From the NCBI GenBank assembly GCA_015207585.1, contig JADEWQ010000007.1, positions 1 to 64,000 on the forward strand: a stretch of DNA of 64,000 nt, in the 5' to 3' direction. Source of the stretch: Pleurocapsales cyanobacterium LEGE 06147 (GTDB lineage Bacteria > Cyanobacteriota > Cyanobacteriia > Cyanobacteriales > Xenococcaceae). The position numbers were made by a program, and so were the translations under genes. The notes under the pieces were generated by a model. It was not told the DNA's origin, did no database searches, and saw nothing but the letters and a program-made list of their open reading frames with translations. Below are positions 1 to 64,000 of this stretch, piece after piece; within the stretch, counting starts at the first letter, position 1, and every line of letters starts with the position of its first letter.

Positions 1-2
1 GT

Positions 3-155
3 TCTTGGTTTAACCTGACGCAAAAGATACCTCGTTTCCAAAAGCCTGTTGCTTTACCACACTTAACCCATCTTTTCGCTCTAGCTGAGGTTGTCGGCAT
101 TAACGGAACTTGGTTTTGGTCTACTACGGGTACATACATTGGCGATAAGCCCTAA
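3..155 (+). pseudogene. C-terminal fragment of an unrecognised protein
   Basis: An open frame enters from the window edge and stops at TAA 153-155, giving 50 residues with no start codon. It reads as coherent protein, with the segment ALAEVVGI near the middle. A related fragment (ARAEVVGI, same LP-x4-H spacing before it) lies at 22387-22506, so both come from one dispersed family. I do not recognise the family. The fragment is followed by an IS200/IS605-like right end (321-366), so a transposon-encoded origin is possible. It may be the tail of an intact gene beginning before the window. Confidence 0.4.
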
Positions 156-320
156 ATGTGTATACATCTCTTCGCCTCTGGCTAACACAGGGATTACAGA
201 CTAGAGAAGCATCCGTAATGTGCTTTGAACTGCCATGTTCAGTTAGCTCAGGTTACGTTTTCCGCACAGGCTAGACAACTGTTTTGTCCTGCTGGAACTA
301 ATTGGCATTTAGTTCTTTGC

Positions 321-366
321 AAGCCCCCGCTAAATTGCTCTTAGCCATTAGCGGTGGGTAGTTGAC
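321..366 (+). mobile_element. IS200/IS605-like right-end hairpin (relic)
   Basis: A stem pairs 327-333 (CCGCTAA) with 348-354 (TTAGCGG) and extends through CCC 324-326 with GGG 356-358 past one bulged base. It is followed by GTAGTTGAC. This layout (AAGCCC, hairpin, GGGTAGTTGAC) is what I know from the 3' ends of cyanobacterial IS200/IS605 tnpB elements. A similar motif lies on the minus strand at 51969-52014. No intact tnpA or tnpB frame is present upstream; bases 156-320 have stops in all frames and may be decayed tnpB. Confidence 0.4.
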
Positions 367-457
367 TTATAACTATGCCGAGTAATTAGCTATTAAACTT
401 AAAAATTAACAAAAGAAAAAGCTAGTTGCTCCAGAAATTAGAATTGAGGTTTAAAAA

Positions 458-1702
458 ATGCAAAGTCCCGATAATTATTGGTACGCTACCTTAACTTTGT
501 GCGTACCTTTTTCTGAGGAAAGCCGCGAGTCTGGTCAATATTGCCTATCACCAACGAAAACTACAGTTATTGGTCGTTCTCCAGAGTGTCAGGTTGCTTT
601 AAATCCTCATAAATACGTCACTGTATCGCGACGGCATGCAGAGATCGAGCTAGTTCCCAGCGAACCCGAAGCTTATTGGGAAATTAGAGATCTCGGAACA
701 ATTAACGGTACTTTGGTTAACGAAATACAGATTACCAACCGTCATCGTCTAGAATCAGGCGATCGCATTACTCTAGGTTTACAAGGACCGGAATTTATTT
801 TTGAATGCCAGACTTTAAATACAACGGTTGCAATAGAAATACCAAAAACAGAACAAGTTGCTTCCATTGCTAAATCTGCTGTAGAGCAATCTAGCAAAAC
901 CGTTTCAGAAACAAAGCAATCTGTTTTAGCATCTTCGGTTCAAGAAATTGAAAAACCCAAGCCTGCTAAGTCTTCGTCAGTTAACACTCAAAAAACTGGA
1001 GTAAAATCAGATCGATCGGCTATTATTTCCTCAGAATCAACATCAGCAAAAACACAAAAAAACGACCAGTCGTCAATATCTCAAAAAGCTACTAATGGTT
1101 CCGACAATAAACAAGCAAATTTAACAGCTCAAACTCCCGATCTCAAACAAACAGCAGCCAATGCTACTAAAACTGGCAAAACGATTTGGAATTTAATTGC
1201 AAGAAAGGATTTGTGCCAACTGCCAGGTCATACAGGGGGAGTCAAAACCCTAGCATTTAGTTCTGACGAACAAACTCTTGCCAGTGCAGGCGCAGATAAG
1301 ACCATTAAAATTTGGGATTTGGCTAACCAGGAAGAAAAAATTACTTTGACTGGTCATAAACTGGCGGTCAATGCTTTAGCATTTAGTTCTGACGGACAAA
1401 CTCTTGCCAGTGCAGGCGCAGATAAGACCATTAAAATTTGGGATTTGGCTAACCAGGAAGAAAAAATTACTTTGACTGGTCATAAACTAGTAGTTAACGC
1501 TCTGATATTTAGTCCGGACGGACAAACTCTTGCCAGTGCGAGTGCAGATAAAACCGTTCGGTTGTGGCTGCTGGCAACAGGAGAGGAAATATTGGCGATC
1601 GCTATTCCTGCTTGGCAAGTTGGTTCAATAGCAATTGGTTCTGACGGAAAAACGTTAGCTGGCAGTAACGAGGATGGCGCGATCCGATTGTGGCAGCTTT
1701 AA
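458..1702 (+). CDS. FHA domain protein with C-terminal WD40 repeats
   Basis: A 414-residue predicted cytoplasmic adaptor. Residues about 36-115 form an FHA phosphothreonine-binding domain: IGRS, then SRRHAEI, then a GTINGTLVN loop. Residues about 140-245 are a low-complexity Ser/Thr/Lys/Gln linker. From about residue 255 four WD40-like repeats follow (GHTGGVKTLAFS, then IKIWDL). Four blades are too few for a closed seven-blade propeller, so it may be truncated, oligomeric, or a shortened array. FHA domains read kinase output, and a Ser/Thr kinase (5333-7441) lies in the same run of + strand genes, so it is a plausible partner. It begins with ATG after an AT-rich leader. Confidence 0.88.
   Translation: MQSPDNYWYATLTLCVPFSEESRESGQYCLSPTKTTVIGRSPECQVALNPHKYVTVSRRHAEIELVPSEPEAYWEIRDLGTINGTLVNEIQITNRHRLESGDRITLGLQGPEFIFECQTLNTTVAIEIPKTEQVASIAKSAVEQSSKTVSETKQSVLASSVQEIEKPKPAKSSSVNTQKTGVKSDRSAIISSESTSAKTQKNDQSSISQKATNGSDNKQANLTAQTPDLKQTAANATKTGKTIWNLIARKDLCQLPGHTGGVKTLAFSSDEQTLASAGADKTIKIWDLANQEEKITLTGHKLAVNALAFSSDGQTLASAGADKTIKIWDLANQEEKITLTGHKLVVNALIFSPDGQTLASASADKTVRLWLLATGEEILAIAIPAWQVGSIAIGSDGKTLAGSNEDGAIRLWQL
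1251..1489 (+). repeat. Near-identical WD40 repeat units at DNA level
   Basis: Bases 1251-1363 recur at 1377-1489 with an offset of 126 bp (42 codons, one WD40 unit). I find one difference in the compared stretch, at 1269 (A versus G). A third unit from about 1500 is diverged. This implies very recent duplication or gene conversion of one blade. Confidence 0.8.
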
Positions 1703-1749
1703 CTTGAACTGCCAACAGTCTTTTCATACGTTTAGCCTATTCTACGGCT

Positions 1750-2853
1750 ATGATTAAATATCTTTTCGGTTATCAAACTTGGCGGTTAGTGCTTTGGTGT
1801 GGACTAACATTTTTATTATGGGCTAATTCAGCTCGCTCAGAAGAATTATCTAAATCCTTGCGAGTTGGAACTAAACCTTTTGCTCCTTTTGCTTTTGTCC
1901 AAAATGGTCAGTATATTGGCTTTAGCATTGATTTGTGGCGTGCTATTGCCGAGGAATTAGACATTAAATACGAACTTTATGGGGAGAAAAGTGTCAGCGA
2001 TTTACTTGATTCGGTAAGTTCTGGCAATACCGATGTAGCGATCGCCGGCATTACCATTACTGCTAAGCGGGAAAAAGCAGTGGACTTCTCTCATTCTTTT
2101 TTTGAATCAGGACTGCAAATTTTGGTTCCTCTTCACTCTTCTTCTCCAGTACCTACTTTTTTGTGGCTCGTCTTTTCTCCTATTCTTTTAGAAACGATAG
2201 GTATACTGTCGCTAGTCATTGTTTTGTCTGCTCATCTATTGTGGTTTTTTGAACGAAAAAATAATTCAGAAATGTTTCCTAAAAATTATTTTTCTGGAAT
2301 TTGAGAAGCTTGTTGGTGGTCAGTGGTTACTGTTGTCACAGTAGGCTATGGAGATAAAACACCAAAAGGAATAGCGGGACGTTTAATTGCCACAATCTGG
2401 ATGTTTACTGGTGTCTTGCTGGTCTCTTATTTCACTGCTTCAGTTAGTTCGGCTCTTACTGTTCGGCGTTTAGAAGATGTAATTGACAGTCCCGAAAGCT
2501 TAAATGGAAAAAAAGTAGCTACAGTAAAAGGTAGTACAGCCGCAGAATATTTAACTAATCGTCCTATTAAGGTTATCGAGTTCGATGCCATTCAAGATGC
2601 TTTTAACTCTTTAGAAGAAGATCGGGTAGAGGCAGTTGTTTATGACTCTCCTATACTAAAATATTATGCTTCTAATGAAGGTGCCGACAGAGTAAAAGTA
2701 GTAGGACCAGTATTTGCCAAACAAAGTTATGGAATTGCACTCAAGCAGGAAAGTCCCTATCGAGAGCTAATTAATCAAGCTCTACTCAGCCTTCAAGAAA
2801 AAGGTACTTATGCCGAACTTTATCAGAAATGGTTTGGTCAAATTTATGAGTAA
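1750..2853 (+). pseudogene. GluR0-type glutamate-receptor K+ channel, interrupted by one TGA
   Basis: Two frames, 1750-2304 and 2305-2853, are in the same phase and separated only by TGA at 2302-2304. Read through, they give a 367-residue prokaryotic ionotropic glutamate receptor: signal peptide (1-30), first half of a periplasmic amino-acid-binding fold, membrane helix M1 (about 140-165), pore loop with TVGYGD filter (2338-2355), M2, then the second ligand-binding half ending KWFG. The stop falls between M1 and the pore helix, just before EACWW, where Trp or Leu would fit and be one base away (TGG or TTA). The downstream half has only a weak GTG at 2323 and would lack half the ligand site. 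This is a single nonsense mutation, a sequencing error, or readthrough. Confidence 0.85.
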
Positions 2854-2900
2854 TTTTCTAACTTTTGAGAGCAATTTTTAATAGTTCTGAGAGGTTATAA

Positions 2901-5051
2901 ATGGCACCAAAAGCGGACAAGCTGAAACAAACTCTCGAAAATGTTCAGCTTTTTTTTAAAAAAAACGAATATGAAAATTTTGAAAGTATAGCCAAAGAAT
3001 TAGAGAAACTACAAACTCGATTGGAACAAAAAAAGCTAACTATTCAAATAGTCAGTCAAAGTCCAATTTTAGCTCAAGCATTATTTGATTTTATCAAAAC
3101 TAACAAGACTCTACTAGAGTTTTCTCAACTCAAATTTAATACTCTTCCTAAAACTCCTGAAAAAATTAAACCACAACAGTTTCCTAGTCTTAAACTGAGG
3201 CGATCGCGAGAAAATATAACTGATATATATCAATACTATGAACTTTCAGAAAAAGAGCAGTTAATTGGCAGAGATCCAAAAAGTTTTATACCTATAAATT
3301 CCAAACATTATCGAGGGGTTTCCTGGAATCATGCGATTATTAAAGCTGTTTTAGGTGAAGGCAATCTAGTTCAATGGGAAATATGGGATCTTAAGAGTAC
3401 TAATGGTACTTTTATTAATGGAAAGCGAATAAAAAAGTGTCAAAGACTGCAACTAAAAGACAAAATTACTTTAGGTTCTTCCAAACCCAGTCGCGCTATT
3501 GCAGAACTGATCTTTGACTTTCATAACGATCCTTCAGAACCGAACAGCGATTACTGGGAAATTATTGATTGCGATCTGCTCTTATTGGCGATCGATACTC
3601 GACAGAATCTTTCTACACAAGAACAAGAGTTTATTAAAAATATTGATAGTACTTCCATCTCTAGACAATTTTTGGTTGCCGATCTTCCAGATCCTCAAAC
3701 AGAGGAAATAAATGTAAAAAATGCAGAAGCTAATTTAGCTCAATTAGAAAACTGGCTGAAAAATGAAGCTACAAATTCTAGTTTTGAATTAGTTCCTTTA
3801 TTTCTTAAACCTTATTACGATCGAAACCAGAATAAAGAAATCGAATCTTGCTTTCAAAAAAAACAAGAGCATTTTTTTAAGTCTTTAGATAATTTAATTA
3901 AAGGTCAGCCAGAAAATTTATTAGCTAATCGCCTTACTGTTAAGCTTATCCAAATTTTAGAACCTGTAGAACCTATTTTAGAGCGTCACCAAAAAGCACT
4001 TTCAGAAAAAATCGATCGAGAAAAACAAAAATTAGAAGAACTAACCAATATTGAATTAAAAGGAGCTGTCAAACAAGCTATTAATCAAATTAATGAAGAT
4101 AAGGATAAGTTTTTTAAGCAGGTTAAACTAGAGCTAGCTCAAGCAAAAGGCGGTTTGTTAGATAATTATAGTAAGTATAGTATTATTTATAAAATACAAG
4201 AATTAGTCGAAAGTTTGAAACTCAAAATTTTAATCAAAAATGGACAAAAATATATTCGTTTGAGCGATGAAGCGAATATTGAATCTCAAGATATTAATAA
4301 GATTTTAATTGTTTTTTGTACTTCTTATTTAAAAGAATGGATAAAAGAAGAATGGAAAAAAATCTGTGAGGTTTATAATAATGGTGGATTAAATGCTTTG
4401 CTACAGAGGGCTTACGCAGCGGTCGATCTTATTCCTTCTCTACTACAAGAATCACCTTTTGCCAGTCCTCAATCTATAAATATGCATAATATTTTTTTAA
4501 TTTCATTTGCTGGAATTAGCTGCGAACTACCCCACAAACAAATATCGTTGGGAAGTTACATAATGAAGCAACTAAGAAGCCAAATGATGCAAATTATGAT
4601 GATGCTGACCCTTGGGCTTTCTCTTATTGGTGTTTCAGCTAATAAAAATCAGCTTATGAAAGATCTTTCTAGTATTTTTAATCAACAACCTTGGATATTT
4701 GGATTGGTAGTTTCTGTAGTTACCGTGTTGCTAGTTAATAGTTACAGAAAAGAGAACGACAATAAAATTGAAGAAGTAGAACAAAAATTAAAAAAAGATG
4801 TAGCAAATTATTATCAGTCTTTTACGAAAAATTTGCTTGAAAAGATAATTCAAGATTTAAATTTAGCTTTAGAAGTAGAAGATAATAAAATCAATAATTC
4901 TCTAAAGCTGGTAAGCGATATGTATAATAATTATATTTTAGAATTAGAAAAGCAACAAACAGAAATCAAGAAGAATCTTGAAGAATATAAAAATCAACAA
5001 AGAAATTTAGAAAAAGATCTGTCTGAGTTCAACAAACTTAAACGTTTATAA
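2901..5051 (+). CDS. FHA protein with degenerate dynamin-like domain and two membrane helices
   Basis: A 716-residue protein. After a short helical start, residues about 120-200 form an FHA domain (LIGRD, GVSWNHAII, STNGTFINGKRI). Flanking segments resemble a dynamin-like GTPase: IQIVSQSP sits where a P-loop would be but lacks GxxxxGK[ST], and DCDLLLLAID resembles the strand before switch II. Residues 340-540 are helical. Two hydrophobic helices (about 560-580 and 596-616) form a hairpin, and the last 90 residues are charged coiled coil. This suggests an FHA-guided membrane-associated pseudo-GTPase, which is inference. Codon use is very AT-rich, like the neighbouring kinase and unlike chlP. 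It lies 47 bp after the broken channel gene. Confidence 0.65.
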   Translation: MAPKADKLKQTLENVQLFFKKNEYENFESIAKELEKLQTRLEQKKLTIQIVSQSPILAQALFDFIKTNKTLLEFSQLKFNTLPKTPEKIKPQQFPSLKLRRSRENITDIYQYYELSEKEQLIGRDPKSFIPINSKHYRGVSWNHAIIKAVLGEGNLVQWEIWDLKSTNGTFINGKRIKKCQRLQLKDKITLGSSKPSRAIAELIFDFHNDPSEPNSDYWEIIDCDLLLLAIDTRQNLSTQEQEFIKNIDSTSISRQFLVADLPDPQTEEINVKNAEANLAQLENWLKNEATNSSFELVPLFLKPYYDRNQNKEIESCFQKKQEHFFKSLDNLIKGQPENLLANRLTVKLIQILEPVEPILERHQKALSEKIDREKQKLEELTNIELKGAVKQAINQINEDKDKFFKQVKLELAQAKGGLLDNYSKYSIIYKIQELVESLKLKILIKNGQKYIRLSDEANIESQDINKILIVFCTSYLKEWIKEEWKKICEVYNNGGLNALLQRAYAAVDLIPSLLQESPFASPQSINMHNIFLISFAGISCELPHKQISLGSYIMKQLRSQMMQIMMMLTLGLSLIGVSANKNQLMKDLSSIFNQQPWIFGLVVSVVTVLLVNSYRKENDNKIEEVEQKLKKDVANYYQSFTKNLLEKIIQDLNLALEVEDNKINNSLKLVSDMYNNYILELEKQQTEIKKNLEEYKNQQRNLEKDLSEFNKLKRL

Positions 5052-5332
5052 TAACTTTAAAAACTGAAACATAAATGAATTTATAAAAACTCGCTTAAAA
5101 TTGTACTCTTACAATTTTATATATGCATTTTTGTAGATTTTGCTTTAGTTTTACTCAAAAGTTATTTGATTATGTATGTATATATATAGAACTTGAAATA
5201 AAATTTTTGAAAAAAATAAGCTGATTTTTGAATTAACTTTTATTGTTAATTGTTGTTTTATTATACATTTAGTAAATTTTATGGCAAAATTTCTTTATTC
5301 TAAAAATAACAACTTAAGTTTAAAGTGTAATT

Positions 5333-7441
5333 ATGCAAGGACAACTATTACGTTCTCGCTATCGCATTCTCCAATATTTAGCAAAAGGAGGATTCGGTAA
5401 AACCTACCTTGCAGAGGATATACTACTTCCAGGAGATAATAGATGTGTTGTCAAACAACTATATCCGGCTGTTGATAGTCCTAAGATTTTAGAGATAGCA
5501 AGACGTTTATTTAAAAAAGAAGCCGAAGCATTGAGAAAATTAGGAAATTACGACCAGATTCCTCAACTTCTCGCTTATTTTGAAGAAAAACAGAAATTTT
5601 ATCTAGTACAGCAATATATTGACGGTCATACTCTCAAGAAAGAACTAGTTCCAGGTCAAACTTGGACTGAAGCAAAAGTCATCGAATTTTGTCAAGATTG
5701 TTTGCAAATTTTAGATTTTATTCACACTCAAGGGATAATTCATCGTGATGTCAAGCCAGATAACCTTATTCGTCGTCGGCAAGATAACAAGCTAGTGTTA
5801 GTAGATTTTGGCACGGTTAAAGAGGTTATTTCAGCTCAAACTCAAATGATTCCTTCTACAGTAGCGGTGGGAACGAAAGGCTATATGCCCACGGAACAAG
5901 CAATGGGCAAACCGCGTATCAATAGCGATATTTATGCTTTGGGCATTATTTGCATTCAAGCTTTAACGGGAGTTCACCCCATAAAATTTCAAGAGGATGA
6001 AAACGGCGATATTCTCTGGCAATCTCAAGCAAATGTTAGCCCTCAACTAGCTGCGATTTTATCGAAGATGGTACGCTATCATTTCAAAGATCGCTATCAG
6101 TCAGCCACAGAAGTTTTAAGAGAACTTAATTGTCTCGGCAGTAATCCTTCTGTTGTTCCAATTAGCCGAGGAGTTACCCAAACAGTTCAATATACTCCTA
6201 CAACCCAGCTCAATTCTTCTGAGTTTAAACATTCTGCTTTTGCTTCAACTAGGAACCAATCTAAGCCAGCTAACCTTTCCAGTATTAATAATTCATCTAA
6301 CGCTCAATCATCTCCACCTCTTCCTAACACCACGGCACAATCTTTAACAAGTAAAACTTCAAGTTCTTTAGAAGATTCCCAAGCTTTGGAGAAAACTTCC
6401 AGGAATGTCCCCTTGACTGATACTCAGTCAAAATCTGTTAGTCAACAAAATTCTACTCCACCTTCAAAAAGCGATCGCTCTCAGTCTTCAAAAAACTCTC
6501 AAATTAATTTTTTTTCCAAGTTATCTAACTTTATTAAATCTTCTACAGTAGCTACTGTAGGAGTAGCAGTCATTATCGGAGCAATGGCAACAGGAGGAAT
6601 GTATCTGTTTAAACAACAGACAGAAAAAGAAGTTGAAAAAATACTTAGTGAACTCAATAATTTATACGCAAAACAAAAATACCAAGAGTGTTACGACCAA
6701 GCGGAAAATAAAAAAACTCAAGAAGCAGGAGTTTCTGACCAAATAATACAAGAATGGATTAATAAATGTGGTCTGGGTGTCGCTCAAAGAAAAGCTGAGA
6801 TTTATGACTATGCCTTAGCGATCGAAATAGCTAAGAAACTAAATAATGTTACTAATTCCCAGGAAATTAAGCAGCATATTGATGATTGGTCTAACAAAAT
6901 TTTGGAAATAGCGACTGCAACTTATGAGGAAAAGGGCAATTTGGAAGAGGCAGTGCAGATGATCTTAACCACAATTCCAGAAGATAGTGCAGTCAGAAAA
7001 AAAGCATTAGACCTCAAACAAACATGGGAAATAGAAAATGAAACTAACAAAAAGCTAATTTCTACTGCTAACAAAGCACTGGAAGAAAAAAGATGGCAAG
7101 AAGCCAAAAGTGAAGCAGAAAAAGTAAGTGGTTCTGATTATTGGAAGCAGCAAGCAAAAGCAGTTATTGACGAGGCAGAAAAAGCTATTGAGTCTAGTAT
7201 TTTACCTAAGTCACAGCCAACTACTCCTATTCCTAATTCCTCCAACCAAAACAGAGCCTCTACTTCTCATCAAAACTCCAATCAAACAAATTCTAGTAGA
7301 GTAGTTACTCCTATTCCTAAGCAGCCTGACATCACCCCATCTGAGCAGCTCAAACCACAATCCGGTATTATGCCACTGGATAAATTTGTAGACCCCTCAC
7401 CAAATAATACGCCTGGAGAAGACTCAGATTGGGCACTTTAA
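5333..7441 (+). CDS. Transmembrane Ser/Thr protein kinase
   Basis: A 702-residue eukaryotic-type kinase of the common cyanobacterial kind. The N-terminal catalytic domain (about 9-270) has glycine loop GGFGKTY, Lys41 in VVKQLYP, HRDVKPDN (His137) and DFG (158-160) with an intact activation segment ending PTEQA. A Ser/Thr/Gln-rich linker follows, then one membrane helix (about 403-424). The outer part (430-620) is made of helical TPR-like units (YAKQKYQECYDQAE), then a Pro/Ser/Asn-rich tail. It should phosphorylate FHA-read targets, and two FHA proteins lie just upstream. The 281-bp leader (5052-5332) is about 80% AT with no gene; no clear ribosome site precedes the ATG. Confidence 0.93.
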   Translation: MQGQLLRSRYRILQYLAKGGFGKTYLAEDILLPGDNRCVVKQLYPAVDSPKILEIARRLFKKEAEALRKLGNYDQIPQLLAYFEEKQKFYLVQQYIDGHTLKKELVPGQTWTEAKVIEFCQDCLQILDFIHTQGIIHRDVKPDNLIRRRQDNKLVLVDFGTVKEVISAQTQMIPSTVAVGTKGYMPTEQAMGKPRINSDIYALGIICIQALTGVHPIKFQEDENGDILWQSQANVSPQLAAILSKMVRYHFKDRYQSATEVLRELNCLGSNPSVVPISRGVTQTVQYTPTTQLNSSEFKHSAFASTRNQSKPANLSSINNSSNAQSSPPLPNTTAQSLTSKTSSSLEDSQALEKTSRNVPLTDTQSKSVSQQNSTPPSKSDRSQSSKNSQINFFSKLSNFIKSSTVATVGVAVIIGAMATGGMYLFKQQTEKEVEKILSELNNLYAKQKYQECYDQAENKKTQEAGVSDQIIQEWINKCGLGVAQRKAEIYDYALAIEIAKKLNNVTNSQEIKQHIDDWSNKILEIATATYEEKGNLEEAVQMILTTIPEDSAVRKKALDLKQTWEIENETNKKLISTANKALEEKRWQEAKSEAEKVSGSDYWKQQAKAVIDEAEKAIESSILPKSQPTTPIPNSSNQNRASTSHQNSNQTNSSRVVTPIPKQPDITPSEQLKPQSGIMPLDKFVDPSPNNTPGEDSDWAL

Positions 7442-7510
7442 GTCTTTAAGTAGAGTGTATGAAGGTTGTTCATTGGCTCATAGGAGCGATCGCTATTGTT
7501 GAAAGAAAAC

Positions 7511-8455
7511 TTAACGTCTATCTTCGATTACATAAACATCAGGACGACTATAACCCGTTTGATTGGGTTTGTGCACCGAGACGGAAAGGAATTGAATGCG
7601 AAACTTTCGTGCTATCATTCGGCGGTAAGCATCGACGCAAGCTGTATCTACGCCAGCCACAAGAGAAGACATTCCCAGGATTATGGTCAAGGTTTCGCAC
7701 TCATCGATTAACTGCTCAAATGCTTCGGCTGATTTGGCTGCTCCCAACTTAACATAACAGTTTCCCTTGGCTGCTTCTGACCCTGCCCCATAGTGACAAA
7801 TGGCAAACCCGATTAATCCTGTATCATCCCAGACAAATAAAGTATCTCCAAGGGAGCGTTGTTGTACGAGGAGAATTTCTCTCCGCCAATCCAATCCCTC
7901 ATAAATCTTGTCTGTTAACTGATAGGAAGCATTTAAACTCACTGCTTGTTGCTCGGGGGAGAGTTGAGAATACCGCTTGGCTTTTAGGGTTTGTGATTGA
8001 GTACTGGAGATAGCTTTACTACATAAAGCAATTAAAAATCGGGGGTATGCACCAAATTTTCCGTAAAGGTAGATATGTTTGGGGCTGTTAGCATGGGTAC
8101 AGAAGACAATCTGTTGACTTCCCCATTCATCGAACTTTTTCCATGAGGCACTCATCAATTGAGAACCAATACCCCGATCCCAATAATCAGGGTGGGTAAC
8201 AATGGGACCAAACCCCGCACAACTACCCTAATTAGCTACCATACAGTAACCAACGAGTTTTCCGTCTGCTTTGGCAGCAAAGGCGGATAAGGGATCTCGA
8301 TACCAACGAGACGTATATTCTGCTCCATTACCAAAGTCCATCGGCTCCAAAAGTCCCAAAAAAGTGCCGAAGGAAAGTCGCAAGAGTTTTTCTGCTTCTA
8401 GTAGCTCGCTTTCTTGCAGTAAACTAATTTCCACAGAATTCATGATTTTCCTCAA
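7511..8455 (-). pseudogene. GNAT N-acetyltransferase, interrupted by one TAG
   Basis: The minus-strand frame from ATG 8455 to stop 7511 is open except for TAG at 8230-8228. Read through, it gives 314 residues: an N-terminal GNAT domain with acetyl-CoA motif DRGIGSQL, then ANSPKH and a C-terminal second domain ending YVIEDRR. The stop lies in GYCMVAN-stop-GSCAGFG. Relatives I recall have an NWG motif here, so a Trp TGG changed to TAG fits. Both halves otherwise look under protein constraint, so the lesion is recent, or an error. The upstream product (75 residues) lacks the acetyl-CoA site. It is convergent with the kinase gene, 69 bp away. Confidence 0.82.
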
Positions 8456-8657
8456 TTTTCTGGCTTTTTAGCGAATTTTAAAATAGAGAGACTCTTAAAG
8501 ATAACTCTGAAAGCTATTTGAGATTTTGAATTTTTGTAACAAAAGTTGTTAAGCTCTATTTCAACTTTTGCTTAACTTACCCGATCGCGGTTTTAGGAGG
8601 CAAGAGTCCATGGTAGGATGCGATTCGTAGCATCAGAAGAGATTGAGGAGAAGAACC

Positions 8658-9878
8658 TTGGCATTAAGGGTTGCAGTTGTTGGCTCGGGTCCGGCTGGTT
8701 CGTCTGCCGCCGAGGTATTGGCAAAAGCTGGTATTGAAACCTATTTATTCGAGCGCAAATTAGATAATGCTAAGCCCTGCGGAGGGGCAATTCCTTTGTG
8801 TATGGTCAGCGAATTTGACCTACCGCCAGAAATTATAGACCGGCGAGTCAGAAACATGAAAATGATCTCGCCATCTAATATTGAGGTTGATATCAACTTA
8901 GAAAAACAAGACGAATATATCGGCATGTGCCGTCGGGAAGTTCTCGATGGATTTATGCGCAATCGTGCAGCTAAATTGGGTGCGAACCTGATTAACGGTA
9001 CAGTTTATCAATTAGATATACCAAGTAACGATAAAGAACCCTATACCATTCACTATGCGGAGCACTCCAATGGCGATGCTAAAGGGATAATGAAAACCCT
9101 CAAAGCAGATGTAGTTATTGGTGCTGATGGTGCTAACTCCCGCATCGCTAAAGCCATTGATGCGGGAGATTACAATTACGCGATCGCTTTCCAAGAACGC
9201 ATCCGCCTGCCAGAACATAAAATGGCATACTACGAAAACCTGGCAGAAATGTACGTTGGTAAAGACGTTTCCCCGGACTTTTATGCTTGGGTATTCCCTA
9301 AATACGATCACGTAGCGGTGGGTACCGGGACAATGAAAGTCAACAAAGCCATGATTAAAGACCTGCAAGCAGGAATTCGCACTCGTGCTGCCCGTAAACT
9401 AGAAGGGGGAGAAATTATCAAAGTAGAAGCCCACCCCATTCCCGAACATCCCAGACCCCGCCGTGTTGTCGGTCGCGTAGCTTTAGTAGGGGATGCGGCA
9501 GGAACTGTAACTAAATCTTCTGGTGAGGGTATTTATTTTGCTGCTAAGTCCGCGCGGATGTGTGCAGAAGCTATTGTTGAGGCTTCCAACAATGGACAGC
9601 GCATTCCTACCGAAGCAGATCTCAAAGTTTATCTAAAACGTTGGGATAAGAAATACGGTATGACCTATCTAGTATTAGACCTATTACAAAGGGTATTTTA
9701 TCGCACCGATGCTACCCGCGAAGCTTTCGTGGAAATGTGTGCGGACAAAGACGTGCAAAAGATGACCTTTGACAGCTATCTCTACAAAACTGTAGTACCT
9801 GCCAATCCTTTAATTCAAATGAAGATTACGGCTAAGACAATTGGCAGTTTACTGCGAGGTAATGCCTTAGCACCATAG
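8658..9878 (+). CDS. chlP: Geranylgeranyl diphosphate reductase ChlP
   Basis: Reduces the geranylgeranyl chain to phytyl for chlorophyll a, phylloquinone and tocopherol, at the thylakoid membrane. The 406-residue protein opens with an FAD Rossmann motif (VVGSGPAGSSAAEVL), then the family block ERKLDNAKPCGGAIPLCM, and later RVALVGDAAGTVTKSSGEG, the second FAD contact. I chose the TTG at 8658 (MALRVAVVG) over the TTG at 8643 because GAGGAG at 8645-8650 is well placed as its ribosome site and known homologues begin MxLRVAVVG. Codon use is GC-richer than the kinase cluster. It is a stand-alone gene. Confidence 0.97.
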   Translation: MALRVAVVGSGPAGSSAAEVLAKAGIETYLFERKLDNAKPCGGAIPLCMVSEFDLPPEIIDRRVRNMKMISPSNIEVDINLEKQDEYIGMCRREVLDGFMRNRAAKLGANLINGTVYQLDIPSNDKEPYTIHYAEHSNGDAKGIMKTLKADVVIGADGANSRIAKAIDAGDYNYAIAFQERIRLPEHKMAYYENLAEMYVGKDVSPDFYAWVFPKYDHVAVGTGTMKVNKAMIKDLQAGIRTRAARKLEGGEIIKVEAHPIPEHPRPRRVVGRVALVGDAAGTVTKSSGEGIYFAAKSARMCAEAIVEASNNGQRIPTEADLKVYLKRWDKKYGMTYLVLDLLQRVFYRTDATREAFVEMCADKDVQKMTFDSYLYKTVVPANPLIQMKITAKTIGSLLRGNALAP

Positions 9879-9960
9879 TGTTGCTACGCAGAAGTCGAAG
9901 GTACTCCTAGCCCGACACTTTCAAGGGTGCGGCGCGGGAATGTACTTCCAGCGCTTGAAT

Positions 9961-10021
9961 CGCCCGTCCTGCCGTCAAACGGCAGGCGGGGTAGATGAAG
10001 GGGCGAACTCGGTTCGCCCCA
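9961..10021. repeat. Two adjacent GC-rich hairpins after chlP
   Basis: Stem one pairs 9968-9975 with 9979-9986 (CCTGCCGT, loop CAA). Stem two pairs 10000-10008 with 10012-10020 (GGGGCGAAC, loop TCG). Neither has a clear T-tract, so they look like dispersed palindromic repeats rather than terminators. The inner sequences differ but the architecture matches elements at 19168 and 30613. Confidence 0.7.
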
Positions 10022-10195
10022 AAATCCCTTGAAAAGACGCTCATTAGAATCCGAAGCATAATCGTCTTGGCAAGCGCAAAGCTTTTCCCATGGACGTACA
10101 GCATTTCTGTGTTGATGTACATAAGGCAATTGGGACTTAAACTGAAAACCAGAATATGACCTCGTCGCTGGCTTAAAAAACTCGTTTCAAAATGA

Positions 10196-10327
10196 CTATT
10201 TCCTTCGGAAGGCGATCGCCCTTTGTGTCCAATAATTTTCCGGAACATCTTGAAAAATACTAGCACTAGGAATTTCTCGCTCTTGTTGACTATCGAAAGC
10301 TTTGCGAAAAGATAGCAGCAAACTCAT
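10196..10327 (-). pseudogene. Possible SLH-domain fragment
   Basis: A 43-residue minus-strand frame contains IFQDVPENYWTQRAI, which resembles the opening of an S-layer homology motif (FSDVPxxYWAxxAI). It runs into stop at 10196 straight after, so if real it is a remnant. Flanking frames upstream are broken or composed of repeat sequence. Similarity is short and the call is tentative. Confidence 0.25.
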
Positions 10328-10340
10328 CCCGCTCGCTTGT

Positions 10341-10374
10341 GGAAGAGACCTCGCCGTGAAACGACGAGGCTTCC
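10341..10374. repeat. Imperfect hairpin
   Basis: GGAAG 10341-10345 pairs CTTCC 10370-10374, and CCTCG 10349-10353 pairs CGAGG 10365-10369. This is another GC-rich palindrome in the 560-bp stretch between chlP and the PRC-barrel gene, which otherwise holds no convincing gene. Confidence 0.6.
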
Positions 10375-10439
10375 TTCCACTTCGTGAACTTTTGATGCAC
10401 TCTTGTTCGAGATTCAATAAGTATTGAACAAAACTAAAA

Positions 10440-11672
10440 TTAATGTTTCTCTCTGTTGAGTCTACCTTCAGTATTTATTTCTAATTCCTCCCTTCGTACT
10501 TCCCCTGAAGCTTCAACTGTATCTCGAACAACTTCTTTTTTGACGTCTACTTCTTCTCGTACTACTGTTTGTTTGTCAATGTCAGCAGTTTCTTCATAAA
10601 CTTCCATGCGAGCAACTTCATCTTTATCTTTGTCGAAGTCAACTCGATCGCGATTAACAACTTTACCCGCATCTTCAGGGGTATTGCGCTCAATCACAAC
10701 TCGTTCTTTTTCTACGGGAACTGAAGCATGGGCAGTAGAAGTTTCTACTCGCTTGCCAATGGAGACATCTCCAGTCTTACGACGGCTTTTACTCGCTATT
10801 AACCGTTCTTCGTACAGTTTGAACTTTTGATGATCCATTTCGTTCAATTGATATAGATCGGGATCTCGTTCGTAGTCATAAGAGTAGGTTTCTCGTTTAG
10901 GAGTAGTCGGTTGAGATGGAGTAGCCACTGGAGGTTGCACTGCAGGAGTAGAAGATACGGGAGGTTCCACCGCTCTATAGCTCGAAATAGCTTCAGCTCC
11001 CAATGCTTCTACTGGTGGCGAATCTTCTACTGTTGCTGAGGTTTCTATGGGTGGTGAATCTTCTACTATAGGAGCTCGAGCGGTGCGATCTCTTTCGTCG
11101 GTATAAGTTTTAATGGGTTGAGATGGAGATGGTTGGGGAGGAGTAACCACTGGAGGTTGCACCGCAGGAGTAGAAGATACGGAAGGTCGTACGGCTCTAG
11201 GTCTCGAAATAGCTTCAACTCCCAACGCTTCTACTGGTGGTGAATCTTCTACTGTTGCCGAGGTTTCCACTGGCAAAGAGTCTTCTACTGCTGCTGAGGT
11301 TTCGACAGCGGAAGCGCGATAGATAGATCTGACTTGCTCTTCGTAATCATAGTCCACTCCTCTACTGTCGTTATAATGAGGCATGTTTTCTACTTGCTCT
11401 TTGCGATCGATACCTACTGCATAAAAGCGCTCGCTTTCTCGATCCATGCGACAGCGAGCGACGGGAAGTGAAATTTTTTTGCCCGATATCCAAAAGTCAG
11501 TATCAACAACAAAATAGCGAAAATGTCCGGTTTCGTCTACGAGAACATCGTCAATGCTACCAATTTTTTCATTGGTACTATGGCTATAAACATCTATTCC
11601 TTTAAAATCTCTATTCTCAAAAGCTTCTTCCCGATAATTAGGATTAAAGTCTTGAATTCTATAAAGAGGCAT
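10440..11672 (-). CDS. PRC-barrel and DUF2382 (YsnF/AvaK-like) protein
   Basis: A 410-residue predicted soluble stress-associated protein. Residues 1-100 form a PRC-barrel (MPLYRIQDF, IGSIDDVLVDETGHFRYFVV, ISLPVARC). Residues about 275-405 are a DUF2382 domain of alternating charged strands (VPVEKERVVIERN, then REEVDVKKEVVRDTV). The linker (about 118-265) is rich in Pro, Val, Ser and Glu and contains a duplicated block (SPPVEALGxEAIS, then VSSTPAVQPPV) seen twice. The pairing of the two domains is common in cyanobacteria and linked to desiccation or light stress; the exact role is unknown. It is divergent from the membrane protein at 12006. Confidence 0.88.
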   Translation of the reverse strand: MPLYRIQDFNPNYREEAFENRDFKGIDVYSHSTNEKIGSIDDVLVDETGHFRYFVVDTDFWISGKKISLPVARCRMDRESERFYAVGIDRKEQVENMPHYNDSRGVDYDYEEQVRSIYRASAVETSAAVEDSLPVETSATVEDSPPVEALGVEAISRPRAVRPSVSSTPAVQPPVVTPPQPSPSQPIKTYTDERDRTARAPIVEDSPPIETSATVEDSPPVEALGAEAISSYRAVEPPVSSTPAVQPPVATPSQPTTPKRETYSYDYERDPDLYQLNEMDHQKFKLYEERLIASKSRRKTGDVSIGKRVETSTAHASVPVEKERVVIERNTPEDAGKVVNRDRVDFDKDKDEVARMEVYEETADIDKQTVVREEVDVKKEVVRDTVEASGEVRREELEINTEGRLNREKH

Positions 11673-12005
11673 TTTTCTAGTTCCTATTCTTTGTTGAGCT
11701 TTTTCCTTTAATTTTATTTTTCTTGAGTTATCTATCTTCCCTCTGGAGATTGATTATTAATTGACAACAAGCTCAAAATATCAAAAGCAATTTTATTTAT
11801 TTGGAAATAATTATTTATTTAATAGGAAATTTCATTAAAAACAGCTCATATTTAGTAGTTTTTTTTACAAAAATAAACATGAGCAATTAAGTCTTTCTAT
11901 CTTTGGATAGAGAAATAAAAAAATAAGTTTTTATATGATGCTTAATTAATAATTAAAAAAATGCCAAGAATTAGTCTTATTTGTAAATAAGAGGAAAGAA
12001 AAACA
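11673..12005. other. Divergent promoter region
   Basis: A 333-bp AT-rich gap between the divergent PRC-barrel gene and the membrane protein. It must hold both promoters. GAGGAAAG at 11991-11998 is the likely ribosome site of the + strand gene. I see no clear operator or riboswitch. Confidence 0.5.
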
Positions 12006-12653
12006 ATGTCTTATGCAGAACCATATGGCGATCGTGTTGTCGAACCTGGCGTTACTCAGACAGTAGTTAATTATCACGATCGCGTTAGATGGGGTCCGAT
12101 TGTTGCCGGGATTGTGGTTGCTATTGCCACCCAGTTGGTTTTAAGTACCTTGGGGGTTGCTATTGGATTAACCACTGGTGCACCAGTCCAAGACGTTGGT
12201 GTTGGTGTGGGGATTTGGTCGATTATCAGTCTGTTGATTGCTCTGTTTTTGGGTTCTTGGGTTACAACTAGTACCTGCGGTCCGATGAATAATAAAACTG
12301 CTCTGTTGCATGGTTTAATCCTTTGGGCGACAACATTAGCACTCAGTGCATGGTTAGTTGCCACTGGAGTTACGGGAGCTTTTGGCATAGCCGCTGGCAA
12401 TGCAGCAGAAATCTTAAATCAAATTCAACAACCAGGAGCAGGTACTACACCCGATCGAACTCTTACCGAGCAAGAAGCTCGTGCTTTGGCTGACATTGGT
12501 GCTAGAACGGCTTGGTCGTTTTTAGTGGGTTCTCTCCTTGGTTTAGCTGCTGCTCTTATCGGAGCTTCTGTTGGAGCGAGAAAATCTAGAGCTGGTCGTA
12601 ATGTAGATGTACCTCCCAGACAACCAGACAATCGACCAGAAATGGGAAGATAA
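12006..12653 (+). CDS. Small multi-pass membrane protein of unknown function
   Basis: A 215-residue protein with about four membrane helices: residues 33-57 (IVAGIVVAIATQLVLS), 66-86, 98-125 and 175-197. The N-terminal DRVRWGPIVAG block followed by Gly/Ala-rich helices recurs in cyanobacterial proteins often near PRC-barrel genes; I know of no tested function. The C-terminus is short, basic and Pro/Arg-rich. It is transcribed away from the PRC-barrel gene and ends at a terminator (12691-12726) shared with the convergent pgsA. Confidence 0.75.
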   Translation: MSYAEPYGDRVVEPGVTQTVVNYHDRVRWGPIVAGIVVAIATQLVLSTLGVAIGLTTGAPVQDVGVGVGIWSIISLLIALFLGSWVTTSTCGPMNNKTALLHGLILWATTLALSAWLVATGVTGAFGIAAGNAAEILNQIQQPGAGTTPDRTLTEQEARALADIGARTAWSFLVGSLLGLAAALIGASVGARKSRAGRNVDVPPRQPDNRPEMGR

Positions 12654-12676
12654 AAAAGTAAACTAGATACTATTAA

Positions 12677-13237
12677 CTATAAATTATTCGCTTGGCTATT
12701 ACTGATAGTAGCCAAGCTATTTTTTTGAGGTAGCACGTAAATTAATCCAGAAATTAAAGTCAAAATTACGCATAGCCAAAAAGCTATTAGGGAAGGAATC
12801 GTCCAAGCATCAGATAAGGGCGCAATTAACAAGGAAATGGCAACTATTTGACTGACAGTTTTCAGTTTGCCCCAAATATTTGCCCCTCGAACGCTAGTAC
12901 CGCCAGCTAAATTGGGATTTACTCGCCATCCAGCGATCGCCAGTTCCCTAGCTAAAATTAAAAACACTCCCCAGGCGGCTACTTGCTGCAACTGAACTAA
13001 AGCTAACAAAGGTGCCAATACTAATAACTTATCTACTAAAGGATCGAGAAATTTACCTAGCTCCGTTACCTGGTTTAGTTTACGAGCTATGTAGCCATCG
13101 AGCCAATCCGTTCCCGCCGCAATCAAAAAAATCTCCACACAAAGCCAACGATTTTCTTGGGTGGGGTTGTTGAGTAAGTAAAGAATAAAAGGTAATCCTA
13201 GCAAACGAGACAGAGTAATCCAAGTAGGCAAATTCAT
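12677..13237 (-). CDS. pgsA: CDP-diacylglycerol-glycerol-3-phosphate 3-phosphatidyltransferase
   Basis: Makes phosphatidylglycerol phosphate, the committed step to phosphatidylglycerol, a lipid needed by photosystems. The 186-residue integral membrane enzyme carries the CDP-alcohol phosphotransferase motif DG-x2-AR-x8-G-x3-D-x3-D as DGYIARKLNQVTELGKFLD, complete with all catalytic Asp residues. At least four hydrophobic helices surround it. Length is normal for PgsA. Its last dozen codons overlap a hairpin that acts as terminator for the convergent neighbour. Confidence 0.95.
   Translation of the reverse strand: MNLPTWITLSRLLGLPFILYLLNNPTQENRWLCVEIFLIAAGTDWLDGYIARKLNQVTELGKFLDPLVDKLLVLAPLLALVQLQQVAAWGVFLILARELAIAGWRVNPNLAGGTSVRGANIWGKLKTVSQIVAISLLIAPLSDAWTIPSLIAFWLCVILTLISGLIYVLPQKNSLATISNSQANNL
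12691..12726 (+). terminator. Rho-independent terminator inside the pgsA 3' end
   Basis: CTTGGCTA (12691-12698) pairs with TAGCCAAG (12709-12716) around a 10-base loop, followed by CTAT and a T-run 12720-12726 on the + strand. It would terminate the 12006 membrane gene. It lies wholly inside the coding region of pgsA on the other strand. Confidence 0.8.
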
Positions 13238-13404
13238 TCAAATACTCAGCATTTAGAACTTATTCTAAGCTGATGCGCAGTTAATTTGTCTAATACTAAA
13301 CTCGAAAATTCTTGACGGACAGCTTATAGTTTTGAGTAAACCTCAAAACCCCTGTCCTCCTTTAACAGAATTTCCCAATTTTGAATGAGCGAATTTTGAA
13401 TTGC

Positions 13405-14079
13405 TTAATATGCTCCTTTGCGAGCTAGGACTATACCAATAGTTTTTAAAATCAAATAAAGATCGTAAAAATGAGACCATCGGAGTTGATAGTCTAAGTC
13501 CAAACGGACTATATCTTCAAAATCAATGACTGCAGAGCGTCCTTTAACTTGCCATTCTCCGGTCATTCCTGGTTTAACTAACAGACGCTGATAATGATGT
13601 TGTTCATATCTTGCTACTTCGTCGGGTGTTGGAGGACGAGTTCCCACTAAGCTCATTTCTCCCATAAGGACATTCCAAAATTGAGGAAATTCATCCAAGC
13701 TAGTACGACGTAAAAAACGGCCCACACGGGTAACGCGAGGATCGTTTTTATTTTTAAAAATATAACCTTGGGCTTGATTTTTAACTAAATGTTTTTTTTG
13801 GTCTGCTCCAACAACCATAGAACGAAATTTCCAGATGCGAAAGGGCTTACCGTTAAGACCACAGCGAATCTGACTATAGAAAACAGGACCGGGATTGTCC
13901 AACTGCATGGCAATGACAATAGGAATTGTAATTAAAGCAGTAATAACCAGTCCTACTAAAGCTCCGATAATATCGAGCAAACGCTTGGTTTTACTTAAAA
14001 CAGAAGGATGCACATTTAGTTGAATATAGTTTGCGGGTATTTGAGCGGCAGCTGCCTGTGAATTTGCGGAAAAAAACAT
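13405..14079 (-). CDS. Undecaprenyl-phosphate sugar transferase (WbaP/EpsE type)
   Basis: Transfers a sugar-1-phosphate to undecaprenyl phosphate to start exopolysaccharide or O-antigen units at the inner membrane. The 224-residue form is the short type with one N-terminal membrane helix (KRLLDIIGALVGLVI onward) and the full catalytic core: PVFYSQIRCGLNGKPF, KFRSM, RRTSLDEFPQFWNVLMGEMSLVGTRPP, and PGMTGEWQVKGRS. The Asp-Glu of SLDEFPQ is intact. No other polysaccharide genes adjoin; a glycosyltransferase lies at 47029. The first 30 residues are weakly conserved, so a start further in is possible. Confidence 0.93.
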   Translation of the reverse strand: MFFSANSQAAAAQIPANYIQLNVHPSVLSKTKRLLDIIGALVGLVITALITIPIVIAMQLDNPGPVFYSQIRCGLNGKPFRIWKFRSMVVGADQKKHLVKNQAQGYIFKNKNDPRVTRVGRFLRRTSLDEFPQFWNVLMGEMSLVGTRPPTPDEVARYEQHHYQRLLVKPGMTGEWQVKGRSAVIDFEDIVRLDLDYQLRWSHFYDLYLILKTIGIVLARKGAY

Positions 14080-14589
14080 ATACTTGTTGTTTTCTTAGTT
14101 GGGTTTGCTCACTGTTTCTAGAACAAGTATTTAATATGAGTAATTTTACGCAACTTTAGGACTAATACTGGCGATCGAGAGCAGACTTCATTGAATCTTT
14201 AATTTTTGACGTGCATTTTTAAAAGTTTTTTGTAGAATCAAGAAATCCTCAACTTTATATTCGTTGTCGATTTGACAAGATTAAATTTTTAATCAATTGC
14301 TAAAGCTAATAGTTGAAATTGAGGGAATGAAGATTACATAAAGAGTTTGACTATCTTTTAGTTCTTTTAGCTACTAAATTTAAGTTTTTTCACTCAGACT
14401 ATGTTAGTAGCCTCTCGGAATCTGGCTGTAAGAATTGAATCATATTATTAATTTATAGGTCAATTGCTGTAATTGCCTTCATGACAAAAGCGATCGCATA
14501 TACTTAGATATTTATCCTGACGGGATTTTGCTTGAGTGAATGATACAAAGGAAATATGAAATTTTTATCTATTAAAATTTGCTTACCTT
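14080..14589. other. 510-bp AT-rich intergenic region
   Basis: Lies between divergent genes (sugar transferase and Crp-type regulator). I see no gene, RNA or clear operator. Two HIP1-like sites are present, and ATG 14590 has no strong Shine-Dalgarno. Confidence 0.4.
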
Positions 14590-15297
14590 ATGGAAGATCG
14601 ATATAACTACTTAGAACAGAATGCTGACATCGAACAATTAATTGAATCAGTTCCTTTTCTGAGCGATTTACCTGCTGAAAGTCTCCAAAAGTTAACAGGT
14701 CATTTTGTCACTCTCGCTCATCCTGCCAATCAAATTATTCTTTTGGAAAATGACTGGGGAGGTTCGGTTTACTTCATCATTGAAGGGTGGGTCAAGATTC
14801 GTACTTATAACCTGGAAGGTAAAGAAGTGACCCTAAATATTATCGGTCAGGGAGAAATTTTTGGTGAAATGGCAGCGTTGGATAAAATGCCTCGTTCGAC
14901 AGATGCGATTACTTTAACTTCCACTGTTATTGGTAGGATACCTTCCCAGGATTTTGTCGAGCTAATTACTACTGAGCCTTTAGCTGGAGTTCGCCTGGCT
15001 CAACTAATGGCCAAACGCCTGCGTCAGGTAAACCGCAGACTTCAATTACGAGAAGCTAGCAGTACTTCCCGCGTAGCAGATGCGATCTTATTTCTGGTAG
15101 AAGGTCAGGGCAAAAAAGGAGTTAGAGGAACACAAATTCCTAATTTACCTCATCGAGAAATCAGCAGTTTGAGTGGATTAGCTCGAGAAACCGTGACGCG
15201 AGTGCTGACTAAGTTAGAAAAGAGAGGATTAATCAGACGAGATGCAGATTCGCTCCATATTCCTGATATACCAGCATTGGAGAGTATGATCGGCTAA
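14590..15297 (+). CDS. Crp/Fnr family transcriptional regulator, cAMP-receptor-like
   Basis: A 235-residue regulator. Residues 20-140 form a cyclic-nucleotide-binding beta-roll whose phosphate cassette reads FGEMAALDKMPRSTDAI; Glu and the Arg-Ser pair match the cAMP contacts of true CRP, so cAMP binding is plausible, unlike in NtcA or Fnr. Residues 160-225 hold a Crp winged helix with recognition helix SGLARETVTRVLTKLEKRG. It resembles the SyCRP group more than NtcA. It is followed 30 bp later by a DUF2232 gene and then cobT, probably one transcript. Confidence 0.9.
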   Translation: MEDRYNYLEQNADIEQLIESVPFLSDLPAESLQKLTGHFVTLAHPANQIILLENDWGGSVYFIIEGWVKIRTYNLEGKEVTLNIIGQGEIFGEMAALDKMPRSTDAITLTSTVIGRIPSQDFVELITTEPLAGVRLAQLMAKRLRQVNRRLQLREASSTSRVADAILFLVEGQGKKGVRGTQIPNLPHREISSLSGLARETVTRVLTKLEKRGLIRRDADSLHIPDIPALESMIG

Positions 15298-15327
15298 GGA
15301 GACTTATTACTGCTGAACAATTGTTTT

Positions 15328-16095
15328 ATGTCTATAGACAACCGAGACAATCACTTACCCTTGTCTGCTTCGGAACCATGGAGCGATGAAGACCGCAACT
15401 GGGTCGATGGAGATGATTTAGAGGTAGTCTCGCCACAGCAAAAGTTAGCAACCAAAGTGTCAGATAAACAGCTTAAAAGTTCCCCGAAAACATTAGTTGT
15501 TGTCGAAACTGCTTTTCTGGCAAGTACTGCTAGTTTGATCTGGCTGATTAACTATTATTTTCCCCTCGGACCATTACTAAAAATCTTTTTTCCCATACCT
15601 ATTGCTCTCATTTATTTAAGACGAGGACTTCGTGCCTCTTGGATGACAGCGTTAGTTTCCGGACTGCTGCTATCGGTATTAATGGGACCTACTCGCAGCA
15701 TTGTTTTTTTGATGCCTTATGGTCTGATGGGAGTTCAATTGGGAGCTTGTTGGCGACGGGGTGTCAATTGGCTATTTTCCATTTCTATCGGAGCTATAAT
15801 TGGTGCTCTGGGTTTGTTTTTCCGCTTTTGGCTGTTTTCTATTTTGCTAGGAGAAGACTTGTGGATTTATGTGATTACCCAAATTACACAACTGACAGAT
15901 TGGCTTTTTCTCAGGTTGGGTTTGTTGGCTCAACCTAGCTTTTGGCTGATTGAGATACTGGCAGTGGTAATGATTTTAATTAATAACTTAGTTTATTTGT
16001 TCGCCGTTCATTTGATTGCTTTGATGCTTTTGGAACGTCTGGGTAATCCAATTTCGCGTCCTCCCCAGTGGGTACAAACTTTATTGGATTACTAA
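15328..16095 (+). CDS. DUF2232 family membrane protein
   Basis: A 255-residue protein with an acidic cytoplasmic N-terminus (1-55) and six hydrophobic segments from residue 56 onward, including PLGPLLKIFFPIPIALIYLR and GPTRSIVFLMPYGLMG. The pattern and length match cyanobacterial DUF2232 proteins, distantly like ECF-type S components. Substrate is unknown. Position between a Crp-like regulator and cobT (24 bp gap) hints at a link with cofactor handling, but this gene order may just be conserved. Confidence 0.8.
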   Translation: MSIDNRDNHLPLSASEPWSDEDRNWVDGDDLEVVSPQQKLATKVSDKQLKSSPKTLVVVETAFLASTASLIWLINYYFPLGPLLKIFFPIPIALIYLRRGLRASWMTALVSGLLLSVLMGPTRSIVFLMPYGLMGVQLGACWRRGVNWLFSISIGAIIGALGLFFRFWLFSILLGEDLWIYVITQITQLTDWLFLRLGLLAQPSFWLIEILAVVMILINNLVYLFAVHLIALMLLERLGNPISRPPQWVQTLLDY

Positions 16096-16119
16096 TGTTC
16101 TTGCTAGTGTAAATGAATA

Positions 16120-17241
16120 ATGATTTATATCTACAGCCAATGGCAACAGGGACGGCGGTGGTTGCTGCGCTATCAAGGACGTTCTCCTAGCTTCGCTTGT
16201 ATTTTAGGATTTACTGCTACTGGTTTAATTCCAGGGATTTCAGCAGCAGGGTCTACACCTAAAGCAAGGGAATATACGGCGATCGCCGATGCTGAATTTT
16301 TGCTCGAAGGTCCTAAAGCAACACCGCAATACCCCCTGCCACTGCTGCAAGATGGTGTATCTCCGGTATTTATTACCCGTGCTCTCCTCGCCGCCCTCGA
16401 TCTTCCCGTTTATCTATTTAATGCCGGTTTACCCCATTCCCTTTCGGTACCGGCGATCGAGCTGGGGGGAATTGGGGCTAGATGCCTTACTTCTGGGGAA
16501 GCAATGCCTTTATCTAAGGTGCAATATTTATTTCAACAAGGTTGGCAGTGGGGAGAAAAATTAGCACAAACCACAGATTATCTAATTATTGGGGAATGTG
16601 TAGTCGGCGGAACTACTACTGCTTTAGCGTTACTCGCTGGTTTGGGGATAGAAGCGGCGGGCAAGGTTAATAGCAGTCATCCCCGGTGTAATCATCGTCA
16701 GAAGTGGGCGGTAGTCCAAGTAGGATTAGAACGAGCAGGTTTATTGCCTGTTTCTCAAAAGGTTAACCCTTTAGCTGTTGTAGCAGCGGTGGGAGATCCG
16801 ATGCAAGTTGTAGCGGCAGGAATGGCAATAGCTGCCAGTCGGTTTACGGGCGTAATGTTGGCTGGCGGAACGCAAATGTTAGCTGTTTACGCCCTAATTG
16901 AAGCAATTACCAATTATTTTTCCGTACGAACCGAACTGGAACAAATTGTTGTCGGTACAACTCGTTGGGTAGCAGAAGATCCGACTGGAGATACAGTAGG
17001 GTTGGCTCAAGCTCTTGTTGGTGGAGTCCCCCTCTTGGCAACAGGGTTAAGTTTTGCCACTTCCCGCTATCCTAGTTTACGCGCTTACGAACAAGGATAC
17101 GTTAAAGAAGGAGTGGGTGCTGGAGGATGCGCGATCGCTGCTCATCTTATGCAAGGTTGGACTCTCACTCAATTACTTACTCTCATCGAAAGACTCTTAG
17201 CTAATTATCGTCGTTTAAGATTGAATTCGACGAGCGAGTAA
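16120..17241 (+). CDS. cobT: Nicotinate-nucleotide-dimethylbenzimidazole phosphoribosyltransferase-like (UPF0284)
   Basis: A 373-residue member of the UPF0284/TIGR00303 branch of CobT, which activates the lower-ligand base for cobalamin or pseudocobalamin. Seen features: GFTATGLIPGISAAGSTP near the start, the glycine-rich block GECVVGGTTTALALLAGLG, and ASRFTGVMLAGGTQMLAVYAL. Length and order of motifs are those of the family. Cobyric acid synthase (48532) elsewhere in the window supports a working corrinoid pathway. Its last 27 bases overlap the end of the convergent gene at 17215. Confidence 0.9.
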   Translation: MIYIYSQWQQGRRWLLRYQGRSPSFACILGFTATGLIPGISAAGSTPKAREYTAIADAEFLLEGPKATPQYPLPLLQDGVSPVFITRALLAALDLPVYLFNAGLPHSLSVPAIELGGIGARCLTSGEAMPLSKVQYLFQQGWQWGEKLAQTTDYLIIGECVVGGTTTALALLAGLGIEAAGKVNSSHPRCNHRQKWAVVQVGLERAGLLPVSQKVNPLAVVAAVGDPMQVVAAGMAIAASRFTGVMLAGGTQMLAVYALIEAITNYFSVRTELEQIVVGTTRWVAEDPTGDTVGLAQALVGGVPLLATGLSFATSRYPSLRAYEQGYVKEGVGAGGCAIAAHLMQGWTLTQLLTLIERLLANYRRLRLNSTSE

Positions 17242-17595
17242 TTGTTCTTCCAAGGCTGCAATCCGATTGTATGCAGCAGTAAGTTGGGCTGTTAACCTAC
17301 GGATTTGAATGTCTGGAGCTAATTCCTGCTCTTTACCGGAGACGGGATTATTCTTGCTACTATTATCATCTACTAAGATATCTTTGTGCACGATCGAGCA
17401 ATCATTTTCCTCATAGCTAGAGGAAGATTGAGAGAGAATCGATGATATAGAAGACAATGAATTAGTATTTGCGTTTGATGGCTGCCGACTTTCTTCTGTG
17501 AGAGCGTTAACTTGACAGCTAATTCGCTCGACTAGTCTGTATAGTTGTTCGACTTTTTGATTTAATTCGCTAATTTGTATCTGGAGTGTATCCAT
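17215..17595 (-). CDS. Small coiled-coil protein of unknown function
   Basis: A 126-residue protein. Residues 1-35 (ISELNQKVEQLYRLVERIS) and 98-123 (LTAQLTAAYNRIAALEEQL) are heptad-patterned coiled coils, separated by a Ser/Asn-rich, disordered middle. No enzyme motif or membrane helix is visible. Many cyanobacteria carry a gene of this type next to cobT in convergent orientation. Its 3' end overlaps cobT by 27 bases. It may be a scaffold or adaptor; function unknown. Confidence 0.65.
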   Translation of the reverse strand: MDTLQIQISELNQKVEQLYRLVERISCQVNALTEESRQPSNANTNSLSSISSILSQSSSSYEENDCSIVHKDILVDDNSSKNNPVSGKEQELAPDIQIRRLTAQLTAAYNRIAALEEQLLARRIQS

Positions 17596-17944
17596 CGCAT
17601 TACCCTATTTTTTGGAAGTCTTTTTTTATGCTAGAAGCTACTTAGAGAAAAACCTTAACTATTCCTGATTCATTTAATAATTGCTGTAAATTAATTCACT
17701 TTCTCAAACACAATTTTCAAAGTAGAGATGAAAAATTCAAAAGCAAAAATAAAGTTAGCTAATTTATATACATAAAATTTATCAACATGGATTATCGAGC
17801 AAAATTTTAGTTGTCGAGTCTTGGATAGAGGTAAGCTGATGTCCATTTAAACTGCATGTTATTCAATTAGAAAACAAATCGTCAAACCTTTGCCGTGTCC
17901 CCGCGTCTGGAGCGTCCCCGTGTCAGTCATAATCAGTAAATTAA
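17596..17944. other. 349-bp intergenic region
   Basis: AT-rich gap between divergent genes. Near 17893-17925 it holds a repeat-like run of CCCCGCGTC/CCCCGTGTC units, similar to one at 41508-41561. No gene seen. Confidence 0.5.
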
Positions 17945-19171
17945 ATGAGTAAGGGCTTATTTATGGTCAGTCGTCGTTCTTTTTTAATCAGTGCCGTAAC
18001 GATAGCTACAGCGCAATTAATTTTTGGCTGTAGCGAGCCGCAGGAAACACTAAAAGTATTACTTTTAGAAGGTTCAATTCCACCACAATTATTAAGAGAT
18101 TTTCGGAGAACCTTAAATTCTGGAACAAAACTTAATTTTCAACCAGAAACTCAATTAAAACAAATATTCAATTTACTGCAAAATTGGCAAAAGCAAGCCG
18201 AAAACGATCCGATTCAAGAAAAGTGGTTAACTCAATTATCAGGTGGGAACTCGGGAGGGATTGCTAATTTGATGACCCTAGGAGATTATTGGTTAGCAAC
18301 AGCAATTCAACAACAGTTAATTCAACCGCTAGATCTAACCAAGCTAGATGCATGGTCGAGGCTACCTTTGCGCTGGCAACGATTAGTCAAGCGTAATCGT
18401 CAGGGAGAATTGGACGAAAACGGACTTGTTTGGGGCGCACCCTATCGTTGGGGTAGTACTATCATTGTTTACCGTCGCGATCGCTTTAGGGATTTAGGTT
18501 GGATGCCTACAGATTGGAGCGATCTCTGGCGAGAAGAATTGCGCGATCGCATTTCTTTGTTAGATCAACCAAGAGAAGTAATTGGTCTGACTCTAAAAAA
18601 ACTCGGTTACTCATACAATACTAGCGATCTAGCGGAAGTACCCAATCTGAAAAATGAGTTACTAGCACTACAACAGCAGGTTAAATTTTACAGTTCCGAT
18701 AATTATCTTCAGCCATTACTTATCGGCGATACTTGGTTAGCTGTTGGTTGGTCTACGGATATTTTACCCGCCACTAAACACTATTCCAATCTTAAAGCAG
18801 TCGTACCTCAATCGGGAACTTCTCTTTGGGCAGATTTGTGGGTTCAACCGCGATTGGTAATGGCAGCAACTTTTGACAACGACAACGTTGTCGATAATTC
18901 CTCATCTTTAGCTAAGCAATGGATTAATTTTTGTTGGCAACCGAGAGCAGCCAATCAAATATCATTGTTTACCAATGGTACTTCACCTATCTTAGTGTCG
19001 ATGAATCGGTCAGAATATGTCAGAGATCTGCAAAATAATGTTTTTCTCGAATCTATGCTGCAAAATCTAGACAAAAGTGAATTTCTCTTTCCCCTTCCTC
19101 CCCAAACTTGGCAACAATATCAATCTCTGTGGGAAGAAATGCGCCACTATCTAACAAGTAATCAGGAGTAG
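17945..19171 (+). CDS. Extracellular solute-binding lipoprotein, polyamine/PotD-like
   Basis: A 408-residue secreted protein. A twin-Arg-like SRRSFL precedes a hydrophobic stretch and lipobox IFGC (about residues 26-29), so it should be lipid-anchored after Tat or Sec export. The body has the two-lobe binding-protein look (WGAPYRWGSTIIVYRRDR, GDTWLAVGWSTDILP), closest to spermidine/putrescine-type proteins of cyanobacteria. No ABC permease or ATPase adjoins, so the transporter partner is elsewhere or the role is different. ATG at 17963 is an alternative start that places the twin-Arg nearer the end. Confidence 0.8.
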   Translation: MSKGLFMVSRRSFLISAVTIATAQLIFGCSEPQETLKVLLLEGSIPPQLLRDFRRTLNSGTKLNFQPETQLKQIFNLLQNWQKQAENDPIQEKWLTQLSGGNSGGIANLMTLGDYWLATAIQQQLIQPLDLTKLDAWSRLPLRWQRLVKRNRQGELDENGLVWGAPYRWGSTIIVYRRDRFRDLGWMPTDWSDLWREELRDRISLLDQPREVIGLTLKKLGYSYNTSDLAEVPNLKNELLALQQQVKFYSSDNYLQPLLIGDTWLAVGWSTDILPATKHYSNLKAVVPQSGTSLWADLWVQPRLVMAATFDNDNVVDNSSSLAKQWINFCWQPRAANQISLFTNGTSPILVSMNRSEYVRDLQNNVFLESMLQNLDKSEFLFPLPPQTWQQYQSLWEEMRHYLTSNQE

Positions 19172-19194
19172 GGGCGGTTTGAAACCGCCCCTAC
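19168..19194. repeat. Perfect 13-bp-arm palindrome
   Basis: GTAGGGGCGGTTT (19168-19180) and its reverse complement (19182-19194) flank one base. It covers the stop codon of the preceding lipoprotein gene and ends 9 bp before the next start. No T-run follows, so it is a dispersed repeat that may also stabilise the 3' end of the mRNA. Confidence 0.85.
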
Positions 19195-19203
19195 AGGGAT
19201 CGG

Positions 19204-20181
19204 ATGAAATTTAACTATTTGGGGATCAAAATAATGCTTTTTCTGGTGACTATGATTATAGCACTGGGAATTTTCAGTAACATGGCAGCACTATCTGTGC
19301 CCTTAATAAGTGGAAATAAAATAGATATTACTGAGGCGATCGACTTTCACGTTCATTCCGCACCAGATATCACTCCTCGCAGCGTCGATGACTTTCAATT
19401 AGCAAAAATGGCAGCAGATGCCGGAATGAAAGCAGTGGTGTTAAAAAACCACGTTACTCTGACGAGCGATCGCGCTTTACTCGCTAATACAATTGTCCCC
19501 GGTATTGAACTATTTGGTGGAATTGTCCTCAATTATCCTGTTGGCGGACTAAATCCCCGTGCTGTCGAGATAATGTATCGGTTGGGTAAAGGCAAAGGTA
19601 AAGTAGTTTGGTTACCTACCGTTGATGCCGATTACCACCATCAAGTTTTTCATGTACCAGGGAAAGGAATTAGAGTGGCAAAAGAGGGTAATTTGTTACC
19701 AGAAGTAGAGGAAATTCTGCAACTAATTGCTAAACATAATTTGGTTTTAGGAACGGGTCATCTTTCTCCCGAAGAGATTGAATTGGTGGTCGATAAAGCC
19801 AAAACATTGGGGATAGACAATATCCTGATTACCCATGCCATGGCAGATGTACCGGGTTTATCTCTAGCACAAATGAAAAAACTTGCCTCTCTAGGTGCTT
19901 TTTTAGAACTAACCTATGTTAATGATTTAATGGGTTCCCATTCGGCTATCAAAGCCCATCAAAATTGGCATCGAGTTTCTCTCAAACAAATGGCACGAGC
20001 AATTAAAATTATTGGTGCCCAACATTTTGTACTCAGTACCGATTTAGGTCGCAGTTTAGATCCTTTACCTGCTGATGGCTATCTACAATTTGTACGGGGA
20101 TTAATAGATGAAGGTATTTCTCAGACAGAAATTGACATGATGAGCAAACAAAATCCAGCACAATTGTTAGGTCTCAATTAA
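19204..20181 (+). CDS. DUF6282-type metal-dependent hydrolase, exported
   Basis: A 325-residue protein with an N-terminal signal or anchor helix (about 8-30). It carries amidohydrolase-like metal motifs: FHVHSAPD (first strand HxH), KNHVTL, GTGHLS, and ITHAMADVPG, in the TIM-barrel order of the superfamily. The substrate is unknown. It starts 32 bp after the binding-protein gene, so the two may be co-transcribed, which would put the hydrolase and binding protein on the same side of the membrane. Confidence 0.78.
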   Translation: MKFNYLGIKIMLFLVTMIIALGIFSNMAALSVPLISGNKIDITEAIDFHVHSAPDITPRSVDDFQLAKMAADAGMKAVVLKNHVTLTSDRALLANTIVPGIELFGGIVLNYPVGGLNPRAVEIMYRLGKGKGKVVWLPTVDADYHHQVFHVPGKGIRVAKEGNLLPEVEEILQLIAKHNLVLGTGHLSPEEIELVVDKAKTLGIDNILITHAMADVPGLSLAQMKKLASLGAFLELTYVNDLMGSHSAIKAHQNWHRVSLKQMARAIKIIGAQHFVLSTDLGRSLDPLPADGYLQFVRGLIDEGISQTEIDMMSKQNPAQLLGLN

Positions 20182-20311
20182 TCTCACGTTAAATAGCTTG
20201 CCTGTTGCCAAGCCACGTTTCCAAATGAATCGATCTTTATAGCTCATAAGTAAGCAGTTTGAAGATATAGATAATATTTTTTCCTTCTTCCTCTTCCTTC
20301 TTCCGTAAACT

Positions 20312-21862
20312 TTACCCAGAAATATCAGTAGAATAACTGGTACTAAAAGACTGCATTTTCAATAAAATTTTTGGTTTGAGCTTTTCTAGCTCCTGTTTGA
20401 GAAGTTGCCTAGTAACTTGCGGTTTACCACCGCTAGGTATCAGCTGCGCCATATCAGCCCACTGCCTCAGCATCGTACAATTTTGTGGATTAATGGTAGA
20501 ACTCATCACATTTTGACACCGCTTCGACCGCTCAAGGGCAAAGAATAAGATACGATAAGATCCCAATTGTTCAAGAGTACGGATAATCTGTTGTCCTTTC
20601 TGGGTCTTCAAGTCTAGGTAACAAGGTAGCCAACGAGGTTCATAGTGTAAACGATAGAGTAAAGTAATCCACAGCAACATGGGATGGGGATGGCTCATAA
20701 ACAGAAATTGATTGCAGCGTCTGCTAGAGAGGCGATTGAGGATATCTTGATGGTCTAGCATGACTAGCAATGCGGGGATTTCTCCCAACGGTGTAGAGAT
20801 TAGTTCGGGAAAAACAATTTTTTGGATGGGTTTGTCTTCAGGCCAAGTAGCTTGTAGACAAATTTCGGTAAGAGAAGGAACCGCTTCGAGAGTGACATTT
20901 TCTTGTTCGACACGAGGCTTATGATATTCTACTTTAGGTTCGACTTTTTCTATTTGAACGAGTTCGAGATTAAGTTGTTGCAGTTTAGACTGTTGTTGCA
21001 AAGCTTCTAAAACTTTGACAATTTCCCCGACACTTTGCGGTCGCTCTTCTTTAGCTTTAGCTAAACAACCCATCACCAGATTTTGAATTGCTGAAGGTAA
21101 ATTAAGGCTAGAATTAAAAGGTTCGGGCTGAAAGTTATGATGAGCTTGATACCAACCACCGAAAGAAGAATTTTGGGGCAGTAGGGGCATATCTGTAGTG
21201 AGCATTTCGTACATCATCACTCCCAAACTGTAAATATCGGAACGACGATCGAGTTCTTTGCCCTCCATTTGTTCTGGCGAGCAATATGCCAGAGTTCCCA
21301 TAAAAGATTGAGTTTGGGCAACATCTGACTGAACTAGCTTGGCAATACCAAAATCCAAAATTTTAGCTACTTCTCCCAAAGTAGGATCTTCCAGGATAAG
21401 GATATTGCTAGGTTTGATATCTCGATGGACGATCTGACACAGTTCCCCATTTAATAGTATCCCCTGATGGGCAGATTCCAAACCCAGACAAATATGACGA
21501 GTCAAGTTCAAAAAACGGGATAGGGATAAAGGTTGATGGCGGATAAGCTCGCTGAGATTTTCCCCAGAGAGAAATTCCATGACGTAAAAAGGAATGTTAT
21601 GTTCGTCTACGCCATAGTCTCGTACTCTGACTACATGAATGCTTTTTTCCCCTAACAGCGCAGAAATCATCGCTTCTCGTTCAAAGCGATCGCGCATATT
21701 ATGATTTAATAGCGTCTGAGCTAAAAACTTGATCGCCACCGTTACGCCCCCCAGAAGAGTATCTCGTGCCCGATACACTCGACCCATGGCTCCCTCACCA
21801 ATCAATTCGGCGATTTGGTAGCGGTTAGCAAGTAAACGACCGTAGTTAGGATCTCTTGTCAT
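20312..21862 (-). CDS. Cytoplasmic Ser/Thr protein kinase with unknown C-terminal domain
   Basis: A 516-residue protein. The kinase domain (about 15-290) has GEGAMGRVYRARD, Lys in VAIKFLAQ, HRDIKPSN, DFGIAKL and a complete activation segment (GTLAYCSPEQMEG). No membrane helix follows. The C-terminal 200 residues (PLGEIPALLVMLDHQD, RYRILFFALER and similar) match nothing I recognise and look like an alpha/beta accessory domain typical of cyanobacterial kinases. The upstream gene (21878-22321) ends 15 bp before its start, so the pair is an operon. Confidence 0.92.
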   Translation of the reverse strand: MTRDPNYGRLLANRYQIAELIGEGAMGRVYRARDTLLGGVTVAIKFLAQTLLNHNMRDRFEREAMISALLGEKSIHVVRVRDYGVDEHNIPFYVMEFLSGENLSELIRHQPLSLSRFLNLTRHICLGLESAHQGILLNGELCQIVHRDIKPSNILILEDPTLGEVAKILDFGIAKLVQSDVAQTQSFMGTLAYCSPEQMEGKELDRRSDIYSLGVMMYEMLTTDMPLLPQNSSFGGWYQAHHNFQPEPFNSSLNLPSAIQNLVMGCLAKAKEERPQSVGEIVKVLEALQQQSKLQQLNLELVQIEKVEPKVEYHKPRVEQENVTLEAVPSLTEICLQATWPEDKPIQKIVFPELISTPLGEIPALLVMLDHQDILNRLSSRRCNQFLFMSHPHPMLLWITLLYRLHYEPRWLPCYLDLKTQKGQQIIRTLEQLGSYRILFFALERSKRCQNVMSSTINPQNCTMLRQWADMAQLIPSGGKPQVTRQLLKQELEKLKPKILLKMQSFSTSYSTDISG

Positions 21863-21877
21863 AATCCTGCTCGAGAT

Positions 21878-22321
21878 TTAAATTTGACGCTTGAGAGTAG
21901 CTTCCATTGTGTTCCCCAGATGATGTCCCGCCAGAATTGCGCTAGATAAATGGTAAGTATTTTCATTTAGGCGATAGTAATGGTCAAACCCAGTATGCCT
22001 TCGCGTTGCACCGACAACCCAGTAACACTGAATAATCGATTGTTGTCCGATCCAACCCTCTCCTTCTATATTTCCCAAAACACTGTGCTTGAGAATATAG
22101 GTATAGTATTTCTCGTTACTGTCTAAATGTCCTCGATACTTATATTGAATTTCTGGCTCGGTATTATTGTCCAAGACTAACTGAGTGCTTATCGTAAACC
22201 AGTTTTCTCCCTTCCAAACTACGGCAGTTTGCCCCCGAACTATTATTGGCTGTTCGTGGCGTTTGAGCAAATATCCCTGTATAGTCCAGTTTCCTGCCTC
22301 CAATAAAAAGCTATGAGCCAC
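21878..22321 (-). CDS. Conserved hypothetical, beta-rich protein
   Basis: A 147-residue protein with no membrane helix. Repeated aromatic-rich strands (GNWTIQGYLL, AVVWKGENWFTISTQLVL, QSIIQCYWVVGATRRHTGFDHYYRL) suggest a beta-barrel or lipocalin-like fold. No function is recognised. It precedes the Ser/Thr kinase by 15 bp on the same strand, so it may be a substrate or regulator of it. Confidence 0.7.
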   Translation of the reverse strand: MAHSFLLEAGNWTIQGYLLKRHEQPIIVRGQTAVVWKGENWFTISTQLVLDNNTEPEIQYKYRGHLDSNEKYYTYILKHSVLGNIEGEGWIGQQSIIQCYWVVGATRRHTGFDHYYRLNENTYHLSSAILAGHHLGNTMEATLKRQI

Positions 22322-22386
22322 GACTTTATACCGTTTCGATTTTAAGTTTGCTTGACTACGATATATTTAGGTCATTCCAGACTGGT

Positions 22387-22506
22387 TTAGCTTTACCGCT
22401 AGCTATCCACTTTCTCGCACGAGCCGAGGTTGTGGGCATAAGCGGATTGCCTTCTGGGGATAAAACTGGAATTCTAATTTTCTTTGTCATTGGGTATAAC
22501 CCCTAA
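22387..22506 (+). pseudogene. Second copy of the fragment seen at 3-155
   Basis: A 39-residue frame ending in TAA contains ARAEVVGIS preceded by [10 protein letters not shown], matching ALAEVVGIN preceded by VALPHLTHLF at 3-155. No start codon is present and upstream frames do not continue it. The rest of this 381-bp gap (22507-22702) is stop-ridden and holds no gene I can support. Confidence 0.35.
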
Positions 22507-22702
22507 AATAATAGTTGTGTGCCTCTTCCTACACCGCTACCAATATGTCCTTTCTTAAAGCACCTAAAATCAGTAGGTTTGGAGATAGACCAGACGGGAG
22601 AAGAATCTGGCAATCCGTAACAGGTAACGGCTCTTGTAGTAGTGCAATTCTCAGAAGCTCTGATTAAGTTCATGCTGCTCTTGTAGCGTTTGCGGTCAAG
22701 AG

Positions 22703-23905
22703 TCAGTTATTGACAGACATTAGAGGAAGATGAATTTCTCCCAGTAATATTGGCTGCTTCGCGCCGGTAACTCGGGGCAAATTACCAGTAATCGAGCAGG
22801 TAAACCGCCAGTAAGCCAGAACCGCAAAAGCGATCGCTTCTTTGAAATTTCCATTGACTCCTACTTCATCTGTGGTTAATACCTTTGCCGATGTTAACTC
22901 AGCTTGTAAGCGTTGTCTCAGATAAAGATTACGACTGCCGCCACCACAAAGCAGTATCTCGTCTGGCATTTGCGGTAAAAAATGGCGATAGCTATGGGCA
23001 ATCGAAGCTACTGTTAGTTCGGTCAAAGTTGCCAACCAGTCGGCTGTGCTTAGTTGCTCTTTTTGGGCATCTTGCCAGCATTGAGCTAAGTATTCTTCTC
23101 CAAATAGTTCTCTCCCCGTCGATTTGGGTGGTAGCTCGCTAAAAAAATCTTGCTCCAACCACTGCCGAACCAATTTGATACAGGGAGTACCCTTAGCAGC
23201 CCAGCTACCATCTCGATCGTATGATTGACGACCATTCGATAGTTGTTGTACGGCTAAATCCAAAAGTGCATTGCCGGGACCCGTATCCCAACCGCAAATT
23301 TGTTTTTCCCAGTCTAGCTCATGATGGGCTGGTAGATAAGTGAGATTGCCAATGCCGCCGATATTTTGGATTGTCCTGTATTTGCTAGGATGAGCGAGCA
23401 AATAAGCATCAACTTTAGAAACTAGGGGTGCCCCTTGTCCTCCTGCGGCAATATCCGCTGCCCGAAAATTACTTACTGTCGGAATACCAGTTAAATTAGC
23501 GATCGCTTCTCCCCGTCCCAGTTGCAGACTATATCCGATTGGAATTGAAGAATTAATAACTGATGACTGATGACTGCTAACTGATAACTGTTTTACCGGT
23601 GGTCGATGATAAACGGTTTGACCGTGAGAACCAATTAATTCTGCTTTGGGTTTTCCTTGTCCGATGGATTTAGCCGCCAGAGCAAAATGAGTAGCGATCG
23701 CGTCATCTAATTCTGCCAACTGGGCTATCGATAAGGTTCTGCCTCCACAAACTGCTAAAATTTGTTCTTTCAACTGGACTGGATAGGGATAAGTCTCTCC
23801 TGCCAAAAGCTGCACTTTGAGATCGACATCGCGCCCGCTAATTTCTACCAAAGCAGCATCGATTCCATCGACAGAAGTACCGCTCATCAAACCAATAACT
23901 TTCAT
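22703..23905 (-). CDS. anmK: Anhydro-N-acetylmuramic acid kinase
   Basis: Phosphorylates and opens 1,6-anhydro-MurNAc during cell-wall recycling. The 400-residue protein starts [20 protein letters not shown], the family signature, and has [18 protein letters not shown]-like [26 protein letters not shown] and [12 protein letters not shown], all ATP or sugar contacts. An insertion of about 16 residues ([14 protein letters not shown]) between VYHRPP and the next strand is encoded by the dispersed CTGATAACTG-type repeat (23552-23590) and keeps the frame. The insertion sits in a loop, so activity may survive. Confidence 0.95.
23552..23590. repeat. In-frame CTGATAACTG-type tandem repeat inside anmK
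   Basis: Four loose copies of CTGATGACTG / CTGATAACTG / CTAACTGATAA units. The same family occurs intergenically near 33750, 36299, 46801, 50490 and 58180. Here it is carried within a coding gene without breaking its frame. Confidence 0.8.
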
Positions 23906-23964
23906 ACAGAAAAAGATCTTGCTATAAAAGAATTTCCCAATTTTGACTTTTCACCGAAAGATCT

Positions 23965-23994
23965 TGTAGGGACGTAGCATGCTACGTCCCTACA
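23965..23994. repeat. Perfect 30-bp palindrome between anmK and an ABC gene
   Basis: Two 15-base arms, each TGTAGGGACGTAGCA read from its own strand, meet at GCATGC with no loop. A degenerate sibling is at 42938-42969. Arm ends (GTAGGG) resemble those of the palindrome at 19168. Confidence 0.85.
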
Positions 23995-24014
23995 TCAAAA
24001 AGCGAACTGTCTAT

Positions 24015-25730
24015 TCACAACATTTGAGGAGATTGCGCGATTCTTTCAATCTTCCATTCTTCCCCTTCAGAGATTTTTAATAGTAATTGGTGATACTTCA
24101 TCAGGGTAGGACGATGACCGACGCTGACAAAGGTAGTTTCGGTACGTAGCAGGTGGCGATAGAGACTTTCTTCATTCTTTATGTCTAAAGCACTGGTGGC
24201 TTCGTCTAAAATGGCATATTCGGGTTTGTTGACGAGAATGCGAGCAAAAGCAAGCCTTTGTTGTTCGCCCAAGGAGAGAACTTCTGCCCAATCTTTTTCT
24301 ACCGCAAAACCACCAAACCTATCGGCTAAATCGGCAAGGTTTACCTGGTGCAATACTCGCTCTAACACTTCATCATCTACTTCTAAATCGACTTGGGGAT
24401 AGATGAGTTGATCTCGCAAAGTACCCAAAATCATGTAGGGTTTTTGGGGTAAAAAGAGCATATTCTTAAGAGGTGGACGGACGATCGACCCAGTACCCGA
24501 ATTCCACAAACCAGCGATCGCCCTCAGCAGAGAACTCTTACCGCAACCACTCGCGCCCGTAATTAACAGTCCTTCTCCGTTTTGTAACTCTACTGAAAGA
24601 TCTCGAAATAAAGTTCTTTGATAATTAGGAGTCTGCAAGGTGAGGTGTTCTACTGCTAGACGACCATTTTCTTGCATATTAATAGTGGGAAGCTGTCTAC
24701 CTCTGGTAAGACTAGCCTTAGGCATGTCTAAATAATCTGCAAAAGAATCTAAACGATTAATGGAGGCAGCAAAAGCGGTTAAGTTTTGAAACTGGGCAAC
24801 AATAATATTTAAAGAAGCAAATACTCGTGCGAAGGCAATTTGAGCTTCAGTAACTTTGCCTACTTCAAACTCTCCAGCAAAGACGCTTGGGGCAACAACA
24901 ATTGCCGGAAGGATATAAGGAATAAATTCGTAGGTATTTTTAAATAACCCTAAATATAATTCCCGCCAAATAATTAGTAAATTAAAATTACGAAAAACCT
25001 CGCCAAAGAGGTGCTTTAGGTTATTATCTTCTTGCCGCTCCCCTTGATAAAAAGCGATCGCTTCAGAGTTTTCCCGAATTCTCACTAAACCAAAGCGAAA
25101 ATTAGCTTCTTTTTTAAGTTGATCGAAATTTACTCTGACTAAGGTTTTCCCAAAGAAAATTGTTGTAATTAAAGTTCCTGCCAGAGCATAACCGACTAAT
25201 AATATAACTAGAAATGAAGAAATACTCCACAAGACAAAGCTAAATGCTACTACCTGAAAAATCGAGTTCAGTAAGACTAAAAGAAAAAAGAGAGAATCTT
25301 GAGTAAAACCTCTAATATCTTCAGAAATCCGTTGGTCTGGATTATCGATATTAGTATTAAAATTGCCTAGTTCATAAAAGGCACGATTGCTAAAATAACG
25401 ATTTAAAAAATTATGAGTCAACCATCTGCGCCAGTTATTTCCCAGTCTATACTGAAGATAATTAAATCCGGCAAATAGAGGTACATAGATAATCAATACG
25501 ATCAAAAATCCTTGGATCGTAGTCCAAAATCGTCCTCGATCTTGAGCAGAAAGAGCAGAAATAATATTTCCCTGCTGTTGAGTTAAGAGGACGCTGAGTT
25601 GGGTGTAAGCAATTAATAAAATAAGGAGAAAACCTAATAGAGCCAGAGCACCTTTTTTTTCGGTTCCAAACCAATAAAGTTTGGCAAGTGACCAAAATCT
25701 TTTTAAAATTTTTAAGTTAAATCGATTCAT
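24015..25730 (-). CDS. SbmA/BacA-like ABC transporter, fused permease and ATPase
   Basis: A 571-residue half-transporter of the peptide/B12-type family (COG4178, ABCD-like). The N-terminal part has five or six membrane helices (residues 20-320) with the family EAIAFYQGE motif. The C-terminal ATPase has Walker A GASGCGKSSLLR, signature LSLGEQQRLAFAR and Walker B YAILDEATSALD. The ABC signature begins LSLGE rather than LSGGQ, which is normal for this family. Likely moves a vitamin, peptide or lipid-like substrate across the inner membrane. It is followed on the same strand by anmK. Confidence 0.92.
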   Translation of the reverse strand: MNRFNLKILKRFWSLAKLYWFGTEKKGALALLGFLLILLIAYTQLSVLLTQQQGNIISALSAQDRGRFWTTIQGFLIVLIIYVPLFAGFNYLQYRLGNNWRRWLTHNFLNRYFSNRAFYELGNFNTNIDNPDQRISEDIRGFTQDSLFFLLVLLNSIFQVVAFSFVLWSISSFLVILLVGYALAGTLITTIFFGKTLVRVNFDQLKKEANFRFGLVRIRENSEAIAFYQGERQEDNNLKHLFGEVFRNFNLLIIWRELYLGLFKNTYEFIPYILPAIVVAPSVFAGEFEVGKVTEAQIAFARVFASLNIIVAQFQNLTAFAASINRLDSFADYLDMPKASLTRGRQLPTINMQENGRLAVEHLTLQTPNYQRTLFRDLSVELQNGEGLLITGASGCGKSSLLRAIAGLWNSGTGSIVRPPLKNMLFLPQKPYMILGTLRDQLIYPQVDLEVDDEVLERVLHQVNLADLADRFGGFAVEKDWAEVLSLGEQQRLAFARILVNKPEYAILDEATSALDIKNEESLYRHLLRTETTFVSVGHRPTLMKYHQLLLKISEGEEWKIERIAQSPQML

Positions 25731-25772
25731 ATTAGTTCATTTCATTATCGGTGATATTGACAACTATTCAAC

Positions 25773-26264
25773 TTATTGTCGGACTAGTTCCGCGTCGGAA
25801 TTAATTACATATTCCAACAAACCCGCACAAGCATCCAACAATAAATCGATGACGTAGTCAAAACCTTCTTTACCCCCATAGTAAGGATCGGGAACTTCTT
25901 GAACCTTATATCGGCTAGCAAAATCACAAATTAGGTGTACTTTATCTAGATATTGTTGCTGGCGATCGAGAGCGAGAATATCCCAATAATTTTGGTTATC
26001 CATGGCTAAAATTAAGTCGAACTCTTTAAAATCAGCTAATTGTAATTGTCTGGCTCGACCTTTTAGCTTAATTCTACGTTTAGCGGCTGCTGCGCTCATG
26101 CGACGATCGGGAGGCGAACCGATATGATAGCTAGAAGTTCCAGCCGAATCGCAGACAATTTTGCTATCTAAACCAGCTTCTTCGATGAGGTGGTTCATAA
26201 TATTTTCTGCAGAAGGAGAACGACAAATATTACCTAAACAAACAAATAGCAATTTGTAAGCCAT
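25773..26264 (-). CDS. Low-molecular-weight protein tyrosine phosphatase
   Basis: A 163-residue soluble enzyme. The P-loop VCLGNICRSPSAE carries the CX5R(S/T) active site (Cys9, Arg15), and DPYYGG near residue 120 supplies the acid Asp and Tyr. Length is typical. In cyanobacteria such enzymes act on tyrosine-phosphorylated proteins, including polysaccharide-export kinases and phycobilisome rods. It is transcribed just upstream of the ABC gene (42 bp gap), divergent from the SGNH gene. Confidence 0.95.
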   Translation of the reverse strand: MAYKLLFVCLGNICRSPSAENIMNHLIEEAGLDSKIVCDSAGTSSYHIGSPPDRRMSAAAAKRRIKLKGRARQLQLADFKEFDLILAMDNQNYWDILALDRQQQYLDKVHLICDFASRYKVQEVPDPYYGGKEGFDYVIDLLLDACAGLLEYVINSDAELVRQ

Positions 26265-26434
26265 AGATGATTAAGATTTTTAAAATTTTTCCACTAATAA
26301 AACTGAAGGTAGTCAGAGTAAATGTATCACAGAGTTGGCGATGGCAATGTCTTTTTTAGTTACTTTAAAAAACCCATCTCAACGCTCCCTACCAAGTCAT
26401 TAGCTGTCAGTAAGAATTTCAAGGAAATCGACCC

Positions 26435-27901
26435 ATGTTTAAATCTCGCTCTCGGGAACGCTTTATGTTTGCCACTCGTAAACCGAAACGGCAGCATAAA
26501 TTTACTTTATTATGGCTCCTTGTCTCCGTTTCTCTACTTCTACTGGTACTCGAGCTGTCAACTCGCATCCTAGTTGATATTTCTGGCAACAATGAGAAAT
26601 ATACTGAGGGTAAAGTTGTAGCTGGGAAGACGAGTGCCTATCGACTCAAATTTGTCAATGAAAGTCAACAAACAGACCAAACTTCGGCGTCAGATGGCAG
26701 TTTAGTGGCTCAAAGGAGTGTATCTGTAGGATATCAATTGATTGGTAACCAAAAAAACGAATATTGGCAGATTAACGAGCAAGGTTTTCGCGATCGCGAT
26801 CCCCTTCCTCTTGCCAAACCTAATAACGAAATTAGAATTTTTCTCTTAGGTGGTTCAACGGCTTTTGGATACGGCAATTCCAGCAACGAAGCTACCATCA
26901 GCGAACAACTAGAAGCTCGTCTCCAACAAAGAGTACAGCAGCAAAAATCTTCTCCGCAAATGTATCGAGGGGAGGCACTACCAGAAGATGAAGAACAACG
27001 CAAACTAGCCTTGGCTAAACCGCCGAAAATCAAACAGGGAGACTATCGTGTTATCAACGCCGCAGTTCCCGGTTATGCTTCGGGCAATGAACTGGCTCAA
27101 CTAGCTTTACAAGTTTTACGCTATAAGCCCGATCTAGTCATCGTTTTGAACGGCTATCCGGATTTAATGCTCTCCAGTGAGAAAAAAGCCGCAGAAATTC
27201 CTCAAATCGAACAGTACCTTCAGAGCGAACCAACTCATTTTCGCTCTTACTTGAATCAATTACTTCAACCATTGCGAGACAAAAGCTATTTAGTTACAAC
27301 AGTGCAAGACTGGCTGCTTGTTCCCAAAGCTGCTAGAGAAAAGAATAGTTTACTACTCGATCGAGAGCCAGCCAATTTAGCCCAATATTTACCCCAGACG
27401 GAAGAAGAATTTAAGCTGCGTTTGGGACGTTATTTACAAAACCAGAAACAAATGGCAACTCTTTCTGCCGGGGCGCGCGTTCCCCTAATTATCGCCATAC
27501 AGCCCGAAATTACAGGGCGCGATCCCAGTCAACTAACTCCGACAGAAGGGACAATTACCTCTGAGTTAGGCAGAGAGTATATTTTAGGTGTAAAGGAAAA
27601 TTATGGGCAATTAGTTGCTGCCACTCAACAATTAGCTAAAATCTTTCCTTACAATGTCAAGACAGTTAATCTTTACAACCTCAGTAACAACTATCCCTCT
27701 CCTAGCTTCATCGATGCAATTCATCTGACCGACGAAGCTAATAAAATGGTCGCCGAGCAATTATATTACGCGATCGCTTCCCTACCAAAAATGCAAGTTA
27801 CCCCAAATATTATTCCATTACAACCAGAAAACCAATCGCCAAAAGAGATTAAATCAAATCCTCCATTGGAGGTTTCCGCTTCCGTATCCGAGCGGGAATA
27901 A
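26435..27901 (+). CDS. Membrane-anchored SGNH-hydrolase-like protein
   Basis: A 488-residue protein with one N-terminal membrane helix (about 25-47) and an outer domain. Hydrolase blocks are in order: LLGGSTAFG (block I Ser), NAAVPGYASG (block II), VIVLNGYPDL (block III Asn) and DAIHLTDEANK (block V Asp-x2-His). The region 160-200 is a charged insertion. Block content suggests esterase or acyltransferase activity on envelope polysaccharide. A ribosome site AAGGA near 26420 supports ATG 26435. Pro/Ser-rich tail. Substrate is unknown. Confidence 0.82.
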   Translation: MFKSRSRERFMFATRKPKRQHKFTLLWLLVSVSLLLLVLELSTRILVDISGNNEKYTEGKVVAGKTSAYRLKFVNESQQTDQTSASDGSLVAQRSVSVGYQLIGNQKNEYWQINEQGFRDRDPLPLAKPNNEIRIFLLGGSTAFGYGNSSNEATISEQLEARLQQRVQQQKSSPQMYRGEALPEDEEQRKLALAKPPKIKQGDYRVINAAVPGYASGNELAQLALQVLRYKPDLVIVLNGYPDLMLSSEKKAAEIPQIEQYLQSEPTHFRSYLNQLLQPLRDKSYLVTTVQDWLLVPKAAREKNSLLLDREPANLAQYLPQTEEEFKLRLGRYLQNQKQMATLSAGARVPLIIAIQPEITGRDPSQLTPTEGTITSELGREYILGVKENYGQLVAATQQLAKIFPYNVKTVNLYNLSNNYPSPSFIDAIHLTDEANKMVAEQLYYAIASLPKMQVTPNIIPLQPENQSPKEIKSNPPLEVSASVSERE

Positions 27902-28029
27902 GATAATGGATTAATTAATAGGAATTACGCAATTTGCCGCGAATTAGAGTTCCGGCTCAAAGCTCAAACCTATTTCAATGGGTTACCCCAGCACCGGGTT
28001 GTCAATTATCAATTGTTCCCTGTTCCCTT

Positions 28030-29781
28030 TTAATGGACCTCAAAGAAGCGATCACCTCGGTGCAGTTTTTCTGCCATTTGATAAGTTTGTCCTTGAGACC
28101 GCTTAGTAGGAGCATGAGCGGCTAAATACCTTGCTGCAGCCACAAGAACGTGAATTCCTGCTTTGCTCTGACGCAGTTGCTCGTACTGACAGAAAGCTGC
28201 TTCCATTGCCTGAATGGTGTGGAAATCGCGGTCTTCCCGCAACAGCAATTTTCCTAACATTGCTAGCAATCGGTCGGAATTACCTCCACTGTACAGGTAA
28301 CGAGCGACTAACTTACCCGCCTCATTAACCTGTTGTTGTCGATCTAGCAATGCTGGCAGTTGTTCCAGTAACTCTTCTGGTTCGGCAACTGCCGATTCTG
28401 GTTCTGGTAGGCGAGCGGGTGGGACATTCAAAAAGCGGTTGAGATAAACGGTCATCGCTGCATCGAAAACGCCTCGCAACAGAAGTAGTGAAGGTACTCG
28501 TCGCAATCCTTGTTGTACGGCATTGGCGAAAGTAAAAGAATGATGTGCCGTATCCCAATCCCAAAAGTCATTATTGGTAGAAAATTGGGCAATTCGCAAG
28601 GCGGCAGCATAAGTTACAGTTCCGGCTAATTCTGCTGCGGTAGCACCATCTCTTAGTGCCGCTAGAAGAAAGTTGGCGATCGCCTGGGGGTCTTCACCTA
28701 ACAAAACCGCTACCAGTTGCTCGCTACCTTGCCAAGTTCCCCGTTGGGAAACTCCAGTAGCAACGGCTTCATCTAACTGTTGGAAAGCTCTTTCTAAAAT
28801 TGCTACCAAATCTATGGGATAACGCCAAGCATTCGATTCTTCCTTTCGTTCGGCTTCGGCATAACCTCTAACTAGGCTAGTTAAAACCAAGGAGGCATTC
28901 TGCCATCCCGTTGCATCTAGAGCTTCCAAGGCTTTATTAGTAAAGTCAAGAGTGTGTCCGCCATCGAGATAGCGATGGTCGGTAGCAGCAGCAAACAACA
29001 TTTGGGCTATTTGCTTCTCATTTGCTCCCATTTCAATAGCCGAAACTAAACAGCGTTCTGCGCCTTCAGCATCGCGAACTTCAATAAATTGGCGAAACCA
29101 GTTTTCTAGTAGAGATAATTTAGTTTCTGTTGGCTCTGAGGAAGGTAACGGCTTTTGCACGAATCGAGGGGGTTTACCCGCACACTCGGAAGCTACCGCC
29201 GCCAGTCCGTGATAGAGGGCACGAGGTCGGTCTTTTTCGTCGAGATAAGGCAAAAGATTCATCATGCAAACGTGCATGGTCAAACCTGCGCCCCAGCCGC
29301 GATCGCGATAGCGCACGCCGAAATCTAACCCCATCTTAAAGGGTTCGGTCGCGTCTGTTCCTTCAGCCAACAAAGCCAGGACGGATTTGGCAATTACGAG
29401 AGAAATACTTTGTTCTAAGCCATCAATTAATCTTTGCCTAGCATAAGTTTGATTGTCGAGATGGGAAGATAGATCGACCCACACTTCTTCCGACCTAATT
29501 TGTACTGGAAAAGAGCGTACGTCATCTGCCCAAGGATCGAAGGTGCCGCCACTAGCCAGATCGAAGCGGGCATGATGCCAATGACAGGTCAAAATACAGT
29601 TGGAGACAGAGCCTTGGTGTAAGGGAAAGCCCATGTGAGGACAGCGATTGTCGATCGCGTAAATTTGGTCATTATGGTCAAACAAAGCAATAGTTTGTCC
29701 TTCGGCTTGAACCACCAGGTATCCTTTAGCTTCGACATCGCTTTTTTGGGCTACTCGCACGTAGCGTTGATTTCGGTTCAT
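28030..29781 (-). CDS. Rieske [2Fe-2S] protein with large helical C-terminal domain
   Basis: A 583-residue soluble protein. Residues 1-105 form a Rieske-type ferredoxin domain with ligands CPH (about 48-50) and CHWHHARF (about 66-69), the latter in the non-membrane oxygenase style. Residues 110-583 are almost all helical and Ala/Leu-rich, of no fold I can name, but with His and Asp patches (HGLAAVASE, ATDHRYLDGGH) that could bind a metal or cofactor. Divergent from a SufR-like Fe-S regulator across a 90-bp gap with repeated operator-like sites, so expression likely follows iron-sulfur status. Confidence 0.88.
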   Translation of the reverse strand: MNRNQRYVRVAQKSDVEAKGYLVVQAEGQTIALFDHNDQIYAIDNRCPHMGFPLHQGSVSNCILTCHWHHARFDLASGGTFDPWADDVRSFPVQIRSEEVWVDLSSHLDNQTYARQRLIDGLEQSISLVIAKSVLALLAEGTDATEPFKMGLDFGVRYRDRGWGAGLTMHVCMMNLLPYLDEKDRPRALYHGLAAVASECAGKPPRFVQKPLPSSEPTETKLSLLENWFRQFIEVRDAEGAERCLVSAIEMGANEKQIAQMLFAAATDHRYLDGGHTLDFTNKALEALDATGWQNASLVLTSLVRGYAEAERKEESNAWRYPIDLVAILERAFQQLDEAVATGVSQRGTWQGSEQLVAVLLGEDPQAIANFLLAALRDGATAAELAGTVTYAAALRIAQFSTNNDFWDWDTAHHSFTFANAVQQGLRRVPSLLLLRGVFDAAMTVYLNRFLNVPPARLPEPESAVAEPEELLEQLPALLDRQQQVNEAGKLVARYLYSGGNSDRLLAMLGKLLLREDRDFHTIQAMEAAFCQYEQLRQSKAGIHVLVAAARYLAAHAPTKRSQGQTYQMAEKLHRGDRFFEVH

Positions 29782-29791
29782 GGTTCGGGAG

Positions 29792-29859
29792 TTTGTAAAG
29801 TTTTTTCTTTATAAAGAAAGCATAATTAAGCCCCTTGACTTTGTAAAGTTTTTTCTTTA
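29792..29859. promoter_or_regulatory. Duplicated operator-like site in the Rieske/regulator gap
   Basis: The 20-mer TTTGTAAAGTTTTTTCTTTA occurs at 29792-29811 and identically at 29840-29859 (48 bp apart, same strand). The first copy runs into a perfect 16-bp palindrome TTTCTTTATAAAGAAA at 29804-29819. The pair lies between the two divergent starts, the usual place for an autoregulator to bind. No CAAC-N6-GTTG site as described for SufR is seen. Confidence 0.7.
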
Positions 29860-29870
29860 GTTTTGTAACT

Positions 29871-30524
29871 ATGAAGGCAAACTCACTGAAAAAATCATCT
29901 CCAGTACGAACGCGACGGGCTATTATCAACCTACTCAAGCAAGAAGGACCCGCAGATGCCCTAACCTTAGCCGAACGCTTGTCGGTTTCGGGGATGGCAA
30001 TCCGTCAACATCTATATGTCCTGCAAAAAGAACATCTAGTTACCTATACTGAAGAACCGCGTCTTCAGGGACGGCCGGCTAAGCTGTGGCAGTTGACATC
30101 CGAAGCAGACCGTTTTTTTCCTGATGGCTATGCTGAGTTGACTGTGAGTTTACTAGAAAGTATGTCAGAGGCATTTGGTAATGAGGCGATCGCCAAACTG
30201 TTAGAGGTGAGAACGAGAAAACAAAAAAAGTCTTATCGGCAAGAGATACCAAAGAATCATTCTCTACAAAAGCGGCTCGAAACCCTAGCCCAATTGCGTA
30301 TCGATGAAGGATACATGGCAGAAGTAGAACGACGAAAAGATGGCTCTTGGCTATTAATTGAAAATCACTGTCCAATTTGTGCCGCAGCTAAAGCTTGTAC
30401 GGGATTGTGCGATCGCGAATTAGAATTATTTCAAAGTATCTTGGGTGAAGAAGTAAAGGTAGAACGCACCGAGCATATTATAGAAGGCGATCGCCGCTGC
30501 GTTTATCAGATTTGGCTAAAGTAA
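29871..30524 (+). CDS. SufR-like winged-helix regulator with C-terminal cysteine cluster
   Basis: A 217-residue DeoR/ArsR-type repressor. Residues 10-75 are a winged helix (LTLAERLSVSGMAIRQHL, then GRPAKLWQL). The C-terminus has CPICAAAKACTGLC, four Cys within 14 residues, followed by ELELFQ, then a later Cys in RRCVYQIW. This is like SufR and related Fe-S sensors, but the tight CxxCx6CxxxC spacing differs from SufR's widely spaced ligands, so it may be a paralogue with its own target. Divergent Rieske gene is the likely regulon member. Confidence 0.8.
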   Translation: MKANSLKKSSPVRTRRAIINLLKQEGPADALTLAERLSVSGMAIRQHLYVLQKEHLVTYTEEPRLQGRPAKLWQLTSEADRFFPDGYAELTVSLLESMSEAFGNEAIAKLLEVRTRKQKKSYRQEIPKNHSLQKRLETLAQLRIDEGYMAEVERRKDGSWLLIENHCPICAAAKACTGLCDRELELFQSILGEEVKVERTEHIIEGDRRCVYQIWLK

Positions 30525-30612
30525 GAGAAATTTTATGCTCATCTACTTTTGACTTGACATATTTAATATTTAATTGTCGAAAAAGGCTTTTCATATCTGC
30601 TGGTGAGGTGGC

Positions 30613-30741
30613 GCGGGGCGTTCAAGGTCTGCCGTACAACGGCAGACACAGCCCCTTGTGTTCCCGCAGAGCCCGTATTCGATTCACGCCCTTGAGAGGG
30701 TGCGGACGCAGGAGAATCCCTACCCGCACCCTCTCAAGGGC
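30613..30741. repeat. Nested palindromic repeat cluster
   Basis: Inner stem one: GTCTGCCGT 30627-30635 with 30639-30647, flanked by GCGGGGC before and CAGCCCC...TTCCCGC after. Stem two: an 18-bp perfect arm at 30688-30705 paired with 30724-30741 (GCCCTTGAGAGGGTGCGG). The outer framework of the first recurs at 40154-40217 with a different inner stem. Confidence 0.8.
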
Positions 30742-30840
30742 AGGTTGTTTAGATTTAAGCAGAAGAGAATCAAGAAGGTTGTCCAAAAAAATCAGGAATC
30801 AAATTGCCCATAGATAGAGAAACACGTTTCAGAATATGGG

Positions 30841-30975
30841 CTATAAACAAATTTTGAGAGAACGAATCGCACCGTCTCGGCGACCAAGTTTATTGTACAA
30901 TGCACAAAACTCTTGTTCTATAAGGATTTTATGAAGATTGTTCGTCCACAGTGTAACATCCTGCTCGCGACTCAT
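30841..30975 (-). pseudogene. Short unrecognised frame, possibly a gene remnant
   Basis: A 44-residue minus-strand frame (MSREQDVTLWTNNL, then LGRRDGAIRSLKI) that extends another 17 codons upstream without a start. Its composition looks protein-like. No family recognised and no ribosome site seen, so probably a fragment. Confidence 0.3.
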
Positions 30976-31042
30976 CCCTTCGATAAATCGGGAGACTTCT
31001 CGCAAAATCGAGTGAATTGCTCAACAAAAAGGCGATCGCTAT

Positions 31043-32236
31043 TTAAATAGCAATTGGCGCATTTTCCAATAATAGAGTGCGTAAATCTGTCTGAAACTGA
31101 GGTATCTCTTCTGGTGTGTTTGGTTTGGCTAAAAACAGTGAATTAGCCCATTTAGCTCGATACTTATTTGAGAGGGATTGTTCGGCAGTTAAAACTACTA
31201 GAGGGATAGAAGCTAATTGTGGTTGACGGCGTATTTGCTTAATTAGCTCAAATCCTGATTGTTCTGGCATATTGATATCTAAAAAGATAATTGCAGGTTG
31301 TGAACTGAGCATTTGCTCGACGGCATTCAGGGGATTCATAGAAGAATTGATTTTATATCCCCATTTTTTGACTAAATTTTCAAACTGACGCACGAGTACG
31401 GGTGAATCGTCAACAATAAAAACTTCTGGTTTATTTATGGGGTAATTACCAGAAGCGATCGCTCGTTCGTTATTGCCCGAGGAAATCTCTAGAAATACTA
31501 AGCCTTGATGAATAAAATTAGCAAATAATTTAGCAGTATCGAGTCTGTCTTTGGCTAGCTCGTAGGCAATCTGATTTAATGTTTTGCCCCTATTGGTTAA
31601 CTTTTCTAACCCTTGCTTTTGCTTAATATTCAAACTAGAGTTAGCAATTGCTTCGGGGTTTAGTCTGGGAATACTCTCCATAGAAGGAATTAAAGTTTGC
31701 AAAAAACGCCAACTCTTGCGCCTTTGCCTAGCAAGTGCAATCATCTCGTCTACCTTAAATCTGGTAATTATGGCTGGGACGACTAATTGCGGATTAGCGA
31801 TCGATTCTGCTTCTCCAGAAGATGTAAAAAGATAATTGTCGAAATCTGATAGTATTTGTAGCTGGAGAACTCGAACTAGATCTTGACGAGTAAGCAAATT
31901 CTTCTTTTCCATTTTTGCTAGCATCTTCCCTAGCCCTTCTAAATCCCTGGAATTTAATTCTTGTTCGAGAGACAGAAGTAATTGCTGAGAGCTGGATTTT
32001 CTTAAAAGTGGTAGATAGCGTCGTAAAGTTTTGAAACAAGCTGACCAAGATAGCTGCTCAGTTCCAGAAAATACAATTTGCCCTTCTACTATTGTGAGAT
32101 ATCTCAATTGTAAGTTGGTAACTCTATGGCGATCGGTCAATGTAAACTGCCAGTGTCCGGTATACTTTTCTTGAGAAATTTGGCTTAGCTTTTGCGGCAG
32201 CTCTTCTGCTCTAAAGGAGAATTTTAAAGCTGTCAT
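31043..32236 (-). CDS. PatA/PixG-like response regulator
   Basis: A 397-residue protein with the reversed cyanobacterial layout. The N-terminal 250 residues resemble the PATAN/DUF4388 domain (KFSFRAEELPQKLSQISQEKYTGH near the start), a protein-interaction domain of phototaxis and heterocyst regulators. The C-terminal receiver (about 270-390) has FIVDDSPVL, phospho-acceptor Asp at about 317 in FLDINMP, VVLTA and K in FLAKP. No output DNA-binding domain is present. No cognate kinase adjoins (nearest is 36884). Confidence 0.88.
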   Translation of the reverse strand: MTALKFSFRAEELPQKLSQISQEKYTGHWQFTLTDRHRVTNLQLRYLTIVEGQIVFSGTEQLSWSACFKTLRRYLPLLRKSSSQQLLLSLEQELNSRDLEGLGKMLAKMEKKNLLTRQDLVRVLQLQILSDFDNYLFTSSGEAESIANPQLVVPAIITRFKVDEMIALARQRRKSWRFLQTLIPSMESIPRLNPEAIANSSLNIKQKQGLEKLTNRGKTLNQIAYELAKDRLDTAKLFANFIHQGLVFLEISSGNNERAIASGNYPINKPEVFIVDDSPVLVRQFENLVKKWGYKINSSMNPLNAVEQMLSSQPAIIFLDINMPEQSGFELIKQIRRQPQLASIPLVVLTAEQSLSNKYRAKWANSLFLAKPNTPEEIPQFQTDLRTLLLENAPIAI

Positions 32237-32628
32237 CGTATTTTATAATTAACTCTAGTTATAAAGTTCCCAAAAATTTTATTTAAATAACATCTGGTTA
32301 GAGCTATAGGTTAACTGTCTTTTACAAAATGAAGAAAAGCTTTGTAGTTATTAAAAAAGGTAAAGTCGTTTCTCTGAGAGTGTAAGTAAATTAATTTTAG
32401 AAAAGCTATCAGCGCTCGATTATCAGTTGGTTAAAACTTTTTGATTTGGCGATCGCTAATTTCCCTTTAAGAAATTTATTGATAAAGTAAGTCAGCAGCT
32501 AATTGAGTAGGCACCAACATCGAGAATGTATAGGCGATCGCCCACCTGTATTTTGGTAAGCTGATATCTTGGAGGGTGCATCCCCTACTGGCGCAAGCAA
32601 GACCGCCAATGCCAATATTGTAGTTAAT

Positions 32629-32736
32629 TTATTTGCGATGGGGATGTTCGGTAGAAATTTGATAAAATTGGCGATCGCTTGTTTCAATAGCTTCAGCTAG
32701 TCCGTTATCACTACCCGCATCAATATAAGCCCACAT
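32629..32736 (-). pseudogene. Short remnant or small protein
   Basis: A 35-residue minus-strand frame starting MWAYIDAGSDNGLAEAI and ending HPHRK-stop. It looks like the C-terminal end of a gene; the frame is closed by TAA a few codons upstream of the ATG. It could be a small acidic protein. Unrecognised. Confidence 0.3.
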
Positions 32737-32781
32737 TTGCTCGTCAAGGAATTAAATCTTTAGCTTATTAGGTATATTTAC

Positions 32782-33035
32782 TTAGACTACTATTTTGCTT
32801 CCTGGGGCAAAGGTAGCAATTTTATCAACTTCTTCGCAACTATCAACAGCTAAATCATTGATTTGATGATGTAAAAATTGAAGAAAATCAGATAATTTAA
32901 TAGGATGCAAACAAACAATTTCAGAGGGAGCAATCTTCTGTTCGATTAACTATTGAGCTTCAGCTAGCGAAGCAATTTCAAATCCCGCTCCCTTATTATT
33001 TAATCTTTCAATTGATAAACTAAATTAAATAACAT
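32782..33035 (-). pseudogene. Decayed small gene with frameshift and TAG
   Basis: On the minus strand ATG 33035 opens MLFNLVYQLK, then a frameshift is needed to continue GAGFEIASLAEAQ, then TAG, then LIEQKIAPSEIVCLH through DSCEEVDKIATFAPGSKIVV and TAA 32784-32782. The pieces join into a coherent protein of about 84 residues that I do not recognise. The TAG could derive from Trp TGG. The rest of the 878-bp stretch 32237-33114 holds no intact gene. Confidence 0.45.
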
Positions 33036-33114
33036 ATTAATAACTATTAGGTTAAAGTTTGAATTACAAATTATCGATTAAAAAATGTTTTTTTGAATTT
33101 TTACTTTTTAATTT

Positions 33115-33540
33115 TTAAACGGATGAATGAAGAGTGGAAGCCAACTCATTAGCTTTGCGTGCCAGTTCGACATCCAAATTAGTAATGCCGCCAGCTTCTC
33201 GAGTCATCAGATCGATGGTGACGCAGTCGTAAACAATTGATTCTTCAGGGTGATGTCCCATTGACTCAGCTACTACTGCTAAACCCGACAGAAAGCCTAG
33301 TGCTCTCTCAAAGCAACTAAAACGAAACTGTCGATGCAGTTTTCCTTCTTGCTGACTCCATCCTCTTAATTCTTCGAGAACTGCCGTTAGCTCTTGGGGC
33401 GATAACAGCTTCGGAGCGTTAAATTGAGAGCTTAAAGATGAGAAAATAAATTCGTTTTGTTCTATCTTCTTAACTCTCTGTTGCTTTCTCCGTCTTCCCT
33501 TGGGCTTTGGCAGGCGTTTGCGTCCCCTTAGCCGTGCCAT
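33115..33540 (-). CDS. Pterin-4a-carbinolamine dehydratase-like, with basic N-terminus
   Basis: A 141-residue protein. Residues 45-135 form a PCD/DCoH domain: LTAVLEELRGWS, then ESMGHHPEESIVYDCVTIDLMTREAGGITNLD. The HHP pair is intact; the third active-site His of the canonical THDAGG is Arg here (TREAGG), seen in some family members and possibly lowering dehydratase activity. Residues 1-30 are a strongly basic tail (RGRKRLPKPKGRRRKQQR), unusual for the family and suggestive of nucleic acid or membrane contact. Stand-alone gene. Confidence 0.85.
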   Translation of the reverse strand: MARLRGRKRLPKPKGRRRKQQRVKKIEQNEFIFSSLSSQFNAPKLLSPQELTAVLEELRGWSQQEGKLHRQFRFSCFERALGFLSGLAVVAESMGHHPEESIVYDCVTIDLMTREAGGITNLDVELARKANELASTLHSSV

Positions 33541-33694
33541 TGGGAAATTCTACTCTTTTGCTCTTGTATATATATTTAATCTTAAGATTTTTATGTAGAG
33601 AAAACTACATTTTTTATTTTTTATTTAACCAAATTTTTCCCGGAAAAAATTCAACGGGCGAATTTACTAGGATGGGTTAAATAAAAAGCTTTTT

Positions 33695-33787
33695 TGAACA
33701 AGGAGACAGCAATTCTGAATTCAGTAATCAGAAGATTTTTTTATTCTGATTTCTGACTACTGACTCCTGACTTCTTCTTGAATAACT
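33695..33787. repeat. Dispersed repeat, copy A
   Basis: Begins AACAAGGAGACA and ends with a CTGACT-rich tail (CTGACTCCTGACTTCTTCTT). A related copy with the same ends and a different middle lies at 46898-46996. It sits in the 442-bp gap 33541-33982, where I see no gene. Confidence 0.65.
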
Positions 33788-33982
33788 AGTCGACGACAGG
33801 TAGGATTGCCAACAAAATCTGGGGTAAGTGGTGTAGTTTTGTCCCTCGTACCGAGCCAGGGGGCGATCGCTTGTTACAGTCCTCCTTTAGACGAATGAGG
33901 AAATTCAGTGGCAGGTTTATTTCTAGTCGAGCAAATTGCCAGAAATCTCAATTTTTTGTTAATTAACCAGAATTTTTTCTAT

Positions 33983-36259
33983 TCAATTCCTCATTATTTC
34001 GCGCATATAATTGCCCCACACAGTTGCAGCTTGCCAACTACTACCGCGAGTAGGTGAATTATTGTCATTACCCAGCCAAACTCCCGTAACTAATCGATTT
34101 TTGGGAATGTAGCCAATAAACCAAAGATCCACACTATTATCTGTCGTTCCTGTTTTGCCGACTTCTCCTTCATCTATCCTGGCAGCTCTTCCAGTACCAT
34201 CCTTGACTGCTGTACGCATCAGTCTGGTCATCTGTTTGGCAACTCTTTCAGAAACTGCTTGTCTTTGGTTGTCATTATCTTCATCAAAAGAGTAAATGAC
34301 GCGACAGGTTTGGGGATTGCTGTAGTCGGTACAATCTCCACCGTCAAGAATCCGTCTAATAGCATGGGGACGATACCAAACACCTTCATTAGCAAAGGCT
34401 GCATAGGAGCCAGTAATTTCCAGTAGATTAACTTCGCTCTGTCCCAAAACCAAGCCAGGAGCCGAAGTAAGGGGAGATTTAATACCTAAACGTTGTGCCA
34501 TGTCAATTATACTGCTCAAGCCAGCTTGTTGAGCCACTCTCAAGGCAACTGCATTTTCCGATCGCGCCAAGGCAATATCCATGTCAATTTCACCGCTGCT
34601 GCGTTCGCAACCTCGATAGATTTGTCCTTGCCAACGGACGGGATCGCAGGAATATTCTGTACCCGGGTTAATGCCTTTTTCCAAAGCTGCTGCATAGGCA
34701 AAGACTTTAAAAGTAGAGCCTGGTTGTCGCTGTGCTTGAGTAACGCGGTTAAATTGACTCTGGTCGTAGTTAACACCACCAACTAGAGCCAGGATTTCTC
34801 CAGTTCGACCGTCTAGAGTTACGATCGCTCCCTGAGAATAACCATAGTTAAAGCCATCAGTAGCCACTGCATTATTGAGAGCCAATTCGGCTTGAGCTTG
34901 TATGGCTGGATCTAAGCCAGTTTCAACTATATAGTTACCTTCTTTAGCTACCTCTATTCCCAATAAAGCTTGTAGTTCCTCAAAAACATAGCTATAAAAA
35001 TAGGGAGCAGTGGTACCGGATAAAACTTGGCGAGCTTTGGGACTTACTTCAATGCGCGATCGCCTTGCTCTAGCTGCTTCTTCTGCACCAATTTTACCCG
35101 ACTGTTCCATGCGGTTAATGACTCGGTTACGCAGTTGTACGGCAGTTTCGTAATCGCGCACGGGATTATAAAGATTGGGAGCGGGCAAAATAGCAACGAG
35201 GGTAGCTGCCTCAGACAAATCTAAATCGGCAGCAGATTTATCAAAGTAAAATTGAGCGGCATCTTCAAAACCGTAACTACCCACGCCTAGATAGATGCGA
35301 TTGAGATAGGTTTTGAGAATTTCGTCTTTGCTGTAGAGAGCTTCTATTTTCAAAGCTACCAGCATTTCCCTGAGCTTCCGTCCTGCAGTATTTTGCCTGC
35401 CTACTTGGGGGAAGAGACTGCGAGCTAACTGTTGAGTAATGGTACTGGCTCCCTGACGCAACTCGGACGAGCTGAGATTGACGAACACAGCCCTGGCAAT
35501 GCCAACGGGGTCAACTCCCAGATGCCAATAATAACGGCTATCTTCGGAAGCAATTACGGCTTTGGGCAGATAAGGAGAAAAGTCTGACAGACGCGGTAGT
35601 TCTTGATGGGTATCGCTAGCAACGGGATTTAAAGAGGTTTCACGATCGCGAGCATATACCACTATGGGTCTAGTCGACTCTCGCGGTAAGGGATAGACCG
35701 ATACTTGCGACCATTCCATTCCGATCCATAGTACTGCCAACCCCAAAAAACCACTCGTACCGTAAAGAGAATAGCGCACCAGGCGCATCCACAAAGGCGG
35801 CGGATTGTAGTAACGAATTTTTACAGCAGCAGCTAGTTCTGGGGGTCCGAGAGTAAAAGTATCGCCGTGATAGAGGGAAAAAGATTTGAAGCGGCGTTTG
35901 CCTCGATAAACTCCATTGGTTGAGTTTTCGTCTTGAAGAATAAAAGAGCGAGTATTTTTTTTGTTTCTTTTTAGAGAAAAATGAACCTGACTGACTACTG
36001 GATTACGGACACTTATGTCACATCTGGAACTGCGCCCAACACTATAGCGATCGCCCAAAAGAGGATAAACCTTCTCCTGCTCATTATTAGCATCCTGTAC
36101 TCTTAATTCTGGTACTTGCCTTCCTGGTTTAAGAGTGAGGGCATGAAAATTAACTTTTGCTTGAATAGTTTGGACTGCTTGGGTCAGAAGTTGGCTAAAT
36201 TGGGTTCGTTTAGAGTTTTTTGAGGAAGATTGGGGTTGTTTAGGTAATTTGGTAGCCAT
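33983..36259 (-). CDS. FHA domain fused to a class A penicillin-binding protein
   Basis: A 758-residue bifunctional peptidoglycan synthase with a phosphopeptide reader. Residues about 65-150 form a cytoplasmic FHA domain (YSVGRSSRCDISV, SQVHFSL, STNGVYRG). One membrane helix (about 160-180) follows. The glycosyltransferase domain has EDSRYYWHLGVDPVGI, QGASTITQQLAR and LNRIYLGVGSYG. The transpeptidase has PGSTFK (Ser about 512), SEN and GKTGTT. All catalytic motifs are intact. The FHA domain implies control by Ser/Thr kinases such as those at 5333 and 20312; this coupling is inference. Confidence 0.95.
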   Translation of the reverse strand: MATKLPKQPQSSSKNSKRTQFSQLLTQAVQTIQAKVNFHALTLKPGRQVPELRVQDANNEQEKVYPLLGDRYSVGRSSRCDISVRNPVVSQVHFSLKRNKKNTRSFILQDENSTNGVYRGKRRFKSFSLYHGDTFTLGPPELAAAVKIRYYNPPPLWMRLVRYSLYGTSGFLGLAVLWIGMEWSQVSVYPLPRESTRPIVVYARDRETSLNPVASDTHQELPRLSDFSPYLPKAVIASEDSRYYWHLGVDPVGIARAVFVNLSSSELRQGASTITQQLARSLFPQVGRQNTAGRKLREMLVALKIEALYSKDEILKTYLNRIYLGVGSYGFEDAAQFYFDKSAADLDLSEAATLVAILPAPNLYNPVRDYETAVQLRNRVINRMEQSGKIGAEEAARARRSRIEVSPKARQVLSGTTAPYFYSYVFEELQALLGIEVAKEGNYIVETGLDPAIQAQAELALNNAVATDGFNYGYSQGAIVTLDGRTGEILALVGGVNYDQSQFNRVTQAQRQPGSTFKVFAYAAALEKGINPGTEYSCDPVRWQGQIYRGCERSSGEIDMDIALARSENAVALRVAQQAGLSSIIDMAQRLGIKSPLTSAPGLVLGQSEVNLLEITGSYAAFANEGVWYRPHAIRRILDGGDCTDYSNPQTCRVIYSFDEDNDNQRQAVSERVAKQMTRLMRTAVKDGTGRAARIDEGEVGKTGTTDNSVDLWFIGYIPKNRLVTGVWLGNDNNSPTRGSSWQAATVWGNYMREIMRN

Positions 36260-36389
36260 GGTTCATTTTTCTTTAAAAGATAACCCGATTGATTTAGTTA
36301 TCAGTTACCAGTTATCAGTTAGGAAGGTTATAGGTTGCATACTGTTCCCATTTCCTGTCGATCGTTGACTATCTCGAGCGTCGATCTCC

Positions 36390-36824
36390 TTATTTACTCG
36401 CTATTTGGGCTTCTTTTTCTTCTTGGCGGACAGAACCTTGAGTTCCTAATTGAATGAGTTCGATTTTGTAACCATTGGGATCTTCCACAAAAGCAATAAC
36501 AGTAGAACCATGTTTCATCGGACCTGGTTCTCTGGTAACTTTACCGCCAAGGACTTTGATTTTTTCACAAGTCTCGTAAATATCATCAACACCGAGGGCA
36601 ATATGACCGTACCCATTACCGAGGTCGTATCGCTCGACTCCCCAATTGTAGGTTAATTCAATTACAGTATGGTCTGCTTCGTCCCCATAGCCAACAAAAG
36701 CAAGAGTAAATTTACCGCCTGGATAATCTTTCTGGCGGAGTAACTTCATTCCTAATATGTCGCAGTAAAATTTTAAAGATTCTTCTAAGTTACCGACCCT
36801 GAGCATAGTGTGTAAAATTCGCAT
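36390..36824 (-). CDS. gloA: Lactoylglutathione lyase (glyoxalase I)
   Basis: Converts the methylglyoxal-glutathione hemithioacetal to S-lactoylglutathione. The 144-residue enzyme has [20 protein letters not shown] with metal His5, Glu in VIELTYNWG, His in [10 protein letters not shown] and Glu in GYKIELIQ, the four metal ligands of Ni/Co-type GloA. Length typical. It starts 60 bp before the next upstream gene on the strand ends, so may be co-transcribed with the sensor kinase. Confidence 0.96.
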
Positions 36825-36883
36825 GTTATAGGATTCTCCTTAATGATTTCTTTTTTTTATTATGACTGGATCTCGATTCTTAA

Positions 36884-39148
36884 TTAATTTTGCTGATTTG
36901 AACCATTAACGCGATAATCTGTCCTAGTAGAAGTTTGCCGTTTTTGAGCCGAATTTGGGTTTTGAGAAGCAAAATCTGCAACAGGTATAATTTCTACCAG
37001 GGGTAGACTGATATTTACTGTCGTGCCTTGACCTTCCCCTGGACTGTCGAGAGAAATTGTTCCTCCCATTAGTTCGATCAAATTGCGAGAGATAGCTAAA
37101 CCCAAACCAGTTCCGCCAAACTTTCTAGTGGTCGAACCATCTACCATAACAAAAGGACGGAAGAGTTTATCTTGCTGATTGGGATCGATACCAATTCCCG
37201 TATCGCTAATAGTAATAATGACTTTGCGGTTAATAGCTGATGATGGAGAAAGATCGTTATCGCTCTGGCTATCTAAATCGTTCATCAGCATCTCGCTAGA
37301 AGAGGAGCGATCGCCATTGTGTTTGGTTTCTGCTGTCGTTTTAGAAATTGATAAATCTTGATTTTGCAACAGCGAAGGTTCTGTTGAGTCTGTCAGTTCA
37401 ACTTGCTGATTTTCTTGTTCTACTTTGACCTCTATCTCAATACTCCCAGATTCGGTAAACTTAATTGCATTGCCCAACACATTAAGTAATACTTGTTTGA
37501 GCTTTGCCGGATCGGCATGAACAAATATATTTTCTTGCCAGATAGGAGTTTTAAATTCGAGTCTTTTTCTTTGAATCGGAACTGTTTGTAAATCGATTAC
37601 TTCGCCGAGTATTTTCTGAAGATTTACTTTTTCAAGGGTTACTGAAAGTTTACCGGCTTCTATTTTAGAAATGTCTAAAACATCGTTGATAATCTTTAAC
37701 AGATGAATAGCTGCATCATCGGCTTGCTCAAGAAATTCAATTTCTTCTTCTTTACTATCGCAGTAACCTTCTTTAACTAAGCGAATACAATTAATAATTC
37801 CATTAAGGGGAGTTCTGAGTTCGTGGGAGGTAGTTGCTAAAAATTCATTTTTGAGTTGATTGGCATTCTGTGCTTCTTTCCAAGCAGAGACAATCTCTTC
37901 TCCCCAAGCTCTCAATCTTGCTACCATTTCATTGAGAGCTATTGCTAATTGATTAAATTCGCGAATTTGAAAATTTTGCGGCAGCTGCTCGGTAGAATGA
38001 AAATGCTCTTGTTTGAGAGCATAATCTCGTAGCTGTTCTAACGGTCGAGCGAGGGGGCGAGATACGTACAATGTAGCCAACGCACTAGCAGTAATTAAAC
38101 CAACGGTCATGAAAACTAAGACTTCTTGAATATCTTGTAGAGGAAGTAAAGCCTCACCTAAAGGAGTGACGGCGAGAACGATCCATTTTTGTTCTCGCTC
38201 GCTAGTTATAGGACTGGGAATAGAGCTATAACCCGCAACTAGTTCCACACCATCTTTGTCGAGGTAAAACAAGTGCAAAGAATCAGTTCTGCCTTTAATT
38301 GCATTATTTAAAATACTTTGTAAGCGTTGAGCATCGGACATCTGGTTAATATTTTGCCCTACTCTTTGAATATAGGGATGAGCTAAAATATTCCCTGCCT
38401 GATTAATAACCACAGCATAACCATCAAGGGAGCCTGGTTCAACTTTCTCATTAGAGAGGATAGCTGATTTAACGCTGAGAACATAGCGCAGTTGACCCAT
38501 ATTATCGTAAACGGGAGCCGATAACCAAAGTACCAGTTGATTAAGAGCTGGAGAGAAATTATCCTCTTGATAAGGGGTTGTCTCCCAAATCGAATTAATC
38601 GAATTCGCCCGCTTATCAGCTCCGTACGTACTTAGATCGCGCATTCGTCTCCTTAGCTTGTACGTCCCGTTAATGCTTAAGTCAGAGACAGAAGATGGTA
38701 GTAACTTAATCTCGATCTGTTCCGGAGAAACTAATAATCGATCTTGTTGTTGTTGCCAGAGATTGTGGTCTACAACAGCAATGGATTCGGTGCAAGTTGT
38801 AGCGGTTATTCGATCGGCCTGTATATCTGTCAACTGTGCGCATAAAATATTAGTTGGCAAGATTTTTACTAATTGGGAGATATAAGCCTGCTGCTGTTGT
38901 GGAGATTCAGATTTCAACAGTTCTGTATCGCTAGCACTAGCTAGATTAGTCTTCAATGCCTCAATTGATTGTTTAATATAATCTCCTTTTCTAACAGCAC
39001 TTTCAGTTAAATTTTGACGCGCGGTGTCTAAGAATGCCGAACGAGCTTTTCTATAAGTAACATAAACTCCCATCAATAGCACTGGTACGCTTAGGAGTAA
39101 CAGGCGTGACAGTAAAATACGGCGAAAAGAAGATTGACCTAGTGCCAT
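36884..39148 (-). CDS. Membrane sensor histidine kinase
   Basis: A 754-residue hybrid-free sensor. Helices at about 10-30 and 345-367 bracket a 310-residue outer sensor of the Cache type (ends with GYAVVINQAGNILAHPYIQR, GVELVAGYSSIPSP). A HAMP follows, then HisKA with TSHELRTPLNGI (His about 440) and an HATPase with NVLGNAIKFT, DTGIGID and GTGLGLAISRN. A roughly 60-residue Ser/Asp/Asn-rich loop is inserted between the N and G1 boxes, unusual but probably a surface loop. No receiver domain; cognate regulator not adjacent. Confidence 0.92.
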   Translation of the reverse strand: MALGQSSFRRILLSRLLLLSVPVLLMGVYVTYRKARSAFLDTARQNLTESAVRKGDYIKQSIEALKTNLASASDTELLKSESPQQQQAYISQLVKILPTNILCAQLTDIQADRITATTCTESIAVVDHNLWQQQQDRLLVSPEQIEIKLLPSSVSDLSINGTYKLRRRMRDLSTYGADKRANSINSIWETTPYQEDNFSPALNQLVLWLSAPVYDNMGQLRYVLSVKSAILSNEKVEPGSLDGYAVVINQAGNILAHPYIQRVGQNINQMSDAQRLQSILNNAIKGRTDSLHLFYLDKDGVELVAGYSSIPSPITSEREQKWIVLAVTPLGEALLPLQDIQEVLVFMTVGLITASALATLYVSRPLARPLEQLRDYALKQEHFHSTEQLPQNFQIREFNQLAIALNEMVARLRAWGEEIVSAWKEAQNANQLKNEFLATTSHELRTPLNGIINCIRLVKEGYCDSKEEEIEFLEQADDAAIHLLKIINDVLDISKIEAGKLSVTLEKVNLQKILGEVIDLQTVPIQRKRLEFKTPIWQENIFVHADPAKLKQVLLNVLGNAIKFTESGSIEIEVKVEQENQQVELTDSTEPSLLQNQDLSISKTTAETKHNGDRSSSSEMLMNDLDSQSDNDLSPSSAINRKVIITISDTGIGIDPNQQDKLFRPFVMVDGSTTRKFGGTGLGLAISRNLIELMGGTISLDSPGEGQGTTVNISLPLVEIIPVADFASQNPNSAQKRQTSTRTDYRVNGSNQQN

Positions 39149-39260
39149 AACAAAGGGAGGAGTTTAGCTTACATTAATCTCCACTGTTTTAATGATATCC
39201 GTTGCTTTCATAATTGCCAGTCGATCCATACCTTTAATCTTGTTTAATTTTCCGATCGCC

Positions 39261-40055
39261 ATGAAGTATCGACCACTAACAACAGTAATCTTAGCCATGA
39301 CTGCCGATGGCAAAATTGCCGATGAGAGGCGATCGCCCGCTCGTTTTAGTTCGGTTGCCGATAAAGCTCACCTAGAAGAACAAATATCTCTAGTAGATGC
39401 CGTCCTTTTTGGTGCTAGTACTCTTCGCGCTTACGGTACTACCCTACCTATTACCAATCCAGATTTGTTGCAACAGCGAAAAGAGCGATCGCAACCACCC
39501 CAACCAGTTCATATTGTTTGTTCTGCTTCTGGCAAAATCTACCCTCAATTACGCTTTTTCAGTCAACCCGTACCTCGATGGTTATTAACTACTGCTACTG
39601 GGGCAAAGTTATGGCAACTCAATAATCAATTTGAGTGTGCTGAGAGGGTCGAAGCCGGAACCGACTTCCGGCTGCAAGCGGTTTTCTACGCGCAGCGTCT
39701 CCGAGGCGAAAACTTTCCGCAGGAAGCACGGTGTTTCCACCAAATTTTAACTGTCGATACCGCAATTCCTCATGCCCCATCTATTGACTGGATAAAGGCT
39801 TTAACTCAATTGAAGCTTTTAGGTATTGAAAAGTTAGCGATTTTAGGGGGTGGAGAATTAGTAGCTTCCCTTTTAAAAGCAGATTTAATCGATGAATTTT
39901 GGTTAACTATCTGTCCTGTTATTTTTGGTGGTAGAGAGGCACCTACTCCAGTTGAAGGCATCGGCTTTTCTCAGCAACAAGGGCAAAAATTAGAATTACT
40001 AAACGTCAAACAAGTAGGGCAGGAAGTTTTTCTGCACTATCGCCTGCAACATTAA
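39261..40055 (+). CDS. RibD C-terminal/dihydrofolate-reductase-like reductase
   Basis: A 264-residue NADPH-type reductase of the RibD-C family. I chose ATG 39261 (MKYRPLTTVILAMTADGK) over 39192 because the family begins there. TADGKIADER, FGASTLRAYGTTLP, ILGGGELVASLL and LTICPVIFGGREAPTP are the expected motifs. Residues about 125-160 (EAGTDFRLQAVFYAQ, RGENFPQEARC) are not family sequence but encoded by a palindromic repeat (39653-39713) inserted in frame, between TGAKLWQL and QILTVDT. The core seems otherwise intact. Whether it serves riboflavin synthesis (ribBA lies at 42975) or another reduction is unknown. Confidence 0.82.
   Translation: MKYRPLTTVILAMTADGKIADERRSPARFSSVADKAHLEEQISLVDAVLFGASTLRAYGTTLPITNPDLLQQRKERSQPPQPVHIVCSASGKIYPQLRFFSQPVPRWLLTTATGAKLWQLNNQFECAERVEAGTDFRLQAVFYAQRLRGENFPQEARCFHQILTVDTAIPHAPSIDWIKALTQLKLLGIEKLAILGGGELVASLLKADLIDEFWLTICPVIFGGREAPTPVEGIGFSQQQGQKLELLNVKQVGQEVFLHYRLQH
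39653..39713. repeat. Palindromic repeat inserted in frame in the RibD-like gene
   Basis: AGCCGGAA (39653-39660) pairs TTCCGGCT (39666-39673). GTTTTC (39681-39686) pairs GAAAAC (39708-39713), enclosing GCGCAGCGTCTCCGAGGC. This GC-rich double hairpin differs in composition from the gene around it and matches a cyanobacterial GTTTTC...GCAGCG...GAAAAC repeat type. Confidence 0.75.
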
Positions 40056-40112
40056 GGAATATTGCATTAGGCTTAATATTAGTTTGTAATGCTCTACCTA
40101 TAGCTCGCTCTG

Positions 40113-41399
40113 ATGGTTGGAAAAATCAATCGTGAAAACACTGCGCTTCCTGCGCGGGAACGGGGCTTACAAGGGGCTGAAGTAAATTCAGCCCACAGCC
40201 CCTCACCAAGTTCCCGCCCCCAGCGCACTCAATATTCTGTGAATTGGATCGCTAAACTGGCAGAAATTCCCAAAACAGAATGGGATGCCTTGGCTGAACC
40301 CCTGAATACGCCATTTTTAGAATGGGAATGGCTTAATAATCTGGAAACTTCTGGTAGTGCTACTGCCAAAACGGGCTGGCAACCCTGTCATTTAACGATC
40401 TGGCGGGACAGACAGTTAATTGCAGCTGCACCACTCTATCTTAAAGGGCACAGTTACGGGGAATTCGTTTTCGATCACCAATGGGCGGATTTATCCTATC
40501 GTTTGGGAGTGCGATATTACCCCAAAATGTTAGGAATGACACCCTTTACCCCTGCAGTTGGCTACAGATTTTTGATTGCCCCTGGAGAAAACGAGGATGA
40601 AATTACAGAAATAGCGATCGCAGAGATCGAGCGTTTCTGCAAAAGCAATCGTATTGCTAGTTGCAATTTTCTCTTTGTCGATCCGGACTGGCGGATATTA
40701 ATGGAACGTCACGGTTTTAGTAGTTGGCTACACTACAGTTATATTTGGTCAAATCAAGATTTCAGGAGTTTCGATGATTATCTTCAGATGTTTAATGCTA
40801 ACCAGCGTCGCAATATCAAGCGAGAACGGAATTCAGTAGCCAAAGCTGGTTTAGAAGTGAAAGTTTTTACTGGAGAAGAAATTCCCCGTCATTTGTATCC
40901 TTTAATTTACAGTTTTTATAGTAGTACCTGCGATAAGTTTTATTGGGGAAGTAAGTATCTAACACGCTCATTTTTTGAGCAGCTTTATCCTCGTTATAGT
41001 CATCGAGTTTTGTTGGTAGCAGCCTATCAAAAAGAGGGCACTCGCACTCCAGTAGGAATGTCTTTTTGTCTGCATAAAGAGCGGAATTTATATGGACGCT
41101 ATTGGGGCTGTTTTGAAGAATATAATTGTCTTCATTTTGAAGCTTGCTATTACAAACCAATTGAATGGGCAATTAATAACGGTCTACAAATGTTCGATCC
41201 CGGCGCAGGAGGAAGTCATAAAAAAAGACGAGGTTTTCCGGCTAAAACTAACTATAGTTTGCATCGCTTTTATAACCGGAAAATGGAGCGAATACTGCGT
41301 AATTATATTGAAGAAATCAATCAGATGGAATTAGAGGAAATAGAAGCAATTAATAACGATCTACCCATCAGCAAGCGAACAATTAATTTTAAGCTCTAA
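40113..41399 (+). CDS. FemAB/GNAT-like (COG3146) protein
   Basis: A 428-residue protein of the COG3146 family, related to FemAB peptidyltransferases. Seen: EIPKTEWDALAEPLNTPFLEWEWL, NANQRRNIKRERNSV, GRYWGCFEEYNCLHFEACYY and FDPGAGGSHKKRRGF, all signature. Likely an acyl or aminoacyl transferase acting in the cytoplasm on envelope or lipid precursors; substrate not tested. The first 40 residues (RENTALPARERGLQG, then NSAHSPSPSSRPQ) are encoded by a nested palindromic repeat (40154-40217), so the original start was probably the GTG at 40239 (SVNW) or the repeat has extended the gene. Confidence 0.88.
   Translation: MVGKINRENTALPARERGLQGAEVNSAHSPSPSSRPQRTQYSVNWIAKLAEIPKTEWDALAEPLNTPFLEWEWLNNLETSGSATAKTGWQPCHLTIWRDRQLIAAAPLYLKGHSYGEFVFDHQWADLSYRLGVRYYPKMLGMTPFTPAVGYRFLIAPGENEDEITEIAIAEIERFCKSNRIASCNFLFVDPDWRILMERHGFSSWLHYSYIWSNQDFRSFDDYLQMFNANQRRNIKRERNSVAKAGLEVKVFTGEEIPRHLYPLIYSFYSSTCDKFYWGSKYLTRSFFEQLYPRYSHRVLLVAAYQKEGTRTPVGMSFCLHKERNLYGRYWGCFEEYNCLHFEACYYKPIEWAINNGLQMFDPGAGGSHKKRRGFPAKTNYSLHRFYNRKMERILRNYIEEINQMELEEIEAINNDLPISKRTINFKL
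40154..40217. repeat. Nested palindrome in the N-terminal codons
   Basis: Three nested arms: GCGGGAAC/GTTCCCGC (40154-40161 with 40210-40217), GGGGCT/AGCCCC (40162-40167 with 40197-40202), GGGCTGAA/TTCAGCCC (40174-40181 with 40187-40194). The outer framework matches 30613-30667, but the inner arm differs. Confidence 0.8.
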
Positions 41400-41507
41400 A
41401 CTGATGGAATACAGCCTTTGCCGAGTTAATGAGGTATTTCTTGATTGAAGAAGAGGGAAAAGAGGAGAGAGTTGTTCAAGATTAGAAGAGTTGGAGACAT
41501 AGATTAA

Positions 41508-41561
41508 GACGCGGAGAGGGGAGAAGTCCCCGTGTCCTCATGTCTGGAGAACCTCCGCGTC
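41508..41561. repeat. Inverted repeat after argC
   Basis: GACGCGGAG (41508-41516) pairs CTCCGCGTC (41553-41561) around a CCCCGTGTCCTC-containing loop. Similar CCGCGTC/CCCCGTGTC units occur at 17893-17925. It lies 4 bp beyond the argC stop, with no T-run. Confidence 0.65.
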
Positions 41562-41565
41562 TCCT

Positions 41566-42624
41566 TTAGGGATAGAAACTTAACTGAGGCAATCCGACAG
41601 TTTCTTCCCAACCCATCATCAGATTTAAACACTGCACTGCTTGTCCGGCTTGACCTTTGATTAGATTATCGATCGCTGCTATGACAATAACGCGATCGGT
41701 GCGAGGATCGACTTCTATGCCGATGTAACAAAGATTAGTCCCACACGCCCACTTGGTTTGAGGATATACACCACTAGGTAAAATAGTGACAAAAGGAGAT
41801 AAACGATAGAATGCCGTGTAGATAGTAAGCAAGTCGTCGCGGACTAAACCGGGATCTCGCAATGTTGCATAGACAGTGCAGAGTATTCCCCGTACCATCG
41901 GGATCAAATGGGGTGTAAACTGTACTCTGACTTCTTGTCGGGCTAGATCGCTGCAAATTTGCTCAATTTCTGGGGTATGCCGATGGGCAGCTACTCCATA
42001 AGCCCCCAAGGAATTATCTGCTTCTGCCAGCAATAAATTAATTTTAGCCTGACGACCCCCACCGGAAGTACCCGACTTGGCATCGACGATCGCTGTTTCG
42101 GGAAGAATTAAGCCCTGTTTTAGTAAAGGAGAAAGTGCTAGTAAGCTAGCAGTAGGATAGCAACCAGGACAACCAATTAATTGAGATTGCTTAATTTGCT
42201 CTCGATACAGTTCTGGTAAACCATAAACTGCTATCGCTGCAATTTCCTGGTCGTTACGTTCTGTTTTATACCATGCAGTGTAAGTGTTTAAATCATTGAA
42301 GCGATAATCCGCAGATAGATCCAGTACTTTACAGCCTTTTTCGATTAAAGTAGGTGCCATCTGACAGGCAAGTCCATTGGGTAAACCAAGAAAGACTACC
42401 TGACAGCGAGAGGCAACGTCTTCTATATCTATCTTCTCAATATTTAAATCTACTCGATGACCTAGATGGGGATAGAGAGAGGCAAATTTTTTCCCCGCGC
42501 TACTATCTCCTCCCAGATAAACAATTTCTACGCCTGGATGTTCTAGGAGTAGACGCACTAATTGAACCCCGCCGTAGCCAGAAGCACCAATTATTCCTAC
42601 TGGTACCCGTTGGAAATCAGTCAT
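41566..42624 (-). CDS. argC: N-acetyl-gamma-glutamyl-phosphate reductase
   Basis: Third step of arginine synthesis: NADPH reduction of N-acetylglutamyl phosphate. The 352-residue protein has [18 protein letters not shown] (nucleotide site), GCPGCYPTA with catalytic Cys (about 155), and HRHTPEIEQ. Length typical of the cyanobacterial long form. Stand-alone gene; its leader 42625-42974 holds a degenerate palindrome but no other gene. Confidence 0.97.
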
Positions 42625-42937
42625 ATATCTTTAATATTTTTGCTGATAATACTTCAGTTTAGTTTTAATAGTCAGATAAAACTTAAGCATAATGTAAATT
42701 CAACTTACTTTTCATGGGTCTTTGGAGCGATCGACTCGGACAATCGAGCTAGAAAAGTCTAAATTAAGTATATTTTGGCATTAAATCTGTTTTCGGATTA
42801 GTTTCCGATATAGCGTTTCTAATTTCAGTCCGGCGAAGTTTCCTTGCCCCATAGTCCCTCACCTGCTTGGAATTCGTGAATTGCATATCTCCGTTTAAAG
42901 CTAGCACATTGTTTGGGGCTTCAAATCCGTGCATGCT

Positions 42938-42969
42938 TCGTAGGGACGTGGCATGCTATATCCCTACGA
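42938..42969. repeat. Degenerate copy of the 23965 palindrome
   Basis: TCGTAGGGA and TCCCTACGA ends flank CGTGGCATGCTATA. Same ends and GCATGC centre as 23965-23994, but arms no longer match fully. It is in the 350-bp gap 42625-42974, otherwise empty. Confidence 0.65.
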
Positions 42970-42974
42970 GCGAA

Positions 42975-44648
42975 CTATTGTTTAGAGAAGCTATAAATCG
43001 TTTGACTTTCCAAATTACCACACAATTGAGAAGGTTTTTGGTCTAAAGAAAAAGTTTGGCGGTCTAACTTGACCTGTAAACCCATCATGGGGTCGTCTCC
43101 AGGAGAAATGAAAAATTCTAGACGTTGAACTTCTGACCAGCTTGCCAGTCGATCTAAGATTGTAACAATTCCATCCATGTAGGGATGATTACAGTCTCGA
43201 TACCAATTAGTAGCAGTTAGTTCTGGTCGGTCGAAACCGAGATGAAAGATAAGGGATGGTCTGCTAAAAAGAGCGATCGCGATGGGTCTAGTTTCTTCTT
43301 GGAGCAGAAAATCGAAAGATTGGGCTAAATAGCGTATTTTATCTAGTTTTTCGTAGCGGGCGGTCGCTGAGGCAATTTCTTTTTCCCAAGCGATCGCGAC
43401 AGTAATCAAATGGGTTTGCAATAACAGATGACCTAACTTTCTAGCTTTAGTTGCTAAATAATCCGAGTTATAGTCATTGGCTTCTATCAATAGGGGAACG
43501 CGATCGACCATTTCCAAACCATAACCTTTTAATCCGGCAATCTTGCGGGGATTATTAGTAATTAGGCGAATTTGTTTAATGCCGAGATCGTTGAGTATTT
43601 GCGCTCCCATGCCATAATCGCGCAAATCTGCGGGAAAACCTAGGCGTTCGTTAGCTTCTACCGTATCTAATCCCAGATCTTGTAAGGTGTAAGCCTTAAG
43701 TTTATTAACTAATCCTATTCCTCGCCCTTCCTGACGGAGATACACTACTACACCCAAGCCTGCTGCTTCGATCATTTTCAGAGCAGCTTGTAGTTGCATC
43801 CGGCAGTCACAGCGCAGGGAACCCAAGGCATCTCCCGTTAAACATTCAGAATGCATCCGAACCATGACTGGATTGTCGGCAAACTGAGCCGGGTCTCCTT
43901 TGACTATGGCAATGTGTTCGGTGTCGTCGAGGGCATTGCGGTAAGCATAAATTTGAAAGGTGCCAAATTGGCTGGGAAGTCTACAGACTGTTTCTCGATA
44001 GACAAAGCGATCGTGTTTGAGACGATAGCTAATTAAATCGGCAATACTAATCAGCTTGAGGTTATATTTTCGGGCATACTCTACCAATTGAGGAAGTCTC
44101 GCCATCGAGCCATCAGGATTTTGAATTTCACAGATAACTCCTGCCGGATACAATCCGGCGAGGCGAGCTAAATCAACGGCTGCCTCTGTATGTCCCGCTC
44201 GTTTGAGAACGCCACCTTTTTTGGCACGCAGGGGAAAGATATGACCGGGACGAGCTAAATCTTCTGGTCTGGTAGCGGGATTGATAGCAATTTGAATAGT
44301 GCGAGCGCGATCGTCGGCAGAAATTCCTGTAGTAACTCCTAGATAAGGAGCAGCATCGATACTAACAGTAAATGCAGTTTGATTGCTGTCGGTATTTTTG
44401 CTGACCATCAAAGGCAAATCGAGGGCATCTAATCTTTCTCCCGTCATTGCCAGACAAATCAAACCTCTTGCTTCTACTGCCATAAAATTAATTATGGCTG
44501 GAGTAGCAAATTGGGCAGCACAAATAAGATCGCCCTCATTTTCTCGATTTTCATCATCGACTACGACTATCGAACGACCTGCTTTTATATCTGCTAGAGC
44601 AGCATCTATGGAATCAAAAGTAAATGAGGTGTTTTGCGGCGTTTCCAC
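42975..44648 (-). CDS. ribBA: Bifunctional DHBP synthase / GTP cyclohydrolase II
   Basis: Supplies both starting units of riboflavin. Residues 8-210 are the RibB part ([37 protein letters not shown]). Residues 215-410 are RibA with zinc ligands [16 protein letters not shown] and catalytic [11 protein letters not shown]-terminal extension of about 130 residues (410-557) follows, common in cyanobacterial RibBA and without known activity. All catalytic residues appear intact. Not in an operon. Confidence 0.96.
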
Positions 44649-44784
44649 AAGAAAAACTTTAATTTAAAATATACGTTCTTGCTCTTTTTTCTTATGATTT
44701 TAACTTGTTTAGCTCTTGCGCGATCGCCCCATTTTCCAATCGATTGTCCCTCGATATCAATTATTGACCTATTTGCTTGACTCT

Positions 44785-44946
44785 TTAAACTGATGACTCG
44801 TTGCTACTGACAAAAATTTCAGAGACAACAAAACTTAGTGCTGTTGCAGCAGCCAAAACAGCACAAATCAAACCATTACGCATGGTGCCTATTTGTCTGT
44901 CCATCTCTCCCATAGATTTTTGTACATCGATAATTTCTCCGCGCAC
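44785..44946 (-). CDS. Small single-helix membrane protein or fragment
   Basis: A 53-residue frame from GTG 44946: an amphipathic start (GEIIDVQKSMGEMDRQIG) then one membrane helix (LICAVLAAATALSFVVSEIF). The frame is open 10 codons upstream without ATG. It resembles the coiled-coil plus tail-anchor end of DUF1640-like proteins. It lies in the 582-bp gap 44649-45230, which otherwise shows only AT-rich sequence. Confidence 0.4.
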   Translation of the reverse strand: MRGEIIDVQKSMGEMDRQIGTMRNGLICAVLAAATALSFVVSEIFVSSNESSV

Positions 44947-45230
44947 CGATTCCCAACTATTGAGCGATCGCCTCTAATTTAAACCAAGTTTTGAGAACTT
45001 CGCACGGAAGGGCTCGCTCCTCAACTAGTAAAATACGAATCATTTAATGAACTAGACAATTATTATATAAAAGTTATAGTCTATGATTGAAACCTAATTT
45101 TAAGGCATATGAATATTTAATTTTATTTTTTTATCAATTCTTCAATTCATTGTAAATAGTTCTTAGAAAATTGTAAAAAGCTGCCAAAACAAAAAATATC
45201 AATTAAATTAGTATTTTTAGGAAAAATTGA

Positions 45231-46799
45231 ATGGCTATAGAGTCTGCTGTTAATGATATTTCTATTAAAACCAATCTGGAACAGTTTTTGATAGTATTAT
45301 CGGTTTCATTAAGTGTTGCTACAATCTCTAGAATTTTTAGCTGGTTTCGCCAAATTCCTTACACTTTATTGTTGGTAATTGTTGGGCTGGGTTTAGCTTT
45401 TGTTAATATCCGGCTAGTGAATCTTTCCCCAGAATTAATTTTGGAGATATTTTTACCTCCATTATTATTTGAAGCTGCTTGGAATATTCGCTGGCGCAGT
45501 CTCAAAGAAAATTTATTGCCGGTTTGTCTTTTCGCTATTGTTGGTGTAATTATTTCTGTTGTTGGTGTAGCCTTTTCCCTCAGTCAGTTTACTGTTCTTA
45601 CGCTTCCCATTGCTTTGTTAGTAGGAGCGGCTTTATCTGCTAGCGATCCGGTTTCTGTTATTGCTCTTTTTCGGGAACTAGGTGCTAGTAAACGCCTAAC
45701 TATTTTGATGGAAGGGGAAAGTTTATTTAACGATGGTGTTGCTGTTGTTGCTTTTTTATTATTGGTGGGAATACCTTTAGGAACTGATGAGTTTTCTTTA
45801 TCGGAAACTATCGTTCGTTTCTTTACTTTTGTAGGGATTGGACTCGGTATTGGTAGCATCATTGGTTTTGGTATTTCCTATCTCACTCAAAGGTTCGATT
45901 TACCCTTAGTAGAGCAATCGCTAACTTTAGTTTCTGCCTACGGAACTTATTTAATTACAGAAGAATTAGGCGGTTCTGGGGTTATTGGTGTGGTTACTGT
46001 AGGGATAATTTTAGGTAATTTTGGTTCTCGTATCGGGATGAATCCTCGAACTAGATTGCTAGTATCAGAATTTTGGGAGTTTTTAGCTTTTTTTGTCAAT
46101 TCTATTGTTTTTTTATTAATTGGAGACCAAATCAAATTTTCTAGCTTGAGTGATAATTTAAATTTAATTGGAGTAGCGATCGCTGCCGTACTAGTTACCA
46201 GAGCAATTGCAATTTACGGTTTGAGTATAATTAGCAATTTATTTACTAAATCGAAAATTAATTTACGAGAACAAACTATTCTCTGGTGGGGAGGCTTAAG
46301 AGGTTCTGTTGCTATTGCTGTAGCTTTGAGCGTACCTGCCCTTTTACCAGGCAAACAAGAAATTATCGATACGGTATTTGGCGTAGTTTTATTTACGTTG
46401 TTAGTTCAAGGTTTAACTACCAAGTGGCTTTTAGAAAAGTTAGATTTGATTGGCGATCGAGGACTACAACAAGAATACTCGGAATTTTTGGCTCGTCGCG
46501 TCGCTTTAAAGCGCGTTCTTAATTACCTAGACAACATGGATATGCCTCCCACAATTGACACAGAATTATATCGTTATCAAAAAAAATTACTTGAAGGCCA
46601 ATTACAAAGCATTGAAGATAAAATCGAAAAAATGCAAAAAGAACACGATAATTTGCGAGCATTTACTATAGAACAGTTGAAAGAAGAATTATTAGATATA
46701 GAAGCAGATACTTACGCTGAATTTATTCGAGCTGGTAAATTGAATGAAAATCTTTCTCCAGTTTTGCAGGAGATAATGGCTAAAGCGGATGAGCATTAA
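45231..46799 (+). CDS. Na+/H+ antiporter, CPA1/NhaP family
   Basis: A 522-residue antiporter with about 12 membrane helices (residues 15-410) and a hydrophilic C-terminal tail of 110 residues. The ion-binding motif ASDPVSVIALFRELG and the following EGESLFNDGVAVVAF are typical CPA1/NhaP. WWGGLRGSVAIAVALS is the conserved late-helix block. The tail has coiled-coil character (LLEGQLQSIEDKIEKMQKEH). Likely exchanges cytosolic Na+ for H+ under salt or alkaline stress. Confidence 0.94.
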   Translation: MAIESAVNDISIKTNLEQFLIVLSVSLSVATISRIFSWFRQIPYTLLLVIVGLGLAFVNIRLVNLSPELILEIFLPPLLFEAAWNIRWRSLKENLLPVCLFAIVGVIISVVGVAFSLSQFTVLTLPIALLVGAALSASDPVSVIALFRELGASKRLTILMEGESLFNDGVAVVAFLLLVGIPLGTDEFSLSETIVRFFTFVGIGLGIGSIIGFGISYLTQRFDLPLVEQSLTLVSAYGTYLITEELGGSGVIGVVTVGIILGNFGSRIGMNPRTRLLVSEFWEFLAFFVNSIVFLLIGDQIKFSSLSDNLNLIGVAIAAVLVTRAIAIYGLSIISNLFTKSKINLREQTILWWGGLRGSVAIAVALSVPALLPGKQEIIDTVFGVVLFTLLVQGLTTKWLLEKLDLIGDRGLQQEYSEFLARRVALKRVLNYLDNMDMPPTIDTELYRYQKKLLEGQLQSIEDKIEKMQKEHDNLRAFTIEQLKEELLDIEADTYAEFIRAGKLNENLSPVLQEIMAKADEH

Positions 46800-46800
46800 G

Positions 46801-46996
46801 CAGTGAGCAGTTATCAGTTATCAGTCAAAAATCAGAAGTCAGGATTCAAGAGTTATGAGTTTTGAGTTATTAATTCAAAACTCAAAGTTCCTTTAAAACA
46901 AGGAGACAAAATTCAGCATCCAAAAATTAGAAGGATTTTAGTAAGGACTTTAGCTCAATTTATTCTGACTCCTGGCTCCTGACTTCTTCTTAAATC
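46801..46996. repeat. CTGATAACTG-type repeats and dispersed repeat copy B
   Basis: CAGTTATCAGTTATCAGTC follows the antiporter stop, and AACAAGGAGACA near 46903 begins a copy of the element at 33695, ending CTCCTGGCTCCTGACTTCTT. No gene. The next start (47029) has no strong ribosome site. Confidence 0.65.
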
Positions 46997-47028
46997 ATCA
47001 TTTTTTATTTAATTTAACCGACCTATTT

Positions 47029-48039
47029 ATGATGAGAAAACTATATTTTCTGCTTCCCGGTACCACGGGTAAATTTGGTGGTGGTGGACTCTGGGCGGAG
47101 TTGAAAATCCTCGAACTTGTTCGACAAATTTGTCCTGCCCAAATCGTTACTTATCGACAGCGAGAATCAGAATATCTCTTTTTAACAGATGTTCTCAAGG
47201 AAAATAATTTAAATTTAGAAAACTGGATTTTTGTTGTTAGCTGGGGCTTCGACGTGCCCAAATTGGTAGCAAAACTTAAAAATTATAATCTCATTTATCA
47301 TGCTCATAGTGCGGGTTATCGCTTTAGTCTACCGCCCGATATTCCGATCGTCAGCGTAAGTCGCAATACCATGGGCTACTGGGGTCAAAAATCCCCCAAC
47401 GCTCTAATTTATTATTTACCCAATCAGATTGGCGATGAATTTTGTAACCTTGGTAAGCTAAGAGATATTGACGTTTTGGTGCAAGCTCGCAAATCTTCTC
47501 AATATTTGCTGCAACAGTTAGTTCCAGCATTGCGCACATCGCGCTGTCGAGTCGAGCTATTAGATGGTTATGTAGAAGACTTAGCAGAGTTGTTTAACCG
47601 TGCCAAAATTTACCTTTACGATTCAGCTGAGTATTGGGCAATAAACGGGGTTACGGAAGGATTTGGATTGCCCCCGCTAGAAGCTCTTGCTTGTGGTTGC
47701 CAAGTGTTTTCGAGCATCAATAGTGCCTTAGCAGACTATCTCGATCCTGGATTTAATTGCCATAAGATTGCTGGCTATTCTCTCGAATACGACGTTCAAC
47801 GCATCCTTGCAGTTGTTGATTCACCTAATTCTCGCGAGTTACCCGATTCCTTTTTTGCCGAATATCGGGCTGAGAATATAATAAAACGATTGCAGGTTAT
47901 TTTGACAGAAATTAATACTTTCTTCGATCGCCGGAAAATTTTGAAGTCTGATATAGAGGGATTGAGCCCTTGGGGAGTAAGCAAGTTGTGGCTGAAGCGA
48001 TCGCTAACTAAGGTGCAAAAAAAATTTAAATTATATTAA
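47029..48039 (+). CDS. Glycosyltransferase, GT4-like fold
   Basis: A 336-residue cytoplasmic enzyme. The N-terminal PGTTGKFGGGGLWAELK and the C-terminal NGVTEGFGLPPLEALACGC match the acceptor loop and the EGFGLPxLEA donor-sugar motif (Glu-x7-Glu) of retaining GT-B enzymes. Acceptor unknown, probably envelope polysaccharide or lipid. Starts 32 bp before the next gene on the strand begins after its stop, so co-transcription with 48071 is possible. Confidence 0.85.
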   Translation: MMRKLYFLLPGTTGKFGGGGLWAELKILELVRQICPAQIVTYRQRESEYLFLTDVLKENNLNLENWIFVVSWGFDVPKLVAKLKNYNLIYHAHSAGYRFSLPPDIPIVSVSRNTMGYWGQKSPNALIYYLPNQIGDEFCNLGKLRDIDVLVQARKSSQYLLQQLVPALRTSRCRVELLDGYVEDLAELFNRAKIYLYDSAEYWAINGVTEGFGLPPLEALACGCQVFSSINSALADYLDPGFNCHKIAGYSLEYDVQRILAVVDSPNSRELPDSFFAEYRAENIIKRLQVILTEINTFFDRRKILKSDIEGLSPWGVSKLWLKRSLTKVQKKFKLY

Positions 48040-48070
48040 ATAATTTAGAAAAAATAGTCTATCAGTACTA

Positions 48071-48478
48071 ATGACTTCTTCAACGCCAAAAGAGCAATCA
48101 ATTAAATATCCTCAGACCACTGTCGAGAGAGCGAAAAGAGCTTTGTGTTGTTCTCCTTTCAAGCTAACTTTATTCTCTGCTATGGGCGATCGAAGCATTC
48201 CACTACAAACTATTGCCGGTAAAACAGGCATCGAACGAGGTTATACCCAAAAATTATTGACAGAAAGAGCCGCAGAAGCCGAACTAATCTGGTTAATCGA
48301 TGTCGGTCTTCTCCGACGAGAGGTAGACGGACAAGGTATAACTGACAGTTTTCGCCTTACGCCATTAGGCAAACAAATAATTGCTATTTGGGAATCTCAG
48401 GGAGACTATTTTCCTTCACCTTCGAGAGTAGACCAAATCTACAATACACTTAATCGTTGGTTAAAATGGTCACGCTAG
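48071..48478 (+). CDS. Cyanobacterial conserved protein, Npun_F0494-like
   Basis: A 135-residue soluble protein with a winged-helix look: TVERAKRALCCSPFKLTLFSAM, then PLQTIAGKTGIERGYTQKLLTERAAEAELIWLIDVGLLRREVDG. I recall this as the Npun_F0494 family, restricted to cyanobacteria and of unknown role. Fold suggests DNA or protein binding. Between the glycosyltransferase and cobQ (54 bp gap). Confidence 0.6.
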   Translation: MTSSTPKEQSIKYPQTTVERAKRALCCSPFKLTLFSAMGDRSIPLQTIAGKTGIERGYTQKLLTERAAEAELIWLIDVGLLRREVDGQGITDSFRLTPLGKQIIAIWESQGDYFPSPSRVDQIYNTLNRWLKWSR

Positions 48479-48531
48479 ATACATCTGAGTAATTGCTATA
48501 AAGGTGTTATATTTCAGCAAGGGATTGAGCA

Positions 48532-50025
48532 ATGAAAGCAATTATGGTGGTGGGGACAACCTCTCATGCGGGGAAATCTTTTCTAACTGCTGCTTTATGC
48601 CGCATCATGGCAAGACAGGGATGGCGGGTAACTCCTTTTAAGGGGCAGAATATGGCATTAAATGCTTATGTCACTGCTACTGGAGGAGAAATTGGCTATG
48701 CCCAAGCAGTTCAAGCTTGGGCAGCAGGCGTAATTCCGCGAGTAGAGATGAACCCTATTTTGCTCAAGCCTCAGGGAGATATGACTTCCCAACTAATTTT
48801 AAAGGGAAATGCGGTTGGGACAACCAAAGCTTCAGAGTATTATGAGCGTTATTTCGATCTTGGTTGGGAAGCAATTGAAGATTCTCTCTATCGCTTATCC
48901 CTCGAATTCGATCTGGTAGTTTGCGAAGGGGCTGGCAGTCCTGCGGAGATTAATCTCAAACATCGCGATCTTACCAATATGCGCATAGCTAAATATTTAA
49001 ATGCGCCCACAATTCTAGTAGTTGATATCGATCGCGGTGGGGCTTTCGCTCACGTAATTGGCACCTTAGAATTGCTAGAACCAGAAGAGCGATCTTTAAT
49101 TAAAGGAATAGTAATTAACAAGTTTCGCGGACATATAGAATTATTAACCTCAGGTATTGAATGGTTAGAAAAGCGCACTGGCATTCCCGTCTTGGGAGTT
49201 ATTCCCTGGACCAAACAACTTTTCCCTGCGGAAGATTCTCTGGATTTGCTCGATCGAAATTCTTATCAACCCAATCGAGACCTAAATATTGCTATTATTC
49301 GACTTCCCAGAATTGCCAACTTTACTGATTTCGACCCCTTAGAGGCAGAACCGACAATTTCTATCAAATATGTCAATATCAAAGAATCTCTAGGTCATCC
49401 AGACGCGGTCATCATTCCTGGTTCTAAAACTACTATTGCCGATCTATTGGCACTTAGAAAAAGCGGCATGGCAGAACAGATCAAAGAATATGCCGATGCT
49501 GGTGGTACTGTGTTGGGAATCTGTGGCGGTTTCCAAATGCTCGGTCAACGCATCGTCGATCCAGAAGGGTTTGAAGGGGAAAGCGGAGATTATCTGGGAT
49601 TGAATCTTATACCTTTAACTACCGTTCTCGCGATGAATAAAATTGCTCGCCAACGTCAGGTAATTTCCAAGTTTCCTCAGGCAGGATTACCTATTGATGG
49701 CTATGAAATCCATCAGGGACGCTCTCGCTTAATTACTCCCAAAGGAAAAGAGACAGAGGGAGATTATTATCCTATCTTTGAAGACCCAGGCTTAGGAATA
49801 GTAGACCACACTCAATCAATTTGGGGTTGTTATCTTCATGGTTTGTTTGATAACGGTCCTTGGCGAAGAGCCTGGTTAAATCACTTGCGCAAACAAAGAG
49901 GAATGTCTTCCCTGCCTACTGGGGTTGCTAATTATCGAGAACAGAGAGAGTCCGTATTAAATGCTCTTGCCGATTTAGTGGAAAAAAATCTGAACTTAAA
50001 GCCAATTATTTCTAGTTCTTATTGA
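48532..50025 (+). CDS. cobQ: Cobyric acid synthase CobQ
   Basis: Amidates four side chains of adenosylcobyrinic diamide with glutamine. The 497-residue enzyme has the ATP motif GTTSHAGKSFL, FKGQNMALN, VCEGAGSPAEINL, and the triad-type glutamine amidotransferase domain with GTVLGICGGFQMLG (Cys about 330) and GCYLHGLFD (His). Length typical. No cobalamin riboswitch was recognised in its leader. Complements cobT at 16120. Confidence 0.97.
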   Translation: MKAIMVVGTTSHAGKSFLTAALCRIMARQGWRVTPFKGQNMALNAYVTATGGEIGYAQAVQAWAAGVIPRVEMNPILLKPQGDMTSQLILKGNAVGTTKASEYYERYFDLGWEAIEDSLYRLSLEFDLVVCEGAGSPAEINLKHRDLTNMRIAKYLNAPTILVVDIDRGGAFAHVIGTLELLEPEERSLIKGIVINKFRGHIELLTSGIEWLEKRTGIPVLGVIPWTKQLFPAEDSLDLLDRNSYQPNRDLNIAIIRLPRIANFTDFDPLEAEPTISIKYVNIKESLGHPDAVIIPGSKTTIADLLALRKSGMAEQIKEYADAGGTVLGICGGFQMLGQRIVDPEGFEGESGDYLGLNLIPLTTVLAMNKIARQRQVISKFPQAGLPIDGYEIHQGRSRLITPKGKETEGDYYPIFEDPGLGIVDHTQSIWGCYLHGLFDNGPWRRAWLNHLRKQRGMSSLPTGVANYREQRESVLNALADLVEKNLNLKPIISSSY

Positions 50026-50127
50026 ATGGGTTTAAATATATTTACAAACTTTAGAGGAGCTAATTCATTAGTCCTCGGTATCTCGGGTAAAATCGCTTAA
50101 GTACCGAGTCGATATTTACTGAATTCA

Positions 50128-50460
50128 ATGGTTCTCAAAATAGTTGAAAATTTTGATGCTAGCTTTACTATCAATCCCGAAGCTCAAGCAACTTTGTTTA
50201 GCTTATTGACAAACGAAGCCTTTGTGCAACAGGTTAGCCAGCAACTGCAGGGAGCAAGGGTTGAATTTACCCAATTGCTTTTTCAACCCGTTCCCTATAG
50301 CCAAAATACACCTAAGGGAATGCCTAGAGAGTTTGAACTCTATCACGACTCCGATGATTATGCGATCGTCAACGTACCACCGAATTTTATGGTTAAAGCC
50401 AAAATTTTTAAACCCAGTCGCCTCTGTGCGATTTATCAAAAGGTTAATGTCAGTGAATAG
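50128..50460 (+). CDS. Conserved hypothetical, 110 residues
   Basis: No recognised domain, signal or membrane helix. The N-terminal half (FTINPEAQATLFSLLTNEAF) is helical, and the second half (FELYHDSDDYAIVNVPPNFM) is strand-rich. Reading is clean and codon use is like its neighbours, so it is probably real. It lies 102 bp after cobQ, with its own leader. Role unknown. Confidence 0.6.
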   Translation: MVLKIVENFDASFTINPEAQATLFSLLTNEAFVQQVSQQLQGARVEFTQLLFQPVPYSQNTPKGMPREFELYHDSDDYAIVNVPPNFMVKAKIFKPSRLCAIYQKVNVSE

Positions 50461-50593
50461 TGACAGTTTTTACTTCCGACTTCTTGACTGATAACTGGTA
50501 ACTGTTTTTGACTTCCCAGCCAGCGTGAAATGGATAAAAGTAGAGGGAACAAGAAAACCCTATGATGGCGATGAGGTCTATGGAGCAAGCGCA

Positions 50594-50936
50594 TGGAGGA
50601 TAAATATCTAACAATTGACCCTCAAAAATCCAGACTGCTGAAAAGACAGAAAGGTAAATGCGTCCATTGCGGACTCAGCTTTAAGATGAATGACCTAATT
50701 GAGAAACATCATATAGAGAATCGAGAAACACCATATAGAGATGAAGTCGGAAGGAGGCAGAAATGCTGACAAAAACGTTTTGTTAGTCCATTTACACTGC
50801 CATGACCAAATTCACGTCTCGAAAGGATGATGCCACAAGTAAAAGGTGGTAGTCATACACTGAGGAGCCGCATGATGCAAAAGTGTCACGTGCGGTTTTG
50901 AAGACCAGTGAGGGATGATAACATCCCCACTGAGTT
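50594..50936 (+). mobile_element. Group II intron 3' relic with HNH tail of its maturase
   Basis: The frame from 50594 encodes the end of an intron-encoded protein: RLLKRQKGKCVHCGLSFKMN, an HNH zinc finger, with DLIEKHHI. A frameshift near 50766 leads to NVLLVHLHCHDQIH, the second half of the same HNH. Bases about 50861-50911 match domain V of group II introns (GAGGAGCCG, then CACGTGCGGTTTTGAAGA), followed by a domain VI-like end. The 5' part of the intron and reverse transcriptase are missing. Dead element. Confidence 0.8.
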
Positions 50937-51093
50937 TAATGTAGTCAGCGACAGGAAGGGTATCTATAAAAACTGGGGAATAGATTATTACTAGCAAGGT
51001 AACAACCTCCGTCGGGGAAGCTGCGACTACTGAGATTAGGAATATTAGTTTTAATGATGAAGAAGCGATCGCTTCTACTTTTTGATTAAACTA

Positions 51094-51414
51094 TTATTGT
51101 GAAGTAATCGGACGTTTGCCATCTATTTCTAAAATATTACCTGCCTCCAAATTACTAGAATCTATGATAGGTTCGTCCTTTATATTTAAAGGAACTCTTA
51201 CTTCTCGAGCGCTGTTTTCTGTTGAGGGGGTTTCAGATTTACAATTATCTTCATCGTTATTTTCCGTCGCCCGATTGCGTACTAAATAATCAGGACTTTC
51301 AGCGATCGGACGAATTCCATCCTCTTTAAAAGTATCTGCTACTTCTATGTCCCTACTTTCAATAGGGCGAGTTCCGTCCTCTTCAAAAGTTTTGTATTCT
51401 TGATGTTCGCTCAT
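51094..51414 (-). CDS. Small acidic protein with repeated GxRPI units
   Basis: A 106-residue soluble, strongly acidic protein. Four related units appear: FEEDGTRPIESRDIEV, FKEDGIRPIAESPDY, then a diverged spacer with VPLNIKDEPII, and LEIDGKRPITSQ. No fold or function known to me; similar RPI-repeat proteins occur in cyanobacteria. It survives in the middle of a decayed island. Confidence 0.6.
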   Translation of the reverse strand: MSEHQEYKTFEEDGTRPIESRDIEVADTFKEDGIRPIAESPDYLVRNRATENNDEDNCKSETPSTENSAREVRVPLNIKDEPIIDSSNLEAGNILEIDGKRPITSQ

Positions 51415-51532
51415 GTTAAATATTTAAAATGGCTTTTTAGCTTAACAGCAAATCTATCGCCTCGTGCTCAAAACCGAATCTAACTAAGGTTTAATATTTA
51501 AAGAGCGATCGATACATGAAGTTTGAGAGAGC

Positions 51533-51645
51533 GCGATCTCGCATTCGCGAGTGCTGCCGCACCCCGCGCAGCGGGTGAGAAGCGCACCTTGCGTACGCGG
51601 AACGCGTCGAAGAAAGCGCGAGGCACTGCGGGATCTCGACTTCCA
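51533..51645. repeat. GC-rich multi-hairpin repeat
   Basis: Contains GCGATCTCGCATTCGCGAG, CCGCGCAGCGG and GCGTACGCGGAACGCGT self-complementary stretches. GC content is far above the flanks. This looks like a dispersed cyanobacterial repeat; open frames across it (51484-51972 on both strands) are not convincing genes. Confidence 0.65.
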
Positions 51646-51968
51646 CGCATACCAATTACCTCCCAACAGAAACAATTACAGCTATCTCTCGAACGTTTCA
51701 AAGTAGCGTCGGTTACTCCCCCAACACCACCAGTACTACCGTTAGTTTCCTATCTCGAACAGGAAGCAGCAGTAGAGAAAGCCAAGGCTCAGCTCGCCTC
51801 CATCTCTTCAGAACTAGAATTCTCAAGAGTAAATAAACAATCAGCTTTCTCTCAACGAGTCAGAGAATCTGAAAATGAACTACCCGCGATAAATCGTGAG
51901 TTTCCGCCTTCATTGACCAATGCCTCCTATTACCGTCTTCTTAGCGAGGGACTTCTTCAGGCAACTAG

Positions 51969-52330
51969 GTGACTTCCTCCCGACGCTAACTGCAAGCAGT
52001 ATAGCATGGGCTTCTCAACCTCACGATTGAGAGCTTCCTGCCCCGCGCCACTTATCTAGAACTCGTTGGTACAAACGCATGACTGCTCCCACCGTTGGTT
52101 CCCCGACAGCTCGACGCTCGACTCGAATGGTGCGGAACCAAGTTCCGCACCCGCTCGCTCGACTTGACAGGCAATTTCTTTCCCCGCTAGACCAGCGGTA
52201 CTAAGTGTCGTCTTGATCTTATTCAATTACATTACGTTTCCCAGAGTTTGCACTGTTCACCTGGTTCCCCAGTACGTTCGTGTCAATCTGGTTGGGCGAT
52301 TCCCAATCCTTGGATCAATTCAGGTACAAA
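51969..52330 (-). mobile_element. IS200/IS605-like relic, right end and decayed tnpB tail
   Basis: On the minus strand, 52014-51969 reads GAAGCCCATGCTA, then GCTTGCAGTTAGCGTCGGGAG and GTCAC, the right-end layout also seen at 321-366. The 300 bases before it (to about 52330) have protein-like pieces (KTTLSTAGLAGKEIACQVER) with frameshifts, as expected for the far C-terminus of tnpB. No tnpA. Part of the decayed island. Confidence 0.4.
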
Positions 52331-52420
52331 CCTTACGTCCAGTATCAATTATCACATGATTTTCATGGAAAGTAAAGAGCCGGTCGGCGATTCATCCGCA
52401 GCGCCAAACTACGTTATGGC

Positions 52421-53229
52421 GTGGGACTTCTCGCCGTTGAAGTTAAAATTGATGCTTTGCTTCGTTCTGGTAAGAGGCAAACTCATCACAGTCTGGCAAT
52501 CGCTACAGAAGTTAGCGAACGCACTATTCGTAACGATCTAGCTTTTTTACGCGATCGCTTCTTAGCTCCTTTAGAGTATCAAAAGCAAAAAGGATGGCAC
52601 TATACAGATCCAGACTGGCGATTACCTAGTATTTCTCTATCTCAAGGAGAATTATTTGCTCTAATTTTAGGGGCAAGAATGCTAGAAGCTTATGCTGGCA
52701 GTGCTTATGTCAACGAGTTACGCTCGGCGATCTCGCTTTTGAGCGAACGACTGCCTTCAGCTACTTGGGTAGATTTACAACAAATAGCTGATGAAAGGAT
52801 TATTTTTCGCTCTGGTGCTGAAATTCTTAATCTTAATCCGCAAATTTGGGAACACTTAGTAAGTGCGACTCGTAAATCACAAAAGATTTTGAACGGAATC
52901 CTAATTTCGATGCCAAGAAGTATCTAGCAAACAGATTTCAATATGAGTCAGGCGAGACCTTCGGTAGTCGCTGTTGCGATCGCACTTTTGAAATTGAAAT
53001 TTGGTTTGATGCTGTCACTGCCCCTTTTATTCGGGAACGCCGTTGGCACAAAACCCAAGAGTTAATCGAACATGATGACGGTTCATTGACGTTGAAGTTA
53101 AAAGTAAGCGGTTTGAATGATATTAAACGTTGGGTATTAGGTTATGGCAAAGGGGGGATCGTAAGAAAACCGCCTGAGTTGGTGGAGATGGTACGGGAAG
53201 AATTGGAGCAAAATATTGGATCGATCTAG
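52421..53229 (+). pseudogene. WYL-domain regulator with deleted core
   Basis: From GTG 52421: a DeoR-like helix-turn-helix (IATEVSERTIRNDLAFLRDRF) and spacer helix (GELFALILGARMLEAYAG), to SATRKSQKI near 52900. A frameshift follows, and the frame NPNFDAKKYLANRF through FIRERRWHKTQELIEHDDGS to the stop at 53229 is the C-terminal WCX part. The roughly 60-residue WYL core, which binds ligand, is missing between them. WYL regulators are common beside cyanobacterial CRISPR-Cas genes, as here. Confidence 0.8.
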
Positions 53230-53588
53230 TACGTCGAGAAGTTTTAATCGATCTTGATTTAGTCATTGGTATTAGAGCAGAAGATAGTTTGTGCGATCGC
53301 ATCAAAAAAGGTTTAAACGGAGAACTTGACGAACCTCGCTATGGGTTCCCTTTTGCTGGCGACAATAATTTTTTGTTTGATGAAATCAAGGTAATTGATA
53401 AGCCAAAATTAGCAAGATGGTATTGTCCAATAGACAATAATAGCCCTCCCAGCAAGGATAAATGTCGTCTTACTACTTGGATCGATCGTGCAGATAATAC
53501 CAAAACTAAAACTAAAATATTTGGCTTTGCGCCTACTAATTTTGTTTTAGAACCACCACAATCGGCTTGGATTGAATTACCACACTAA
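53213..53588 (+). pseudogene. Cas protein fragment, Cas5-like
   Basis: An open frame of about 124 residues with no proper start overlaps the end of the WYL gene: VLIDLDLVIGIRAEDSLCDR, then EPRYGFPFAGDNNFLFDEI, ARWYCPI and TTWIDRADNTKTKTKIF. This reads like the C-terminal part of a RAMP-fold Cas protein (GxPFxGDNNFLxD). I believe Cas5-type but cannot exclude another subunit of the type I-MYXAN set. The N-terminal half is gone. Confidence 0.5.
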
Positions 53589-53591
53589 AAT

Positions 53592-53625
53592 CCTTTACCT
53601 TTGATTGCCATAAGGCGTTGTTCAC
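53592..53625 (+). repeat. Degenerate CRISPR repeat unit
   Basis: CCTTTACCTTTGATTGCCAT followed by AAGGCGTTGTTCAC matches the repeats at 55146 and 55219 at 27 of 34 positions. It stands alone between the Cas fragment and the MNT gene, 1.5 kb from the mini-array, and may mark the original extent of the array. Confidence 0.6.
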
Positions 53626-53688
53626 TCCCATTTTTCTAAGTGCAAAGTAACTAATTTAGCTTTGTATCCCTACTTTTGATACCATTAG

Positions 53689-54006
53689 GTGTTAATTTCT
53701 ATTACTAATATCTCTATTCCTTCAGAAGAAATAGCTCGATTTTGTCAGCATTATTATATCCAAAAACTATCTTTTTTTGGTTCAGTTTTGCGTGATGATT
53801 TTTACCCTGAAAGTGATATTAATATTCTGGTTGAATTTGAGCCAAAACATATACCAGGCTTAATTCGTCTTTCAACAATGGAACAAGAGTTATCTAATAT
53901 TTTTCAGGGTAAAGTAGATCTAAGAACACCTGAAGATTTAAGTCCTTATTTTCGTCAAGAAGTTCTCAATTCAGCGGTTGTTCAATATGTCAATACAAGA
54001 CGATAA
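53689..54006 (+). CDS. MNT-type nucleotidyltransferase antitoxin, altered active site
   Basis: A 105-residue minimal nucleotidyltransferase of the MntA class, from GTG 53689. The signature GSVLRDDFYPESDINILVEF has the Gly-Ser and the first Asp, but the second metal Asp of SDxD is Asn (SDIN). Intact MntA AMPylates the partner HepT; this copy may be inactive, consistent with the broken toxin that follows 3 bp later. FRQEVLNSAVVQY at the end is typical. Confidence 0.8.
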   Translation: MLISITNISIPSEEIARFCQHYYIQKLSFFGSVLRDDFYPESDINILVEFEPKHIPGLIRLSTMEQELSNIFQGKVDLRTPEDLSPYFRQEVLNSAVVQYVNTRR

Positions 54007-54009
54007 AAG

Positions 54010-54251
54010 ATGAAATATTAGCATTTGCTTTAGTTAAATTAATAGAAATTGTTGGCGAAGCAGCATCTAGAGTAAGTAGAGAGTATCAAGTAAATCATCC
54101 GCAAATTCCTTGGTCAGCAATGATTGAGATGCGAAATCGACTAGTTCATGCCTAATTTAATATTAATTTGAGGATTCTTTGGCAAACAACTCAAGAAGAT
54201 TTACCTTGTTTAATTCATGAATTAAACAAATTACCCGAAATTAAATTATGA
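54010..54251 (+). pseudogene. HepT (HEPN) toxin remnant
   Basis: The frame opens inside the family (DEILAFALVKLIEIVGEAASRVS), lacks about 35 N-terminal residues, and keeps the RNase motif RNRLVHA. It then hits TAA where the conserved Tyr stands (TAT to TAA fits), and continues FNINLRILWQTTQEDLPCLI to a TGA at 54249-54251, which overlaps the ATG of cas5. Toxin must be inactive. Confidence 0.82.
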
Positions 54252-54874
54252 GCGATACTTTATATATTGATTGTCCCTGTACTAGCTTTCCTCGCAGTTT
54301 TGCACGGGATTATAAGGAAACCTATCTTTATCCACCTCCTTCTACTATTTATGGCTTTCTACTCTCATTAGTTGGAGAAGAAGATTTGACGGCTCATTTA
54401 GGAGTTAAATTAGCGATGGGAATTATTGGAAATACACCGCCAATTTCCCGTATTGTTAGGAAGCAACGACACCATAAATTTAGTAAAACTCACATGGGGA
54501 CTTATCCTCCCAGTCAGTTTTCTAAACCCAATTTTCAAGAACTTCTAACAGATTTAAAGGTAGTAGTAAAGCTTGATTCAAAAGAAGAAGCAGCAAGTAT
54601 TAAGCTTGATGAACGAGTAGCGATCGCTTTATCTTCTCCAGAACAAATTACTCGCTTTGGTGGACTTAGTTTAGGGGAATCTTGGGCATTAATCAATGGC
54701 ATCAGACCTTATCGAGAGGCTGATGGCAAAAAAATTAACTGGTTAGTCAAGGATTGTCGGGGATTAATTAGTTTACCAGTTTGGATTAATCGTCAAAATC
54801 AGCGAGGAACCTTTCAAAGATTTTCCTTTGGGGAATTTAATCTCGATTGTTGGATTCAAATCCAAGCTAGTTGA
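54248..54874 (+). CDS. cas5: CRISPR-associated protein Cas5, Cmx5/DevS type
   Basis: A 208-residue RAMP subunit of a type I (I-MYXAN-like) Cascade, which would hold the 5' handle of crRNA. Motifs: LYIDCPCTSFPRSFARDYKETYLYPPPSTIYGFL compares well with the family start, then RFGGLSLGESWALINGI and the C-terminal RGLISLPVWINRQ. The frame is intact, yet cas3, cas7, cas8, cas1 and cas2 are absent from the window, so it is an orphan. Start overlaps the HepT relic stop as ATGA. A hairpin (54967-54993) follows. Confidence 0.85.
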   Translation: MSDTLYIDCPCTSFPRSFARDYKETYLYPPPSTIYGFLLSLVGEEDLTAHLGVKLAMGIIGNTPPISRIVRKQRHHKFSKTHMGTYPPSQFSKPNFQELLTDLKVVVKLDSKEEAASIKLDERVAIALSSPEQITRFGGLSLGESWALINGIRPYREADGKKINWLVKDCRGLISLPVWINRQNQRGTFQRFSFGEFNLDCWIQIQAS

Positions 54875-54966
54875 ACCCGCTCGAATTTGATAAATGCAAG
54901 CATCTAGGGTTGTTGGCGTTAAAAAGATTGCCTAAAAGTTTGTATTCTTTATATAGTCAGCATCAT

Positions 54967-54993
54967 AGCATCTTCAACTGTTTTGAAGATGCT
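54967..54993 (+). terminator. Hairpin after cas5
   Basis: AGCATCTTCAA (54967-54977) pairs TTGAAGATGCT (54983-54993) around CTGTT. No long T-run follows (TGTAAAATCC), so it is a weak terminator or mRNA end stabiliser. Confidence 0.5.
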
Positions 54994-55145
54994 TGTAAAA
55001 TCCTGAAATACTTATGATACATAGGTTATGATTCGCACAAAATAGGTTTTATTTTTCTATTTTTCTTTCAGAGGCTATAAAATATTAAGGTGCTTGCACA
55101 ATTGCTTCTGGGCAACTACGGGATAAGGCTTTTACAGCTTGCCGT

Positions 55146-55252
55146 GTTTTACCTCTGATAGCCGTAAGGCGTTGAGCACCTGTATTAATGTAGTCACTTC
55201 CCAAACCCCCTCTTCTCTGTTTTACCTCTGATAGCCGCAAGGCGTTGAGCAA
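55146..55252 (+). CRISPR. Two-repeat CRISPR mini-array
   Basis: Two 34-base units at 55146-55179 and 55219-55252 differ at two positions (GCCGT/GCCGC; final C/A). Both begin GTTTTACCTCTGATAGCCG and end AAGGCGTTGAGCA. The single spacer (55180-55218) is 39 bases. GCCGTAAGGC within the repeat is a small palindrome, as in processed crRNA handles. Repeat type is one I recall from cyanobacterial type I arrays. No leader or cas1/2. Confidence 0.85.
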
Positions 55253-55286
55253 TTGATACGATATCAATAGTTATCGATCTAAAGTT

Positions 55287-55844
55287 ATGGTTGCATCAAC
55301 CAAGTATCTAACTCTGCAAGAATTCTTCGAGCTTCCCGAAAGCGATCGCCCTTATGAACTTATAAATGGTCAAGCTATTCCCAAAATGTCCCCTAAATTT
55401 TTTCACTCGCGATTGCAAAAGACTTTGTTGCTTTTACTAGATCGTTGGGCTAAAAATAGGGGTAGAGTCGAACCAGAGTGGGCAGTAGTTCTCAAGAGAA
55501 ATGGAGTAGATTGGGTTCCCGTACCAGATCTAACTTATATTTCTTTTGAACGATTAAGTGTAGATTGGATGTTAGATGAAGCTTGTCCTGTTGAACCAGA
55601 ATTAGCCATAGAAATTATTTCGCCAGGACAAAACTTTGGAGATTTAGCCGAAAAAGCAACTGATTATTTAAAAGCAGGAGTATCTAGAGTGTGGCTGATA
55701 GATACTCAAGCAAAAAGCATTACTATTTTTTATCCCAATACTTTACCTCAAACAATTAGAGGAACGACACCTATAGCTGATGACTTATTTCCTGAATTGG
55801 AACTAACTCCACAACAAATTTTCCAGCAAGCAGGTTTCGTTTAA
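55287..55844 (+). CDS. Uma2-family (DUF820) endonuclease-like protein
   Basis: A 185-residue protein of the PD-(D/E)XK-fold Uma2 family, expanded in cyanobacteria. Typical pieces: LTLQEFFELPESDRPYELING, EPEWAVVLKRNGVDWVPVPDLTY, ELAIEIISPGQ with DxLxEKATDYLKAGVSRVWLID. The active Glu-x-Lys is recognisable. Function in vivo is unsettled; these genes are often near mobile elements. It begins 34 bp after the mini-array. Confidence 0.9.
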   Translation: MVASTKYLTLQEFFELPESDRPYELINGQAIPKMSPKFFHSRLQKTLLLLLDRWAKNRGRVEPEWAVVLKRNGVDWVPVPDLTYISFERLSVDWMLDEACPVEPELAIEIISPGQNFGDLAEKATDYLKAGVSRVWLIDTQAKSITIFYPNTLPQTIRGTTPIADDLFPELELTPQQIFQQAGFV

Positions 55845-55896
55845 CTGTAAGGCGATCGAGATAAACTAATTTTTAGCAGCAAAAATAAATTTATTC

Positions 55897-56223
55897 ATGA
55901 GTGATGTATCTTCTCTTGTCTCAGGAACTTTTATACTGGGTTCTTTATTTGGTTTAGGTATTAGCTGGCTACTTTCCGCCAAAAGCGATCGCTATGAAAA
56001 ATTACTTAGAGAAACCAAGTATCTTGTTAATAGCAAAGATGGCATAGTAACTGTATCGGATTTGGTTTTCAATGCAGGAATACCTCCAGCCAAGTGTAAA
56101 AAATTTATCGAACGATTGGCAATTCAGCTTGATGCAGAAGTAGAACTAACGGAAACGGGAAAAATATTTTACAAGTTCCCAACTGCTAATAATTTGGACT
56201 ACAAGCATTTAAAAGGAAATTAA
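55897..56223 (+). CDS. Small membrane-anchored protein with winged-helix-like end
   Basis: A 108-residue protein. One membrane helix (about 8-27: LVSGTFILGSLFGLGISWLL), then a charged segment and a C-terminal domain (GIVTVSDLVFNAGIPPAKCKKFIERLA, then ELTETGKIFYKFP) that resembles a winged helix used for protein contact. No family recognised. 52 bp after the Uma2 gene. Confidence 0.6.
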   Translation: MSDVSSLVSGTFILGSLFGLGISWLLSAKSDRYEKLLRETKYLVNSKDGIVTVSDLVFNAGIPPAKCKKFIERLAIQLDAEVELTETGKIFYKFPTANNLDYKHLKGN

Positions 56224-56537
56224 TCTATCCTCAACTATTTTTGCTCTTATATTCAGGGTGGAAGCATTTTTGCCACATTGATTAGTTACAGTAAAACTGA
56301 AAATTGAGATTTATCATCGTTAATTGCTAGTAAATCTAAACCGTTAAGATAACAGTTTAGTAATTCCAATGGTTGAGGAGGGAGATGAATTGGTTGGCTA
56401 AAGGAATAGAAGCAGCTTCCAAATGGCGATCGCTTGCTCGCCATTTTTATCCGAAATCTGCAATCAACAAATCCCTAAGAGACAATAAACAAAGTGTCTG
56501 TACTGGCTGGCACTTCAGCTAAATTTGGACGAAATAG
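56224..56537. other. 314-bp intergenic region, no gene
   Basis: AT-rich leader before the carotenoid oxygenase. One HIP1 site; nothing else supported. Confidence 0.4.
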
Positions 56538-57941
56538 ATGCTAACAACACAAGTCAACCCCTATCTTGATGGCAATTTTGCACCAGTGCGTGAAGAAATC
56601 ACCGCTGAGGCACTGCAAGTAATTGGTGAATTACCCCCAGATTTATCAGGGATGTTCGTGCGTAATGGTCCTAACCCCCAATGGTCACCTATCGGTCAGT
56701 ATCATTGGTTTGATGGGGATGGAATGTTACACGGTGTCCGGATTCAAAATGGTCAAGCCAGTTATCGTAACCGCTATGTGCGTACGCGAGGATGGCAAAT
56801 CGAACAGGTCGCAGGTAAGGCAATCTGGAGTGGTTTATTAGAACCCCCACAAATGGATAATCCTTATGGTCCTGGGAAAAATACTGCTAACACGGCTTTA
56901 ATTTGGCACGCTGGACAAATGTTGGCACTGTGTGAAGGGGGTGCGCCTCACACCATCGATGTTCCTACTTTAGACACAATTGGCGAGTATACCTACAATG
57001 GTAAATTATTGTCTCCCTTTACCGCCCATCCCAAGGTAGATCCAGTAACGGGTGAAATGATGTTTTTTGGTTACTCTTTCGCGCCTCCGTACCTACAATA
57101 TAGTATAGTTTCTCCTACCGGTGAACTATTGCGGACGGTACCCATCGATATACCAATGGCGGTGATGATGCATGATTTTGCCATCACCGAAAATTATACT
57201 ATTTTTATGGATTTACCCCTGACTTTCAGCCAGCCAAGGATGCAACGGGGAGAACCGGGGTTAATGTTTGAAAGAAATAAACCCAGTCGCTTTGGTATTG
57301 TTCCCCGTCACGGTGACAACAGTAATATTCGTTGGTTTGAGAGTCCGGCTTGCTATGTCTTCCACACCCTCAATGCTTACGAAGTAGGAGACGAAGTAGT
57401 GCTGATAGCTTGTCGGATGAATTCTACTACCGTGTTAATGCCTGAAGATACAGTATCTAATCCCGAAGAAAATATCCCGAAACTGTATCGCTGGCGTTTT
57501 AACCTTAACACTGGAACTGTAAGGGAGGAAATGCTCGACGATATACCTTCGGAATTCCCCCGTGTGAACGAAAACTTTTTGGGACGACAAACCAGATACG
57601 GTTACGCTGGCAGAATGACACGGGGTTCTATGCCTTTATTTGATGGTGCGATCGAGTATGACTTGAATACTGGCAAGTCCCAAACCCATGAATTTGGACA
57701 AGGATGTTATGGTGGTGAAGCCGTGTTTGCACCACATCCCAGTGGGAAAGATGAGGATGACGGCTGGTTGATTATCTTTGTTCACAATAGTACGGAAGAA
57801 ACCTCAGAACTGGTAGTAATTAATGCCCAAGATATCACATCTGAACCAGTAGCGCGGGTATTAATTCCCCAACGTGTACCCTACGGTTTCCATGGTGCTT
57901 GGATTTCCGAAGCACAGTTAAACGCTTCTCGTGGGAATTAA
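56538..57941 (+). CDS. Carotenoid oxygenase (RPE65 family)
   Basis: A 467-residue non-heme iron dioxygenase that cleaves carotenoids or apocarotenoids. Four iron-ligand His regions are in order: FTAHPKVDP, VMMHDFAITEN, FHTLNAYE and YGFHGAWIS. NGPNPQW and HWFDGDGMLHG near the start are family signatures. Length fits apocarotenoid-15,15-oxygenase or lignostilbene-type enzymes; substrate cannot be read from sequence. Stand-alone gene. Confidence 0.95.
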   Translation: MLTTQVNPYLDGNFAPVREEITAEALQVIGELPPDLSGMFVRNGPNPQWSPIGQYHWFDGDGMLHGVRIQNGQASYRNRYVRTRGWQIEQVAGKAIWSGLLEPPQMDNPYGPGKNTANTALIWHAGQMLALCEGGAPHTIDVPTLDTIGEYTYNGKLLSPFTAHPKVDPVTGEMMFFGYSFAPPYLQYSIVSPTGELLRTVPIDIPMAVMMHDFAITENYTIFMDLPLTFSQPRMQRGEPGLMFERNKPSRFGIVPRHGDNSNIRWFESPACYVFHTLNAYEVGDEVVLIACRMNSTTVLMPEDTVSNPEENIPKLYRWRFNLNTGTVREEMLDDIPSEFPRVNENFLGRQTRYGYAGRMTRGSMPLFDGAIEYDLNTGKSQTHEFGQGCYGGEAVFAPHPSGKDEDDGWLIIFVHNSTEETSELVVINAQDITSEPVARVLIPQRVPYGFHGAWISEAQLNASRGN

Positions 57942-58226
57942 GGATTATCAGTAGGTGACTACTTTTTAGCTTCTTGCCAGAGTGCTTCTAATTTTTTAAA
58001 GTGTAATCAACAAGGGGGCGATTTACTATCGCCTCCATTTGGGTAACCTTGGAATTTTTTCTATAGCGGTAGTCAAAAAGATTAGGACATATTGAAAAGT
58101 CCAAATCATTGCAGTTTAAGAATCATACTTCTGTACGCGCTCCCGAAGGGTCCATAGCGACTACCGAAGGTCTTTCTGACTCGGTGACTCCTGACTCCTG
58201 CTGTAAATTCTACAAAAAATTCAACT

Positions 58227-59267
58227 ATGAAACTGTTTGTTCCTGGTCGTCTTTGTCTGTTCGGCGAGCATAGCGATTGGGCGGGAGAATATCGCCGTCT
58301 CAATTCCAATTTAGAGAAAGGATATGCTTTAATCGTGGGAACCAATCAGGGTATTTATGCTGAGAGCGAGTCCCTTGGCGACGATCGCTTTGTTGTAGTT
58401 AGCGATTGTCGAAAGCTCAGTCTTCCCCTAAATCGAGAAGCTTTACGAGCAGAAGCCGAGCGAGGGGGCTTTTTTAGTTATGCAGCAGGAGTAGCTTATC
58501 AAATACTAACTCGTTATTCGGTCGGTGGCGTTGCTATTAATAATTATTTAACCGATTTACCAATTCAAAAAGGATTATCTTCTAGTGCAGCTATCTGCGT
58601 TCTGGTTGCTAGAGCTTTCAATCACCTTTACCAACTAAATCTTTCTCTACAGGAGGAGATGGAGTTAGCTTATTTAGGAGAGAGAACCACGCCGAGTCGT
58701 TGCGGACGGATGGATCAAGCTTGTGCTTACGGTAATCAACCGATTCTGATAGTTTTTGATGGCGATCGCCTAGAAATTACTCCTTTAACCGTTCCTAAAA
58801 ACTTATTTTTGGTCATCGTCAATCTGGGTGCGACTAAAGATACGCGGTCGATCTTACAACAACTCAATCGATGTTATCCTTTTGCTACTGACGAAATACA
58901 ACAACAAGTCCAAAAATATTTAGGCAAAATTAGCTCTCAAATAACTCAACAAGCAGTATCGGCTTTACAACAAGGAGATGCAGCCAAAATTGGTTTCTTG
59001 ATGAAACGAGCACAAGCAGAATTCGACCGTTATTTAATTCCTGCCTGCCCCACTCAATTAACTGCTCCCGTGCTCCATCAACTCCTCAATCACAAACCGA
59101 TTCAACCCTATATTTTGGGTGGTAAGGGAGTTGGTTCTCAGGGAGACGGTACAGCACAATTAATCGTTCAAGATGAAACAAATCAACAAAAAGTTATTAA
59201 AATCATCCAGAGAGATTTTCCTCAGATGCAGTGCTTTCAATTAACCATTGCCAAGACTAGCAGTTAA
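58227..59267 (+). CDS. GHMP-family sugar kinase, galactokinase-like
   Basis: A 346-residue kinase. PGRLCLFGEHSDWAGEY is the substrate-binding start of galacto/fuco-type kinases. LPIQKGLSSSAAICVLVA is the GHMP ATP loop. GGKGVGSQGDGTAQL near the C-terminus is the third motif. RRCGRMDQACAYG supplies the catalytic Asp. Likely phosphorylates a hexose or similar sugar at C1; exact sugar unknown. No operon partner. Bases 57942-58226 upstream hold CTGACTCCTGACTCCTG repeat units. Confidence 0.88.
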   Translation: MKLFVPGRLCLFGEHSDWAGEYRRLNSNLEKGYALIVGTNQGIYAESESLGDDRFVVVSDCRKLSLPLNREALRAEAERGGFFSYAAGVAYQILTRYSVGGVAINNYLTDLPIQKGLSSSAAICVLVARAFNHLYQLNLSLQEEMELAYLGERTTPSRCGRMDQACAYGNQPILIVFDGDRLEITPLTVPKNLFLVIVNLGATKDTRSILQQLNRCYPFATDEIQQQVQKYLGKISSQITQQAVSALQQGDAAKIGFLMKRAQAEFDRYLIPACPTQLTAPVLHQLLNHKPIQPYILGGKGVGSQGDGTAQLIVQDETNQQKVIKIIQRDFPQMQCFQLTIAKTSS

Positions 59268-59287
59268 GGGTTTTTTCTATCGCAACC

Positions 59288-59470
59288 CTATTTCTCTTTT
59301 TTCTTTATCGAGAGTGCCAATATAAAAGCAGCAATTCCACCAATCAGCCCCAGAAATAGCCACAAGCCCAGACTGCGTCCCTTACGCCAAGCTATGACAG
59401 CAGCTATCCCACCGAGCAAACAGTGAAAGTTTAGTAACAGGTAGGGGGTTGGGTCAATCGGTAATGACAT
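59288..59470 (-). CDS. Small two-helix membrane protein
   Basis: A 60-residue protein with two hydrophobic helices (about 10-28 and 33-53, GLWLFLGLIGGIAAFILAL) and a basic tail KKKEK that would sit in the cytoplasm. Unknown function. Convergent with the GHMP kinase, 20 bp apart. Confidence 0.6.
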   Translation of the reverse strand: MSLPIDPTPYLLLNFHCLLGGIAAVIAWRKGRSLGLWLFLGLIGGIAAFILALSIKKKEK

Positions 59471-59765
59471 TAGTTTCGATCTAAAAGAGCGATCGCCTTG
59501 ACTATTTTTATGTCTACATCAATCATAAGAGGCTAGTGAGTTTTTTTCCCCTTCGTATTTATTTTTATTCACCATTAATTCTAAAATCCCGTTATACCAA
59601 CCTAATTAACTAGCCTTTGTTCGGGCAAAAAACCATACCTGGCATGGGATAACAACCACACTTTTGGATTTTTGTTTGACTTAATATTATAAGAATTGAA
59701 GTTAGAAATAATTCGCTAAACAAATTAATTAATCGATAGTTGTATTCAGCAAAGGAGGAAGTGTT

Positions 59766-60266
59766 ATGGCAATTGTTCGTTACAATCCTTGGCAAGAAAT
59801 GAAAGCTCTACAACGTCAACTAAACCGTCTGTTTGATGATGTTTTAATGCCCGATTCTTGGGGAGATTTTGGTAATTTATCTAAATTTCCTGCTGCCGAA
59901 TTAACGGAAACTGAGGATGTTTTACATCTCAAACTAGAAGTTCCTGGCATGGAAGCCAAAGATTTAGACATTCAAGTAACTGTAGACCATGTTTCTATCA
60001 GTGGCGAACGTAAGTCTGAATCCAAGTCTGAAGAAAATGGTGTAACTCGTTCTGAATTTCGTTATGGCAAATTCTCTAGAGTAATCCCTTTACCTGCACG
60101 AATTCAAACTACCAACGTTACCGCCGAATACAAAGACGGTATCCTTAATCTAACCTTACCAAAAGCTGAAGAAGAAAAAAACAAAGTAGTGAAAGTAAAT
60201 CTCGGCGAAGCTGAGGACGCGATTTCGTCGTCTCACGGCGAAATTAAAGACGTCCGTACTGCTTAA
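59766..60266 (+). CDS. Small heat-shock protein Hsp20/HspA
   Basis: A 166-residue ATP-independent chaperone. Short N-terminal arm (PWQEMKALQRQLNRLFDD), alpha-crystallin domain (about 45-140: FPAAELTETEDVLHLKLEVPG, GERKSE, GILNLTLPKAEE) and a C-terminal tail. Cyanobacterial HspA protects membranes and phycobilisomes. Strong ribosome site AAAGGAGGAA at 59752-59761. An RNA thermometer is known in the hsp17 leader of Synechocystis; I see no clear pairing of this site with the leader. A terminator follows at 60313-60345. Confidence 0.95.
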   Translation: MAIVRYNPWQEMKALQRQLNRLFDDVLMPDSWGDFGNLSKFPAAELTETEDVLHLKLEVPGMEAKDLDIQVTVDHVSISGERKSESKSEENGVTRSEFRYGKFSRVIPLPARIQTTNVTAEYKDGILNLTLPKAEEEKNKVVKVNLGEAEDAISSSHGEIKDVRTA

Positions 60267-60312
60267 GTTTTCTAAGGATAAACGAATGTAGCCATTTCAA
60301 TTAATAATCAAG

Positions 60313-60345
60313 CCCAGTTTGCTTGTATAGCAAGCTGGGTTTTTT
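60313..60345 (+). terminator. Rho-independent terminator of hsp20
   Basis: CCCAGTTTGCTT (60313-60324) pairs AGCAAGCTGGG (60329-60339) around GTAT, then T-run 60340-60345. The following 310 bases to 60657 hold no gene. Confidence 0.9.
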
Positions 60346-60657
60346 GTGTTTTAAAAAACTCTGGAACACGCTTACACCTAGCTTCTAAGCATTATTGCCG
60401 ATCTGGGCGGTAGAAGTTAATAACGGAACTAAAGGATATAGGAGTTTACTTCGGAAAATTAGCGATCGCAATAAATAGTAAGTTACATAATTTTTTTTCA
60501 TTATCCACTATTTCGCAACAATTCTATTTATATTAATGCTAATCTATCTCATCTAATGTGGTAGAATTCCCCTAGCAAAATTCAGAGTAAAGGCAAAGGC
60601 AGCTCGTGCAGGGATTAGCTGCTCGCTGCAAAGTGCCCCGAAGCCCGAGCGTGATTT

Positions 60658-60906
60658 GTGCGAAGAGTAATAGTGAAAACATCATTGGTATTGAGTCCCC
60701 TGGGGCTTATAATTATCCTGCCTGCTATCTGGACACCATCAGTTCGGGCGGAACTAGGCAACTTGCAAGGATTAGGCTTTGGCTTGGGGTTGTTTTATGT
60801 GGGGGAAGGACAAGGAGATTTGGACAATACGTTTCAGTGGCCCTGCTACTTGCATACCGATGTAGCTCTCTACTACCAGAGAGACAACTTCCAGATTCCA
60901 GATTGA
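60658..60906 (+). pseudogene. TonB-dependent siderophore receptor reduced to its two ends
   Basis: An 82-residue frame fuses an N-terminal signal peptide (LVLSPLGLIIILPAIWTPSVRAE) directly to the late barrel segment GLGFGLGLFYVGEGQGDLDN, then LHTDVALYYQRDNFQ. The latter is the conserved C-terminal region of siderophore receptors (FYVGxRQGDLxNSF...LPSYLRTDAALFYRRD). Everything between, normally 600-700 residues with plug and most of the barrel, is missing, and the frame ends before the last strand. A deletion, in frame by chance. Confidence 0.72.
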
Positions 60907-60915
60907 GGAAGATTT

Positions 60916-61998
60916 ATGGGAGGTTTAAATTCATTAGTTAGGGAGCTTGGGAAAAGTTTGTTACACTTCCAACGACTATTCGGGACAATTAGAACTAACC
61001 AACAAAGGAGTCTTTCTCGTCGGGGATTCCTGCTAGGACTCTTGACCGGACTTCTCATCTCAGCTTGCCGCCGCCAGGTTGCCCAAGCGCCGACTTCCCA
61101 GTTGGTAGCAGGTGAATGTCGAGTCGTCCAACATGATTTTGGCGAAACCTTTGTTCCCATGAACCCACAGCGCCTGATTGCCACAGACGAAAATGCCTTG
61201 GAAGTTTCACTGGCACTTGGTATCAAACCGATAGCAGCAGGAGAGCCTAATCTAGTAAGCGGACGCGCGCGTCATCTGGCAGGGAAAACCGAGGGCATAG
61301 CATCTCTAGGAAAAGAGGAACAGTTGAATCTGGAGAAGATGGTACAGCTCAATCCAGATCTGATTCTGGGTTTCCCCATCTTCTCAGAAAACTATCAGGT
61401 CTTTTCGCAAATAGCTCCAACAATCTCCTTCGACTACACCCACACAGGCTGGAAAGACAAACTTCGGCGTGTGGGAGAACTTTTAGGTAAAACTCAACAA
61501 GCTGAACAATTACTCGCGCAGTATCAAGCCCGCATCGAGGAATTTCAACAAGCAATGGGCGAGCGACTCGAGCAGACAGAAGTTTCTGTGGTGCGCTTCT
61601 ATGCAGGATTCAAAACCGCTGAATTTCGTACAAAATCCTCGTTTCCTGGCAGCATTTTAGAAGAGGTCGGGCTTCCCAGACCAGCGGCACAACGTCAGCC
61701 GGTTGGACCAGGAGAAACCTTCGTAATGGTTAGCCTGGAGCGTTTGGACCTGTTAGATGGAGATGCGATCTTTGCTGCCCTCGATCCGGGTGCGAAAGAC
61801 TCCTTTAGAAGATTTCAGACTAGTCCGCTCTGGCAGAGCCTCAAGGCAGTCAAAAATGACCGAGTCTATGTTGTTGATTCGGGTTATTGGATCTTTGGCA
61901 ATATTCTGGCTGCTAATGCTATCCTTGACGATCTCTTTAAATACCTTCTTCAAGAGGAGAATATTAATGACAGGACAGAGTCGCTTAACCGGACTTAA
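60916..61998 (+). CDS. Iron-siderophore ABC transporter binding lipoprotein
   Basis: A 360-residue FecB/FhuD-like periplasmic binding protein. LSRRGFLLGLLTGLLISAC gives a twin-Arg-like signal and lipobox Cys (about 51). QRLIATDENALEVSLALGIKPIAA and NPDLILGFPIF are the first lobe; the long helix joining lobes and SLKAVKNDRVYVVDSGYWI are typical of the helical-backbone class III. Frame intact. Start has GAGGAAG 5 bp upstream and follows the receptor remnant by 9 bp. Without a working receptor or permease nearby it may be orphaned. Confidence 0.9.
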   Translation: MGGLNSLVRELGKSLLHFQRLFGTIRTNQQRSLSRRGFLLGLLTGLLISACRRQVAQAPTSQLVAGECRVVQHDFGETFVPMNPQRLIATDENALEVSLALGIKPIAAGEPNLVSGRARHLAGKTEGIASLGKEEQLNLEKMVQLNPDLILGFPIFSENYQVFSQIAPTISFDYTHTGWKDKLRRVGELLGKTQQAEQLLAQYQARIEEFQQAMGERLEQTEVSVVRFYAGFKTAEFRTKSSFPGSILEEVGLPRPAAQRQPVGPGETFVMVSLERLDLLDGDAIFAALDPGAKDSFRRFQTSPLWQSLKAVKNDRVYVVDSGYWIFGNILAANAILDDLFKYLLQEENINDRTESLNRT

Positions 61999-62313
61999 TA
62001 GTTGATAGCTCATACAGTACTTGTTTAAGGAAAACATGGATTTCATCTCTTCAATCTCAACCCAGGAGAATACAGCGGTGTGCAGATAAAATTTGATTTC
62101 TTCTGCCAACCCACGCAGCACATCCGTGAAATCCTCGTTTGTACTCATCTTGAATTGCTGATGGCTTCAATCACAGACCCGTGCGATCGCAGCTAATTGG
62201 TTGCCCGTAGTTCAACACACCCTTTTTAAAAAAATTCTTAACAAAGCTGGAGTCAGCATAGAAAATTCTAGAAAAAAATTGCCGGGCGGGACCTTTTTCT
62301 TGAGGCTCCTTAA
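61999..62313. other. 315-bp stretch with no secure gene
   Basis: A minus-strand frame 62148-62005 (STNEDFTDVLRGLAEEIKFY) looks protein-like but runs on antisense through the binding-protein gene, so I do not call it. No repeats or RNA seen. Confidence 0.3.
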
Positions 62314-62910
62314 ATCCCCTATACTGAGAGTTCTAAGTGTCGAAGTGCTAAAGAATTTGTAAAGATTAAAATAATTTGTCAATATTATCGGGGAACTCGT
62401 GTTCTCGGTACTGCTAATTTTAATCGCGTCGAGTACGTCGGGACTTGCCCGGGAACTGCCATTAAACCCCAAACGGTTAGTGCCCGCTTTGCCTCTAGCA
62501 CGACCTCCCCTGCACCTGGTCGGCGCGTCAGAATCACCAACGTTACCGAGCAACTGGCAGTAGACCCCTTACCCTATACAGATCGGGAATACGAAGCCGG
62601 GCGATACTCAGAAAGTTTCAACCTCAAGCTCGACGATCGCCATCGTCTTCGGACATTTACGGTATTAGCAGGCGAAAATCAGTTGGAGTACGAAATTTAC
62701 GAAAACGATGAAGTAATCGAATCCGGCAGCCTTACTGCCGAGGTGCGAGTTAATGACGCCGGTCTATTTCCTCGCGATCGCGTCTGTACTTACCGGTGGC
62801 CTCGACATCCGTATTACTCACTCAGGAGAAGTTTTTGGCATCCCAGATTCTTTCCCTGGGGTTACTACTACAGCAGAAGCTTCCCGCGATTGGTCTGTCG
62901 GTGCCCATAA
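62314..62910 (+). pseudogene. Start-less open frame, secreted-type protein
   Basis: A 198-codon open frame with no ATG, GTG or TTG until codon 124 (62683). Residues such as VRITNVTEQLAVDPLPYTDREYE and LEYEIYENDEVIESGSL look like real beta-rich protein. The family is unknown to me. After FPRDRVC the sequence turns basic and Trp/Arg/Tyr-rich, suggesting a frameshift near 62790. The 5' end is lost to a deletion or the gene uses an unusual start. Confidence 0.4.
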
Positions 62911-62980
62911 ACACGATTTCAGATCCCTATCAACAGTCTAGAAGCTTTATAGGAAACAGGGTTGCTTAATGCTGGTCAGG

Positions 62981-63262
62981 TTAAGGCACGGGGTGCCTCC
63001 TTGCTTTAAAAGACAGGACTTTCCCGCACCATGCTTGGTTAATTGTTGAGCTTCGAGATAGTAGAACTAATAGGGTGACTGCTGCTAGGAAAGCCCCAGC
63101 ATTGACCTTAATGATTTCAGAAGTAGCGAGTGGATTGCGGGTAATGCCTTGGGTAATGGTGCCTGCGATCGCCAATCCTACACCGACCAGAAAGGCGATA
63201 AGAGTCCGCGGCAAGCGAAGGATGTTGATAACAAAGATATAGTCCGAGTTAGAGACTAAGTT
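62981..63262 (-). pseudogene. FecCD-family siderophore permease fragment
   Basis: From about 63262 (no start) the minus strand encodes SDYIFVINILRLPRTLIAFLVG, then GLAIAGTITQGITRNPLA and SEIIKVNAGAFLAAVTLLVLL, the RLPR-T and GxxQxxxRNPLA region of FecCD permeases, covering about 75 residues. After LLSRSS it runs into unrelated sequence and a stop at 62981. It is in reverse orientation to the binding protein gene. Dead remnant of the same iron-uptake system. Confidence 0.75.
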
Positions 63263-63479
63263 CTAAACTTTATCGAGCGGTTCCTCACGACTGGTTCTCC
63301 CGATTAATTGATTCTTTTTTTTAGAGCAAAATTTACCCAAGCATATGTACTGTACGTCGATAAGGGTCGCAGCTCCTCCTAGATAAACATGCAGTATCCC
63401 AGGCGGACTTGATATCTTCTAAAAATCAAGACTATCGTAGATAAAGCAAAATTTCTAATCTTAATTTATTCAAATTGAT

Positions 63480-64000
63480 ATGGTTAATAGCGACAGTCCG
63501 ATCAAAGATCCCTGGCAGATCCTAGAGGAATCGATTATTTATTATTACGATCGCCCGTTGGGGACGGTAGCTGCCTGCGATCCCAATACTGCTCCCTTAA
63601 ACTACGATCAATGTTTTATCCGCGATTTTGTGCCGGCGGCTTTGGTTTTTTTAATCAAAGGCAAAACGGATATCGTTCGCTATTTTCTCGTTCATACTTT
63701 AAAGCTACAAATTAAAGAAAGACAACTCGATTTTTTAGAACCGGGACGGGGATTGATGCCTGCCAGTTTTAAGGTAATTCATGAAGAGCGAGAACAATAT
63801 TTAAAAGCAGATTTTGGCGACCATGCTATTGGTAGAGTAACTCCCGTCGATTCCTGTCTGTGGTGGATGTTTCTTTTACGGGCATATGTTAAGGCTACGG
63901 AGGAGTATTCCTTAGCTCATACCCCTGAAATGCAGAAAGGAATTAGGCTCATCATGGAACTTTGTCTGTCGGCAAGATTTGATATGTATCCGACTTTGTT
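63480..64000 (+). CDS. Alkaline/neutral invertase (GH100), partial at window end
   Basis: The first 173 residues of a sucrose-cleaving enzyme of the GH100 family. ATG 63480, then [46 protein letters not shown], and [17 protein letters not shown], all typical of cyanobacterial InvA. The frame is open to the window edge, so the C-terminal two thirds are outside. Cyanobacterial genes of this type degrade sucrose after osmotic stress. Confidence 0.93.

Follow-up and report, generated by a model that had tools for sequence, protein, structure and literature searches.

A cluster of four same-strand genes at one end of a contig of Pleurocapsales cyanobacterium LEGE 06147 combines a transmembrane Ser/Thr kinase, two FHA-domain proteins, and a GluR0-type K+ channel, raising the question of whether these genes belong to one functional module, and, if so, in what state that module survives in this strain. 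The window analyzed here comprises the first 64 kb (64,000 nucleotides) of contig C188 (79,196 bp), from a draft assembly of 6.23 Mb in 244 contigs; base 1 of the window is also the contig start, so the cluster is incomplete at this edge. ORF calls and Pfam searches confirmed that the four genes placed at 458-7441 by a preliminary description of this DNA are real and correctly delimited (Table 1).

Table 1. Features of the FHA-kinase cluster, in coordinates of the window
Feature	Position	Strand	Evidence
FHA-WD40 protein, 414 aa	458..1702	+	Pfam FHA 3e-16, WD40 1.4e-42
GluR0-type ligand-gated K+ channel, probable pseudogene	1750..2853	+	SBP_bac_3 and Ion_trans_2, one in each half
In-frame TGA inside the GluR0 frame	2302..2304	+	Homolog alignment, codon-bias scan
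FHA716, 716 aa: FHA in a dynamin-like frame without P-loop	2901..5051	+	Pfam FHA 2.8e-14
Transmembrane Ser/Thr kinase, 702 aa	5333..7441	+	Pfam Pkinase 1.7e-33

Signaling genes and an interrupted channel

The intergenic gaps across the cluster measure 47, 47, and 281 bp, and, because the 281-bp gap is AT-rich, the kinase gene may have a separate promoter; scores from promoter scans of the cluster were not above those of shuffled sequence. The FHA-WD40 protein contains the GR, S-x-x-H, and NG motifs in its FHA domain (residues 36-107) and has four WD-type repeats at the C-terminal end. Two of these repeats arose by recent tandem duplication: the adjacent 126-bp WD40 units at 1243-1494 of this gene are identical at 118 of 126 bases. 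The kinase matches the Hanks-type fold, has one hydrophobic span (residues ~400-425), and retains the catalytic motifs HRDVKPDN and DFG, suggesting by motif that it is catalytically competent. With Pfam FHA matches above cut-off in both FHA716 and the FHA-WD40 protein, the earlier pairing of a membrane kinase with two FHA proteins holds. A transmembrane Hanks-type kinase beside motif-bearing FHA proteins is reminiscent of bacterial STPK-FHA signaling with OdhI/GarA- and FhaB-type readers; in contrast to those systems, one predicted FHA reader here is joined to a pseudo-dynamin and the other to WD40 repeats, and the module includes a coiled-coil operon and a channel.

The channel claimed for this locus was only partly borne out. 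A GluR0-type ligand-binding domain split around a K+-channel pore with a TVGYGD filter is encoded, but not in a single intact ORF: two ORFs in one frame (1750-2304 and 2323-2853) are separated by the TGA. Both sides of this codon align with GluR0 homologs, with 73% identity to the intact channel of Hyellaceae CSU_1_1 (locus L040), and its position is occupied by Trp in four of five aligned homologous channels and by Val in the other. When ~92 kb of the genome was scanned for codon bias, the GluR0 TGA was among very few internal stops flanked on each side by coding signal; alternative decoding of TGA or TAG was rejected because internal stops are rare in this sequence. Judged from the alignment and the scan, the strain probably carries GluR0 as a pseudogene. 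A further internal TGA, likewise flanked by coding-like signal, lies outside the window at position 72608 of C188 (minus strand). GluR0 of Synechocystis (slr1257), which acts in the control of cell volume during KCl shock (PMC13099474), resembles the window copy in its split ligand-binding domain around a K+ pore and its TVGYGD filter; the window copy differs in being broken by a TGA and in belonging to a clade that adjoins the coiled-coil operon described below.

Common origin of the four genes had been proposed from a shared AT-rich codon use unlike that of the nearby chlP. Their GC3 is indeed low (0.29, 0.26, 0.22, and 0.27 in gene order, versus 0.348 +/- 0.041 for 30 other window genes, among which they fall at the 10th percentile or lower), but chlP, with a GC3 of 0.41, is itself near the upper extreme of window genes and makes for a flattering comparison. 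The L040 copies of these genes have GC3 values of 0.29 to 0.33, nearer to their surrounding genes. The low GC3 is consistent with a shared or foreign origin, and a gene set under different constraint fits it equally well. Next to the cluster, an ORF that looks acetyltransferase-like (7511-8442, minus strand) has an in-frame TAG at 8228-8230 ('MVAN*GSCAGFGP'), and the half downstream of this TAG had no Pfam match.

FHA716 and dynamin-like proteins

In FHA716, an FHA domain that looks intact lies at residues ~113-196, hydrophobic spans occur at residues 562-580 and 596-616, and the C terminus is coiled-coil; residues G123, R124, S141, H144, N168, and G174 are invariant across an eight-member alignment of the family. 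This protein had been described as a pseudo-dynamin with a guessed role in membrane remodeling. When a profile of the eight members was compared by hhalign to one of 14 cyanobacterial P-loop dynamin-like proteins, the local match had 96.2% probability (E 2.7e-9) and the global match of the part following the FHA domain had 98.2%, against no more than 11% for control alignments (reversed, shuffled, coiled-coil, kinase, and channel). The local match covers the latter half of the G domain together with the initial helices of the stalk, and support for dynamin membership is moderate because it begins after the FHA domain; single dynamin sequences scored far below the profile. The P-loop (GxxxxGKS/T) and the GTPase motifs are absent in all eight members, and FHA716 was therefore classed as a dynamin-like frame, not as a GTPase. 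The profile comparison suggests that FHA716 is likely to be related to dynamin-like proteins and, given this relationship, it is very likely GTPase-inactive. The pseudo-dynamin assignment is thus in agreement with the hhalign scores, the missing P-loop, and an FHA domain in the N-terminal half of the frame, and the idea of membrane remodeling gains support at the profile level.

Cyanobacterial dynamin-like proteins such as SynDLP (PMC10104851; reviewed in PMC5827413) share with FHA716 profile similarity from the G4 half through the stalk, a comparable length, and hydrophobic membrane segments at nearly the same place. FHA716 departs from them in having no P-loop and in carrying an FHA domain in the N-terminal half of the frame, and no nucleotide cycle is expected of it. 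A PDB profile search with FHA716 returned only FHA domains and chance matches, sequence searches likewise returned FHA domains only, and an AlphaFold model from a two-sequence alignment (pLDDT 38) was too poor for a fold search. A mixed set of Dynamin_N-positive ORFs (dynB) gave no match to FHA716; this set mixes sequences that do not form one clean family, and it serves as a loose control only. The ~450-aa FHA proteins that are widespread in the phylum sample match FHA716 in the FHA domain alone and represent a different family. A 542-aa distant relative of FHA716, unlinked to the module, is encoded at L039 9144-10772 in G070, a genome from the family of the window genome; Pfam found no FHA domain in it, and the phylum sample contained no second copy.

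A gene set that recurs across cyanobacterial families

Full-length FHA716 is present in eight of 386 cyanobacterial genomes, namely the window genome (G000), G109, G119, G151, G185, G187, G368, and G382, where the G368 gene is counted though frameshifted. Neighborhoods were compared in these eight genomes and at L040 (n = 9), and FHA716 was found to track a tandem operon, A-B-C-D, that encodes ~300-aa, acidic, nearly all-helical proteins with low Gly and Pro content and no signal peptide-like start. A profile search for C in the 386 genomes gave strong matches (E 2e-71 to 6e-135) in exactly the eight FHA716 genomes, and weak ones (E 1e-9 to 1e-12) in three others, two of which lie in ORFs of ~3000 codons. 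In G109, G119, and G151, FHA716 and the operon occupy separate loci. The probability of this eight-of-eight overlap by chance is ~1e-16 ignoring phylogeny and ~5e-12 at the genus level, values that overstate the evidence, as some of the eight genomes are related, with four belonging to a single family. Pairwise identities of FHA716 and C are correlated at r = 0.955.

The remaining genes follow the same set with varying regularity. At L040, GluR0, FHA-WD40, A-B-C-D, FHA716, and a kinase all lie within 12 kb (3.1-14.3 kb), with GluR0 near gene A and with a kinase adjoining FHA716 whose kinase domain is 68% identical to that of the window kinase. The best GluR0 homologs in the phylum sample adjoin gene A in divergent orientation in G187, G109, G119, and G151; the channel accompanies the module in only six of the nine genomes and may be an accessory to it. 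FHA-WD40 proteins with both domains occur in the module genomes except G185, and also in G145, which lacks the module, in a search that scored few candidates per genome and could miss further copies. Two kinase types accompany the set, and the FHA-WD40 and kinase genes are linked in most loci. Genes for COP23 secreted proteins, often with trypsin-like genes, are found in six of the nine neighborhoods, compared to one to six copies per genome. Gene order varies between genomes. The preliminary description had staked its reading on other genomes keeping these genes together, and FHA716, A-D, FHA-WD40, one or more transmembrane kinases, GluR0 of one clade, and COP23/trypsin-like proteins do form a recurrent set in several cyanobacterial families.

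Individual loci vary further. In G185, a kinase fused to WD40-like repeats (L038 11096-13219) adjoins FHA716, and Poly_export and ParA/CobQ-type genes lie between this fusion and the C-D genes. In one family, D is followed by E, the ~550-aa H, F, and G (L044 877-7987; L057 13658-17244; L059 14941-19570), helical ORFs with only generic coiled-coil matches. For A-D, Pfam, NCBIfam, and PADLOC likewise gave generic coiled-coil matches only, and an AlphaFold model of C with three paralogs (pLDDT 57) was too poor for a fold search. In composition and predicted helicity, being acidic, nearly all-helical, and low in Gly and Pro, A-D resemble the filament-forming coiled-coil-rich proteins of cyanobacteria (PMC7002697); they differ from these in having no specific family match and in forming a tandem set that tracks FHA716.

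In agreement with the earlier statement that no system with this set is known to have been described, none was found in the literature on FHA/dynamin proteins, GluR0 operons, COP23, and pseudo-GTPase dynamins, a provisional result since the sources were mostly open-access; nor did term searches within comparative-genomics papers on prokaryotic conflict and calcium systems reveal the set. Provisionally, the gene system is apparently rare and undescribed in cyanobacteria, and its novelty lies in the domain architecture, STPK-FHA signaling itself being known.

In the window genome, the coiled-coil genes are not on C188; they lie at the end of another contig, C111, where a COP23 gene and two trypsin-like genes follow D. 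D carries a TGG→TAG change at a Trp kept in all seven other genomes compared, C starts only at residue ~102, cut beside an interspersed repeat, and neither A nor B was found. The repeat, with the core GGCGAGGGTCTCCACGGAGG, occurs at G000:C111:20452-20471 and at 17 other places in the genome, and roughly half of its copies lie no farther than ~170 bp from a contig end. Together with the ORF at 7511-8442, GluR0 and D bring the internal stops in the module or next to it to three; those in GluR0 and D, the two comparable with relatives, are both Trp-to-stop changes by G-to-A. As assembled, FHA716, FHA-WD40, and the kinase are intact and the channel gene, C, and D are disrupted; the window locus looks like a partly decayed remnant of a conserved module, which is the simplest reading of its state here. 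The D gene of G187, flagged for stops by the search, proved intact on direct reading. G368 has a frameshift in FHA716 and a split kinase gene (L036 9055-11233, L045 7220-9348); therefore, module decay or sequencing error is not limited to the window strain.

Competing explanations and a possible function

Large cyanobacterial genomes commonly encode kinases, WD40 proteins, and FHA proteins, and the shifting gene order might suggest four unrelated signaling genes that share an AT-rich patch by chance; this explanation is hardly credible and already contradicted, as FHA716 occurs with C in every one of its eight genomes, even at unlinked loci, and GluR0, FHA-WD40, and the kinase are repeatedly adjacent. 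Errors of sequencing or assembly, which would mean that the module is intact in this strain, are also an unlikely source of the stops in GluR0 and D. The assembly is a draft in 244 contigs, and A and B could sit in a gap, with C breaking at the repeat that marks many contig ends; however, a Trp-to-stop change in two separate genes together with a third gene cut, where such stops are rare in ~92 kb, argues against artifact, as do the intact members, which indicate that the locus assembled well.

Other alternatives concern function. The coiled-coil proteins and pseudo-dynamin might organize the export of surface material, as envelope, secretion, or polysaccharide machinery, instead of a response to ionic stress. 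COP23 and trypsin-like secreted proteins near six of the nine loci, the Poly_export and ParA/CobQ-type genes that separate D from the kinase in G185, and a transporter for two-partner secretion close to the G151 locus would suit such a role, yet export genes of this kind appear in single genomes only, and A-D, acidic, helical, and without a signal peptide-like start, look like cytoplasmic proteins, leaving this a rather improbable alternative. An anti-phage or abortive-infection system, in which the dynamin-like protein, channel, and kinase guard or damage the membrane on infection, is more doubtful still. Dynamin-like proteins and kinases do occur in defense systems, the distribution across families is patchy, and toxin-antitoxin-like genes, read from ORF sequence, adjoin the module or lie inside it in G368 and G187. 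Against this, PADLOC gave no match for FHA716, generic kinase-domain matches for the kinase, and generic coiled coil for A-D; flanks are inconsistent between genomes, here including chlP; and searches of plasmids and viral contigs returned no matches. The defense role raised in the preliminary description therefore lacks both a specific PADLOC match and a consistent defense context in the flanks.

The reading preferred here, held tentatively and with its function inferred, is that the window locus is the partly decayed remnant of a module in which phosphothreonine controls a membrane scaffold for coiled-coil proteins and which is linked to a ligand-gated K+ channel. In such a module, the kinase would phosphorylate Thr residues in its own linker and/or in A-D, and FHA716, held in the membrane by a hydrophobic hairpin, would bind the phosphothreonine, so that phosphorylation, not GTP, would drive assembly and bring the coiled-coil proteins to the membrane. 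The FHA-WD40 protein would act as a soluble adaptor, and GluR0 and the secreted proteins could provide the outside signal and the K+/turgor output; Synechocystis GluR0 couples to K+ and turgor (PMC13099474). The likely purpose would be to adapt the envelope or the cell volume when ionic or osmotic conditions change. The original proposal, in which the output of the kinase would bring the FHA proteins to the membrane, is plausible. A bolder possibility, on balance doubtful, is that a GTPase-dead dynamin in which a phosphothreonine switch replaces the nucleotide switch would let the kinase control the assembly of a multi-protein coiled-coil membrane coat coupled to a ligand-gated K+ channel; such a membrane-cytoskeletal machine would form a class new to bacteria.

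Because FHA716 and C co-occur exactly, they supply a concrete list of targets for deletion and tagging, and, given the decay in the window strain, another genome would be preferable for experiments. If the proposed module is real, a prokaryotic glutamate-receptor homolog would gain a set of genetic partners through which its cellular role becomes testable, and FHA716 would reveal a route by which the frame of a membrane-remodeling GTPase came under kinase control.

Follow-up and report, generated by a model that had tools for sequence, protein, structure and literature searches.

A cysteine-rich winged-helix regulator and a short dyad in its promoter go together across bacterial phyla, and in the genome of Pleurocapsales cyanobacterium LEGE 06147, two copies of this dyad lie in the 89-bp gap between the regulator gene and a divergent gene for a Rieske fusion protein. 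We propose, with a probability of about 0.65, that the regulator is an autoregulatory repressor with an Fe-S or thiol switch that acts through this tandem operator and silences the Rieske fusion gene and oxidative detoxification genes until redox or chemical stress occurs. The whole stretch of DNA that was analyzed, here called the window, comprises 64,000 nucleotides (contig JADEWQ010000007.1, positions 1 to 64,000).

Tandem dyads in a divergent promoter

The Rieske fusion ORF (28030 to 29781, minus strand; 583 amino acids) and the regulator ORF (29871 to 30524, plus strand; 217 amino acids) diverge from an 89-bp gap at positions 29782 to 29870. Within this gap, the 20-mer TTTGTAAAGTTTTTTCTTTA occurs in two exact copies, at 29792 to 29811 and 29840 to 29859, with an offset of 48 bp. 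The sequence-only reading of this DNA had described two identical direct copies. The copies are indeed identical, but each also holds the inverted repeat TAAAG-N6-CTTTA (29796 to 29811 and 29844 to 29859), and the repeat thus consists of two dyads offset by 48 bp, which is more than a direct repeat. Since each copy contains an inverted repeat, each is probably one putative dimer site, giving two predicted operator sites in total. In its 24-bp form, TTTNTAAAGNNNNNNCTTTANAAA, the copy distal from the regulator extends to 29815 with zero mismatches. Where this copy meets another TAAAG, the perfect 16-bp palindrome that had also been reported arises (TTTCTTTATAAAGAAA, 29804 to 29819); it was read directly from the sequence, and an automated repeat search listed no inverted repeat, this palindrome included. 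Downstream of the regulator (about 30688 to 30741), a GC-rich inverted repeat (CCCTTGAGAGGGTGCG ... CGCACCCTCTCAAGGG), each arm about 18 bp long, was noticed by eye and is perhaps a small mobile element or a terminator.

The proximal copy lies within a candidate regulator promoter, TTGACT-17-TAGTTT (29835 to 29863, plus strand), and on the -35 element of a candidate promoter for the Rieske gene, TTTACA-17-TATGCT (29819 to 29847, minus strand). The former is weak, at 8/12 and under the scanner threshold, and the latter is a scanner match at 9/12. The same regulator-promoter frame recurs in two relatives (L034 and L060) as TTGACT-17-TAnAAT, at 10/12, with the proximal dyad occupying the 17-bp spacer. 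Over 27 loci, the divergent-promoter frame whose -35 falls on the proximal operator scored a mean of 6.78/12, compared to 2.26 to 4.44 for 35 other frames. One dimer on the proximal dyad would cover both promoters and would thus block both, and it is from this geometry of promoters and dyads that we infer repression and autoregulation. The promoter-site logic, comprising the dyad, its tracking of the regulator, and its overlap with the candidate promoters, is strongly supported. At this level, there is good support for the earlier suggestion that a separate switch controls the Rieske gene; at the level of the sensor, the support is partial.

That the core dyad accompanies relatives of the regulator across phyla is likewise strongly supported. 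A search of 292 genomes of the window's phylum at E ≤ 1e-40 found the regulator in six, its own included, and relatives were collected at 34 loci from named genomes, two of which (L061 and L063) are SufR by TIGR02702 score. Promoter counts cover 37 non-SufR promoters, with a fragment (L062) and a weak match (L065) dropped and the disrupted L064 kept. AAG-N6-CTT is present in 27 of the 37, against 0.98 expected from a background of 203-bp stretches elsewhere in the same loci; in shuffled promoters, 3.25 sites would be expected over all 37. It shows the greatest excess among 832 combinations of half-site and spacer. The same half-sites with spacers of 0 to 5 or 7 to 12 bp occur in 0 to 5 of the 37 promoters, and AAA-N8-TTT, which overlaps the same sites, likewise occurs in 27/37 but with 2.73 expected. 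Two copies of AAG-N6-CTT are found in 15 promoters, 13 of them with a spacing of 45 to 48 bp, and a single copy is found in 12. The exact core is absent within 200 bp in 10/37, including all three promoters of a cyanobacterial subgroup (L068 to L070). The consensus across relatives is TTTnTAAAG-N6-CTTTAnAAA, and the carriers of regulator and dyad belong to the Cyanobacteria, Bacillota, Planctomycetota, Chloroflexota, Alphaproteobacteria, Gammaproteobacteria, and Actinomycetota. The link between operator and regulator suggested from the window alone therefore extends across phyla.

The gene divergent from the regulator is of at least five kinds (Rieske fusion, VOC, SDR, cupin, and BNR). The Rieske fusion gene is a recurrent partner, found in 13 of the 37 loci from Acidimicrobiia to Evansella, which supports its proposed link to the regulator. 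Partners identified by Pfam scan elsewhere are VOC proteins, short-chain dehydrogenases, one cupin, and BNR propellers, and more VOC neighbors were recognized by eye. In some Gammaproteobacteria (L045:3416-8243 and L062:671-4160), a DUF945 gene and a radical-SAM (Radical_SAM_N/DUF3362) gene follow the regulator, the families having been assigned by scan in L062; in L045, the regulator faces a VOC gene. Upstream of the regulator in L032 (about 3708 to 3938), a stretch looks by eye like the beginning of the SDR gene that faces the regulator in L067 and is possibly a decayed copy.

A search for the 20-mer upstream of other genes had been proposed as a check. In exact form, it occurs in the 6.23-Mb genome only as the window's two copies; at one mismatch, there are two matches, one before a BNR-repeat gene (contig C28) and one before a paralog of the regulator (contig C204). 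The genome has 41 instances of TAAAG-N6-CTTTA versus 20 of a reversed control pattern, and these 41 include the two dyads 48 bp apart in the window and two that are 47 bp apart in the promoter of the paralog. The paralog is 63% identical to the window's regulator and faces a cupin gene. Its homologous start is position 922 of L002, which places the dyads in its promoter; an ORF call with an upstream start would enclose them. Behind the cupin gene (L027:1109-2108), a short ORF starting MAYILHLDSSPRGDRSAQ runs into what by eye is transposase-like sequence; this ORF has no Pfam match and may be an azoreductase-like remnant.

Exact matches to the 24-bp pattern in this genome are limited to the window and the C28 site upstream of the BNR-repeat gene. 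When up to two mismatches are allowed, none of three genomes has more matches to the pattern than to its reversed control (20 versus 23, 2 versus 5, and 15 versus 20), and therefore only the best matches are informative. A weight matrix was built from 12 sites, among them those of the window, C204, and a further genome (G159), which leaves C28 as the only strong site with a score independent of the matrix. The C28 site scored 31.3, second of the 41 dyads. The window, C204, and C28 sites scored 26.1 to 31.7, all in promoters, and a fourth strong dyad (C13:39970; 25.5) is inside an ORF. Middling intergenic dyads are found in L115 (22.3), L103 (21.5), and L108 (21.0). The L103 site (L103:1464-1487, C13:18063-18086) is an intergenic TAAAG-N6-CTTTA 160 bp upstream of a gene named by eye as DnaJ-like, a weak candidate target. 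The C28 BNR gene shares 61% identity with its counterpart in G159, which is divergent from the regulator and likewise has a dyad. In genomes without a close regulator, no dyad was found within 300 bp upstream of Rieske homologs (0/9 loci in 8 genomes), a BNR gene (0/1), or cupin genes (0/2); of the Rieske loci, one is in a genome (G174) with an unlinked regulator of 47% identity, and another (L094) is only a distant homolog.

The regulator as a relative of SufR and ArnR

SufR is described as the cyanobacterial [4Fe-4S] repressor of sufBCDS with the operator CAAC-N6-GTTG (PMC13421787). The window's regulator scored 138.4 bits against TIGR02702 (SufR), under the curated cutoff of 178.8. Among controls, three true SufRs scored 304.5 to 335.9 bits and five other CPIC proteins 115.2 to 140.2. 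The genome's third paralog is a true sufR (333 bits) beside a SufB-domain gene (L031), with a CAAC-N6-GTTG box, CAACAAATTTGTTG, upstream, and the regulator is 35% identical to its product. The observation that the window's site does not match the SufR box holds more widely: an exact CAAC-N6-GTTG is found within 200 bp upstream in 0/37 non-SufR promoters, the window included, and is present in 2/3 SufR promoters. No suf genes are among the neighbors of the window's regulator, which are the Rieske fusion and other families. In a tree of 39 rows (L062, L064, and L065 excluded), 36 non-SufR rows were split from 3 SufR rows at 100/100 support on a long branch, the SufR side being thin. The Evansella regulator was placed among cyanobacterial ones with modest support (83/88).

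The tight cluster of four cysteines noted from the sequence consists of C167, C170, C176, and C180, and there is a fifth cysteine, C210. In an alignment of 33 rows (30 CPIC and 3 SufR; L054, L062, L064, L065, and L066 to L070 left out), C167, C180, and C210 are present in 30/30 CPIC rows and 3/3 SufR rows. C176 is present in 30/30 and C170 in 29/30 CPIC rows, the exception (L059) reading CPIH, and both are found in 0/3 SufR rows. Outside this alignment, L054 reads CPIF and L064 CPIH, and both CPIC-type cysteines are found in L066 to L070, with L070 reading CSIC. The regulator had been called unlike classic SufR. Its cysteine set does differ, but all three SufR cysteines are kept, and by sequence it is best described as a separate clade, a relative of SufR and ArnR that retains these three and adds C170 and C176.

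The regulator shares with SufR a winged helix-turn-helix, an alignable C-terminal domain, and three conserved cysteines. An autoregulated promoter having dyad operators with half-sites 6 bp apart is reported for SufR (PMC13421787), and here autoregulation is predicted. The regulator differs in its two additional cysteines, its half-site (TAAAG in place of CAAC), its location away from suf, its score below the curated cutoff, and its own clade. Plain SufR identity was rejected on TIGR02702 score, clade, box, and linkage.

SufR, Rv1460, and ArnR are each described as Fe-S repressors with three such cysteines (PMC13421787, PMC6034842, and PMC12343034). These are given as C203/C216/C244 in Rv1460 (PMC6034842), C179/C193/C223 in ArnR (PMC12343034), and, in a review, C164/C171/C206 in Synechocystis SufR (PMC13421787). 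The regulator's spacing is C-x12-C-x29-C (C167/C180/C210), and its C-x12-C equals that of Rv1460 (PMC6034842); the published C171 of Synechocystis SufR (PMC13421787) disagrees with the C-x12-C spacing of the SufR rows aligned here. ArnR of Corynebacterium is reported as a [4Fe-4S], NO-responsive repressor of narKGHJI and hmp that loses DNA binding upon nitrosylation (PMC12343034).

The predicted model of the regulator (pLDDT 86.7, pTM 0.60) has a winged helix-turn-helix followed by a domain that is weakly TRAPPC3-like: Foldseek matches of the TRAPPC3 type, 7b6d_G (E 1.4e-3) and 6aq3_C (E 2.2e-3), were weak, with TM scores of 0.37 to 0.49, and the VIA-align list was occupied by the winged helix-turn-helix part. 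ArnR has a winged helix-turn-helix, a TRAPPC3-like sensory domain, and three similarly spaced cysteines (PMC12343034), the TRAPPC3 match being weak here. The regulator carries two more cysteines than ArnR, and in contrast to the narKGHJI and hmp targets of ArnR (PMC12343034), its scanned partners are the Rieske fusion, VOC, SDR, cupin, and BNR genes. No nar- or hmp-type proteins were among ten Pfam-scanned neighbors of the regulator; further neighbors were inspected by eye, and distant targets were sought in its own genome only. Because it shares the SufR/ArnR cysteines and has a weak TRAPPC3 likeness as in ArnR, the regulator likely binds an Fe-S cluster; its cysteines may instead form a zinc site or a thiol switch.

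The Rieske fusion protein

The divergent protein (28030 to 29781) consists of an N-terminal Rieske [2Fe-2S] domain and an all-helical C-terminal domain. The Rieske domain scored 59 bits against PF00355 (cutoff 20.3), and residues 4 to 105 align as a Rieske ferredoxin domain to 2qpz with Z 17.8. Among 12 of 13 homologs that were aligned (L057 left out), the ligands C47, H49, C66, and H69 (C-x-H and C-x2-H) are present in 12/12, and H269, H276, H414, H521, and K283 are invariant in 12/12. The likeness to Rieske ferredoxins of aromatic dioxygenases (2qpz and BphA3) thus covers residues 4 to 105 with all four ligands; the difference is that the domain is fused here with a large helical one.

The whole predicted model is of good confidence (pLDDT 86.4, pTM 0.87). 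In VIA-align, in which helical repeats can score Z 13 by chance, the C-terminal domain matched the non-heme iron dioxygenase 8yxs over 343 residues (Z 15.2, rmsd 4.6, 10% identity) and the hydroquinone dioxygenase PaD (8z4q) over 331 residues (Z 13.7, rmsd 4.5, 10% identity). All of the 50 Foldseek matches listed cover the Rieske part, and the helical match comes from VIA-align only. We take 8z4q and 8yxs to be of the BTG13/questin-oxidase kind. BTG13-type enzymes have four histidines and a modified lysine. The predicted fold of residues ~138 to 563 resembles that of PaD and the Aspergillus dioxygenase (8yxs), and the four invariant histidines may form a similar iron site, but the Rieske protein has an N-terminal Rieske domain besides and no sequence profile match to them. 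A profile search of the PDB, with matches allowed up to E 10, gave no link between the C terminus and questin oxidases, and PF14027 (questin oxidase) matched 0/12 homologs at the same E limit, as far as HMMER's filters permit. A PF14027 search of 194 genomes returned no matches, controls included, and is therefore uninformative. BTG13 is cited in the reference lists of PMC12186474 and PMC13257696. A fold like that of non-heme iron dioxygenases is a good lead for this C terminus. The description of a Rieske protein with no assigned role is thereby extended by a predicted domain, and the gene in its place opposite the regulator varies among the five kinds listed above.

Other genes adjoin homologs of the Rieske fusion. 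One such homolog, in G289 (L091:850-3171), has a globin-family gene immediately before it, at some 25 to 65 bp depending on the start codon chosen, and no operator. A hemerythrin-domain gene adjoins a distant homolog (L094:1480-3702), and a YCII-domain gene follows the Rieske fusion gene on the same strand in L060 (1698 to 2006).

A repressor model and its alternatives

In the mechanism that we propose, a repressor dimer would bind each TTTnTAAAG-N6-CTTTAnAAA dyad. At the proximal copy, it would occupy the regulator promoter between the -35 and -10 elements and also the -35 of the divergent promoter. The other copy, distal from the regulator, would lie around the divergent transcript start. 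Bound repressor would thus silence its own gene and the Rieske fusion gene. Further targets in the same genome would be the paralog/cupin pair and the BNR-propeller gene. The repressor would leave the DNA when an Fe-S cluster at C167/C170/C176/C180/C210 is damaged or reduced, or when thiols there are modified, and the targets would serve oxidative detoxification, possibly against quinones or related aromatics. Binding, repression, cluster, signal, and enzyme activity of this system are all things that we infer. With five or more kinds of divergent gene, a signal common to all of them is a guess, and the idea of detoxification draws on the names of the protein families. By analogy only, the mix of Rieske, VOC, SDR, cupin, and BNR partners recalls the quinone-response regulons of MhqR, YodB, and QsrR, described as small regulons of the redox/electrophile type that include ring-cleavage dioxygenases and reductases (PMC6798810). 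Those regulators are MarR-type proteins and are likened to the present one by regulon content only.

The main rival to the quinone reading is that the regulator, like ArnR, responds to NO or to Fe-S damage in general and that the Rieske fusion acts in nitrosative or Fe-S stress defense, not in quinone detoxification. We consider this possible but on the unlikely side. The spacing of the three cysteines is similar to that in Rv1460 (PMC6034842) and in ArnR, which represses hmp and whose [4Fe-4S] cluster is nitrosylated (PMC12343034). Rieske homologs also lie behind a globin-family gene and, for the distant one, beside a hemerythrin-domain gene; however, both loci lack the operator and the regulator in the stretch examined, and their genomes lack the regulator at E ≤ 1e-40. 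VOC, SDR, cupin, and BNR partners are, moreover, atypical of NO defense.

Less probable still is a structural zinc site in the cysteine cluster, with a C-terminal pocket that binds a small aromatic ligand and so triggers release from DNA with no Fe-S or redox chemistry. Four or five cysteines would fit zinc, the partners of the Rieske fusion, VOC, and SDR kinds would fit aromatic chemistry, and the weak TRAPPC3 likeness (7b6d_G and 6aq3_C) fits with the zinc-bound TRAPPC3 that served as a template for ArnR and the zinc found in an ArnR preparation (PMC12343034). Against this stands the invariance of all three residues that are Fe-S ligands in the SufR/ArnR relatives.

It is very improbable that the repeats arose by chance in an AT-rich promoter or that they serve a different regulator. 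The region is AT rich, the exact core is missing in 10/37 promoters, and loosened matching yields no more sites than the reversed control, but the fixed 6-bp spacer, the recurrence in several phyla, and the absence of the dyad where the regulator was not found all speak against it, and a chance AT-rich repeat as such was rejected by the ranking of the dyad among 832 combinations and by the controls. The idea that the regulator is simply SufR and its site a variant SufR box is scarcely credible, since 35% identity and 138.4 bits are set against a score under 178.8, placement in a clade of its own (100/100 support, SufR being represented by 3 rows only), another half-site, and a sufR already present in the genome.

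Beyond the stress-released repressor that we favor for this genome lies a wider and doubtful reading. The system would then be a cross-phylum stress regulon under a five-cysteine sister of SufR, and its additional cysteines would supply the cluster with a fourth protein ligand that is absent from SufR and ArnR. The fused Rieske/questin-oxidase-type oxygenase, with its own electron donor, would destroy toxic quinols or related aromatics, and the system would have spread horizontally among Cyanobacteria, Bacillota, Actinomycetota, and Alphaproteobacteria. Among the titles and abstract openings listed in searches of open-licence papers, none mentions the regulator family or a Rieske/questin-oxidase fusion.

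The sharpness of the dyad motif makes the closest targets findable in other genomes, and the Rieske fusion is a widespread oxygenase candidate that has no assigned function. Together, the regulator, its operator, and its target set provide a system in which the divergence of SufR-type sensors can be tested, one in which the three ligand-type cysteines have been kept, but new cysteines, a new half-site, and a new regulon have appeared.
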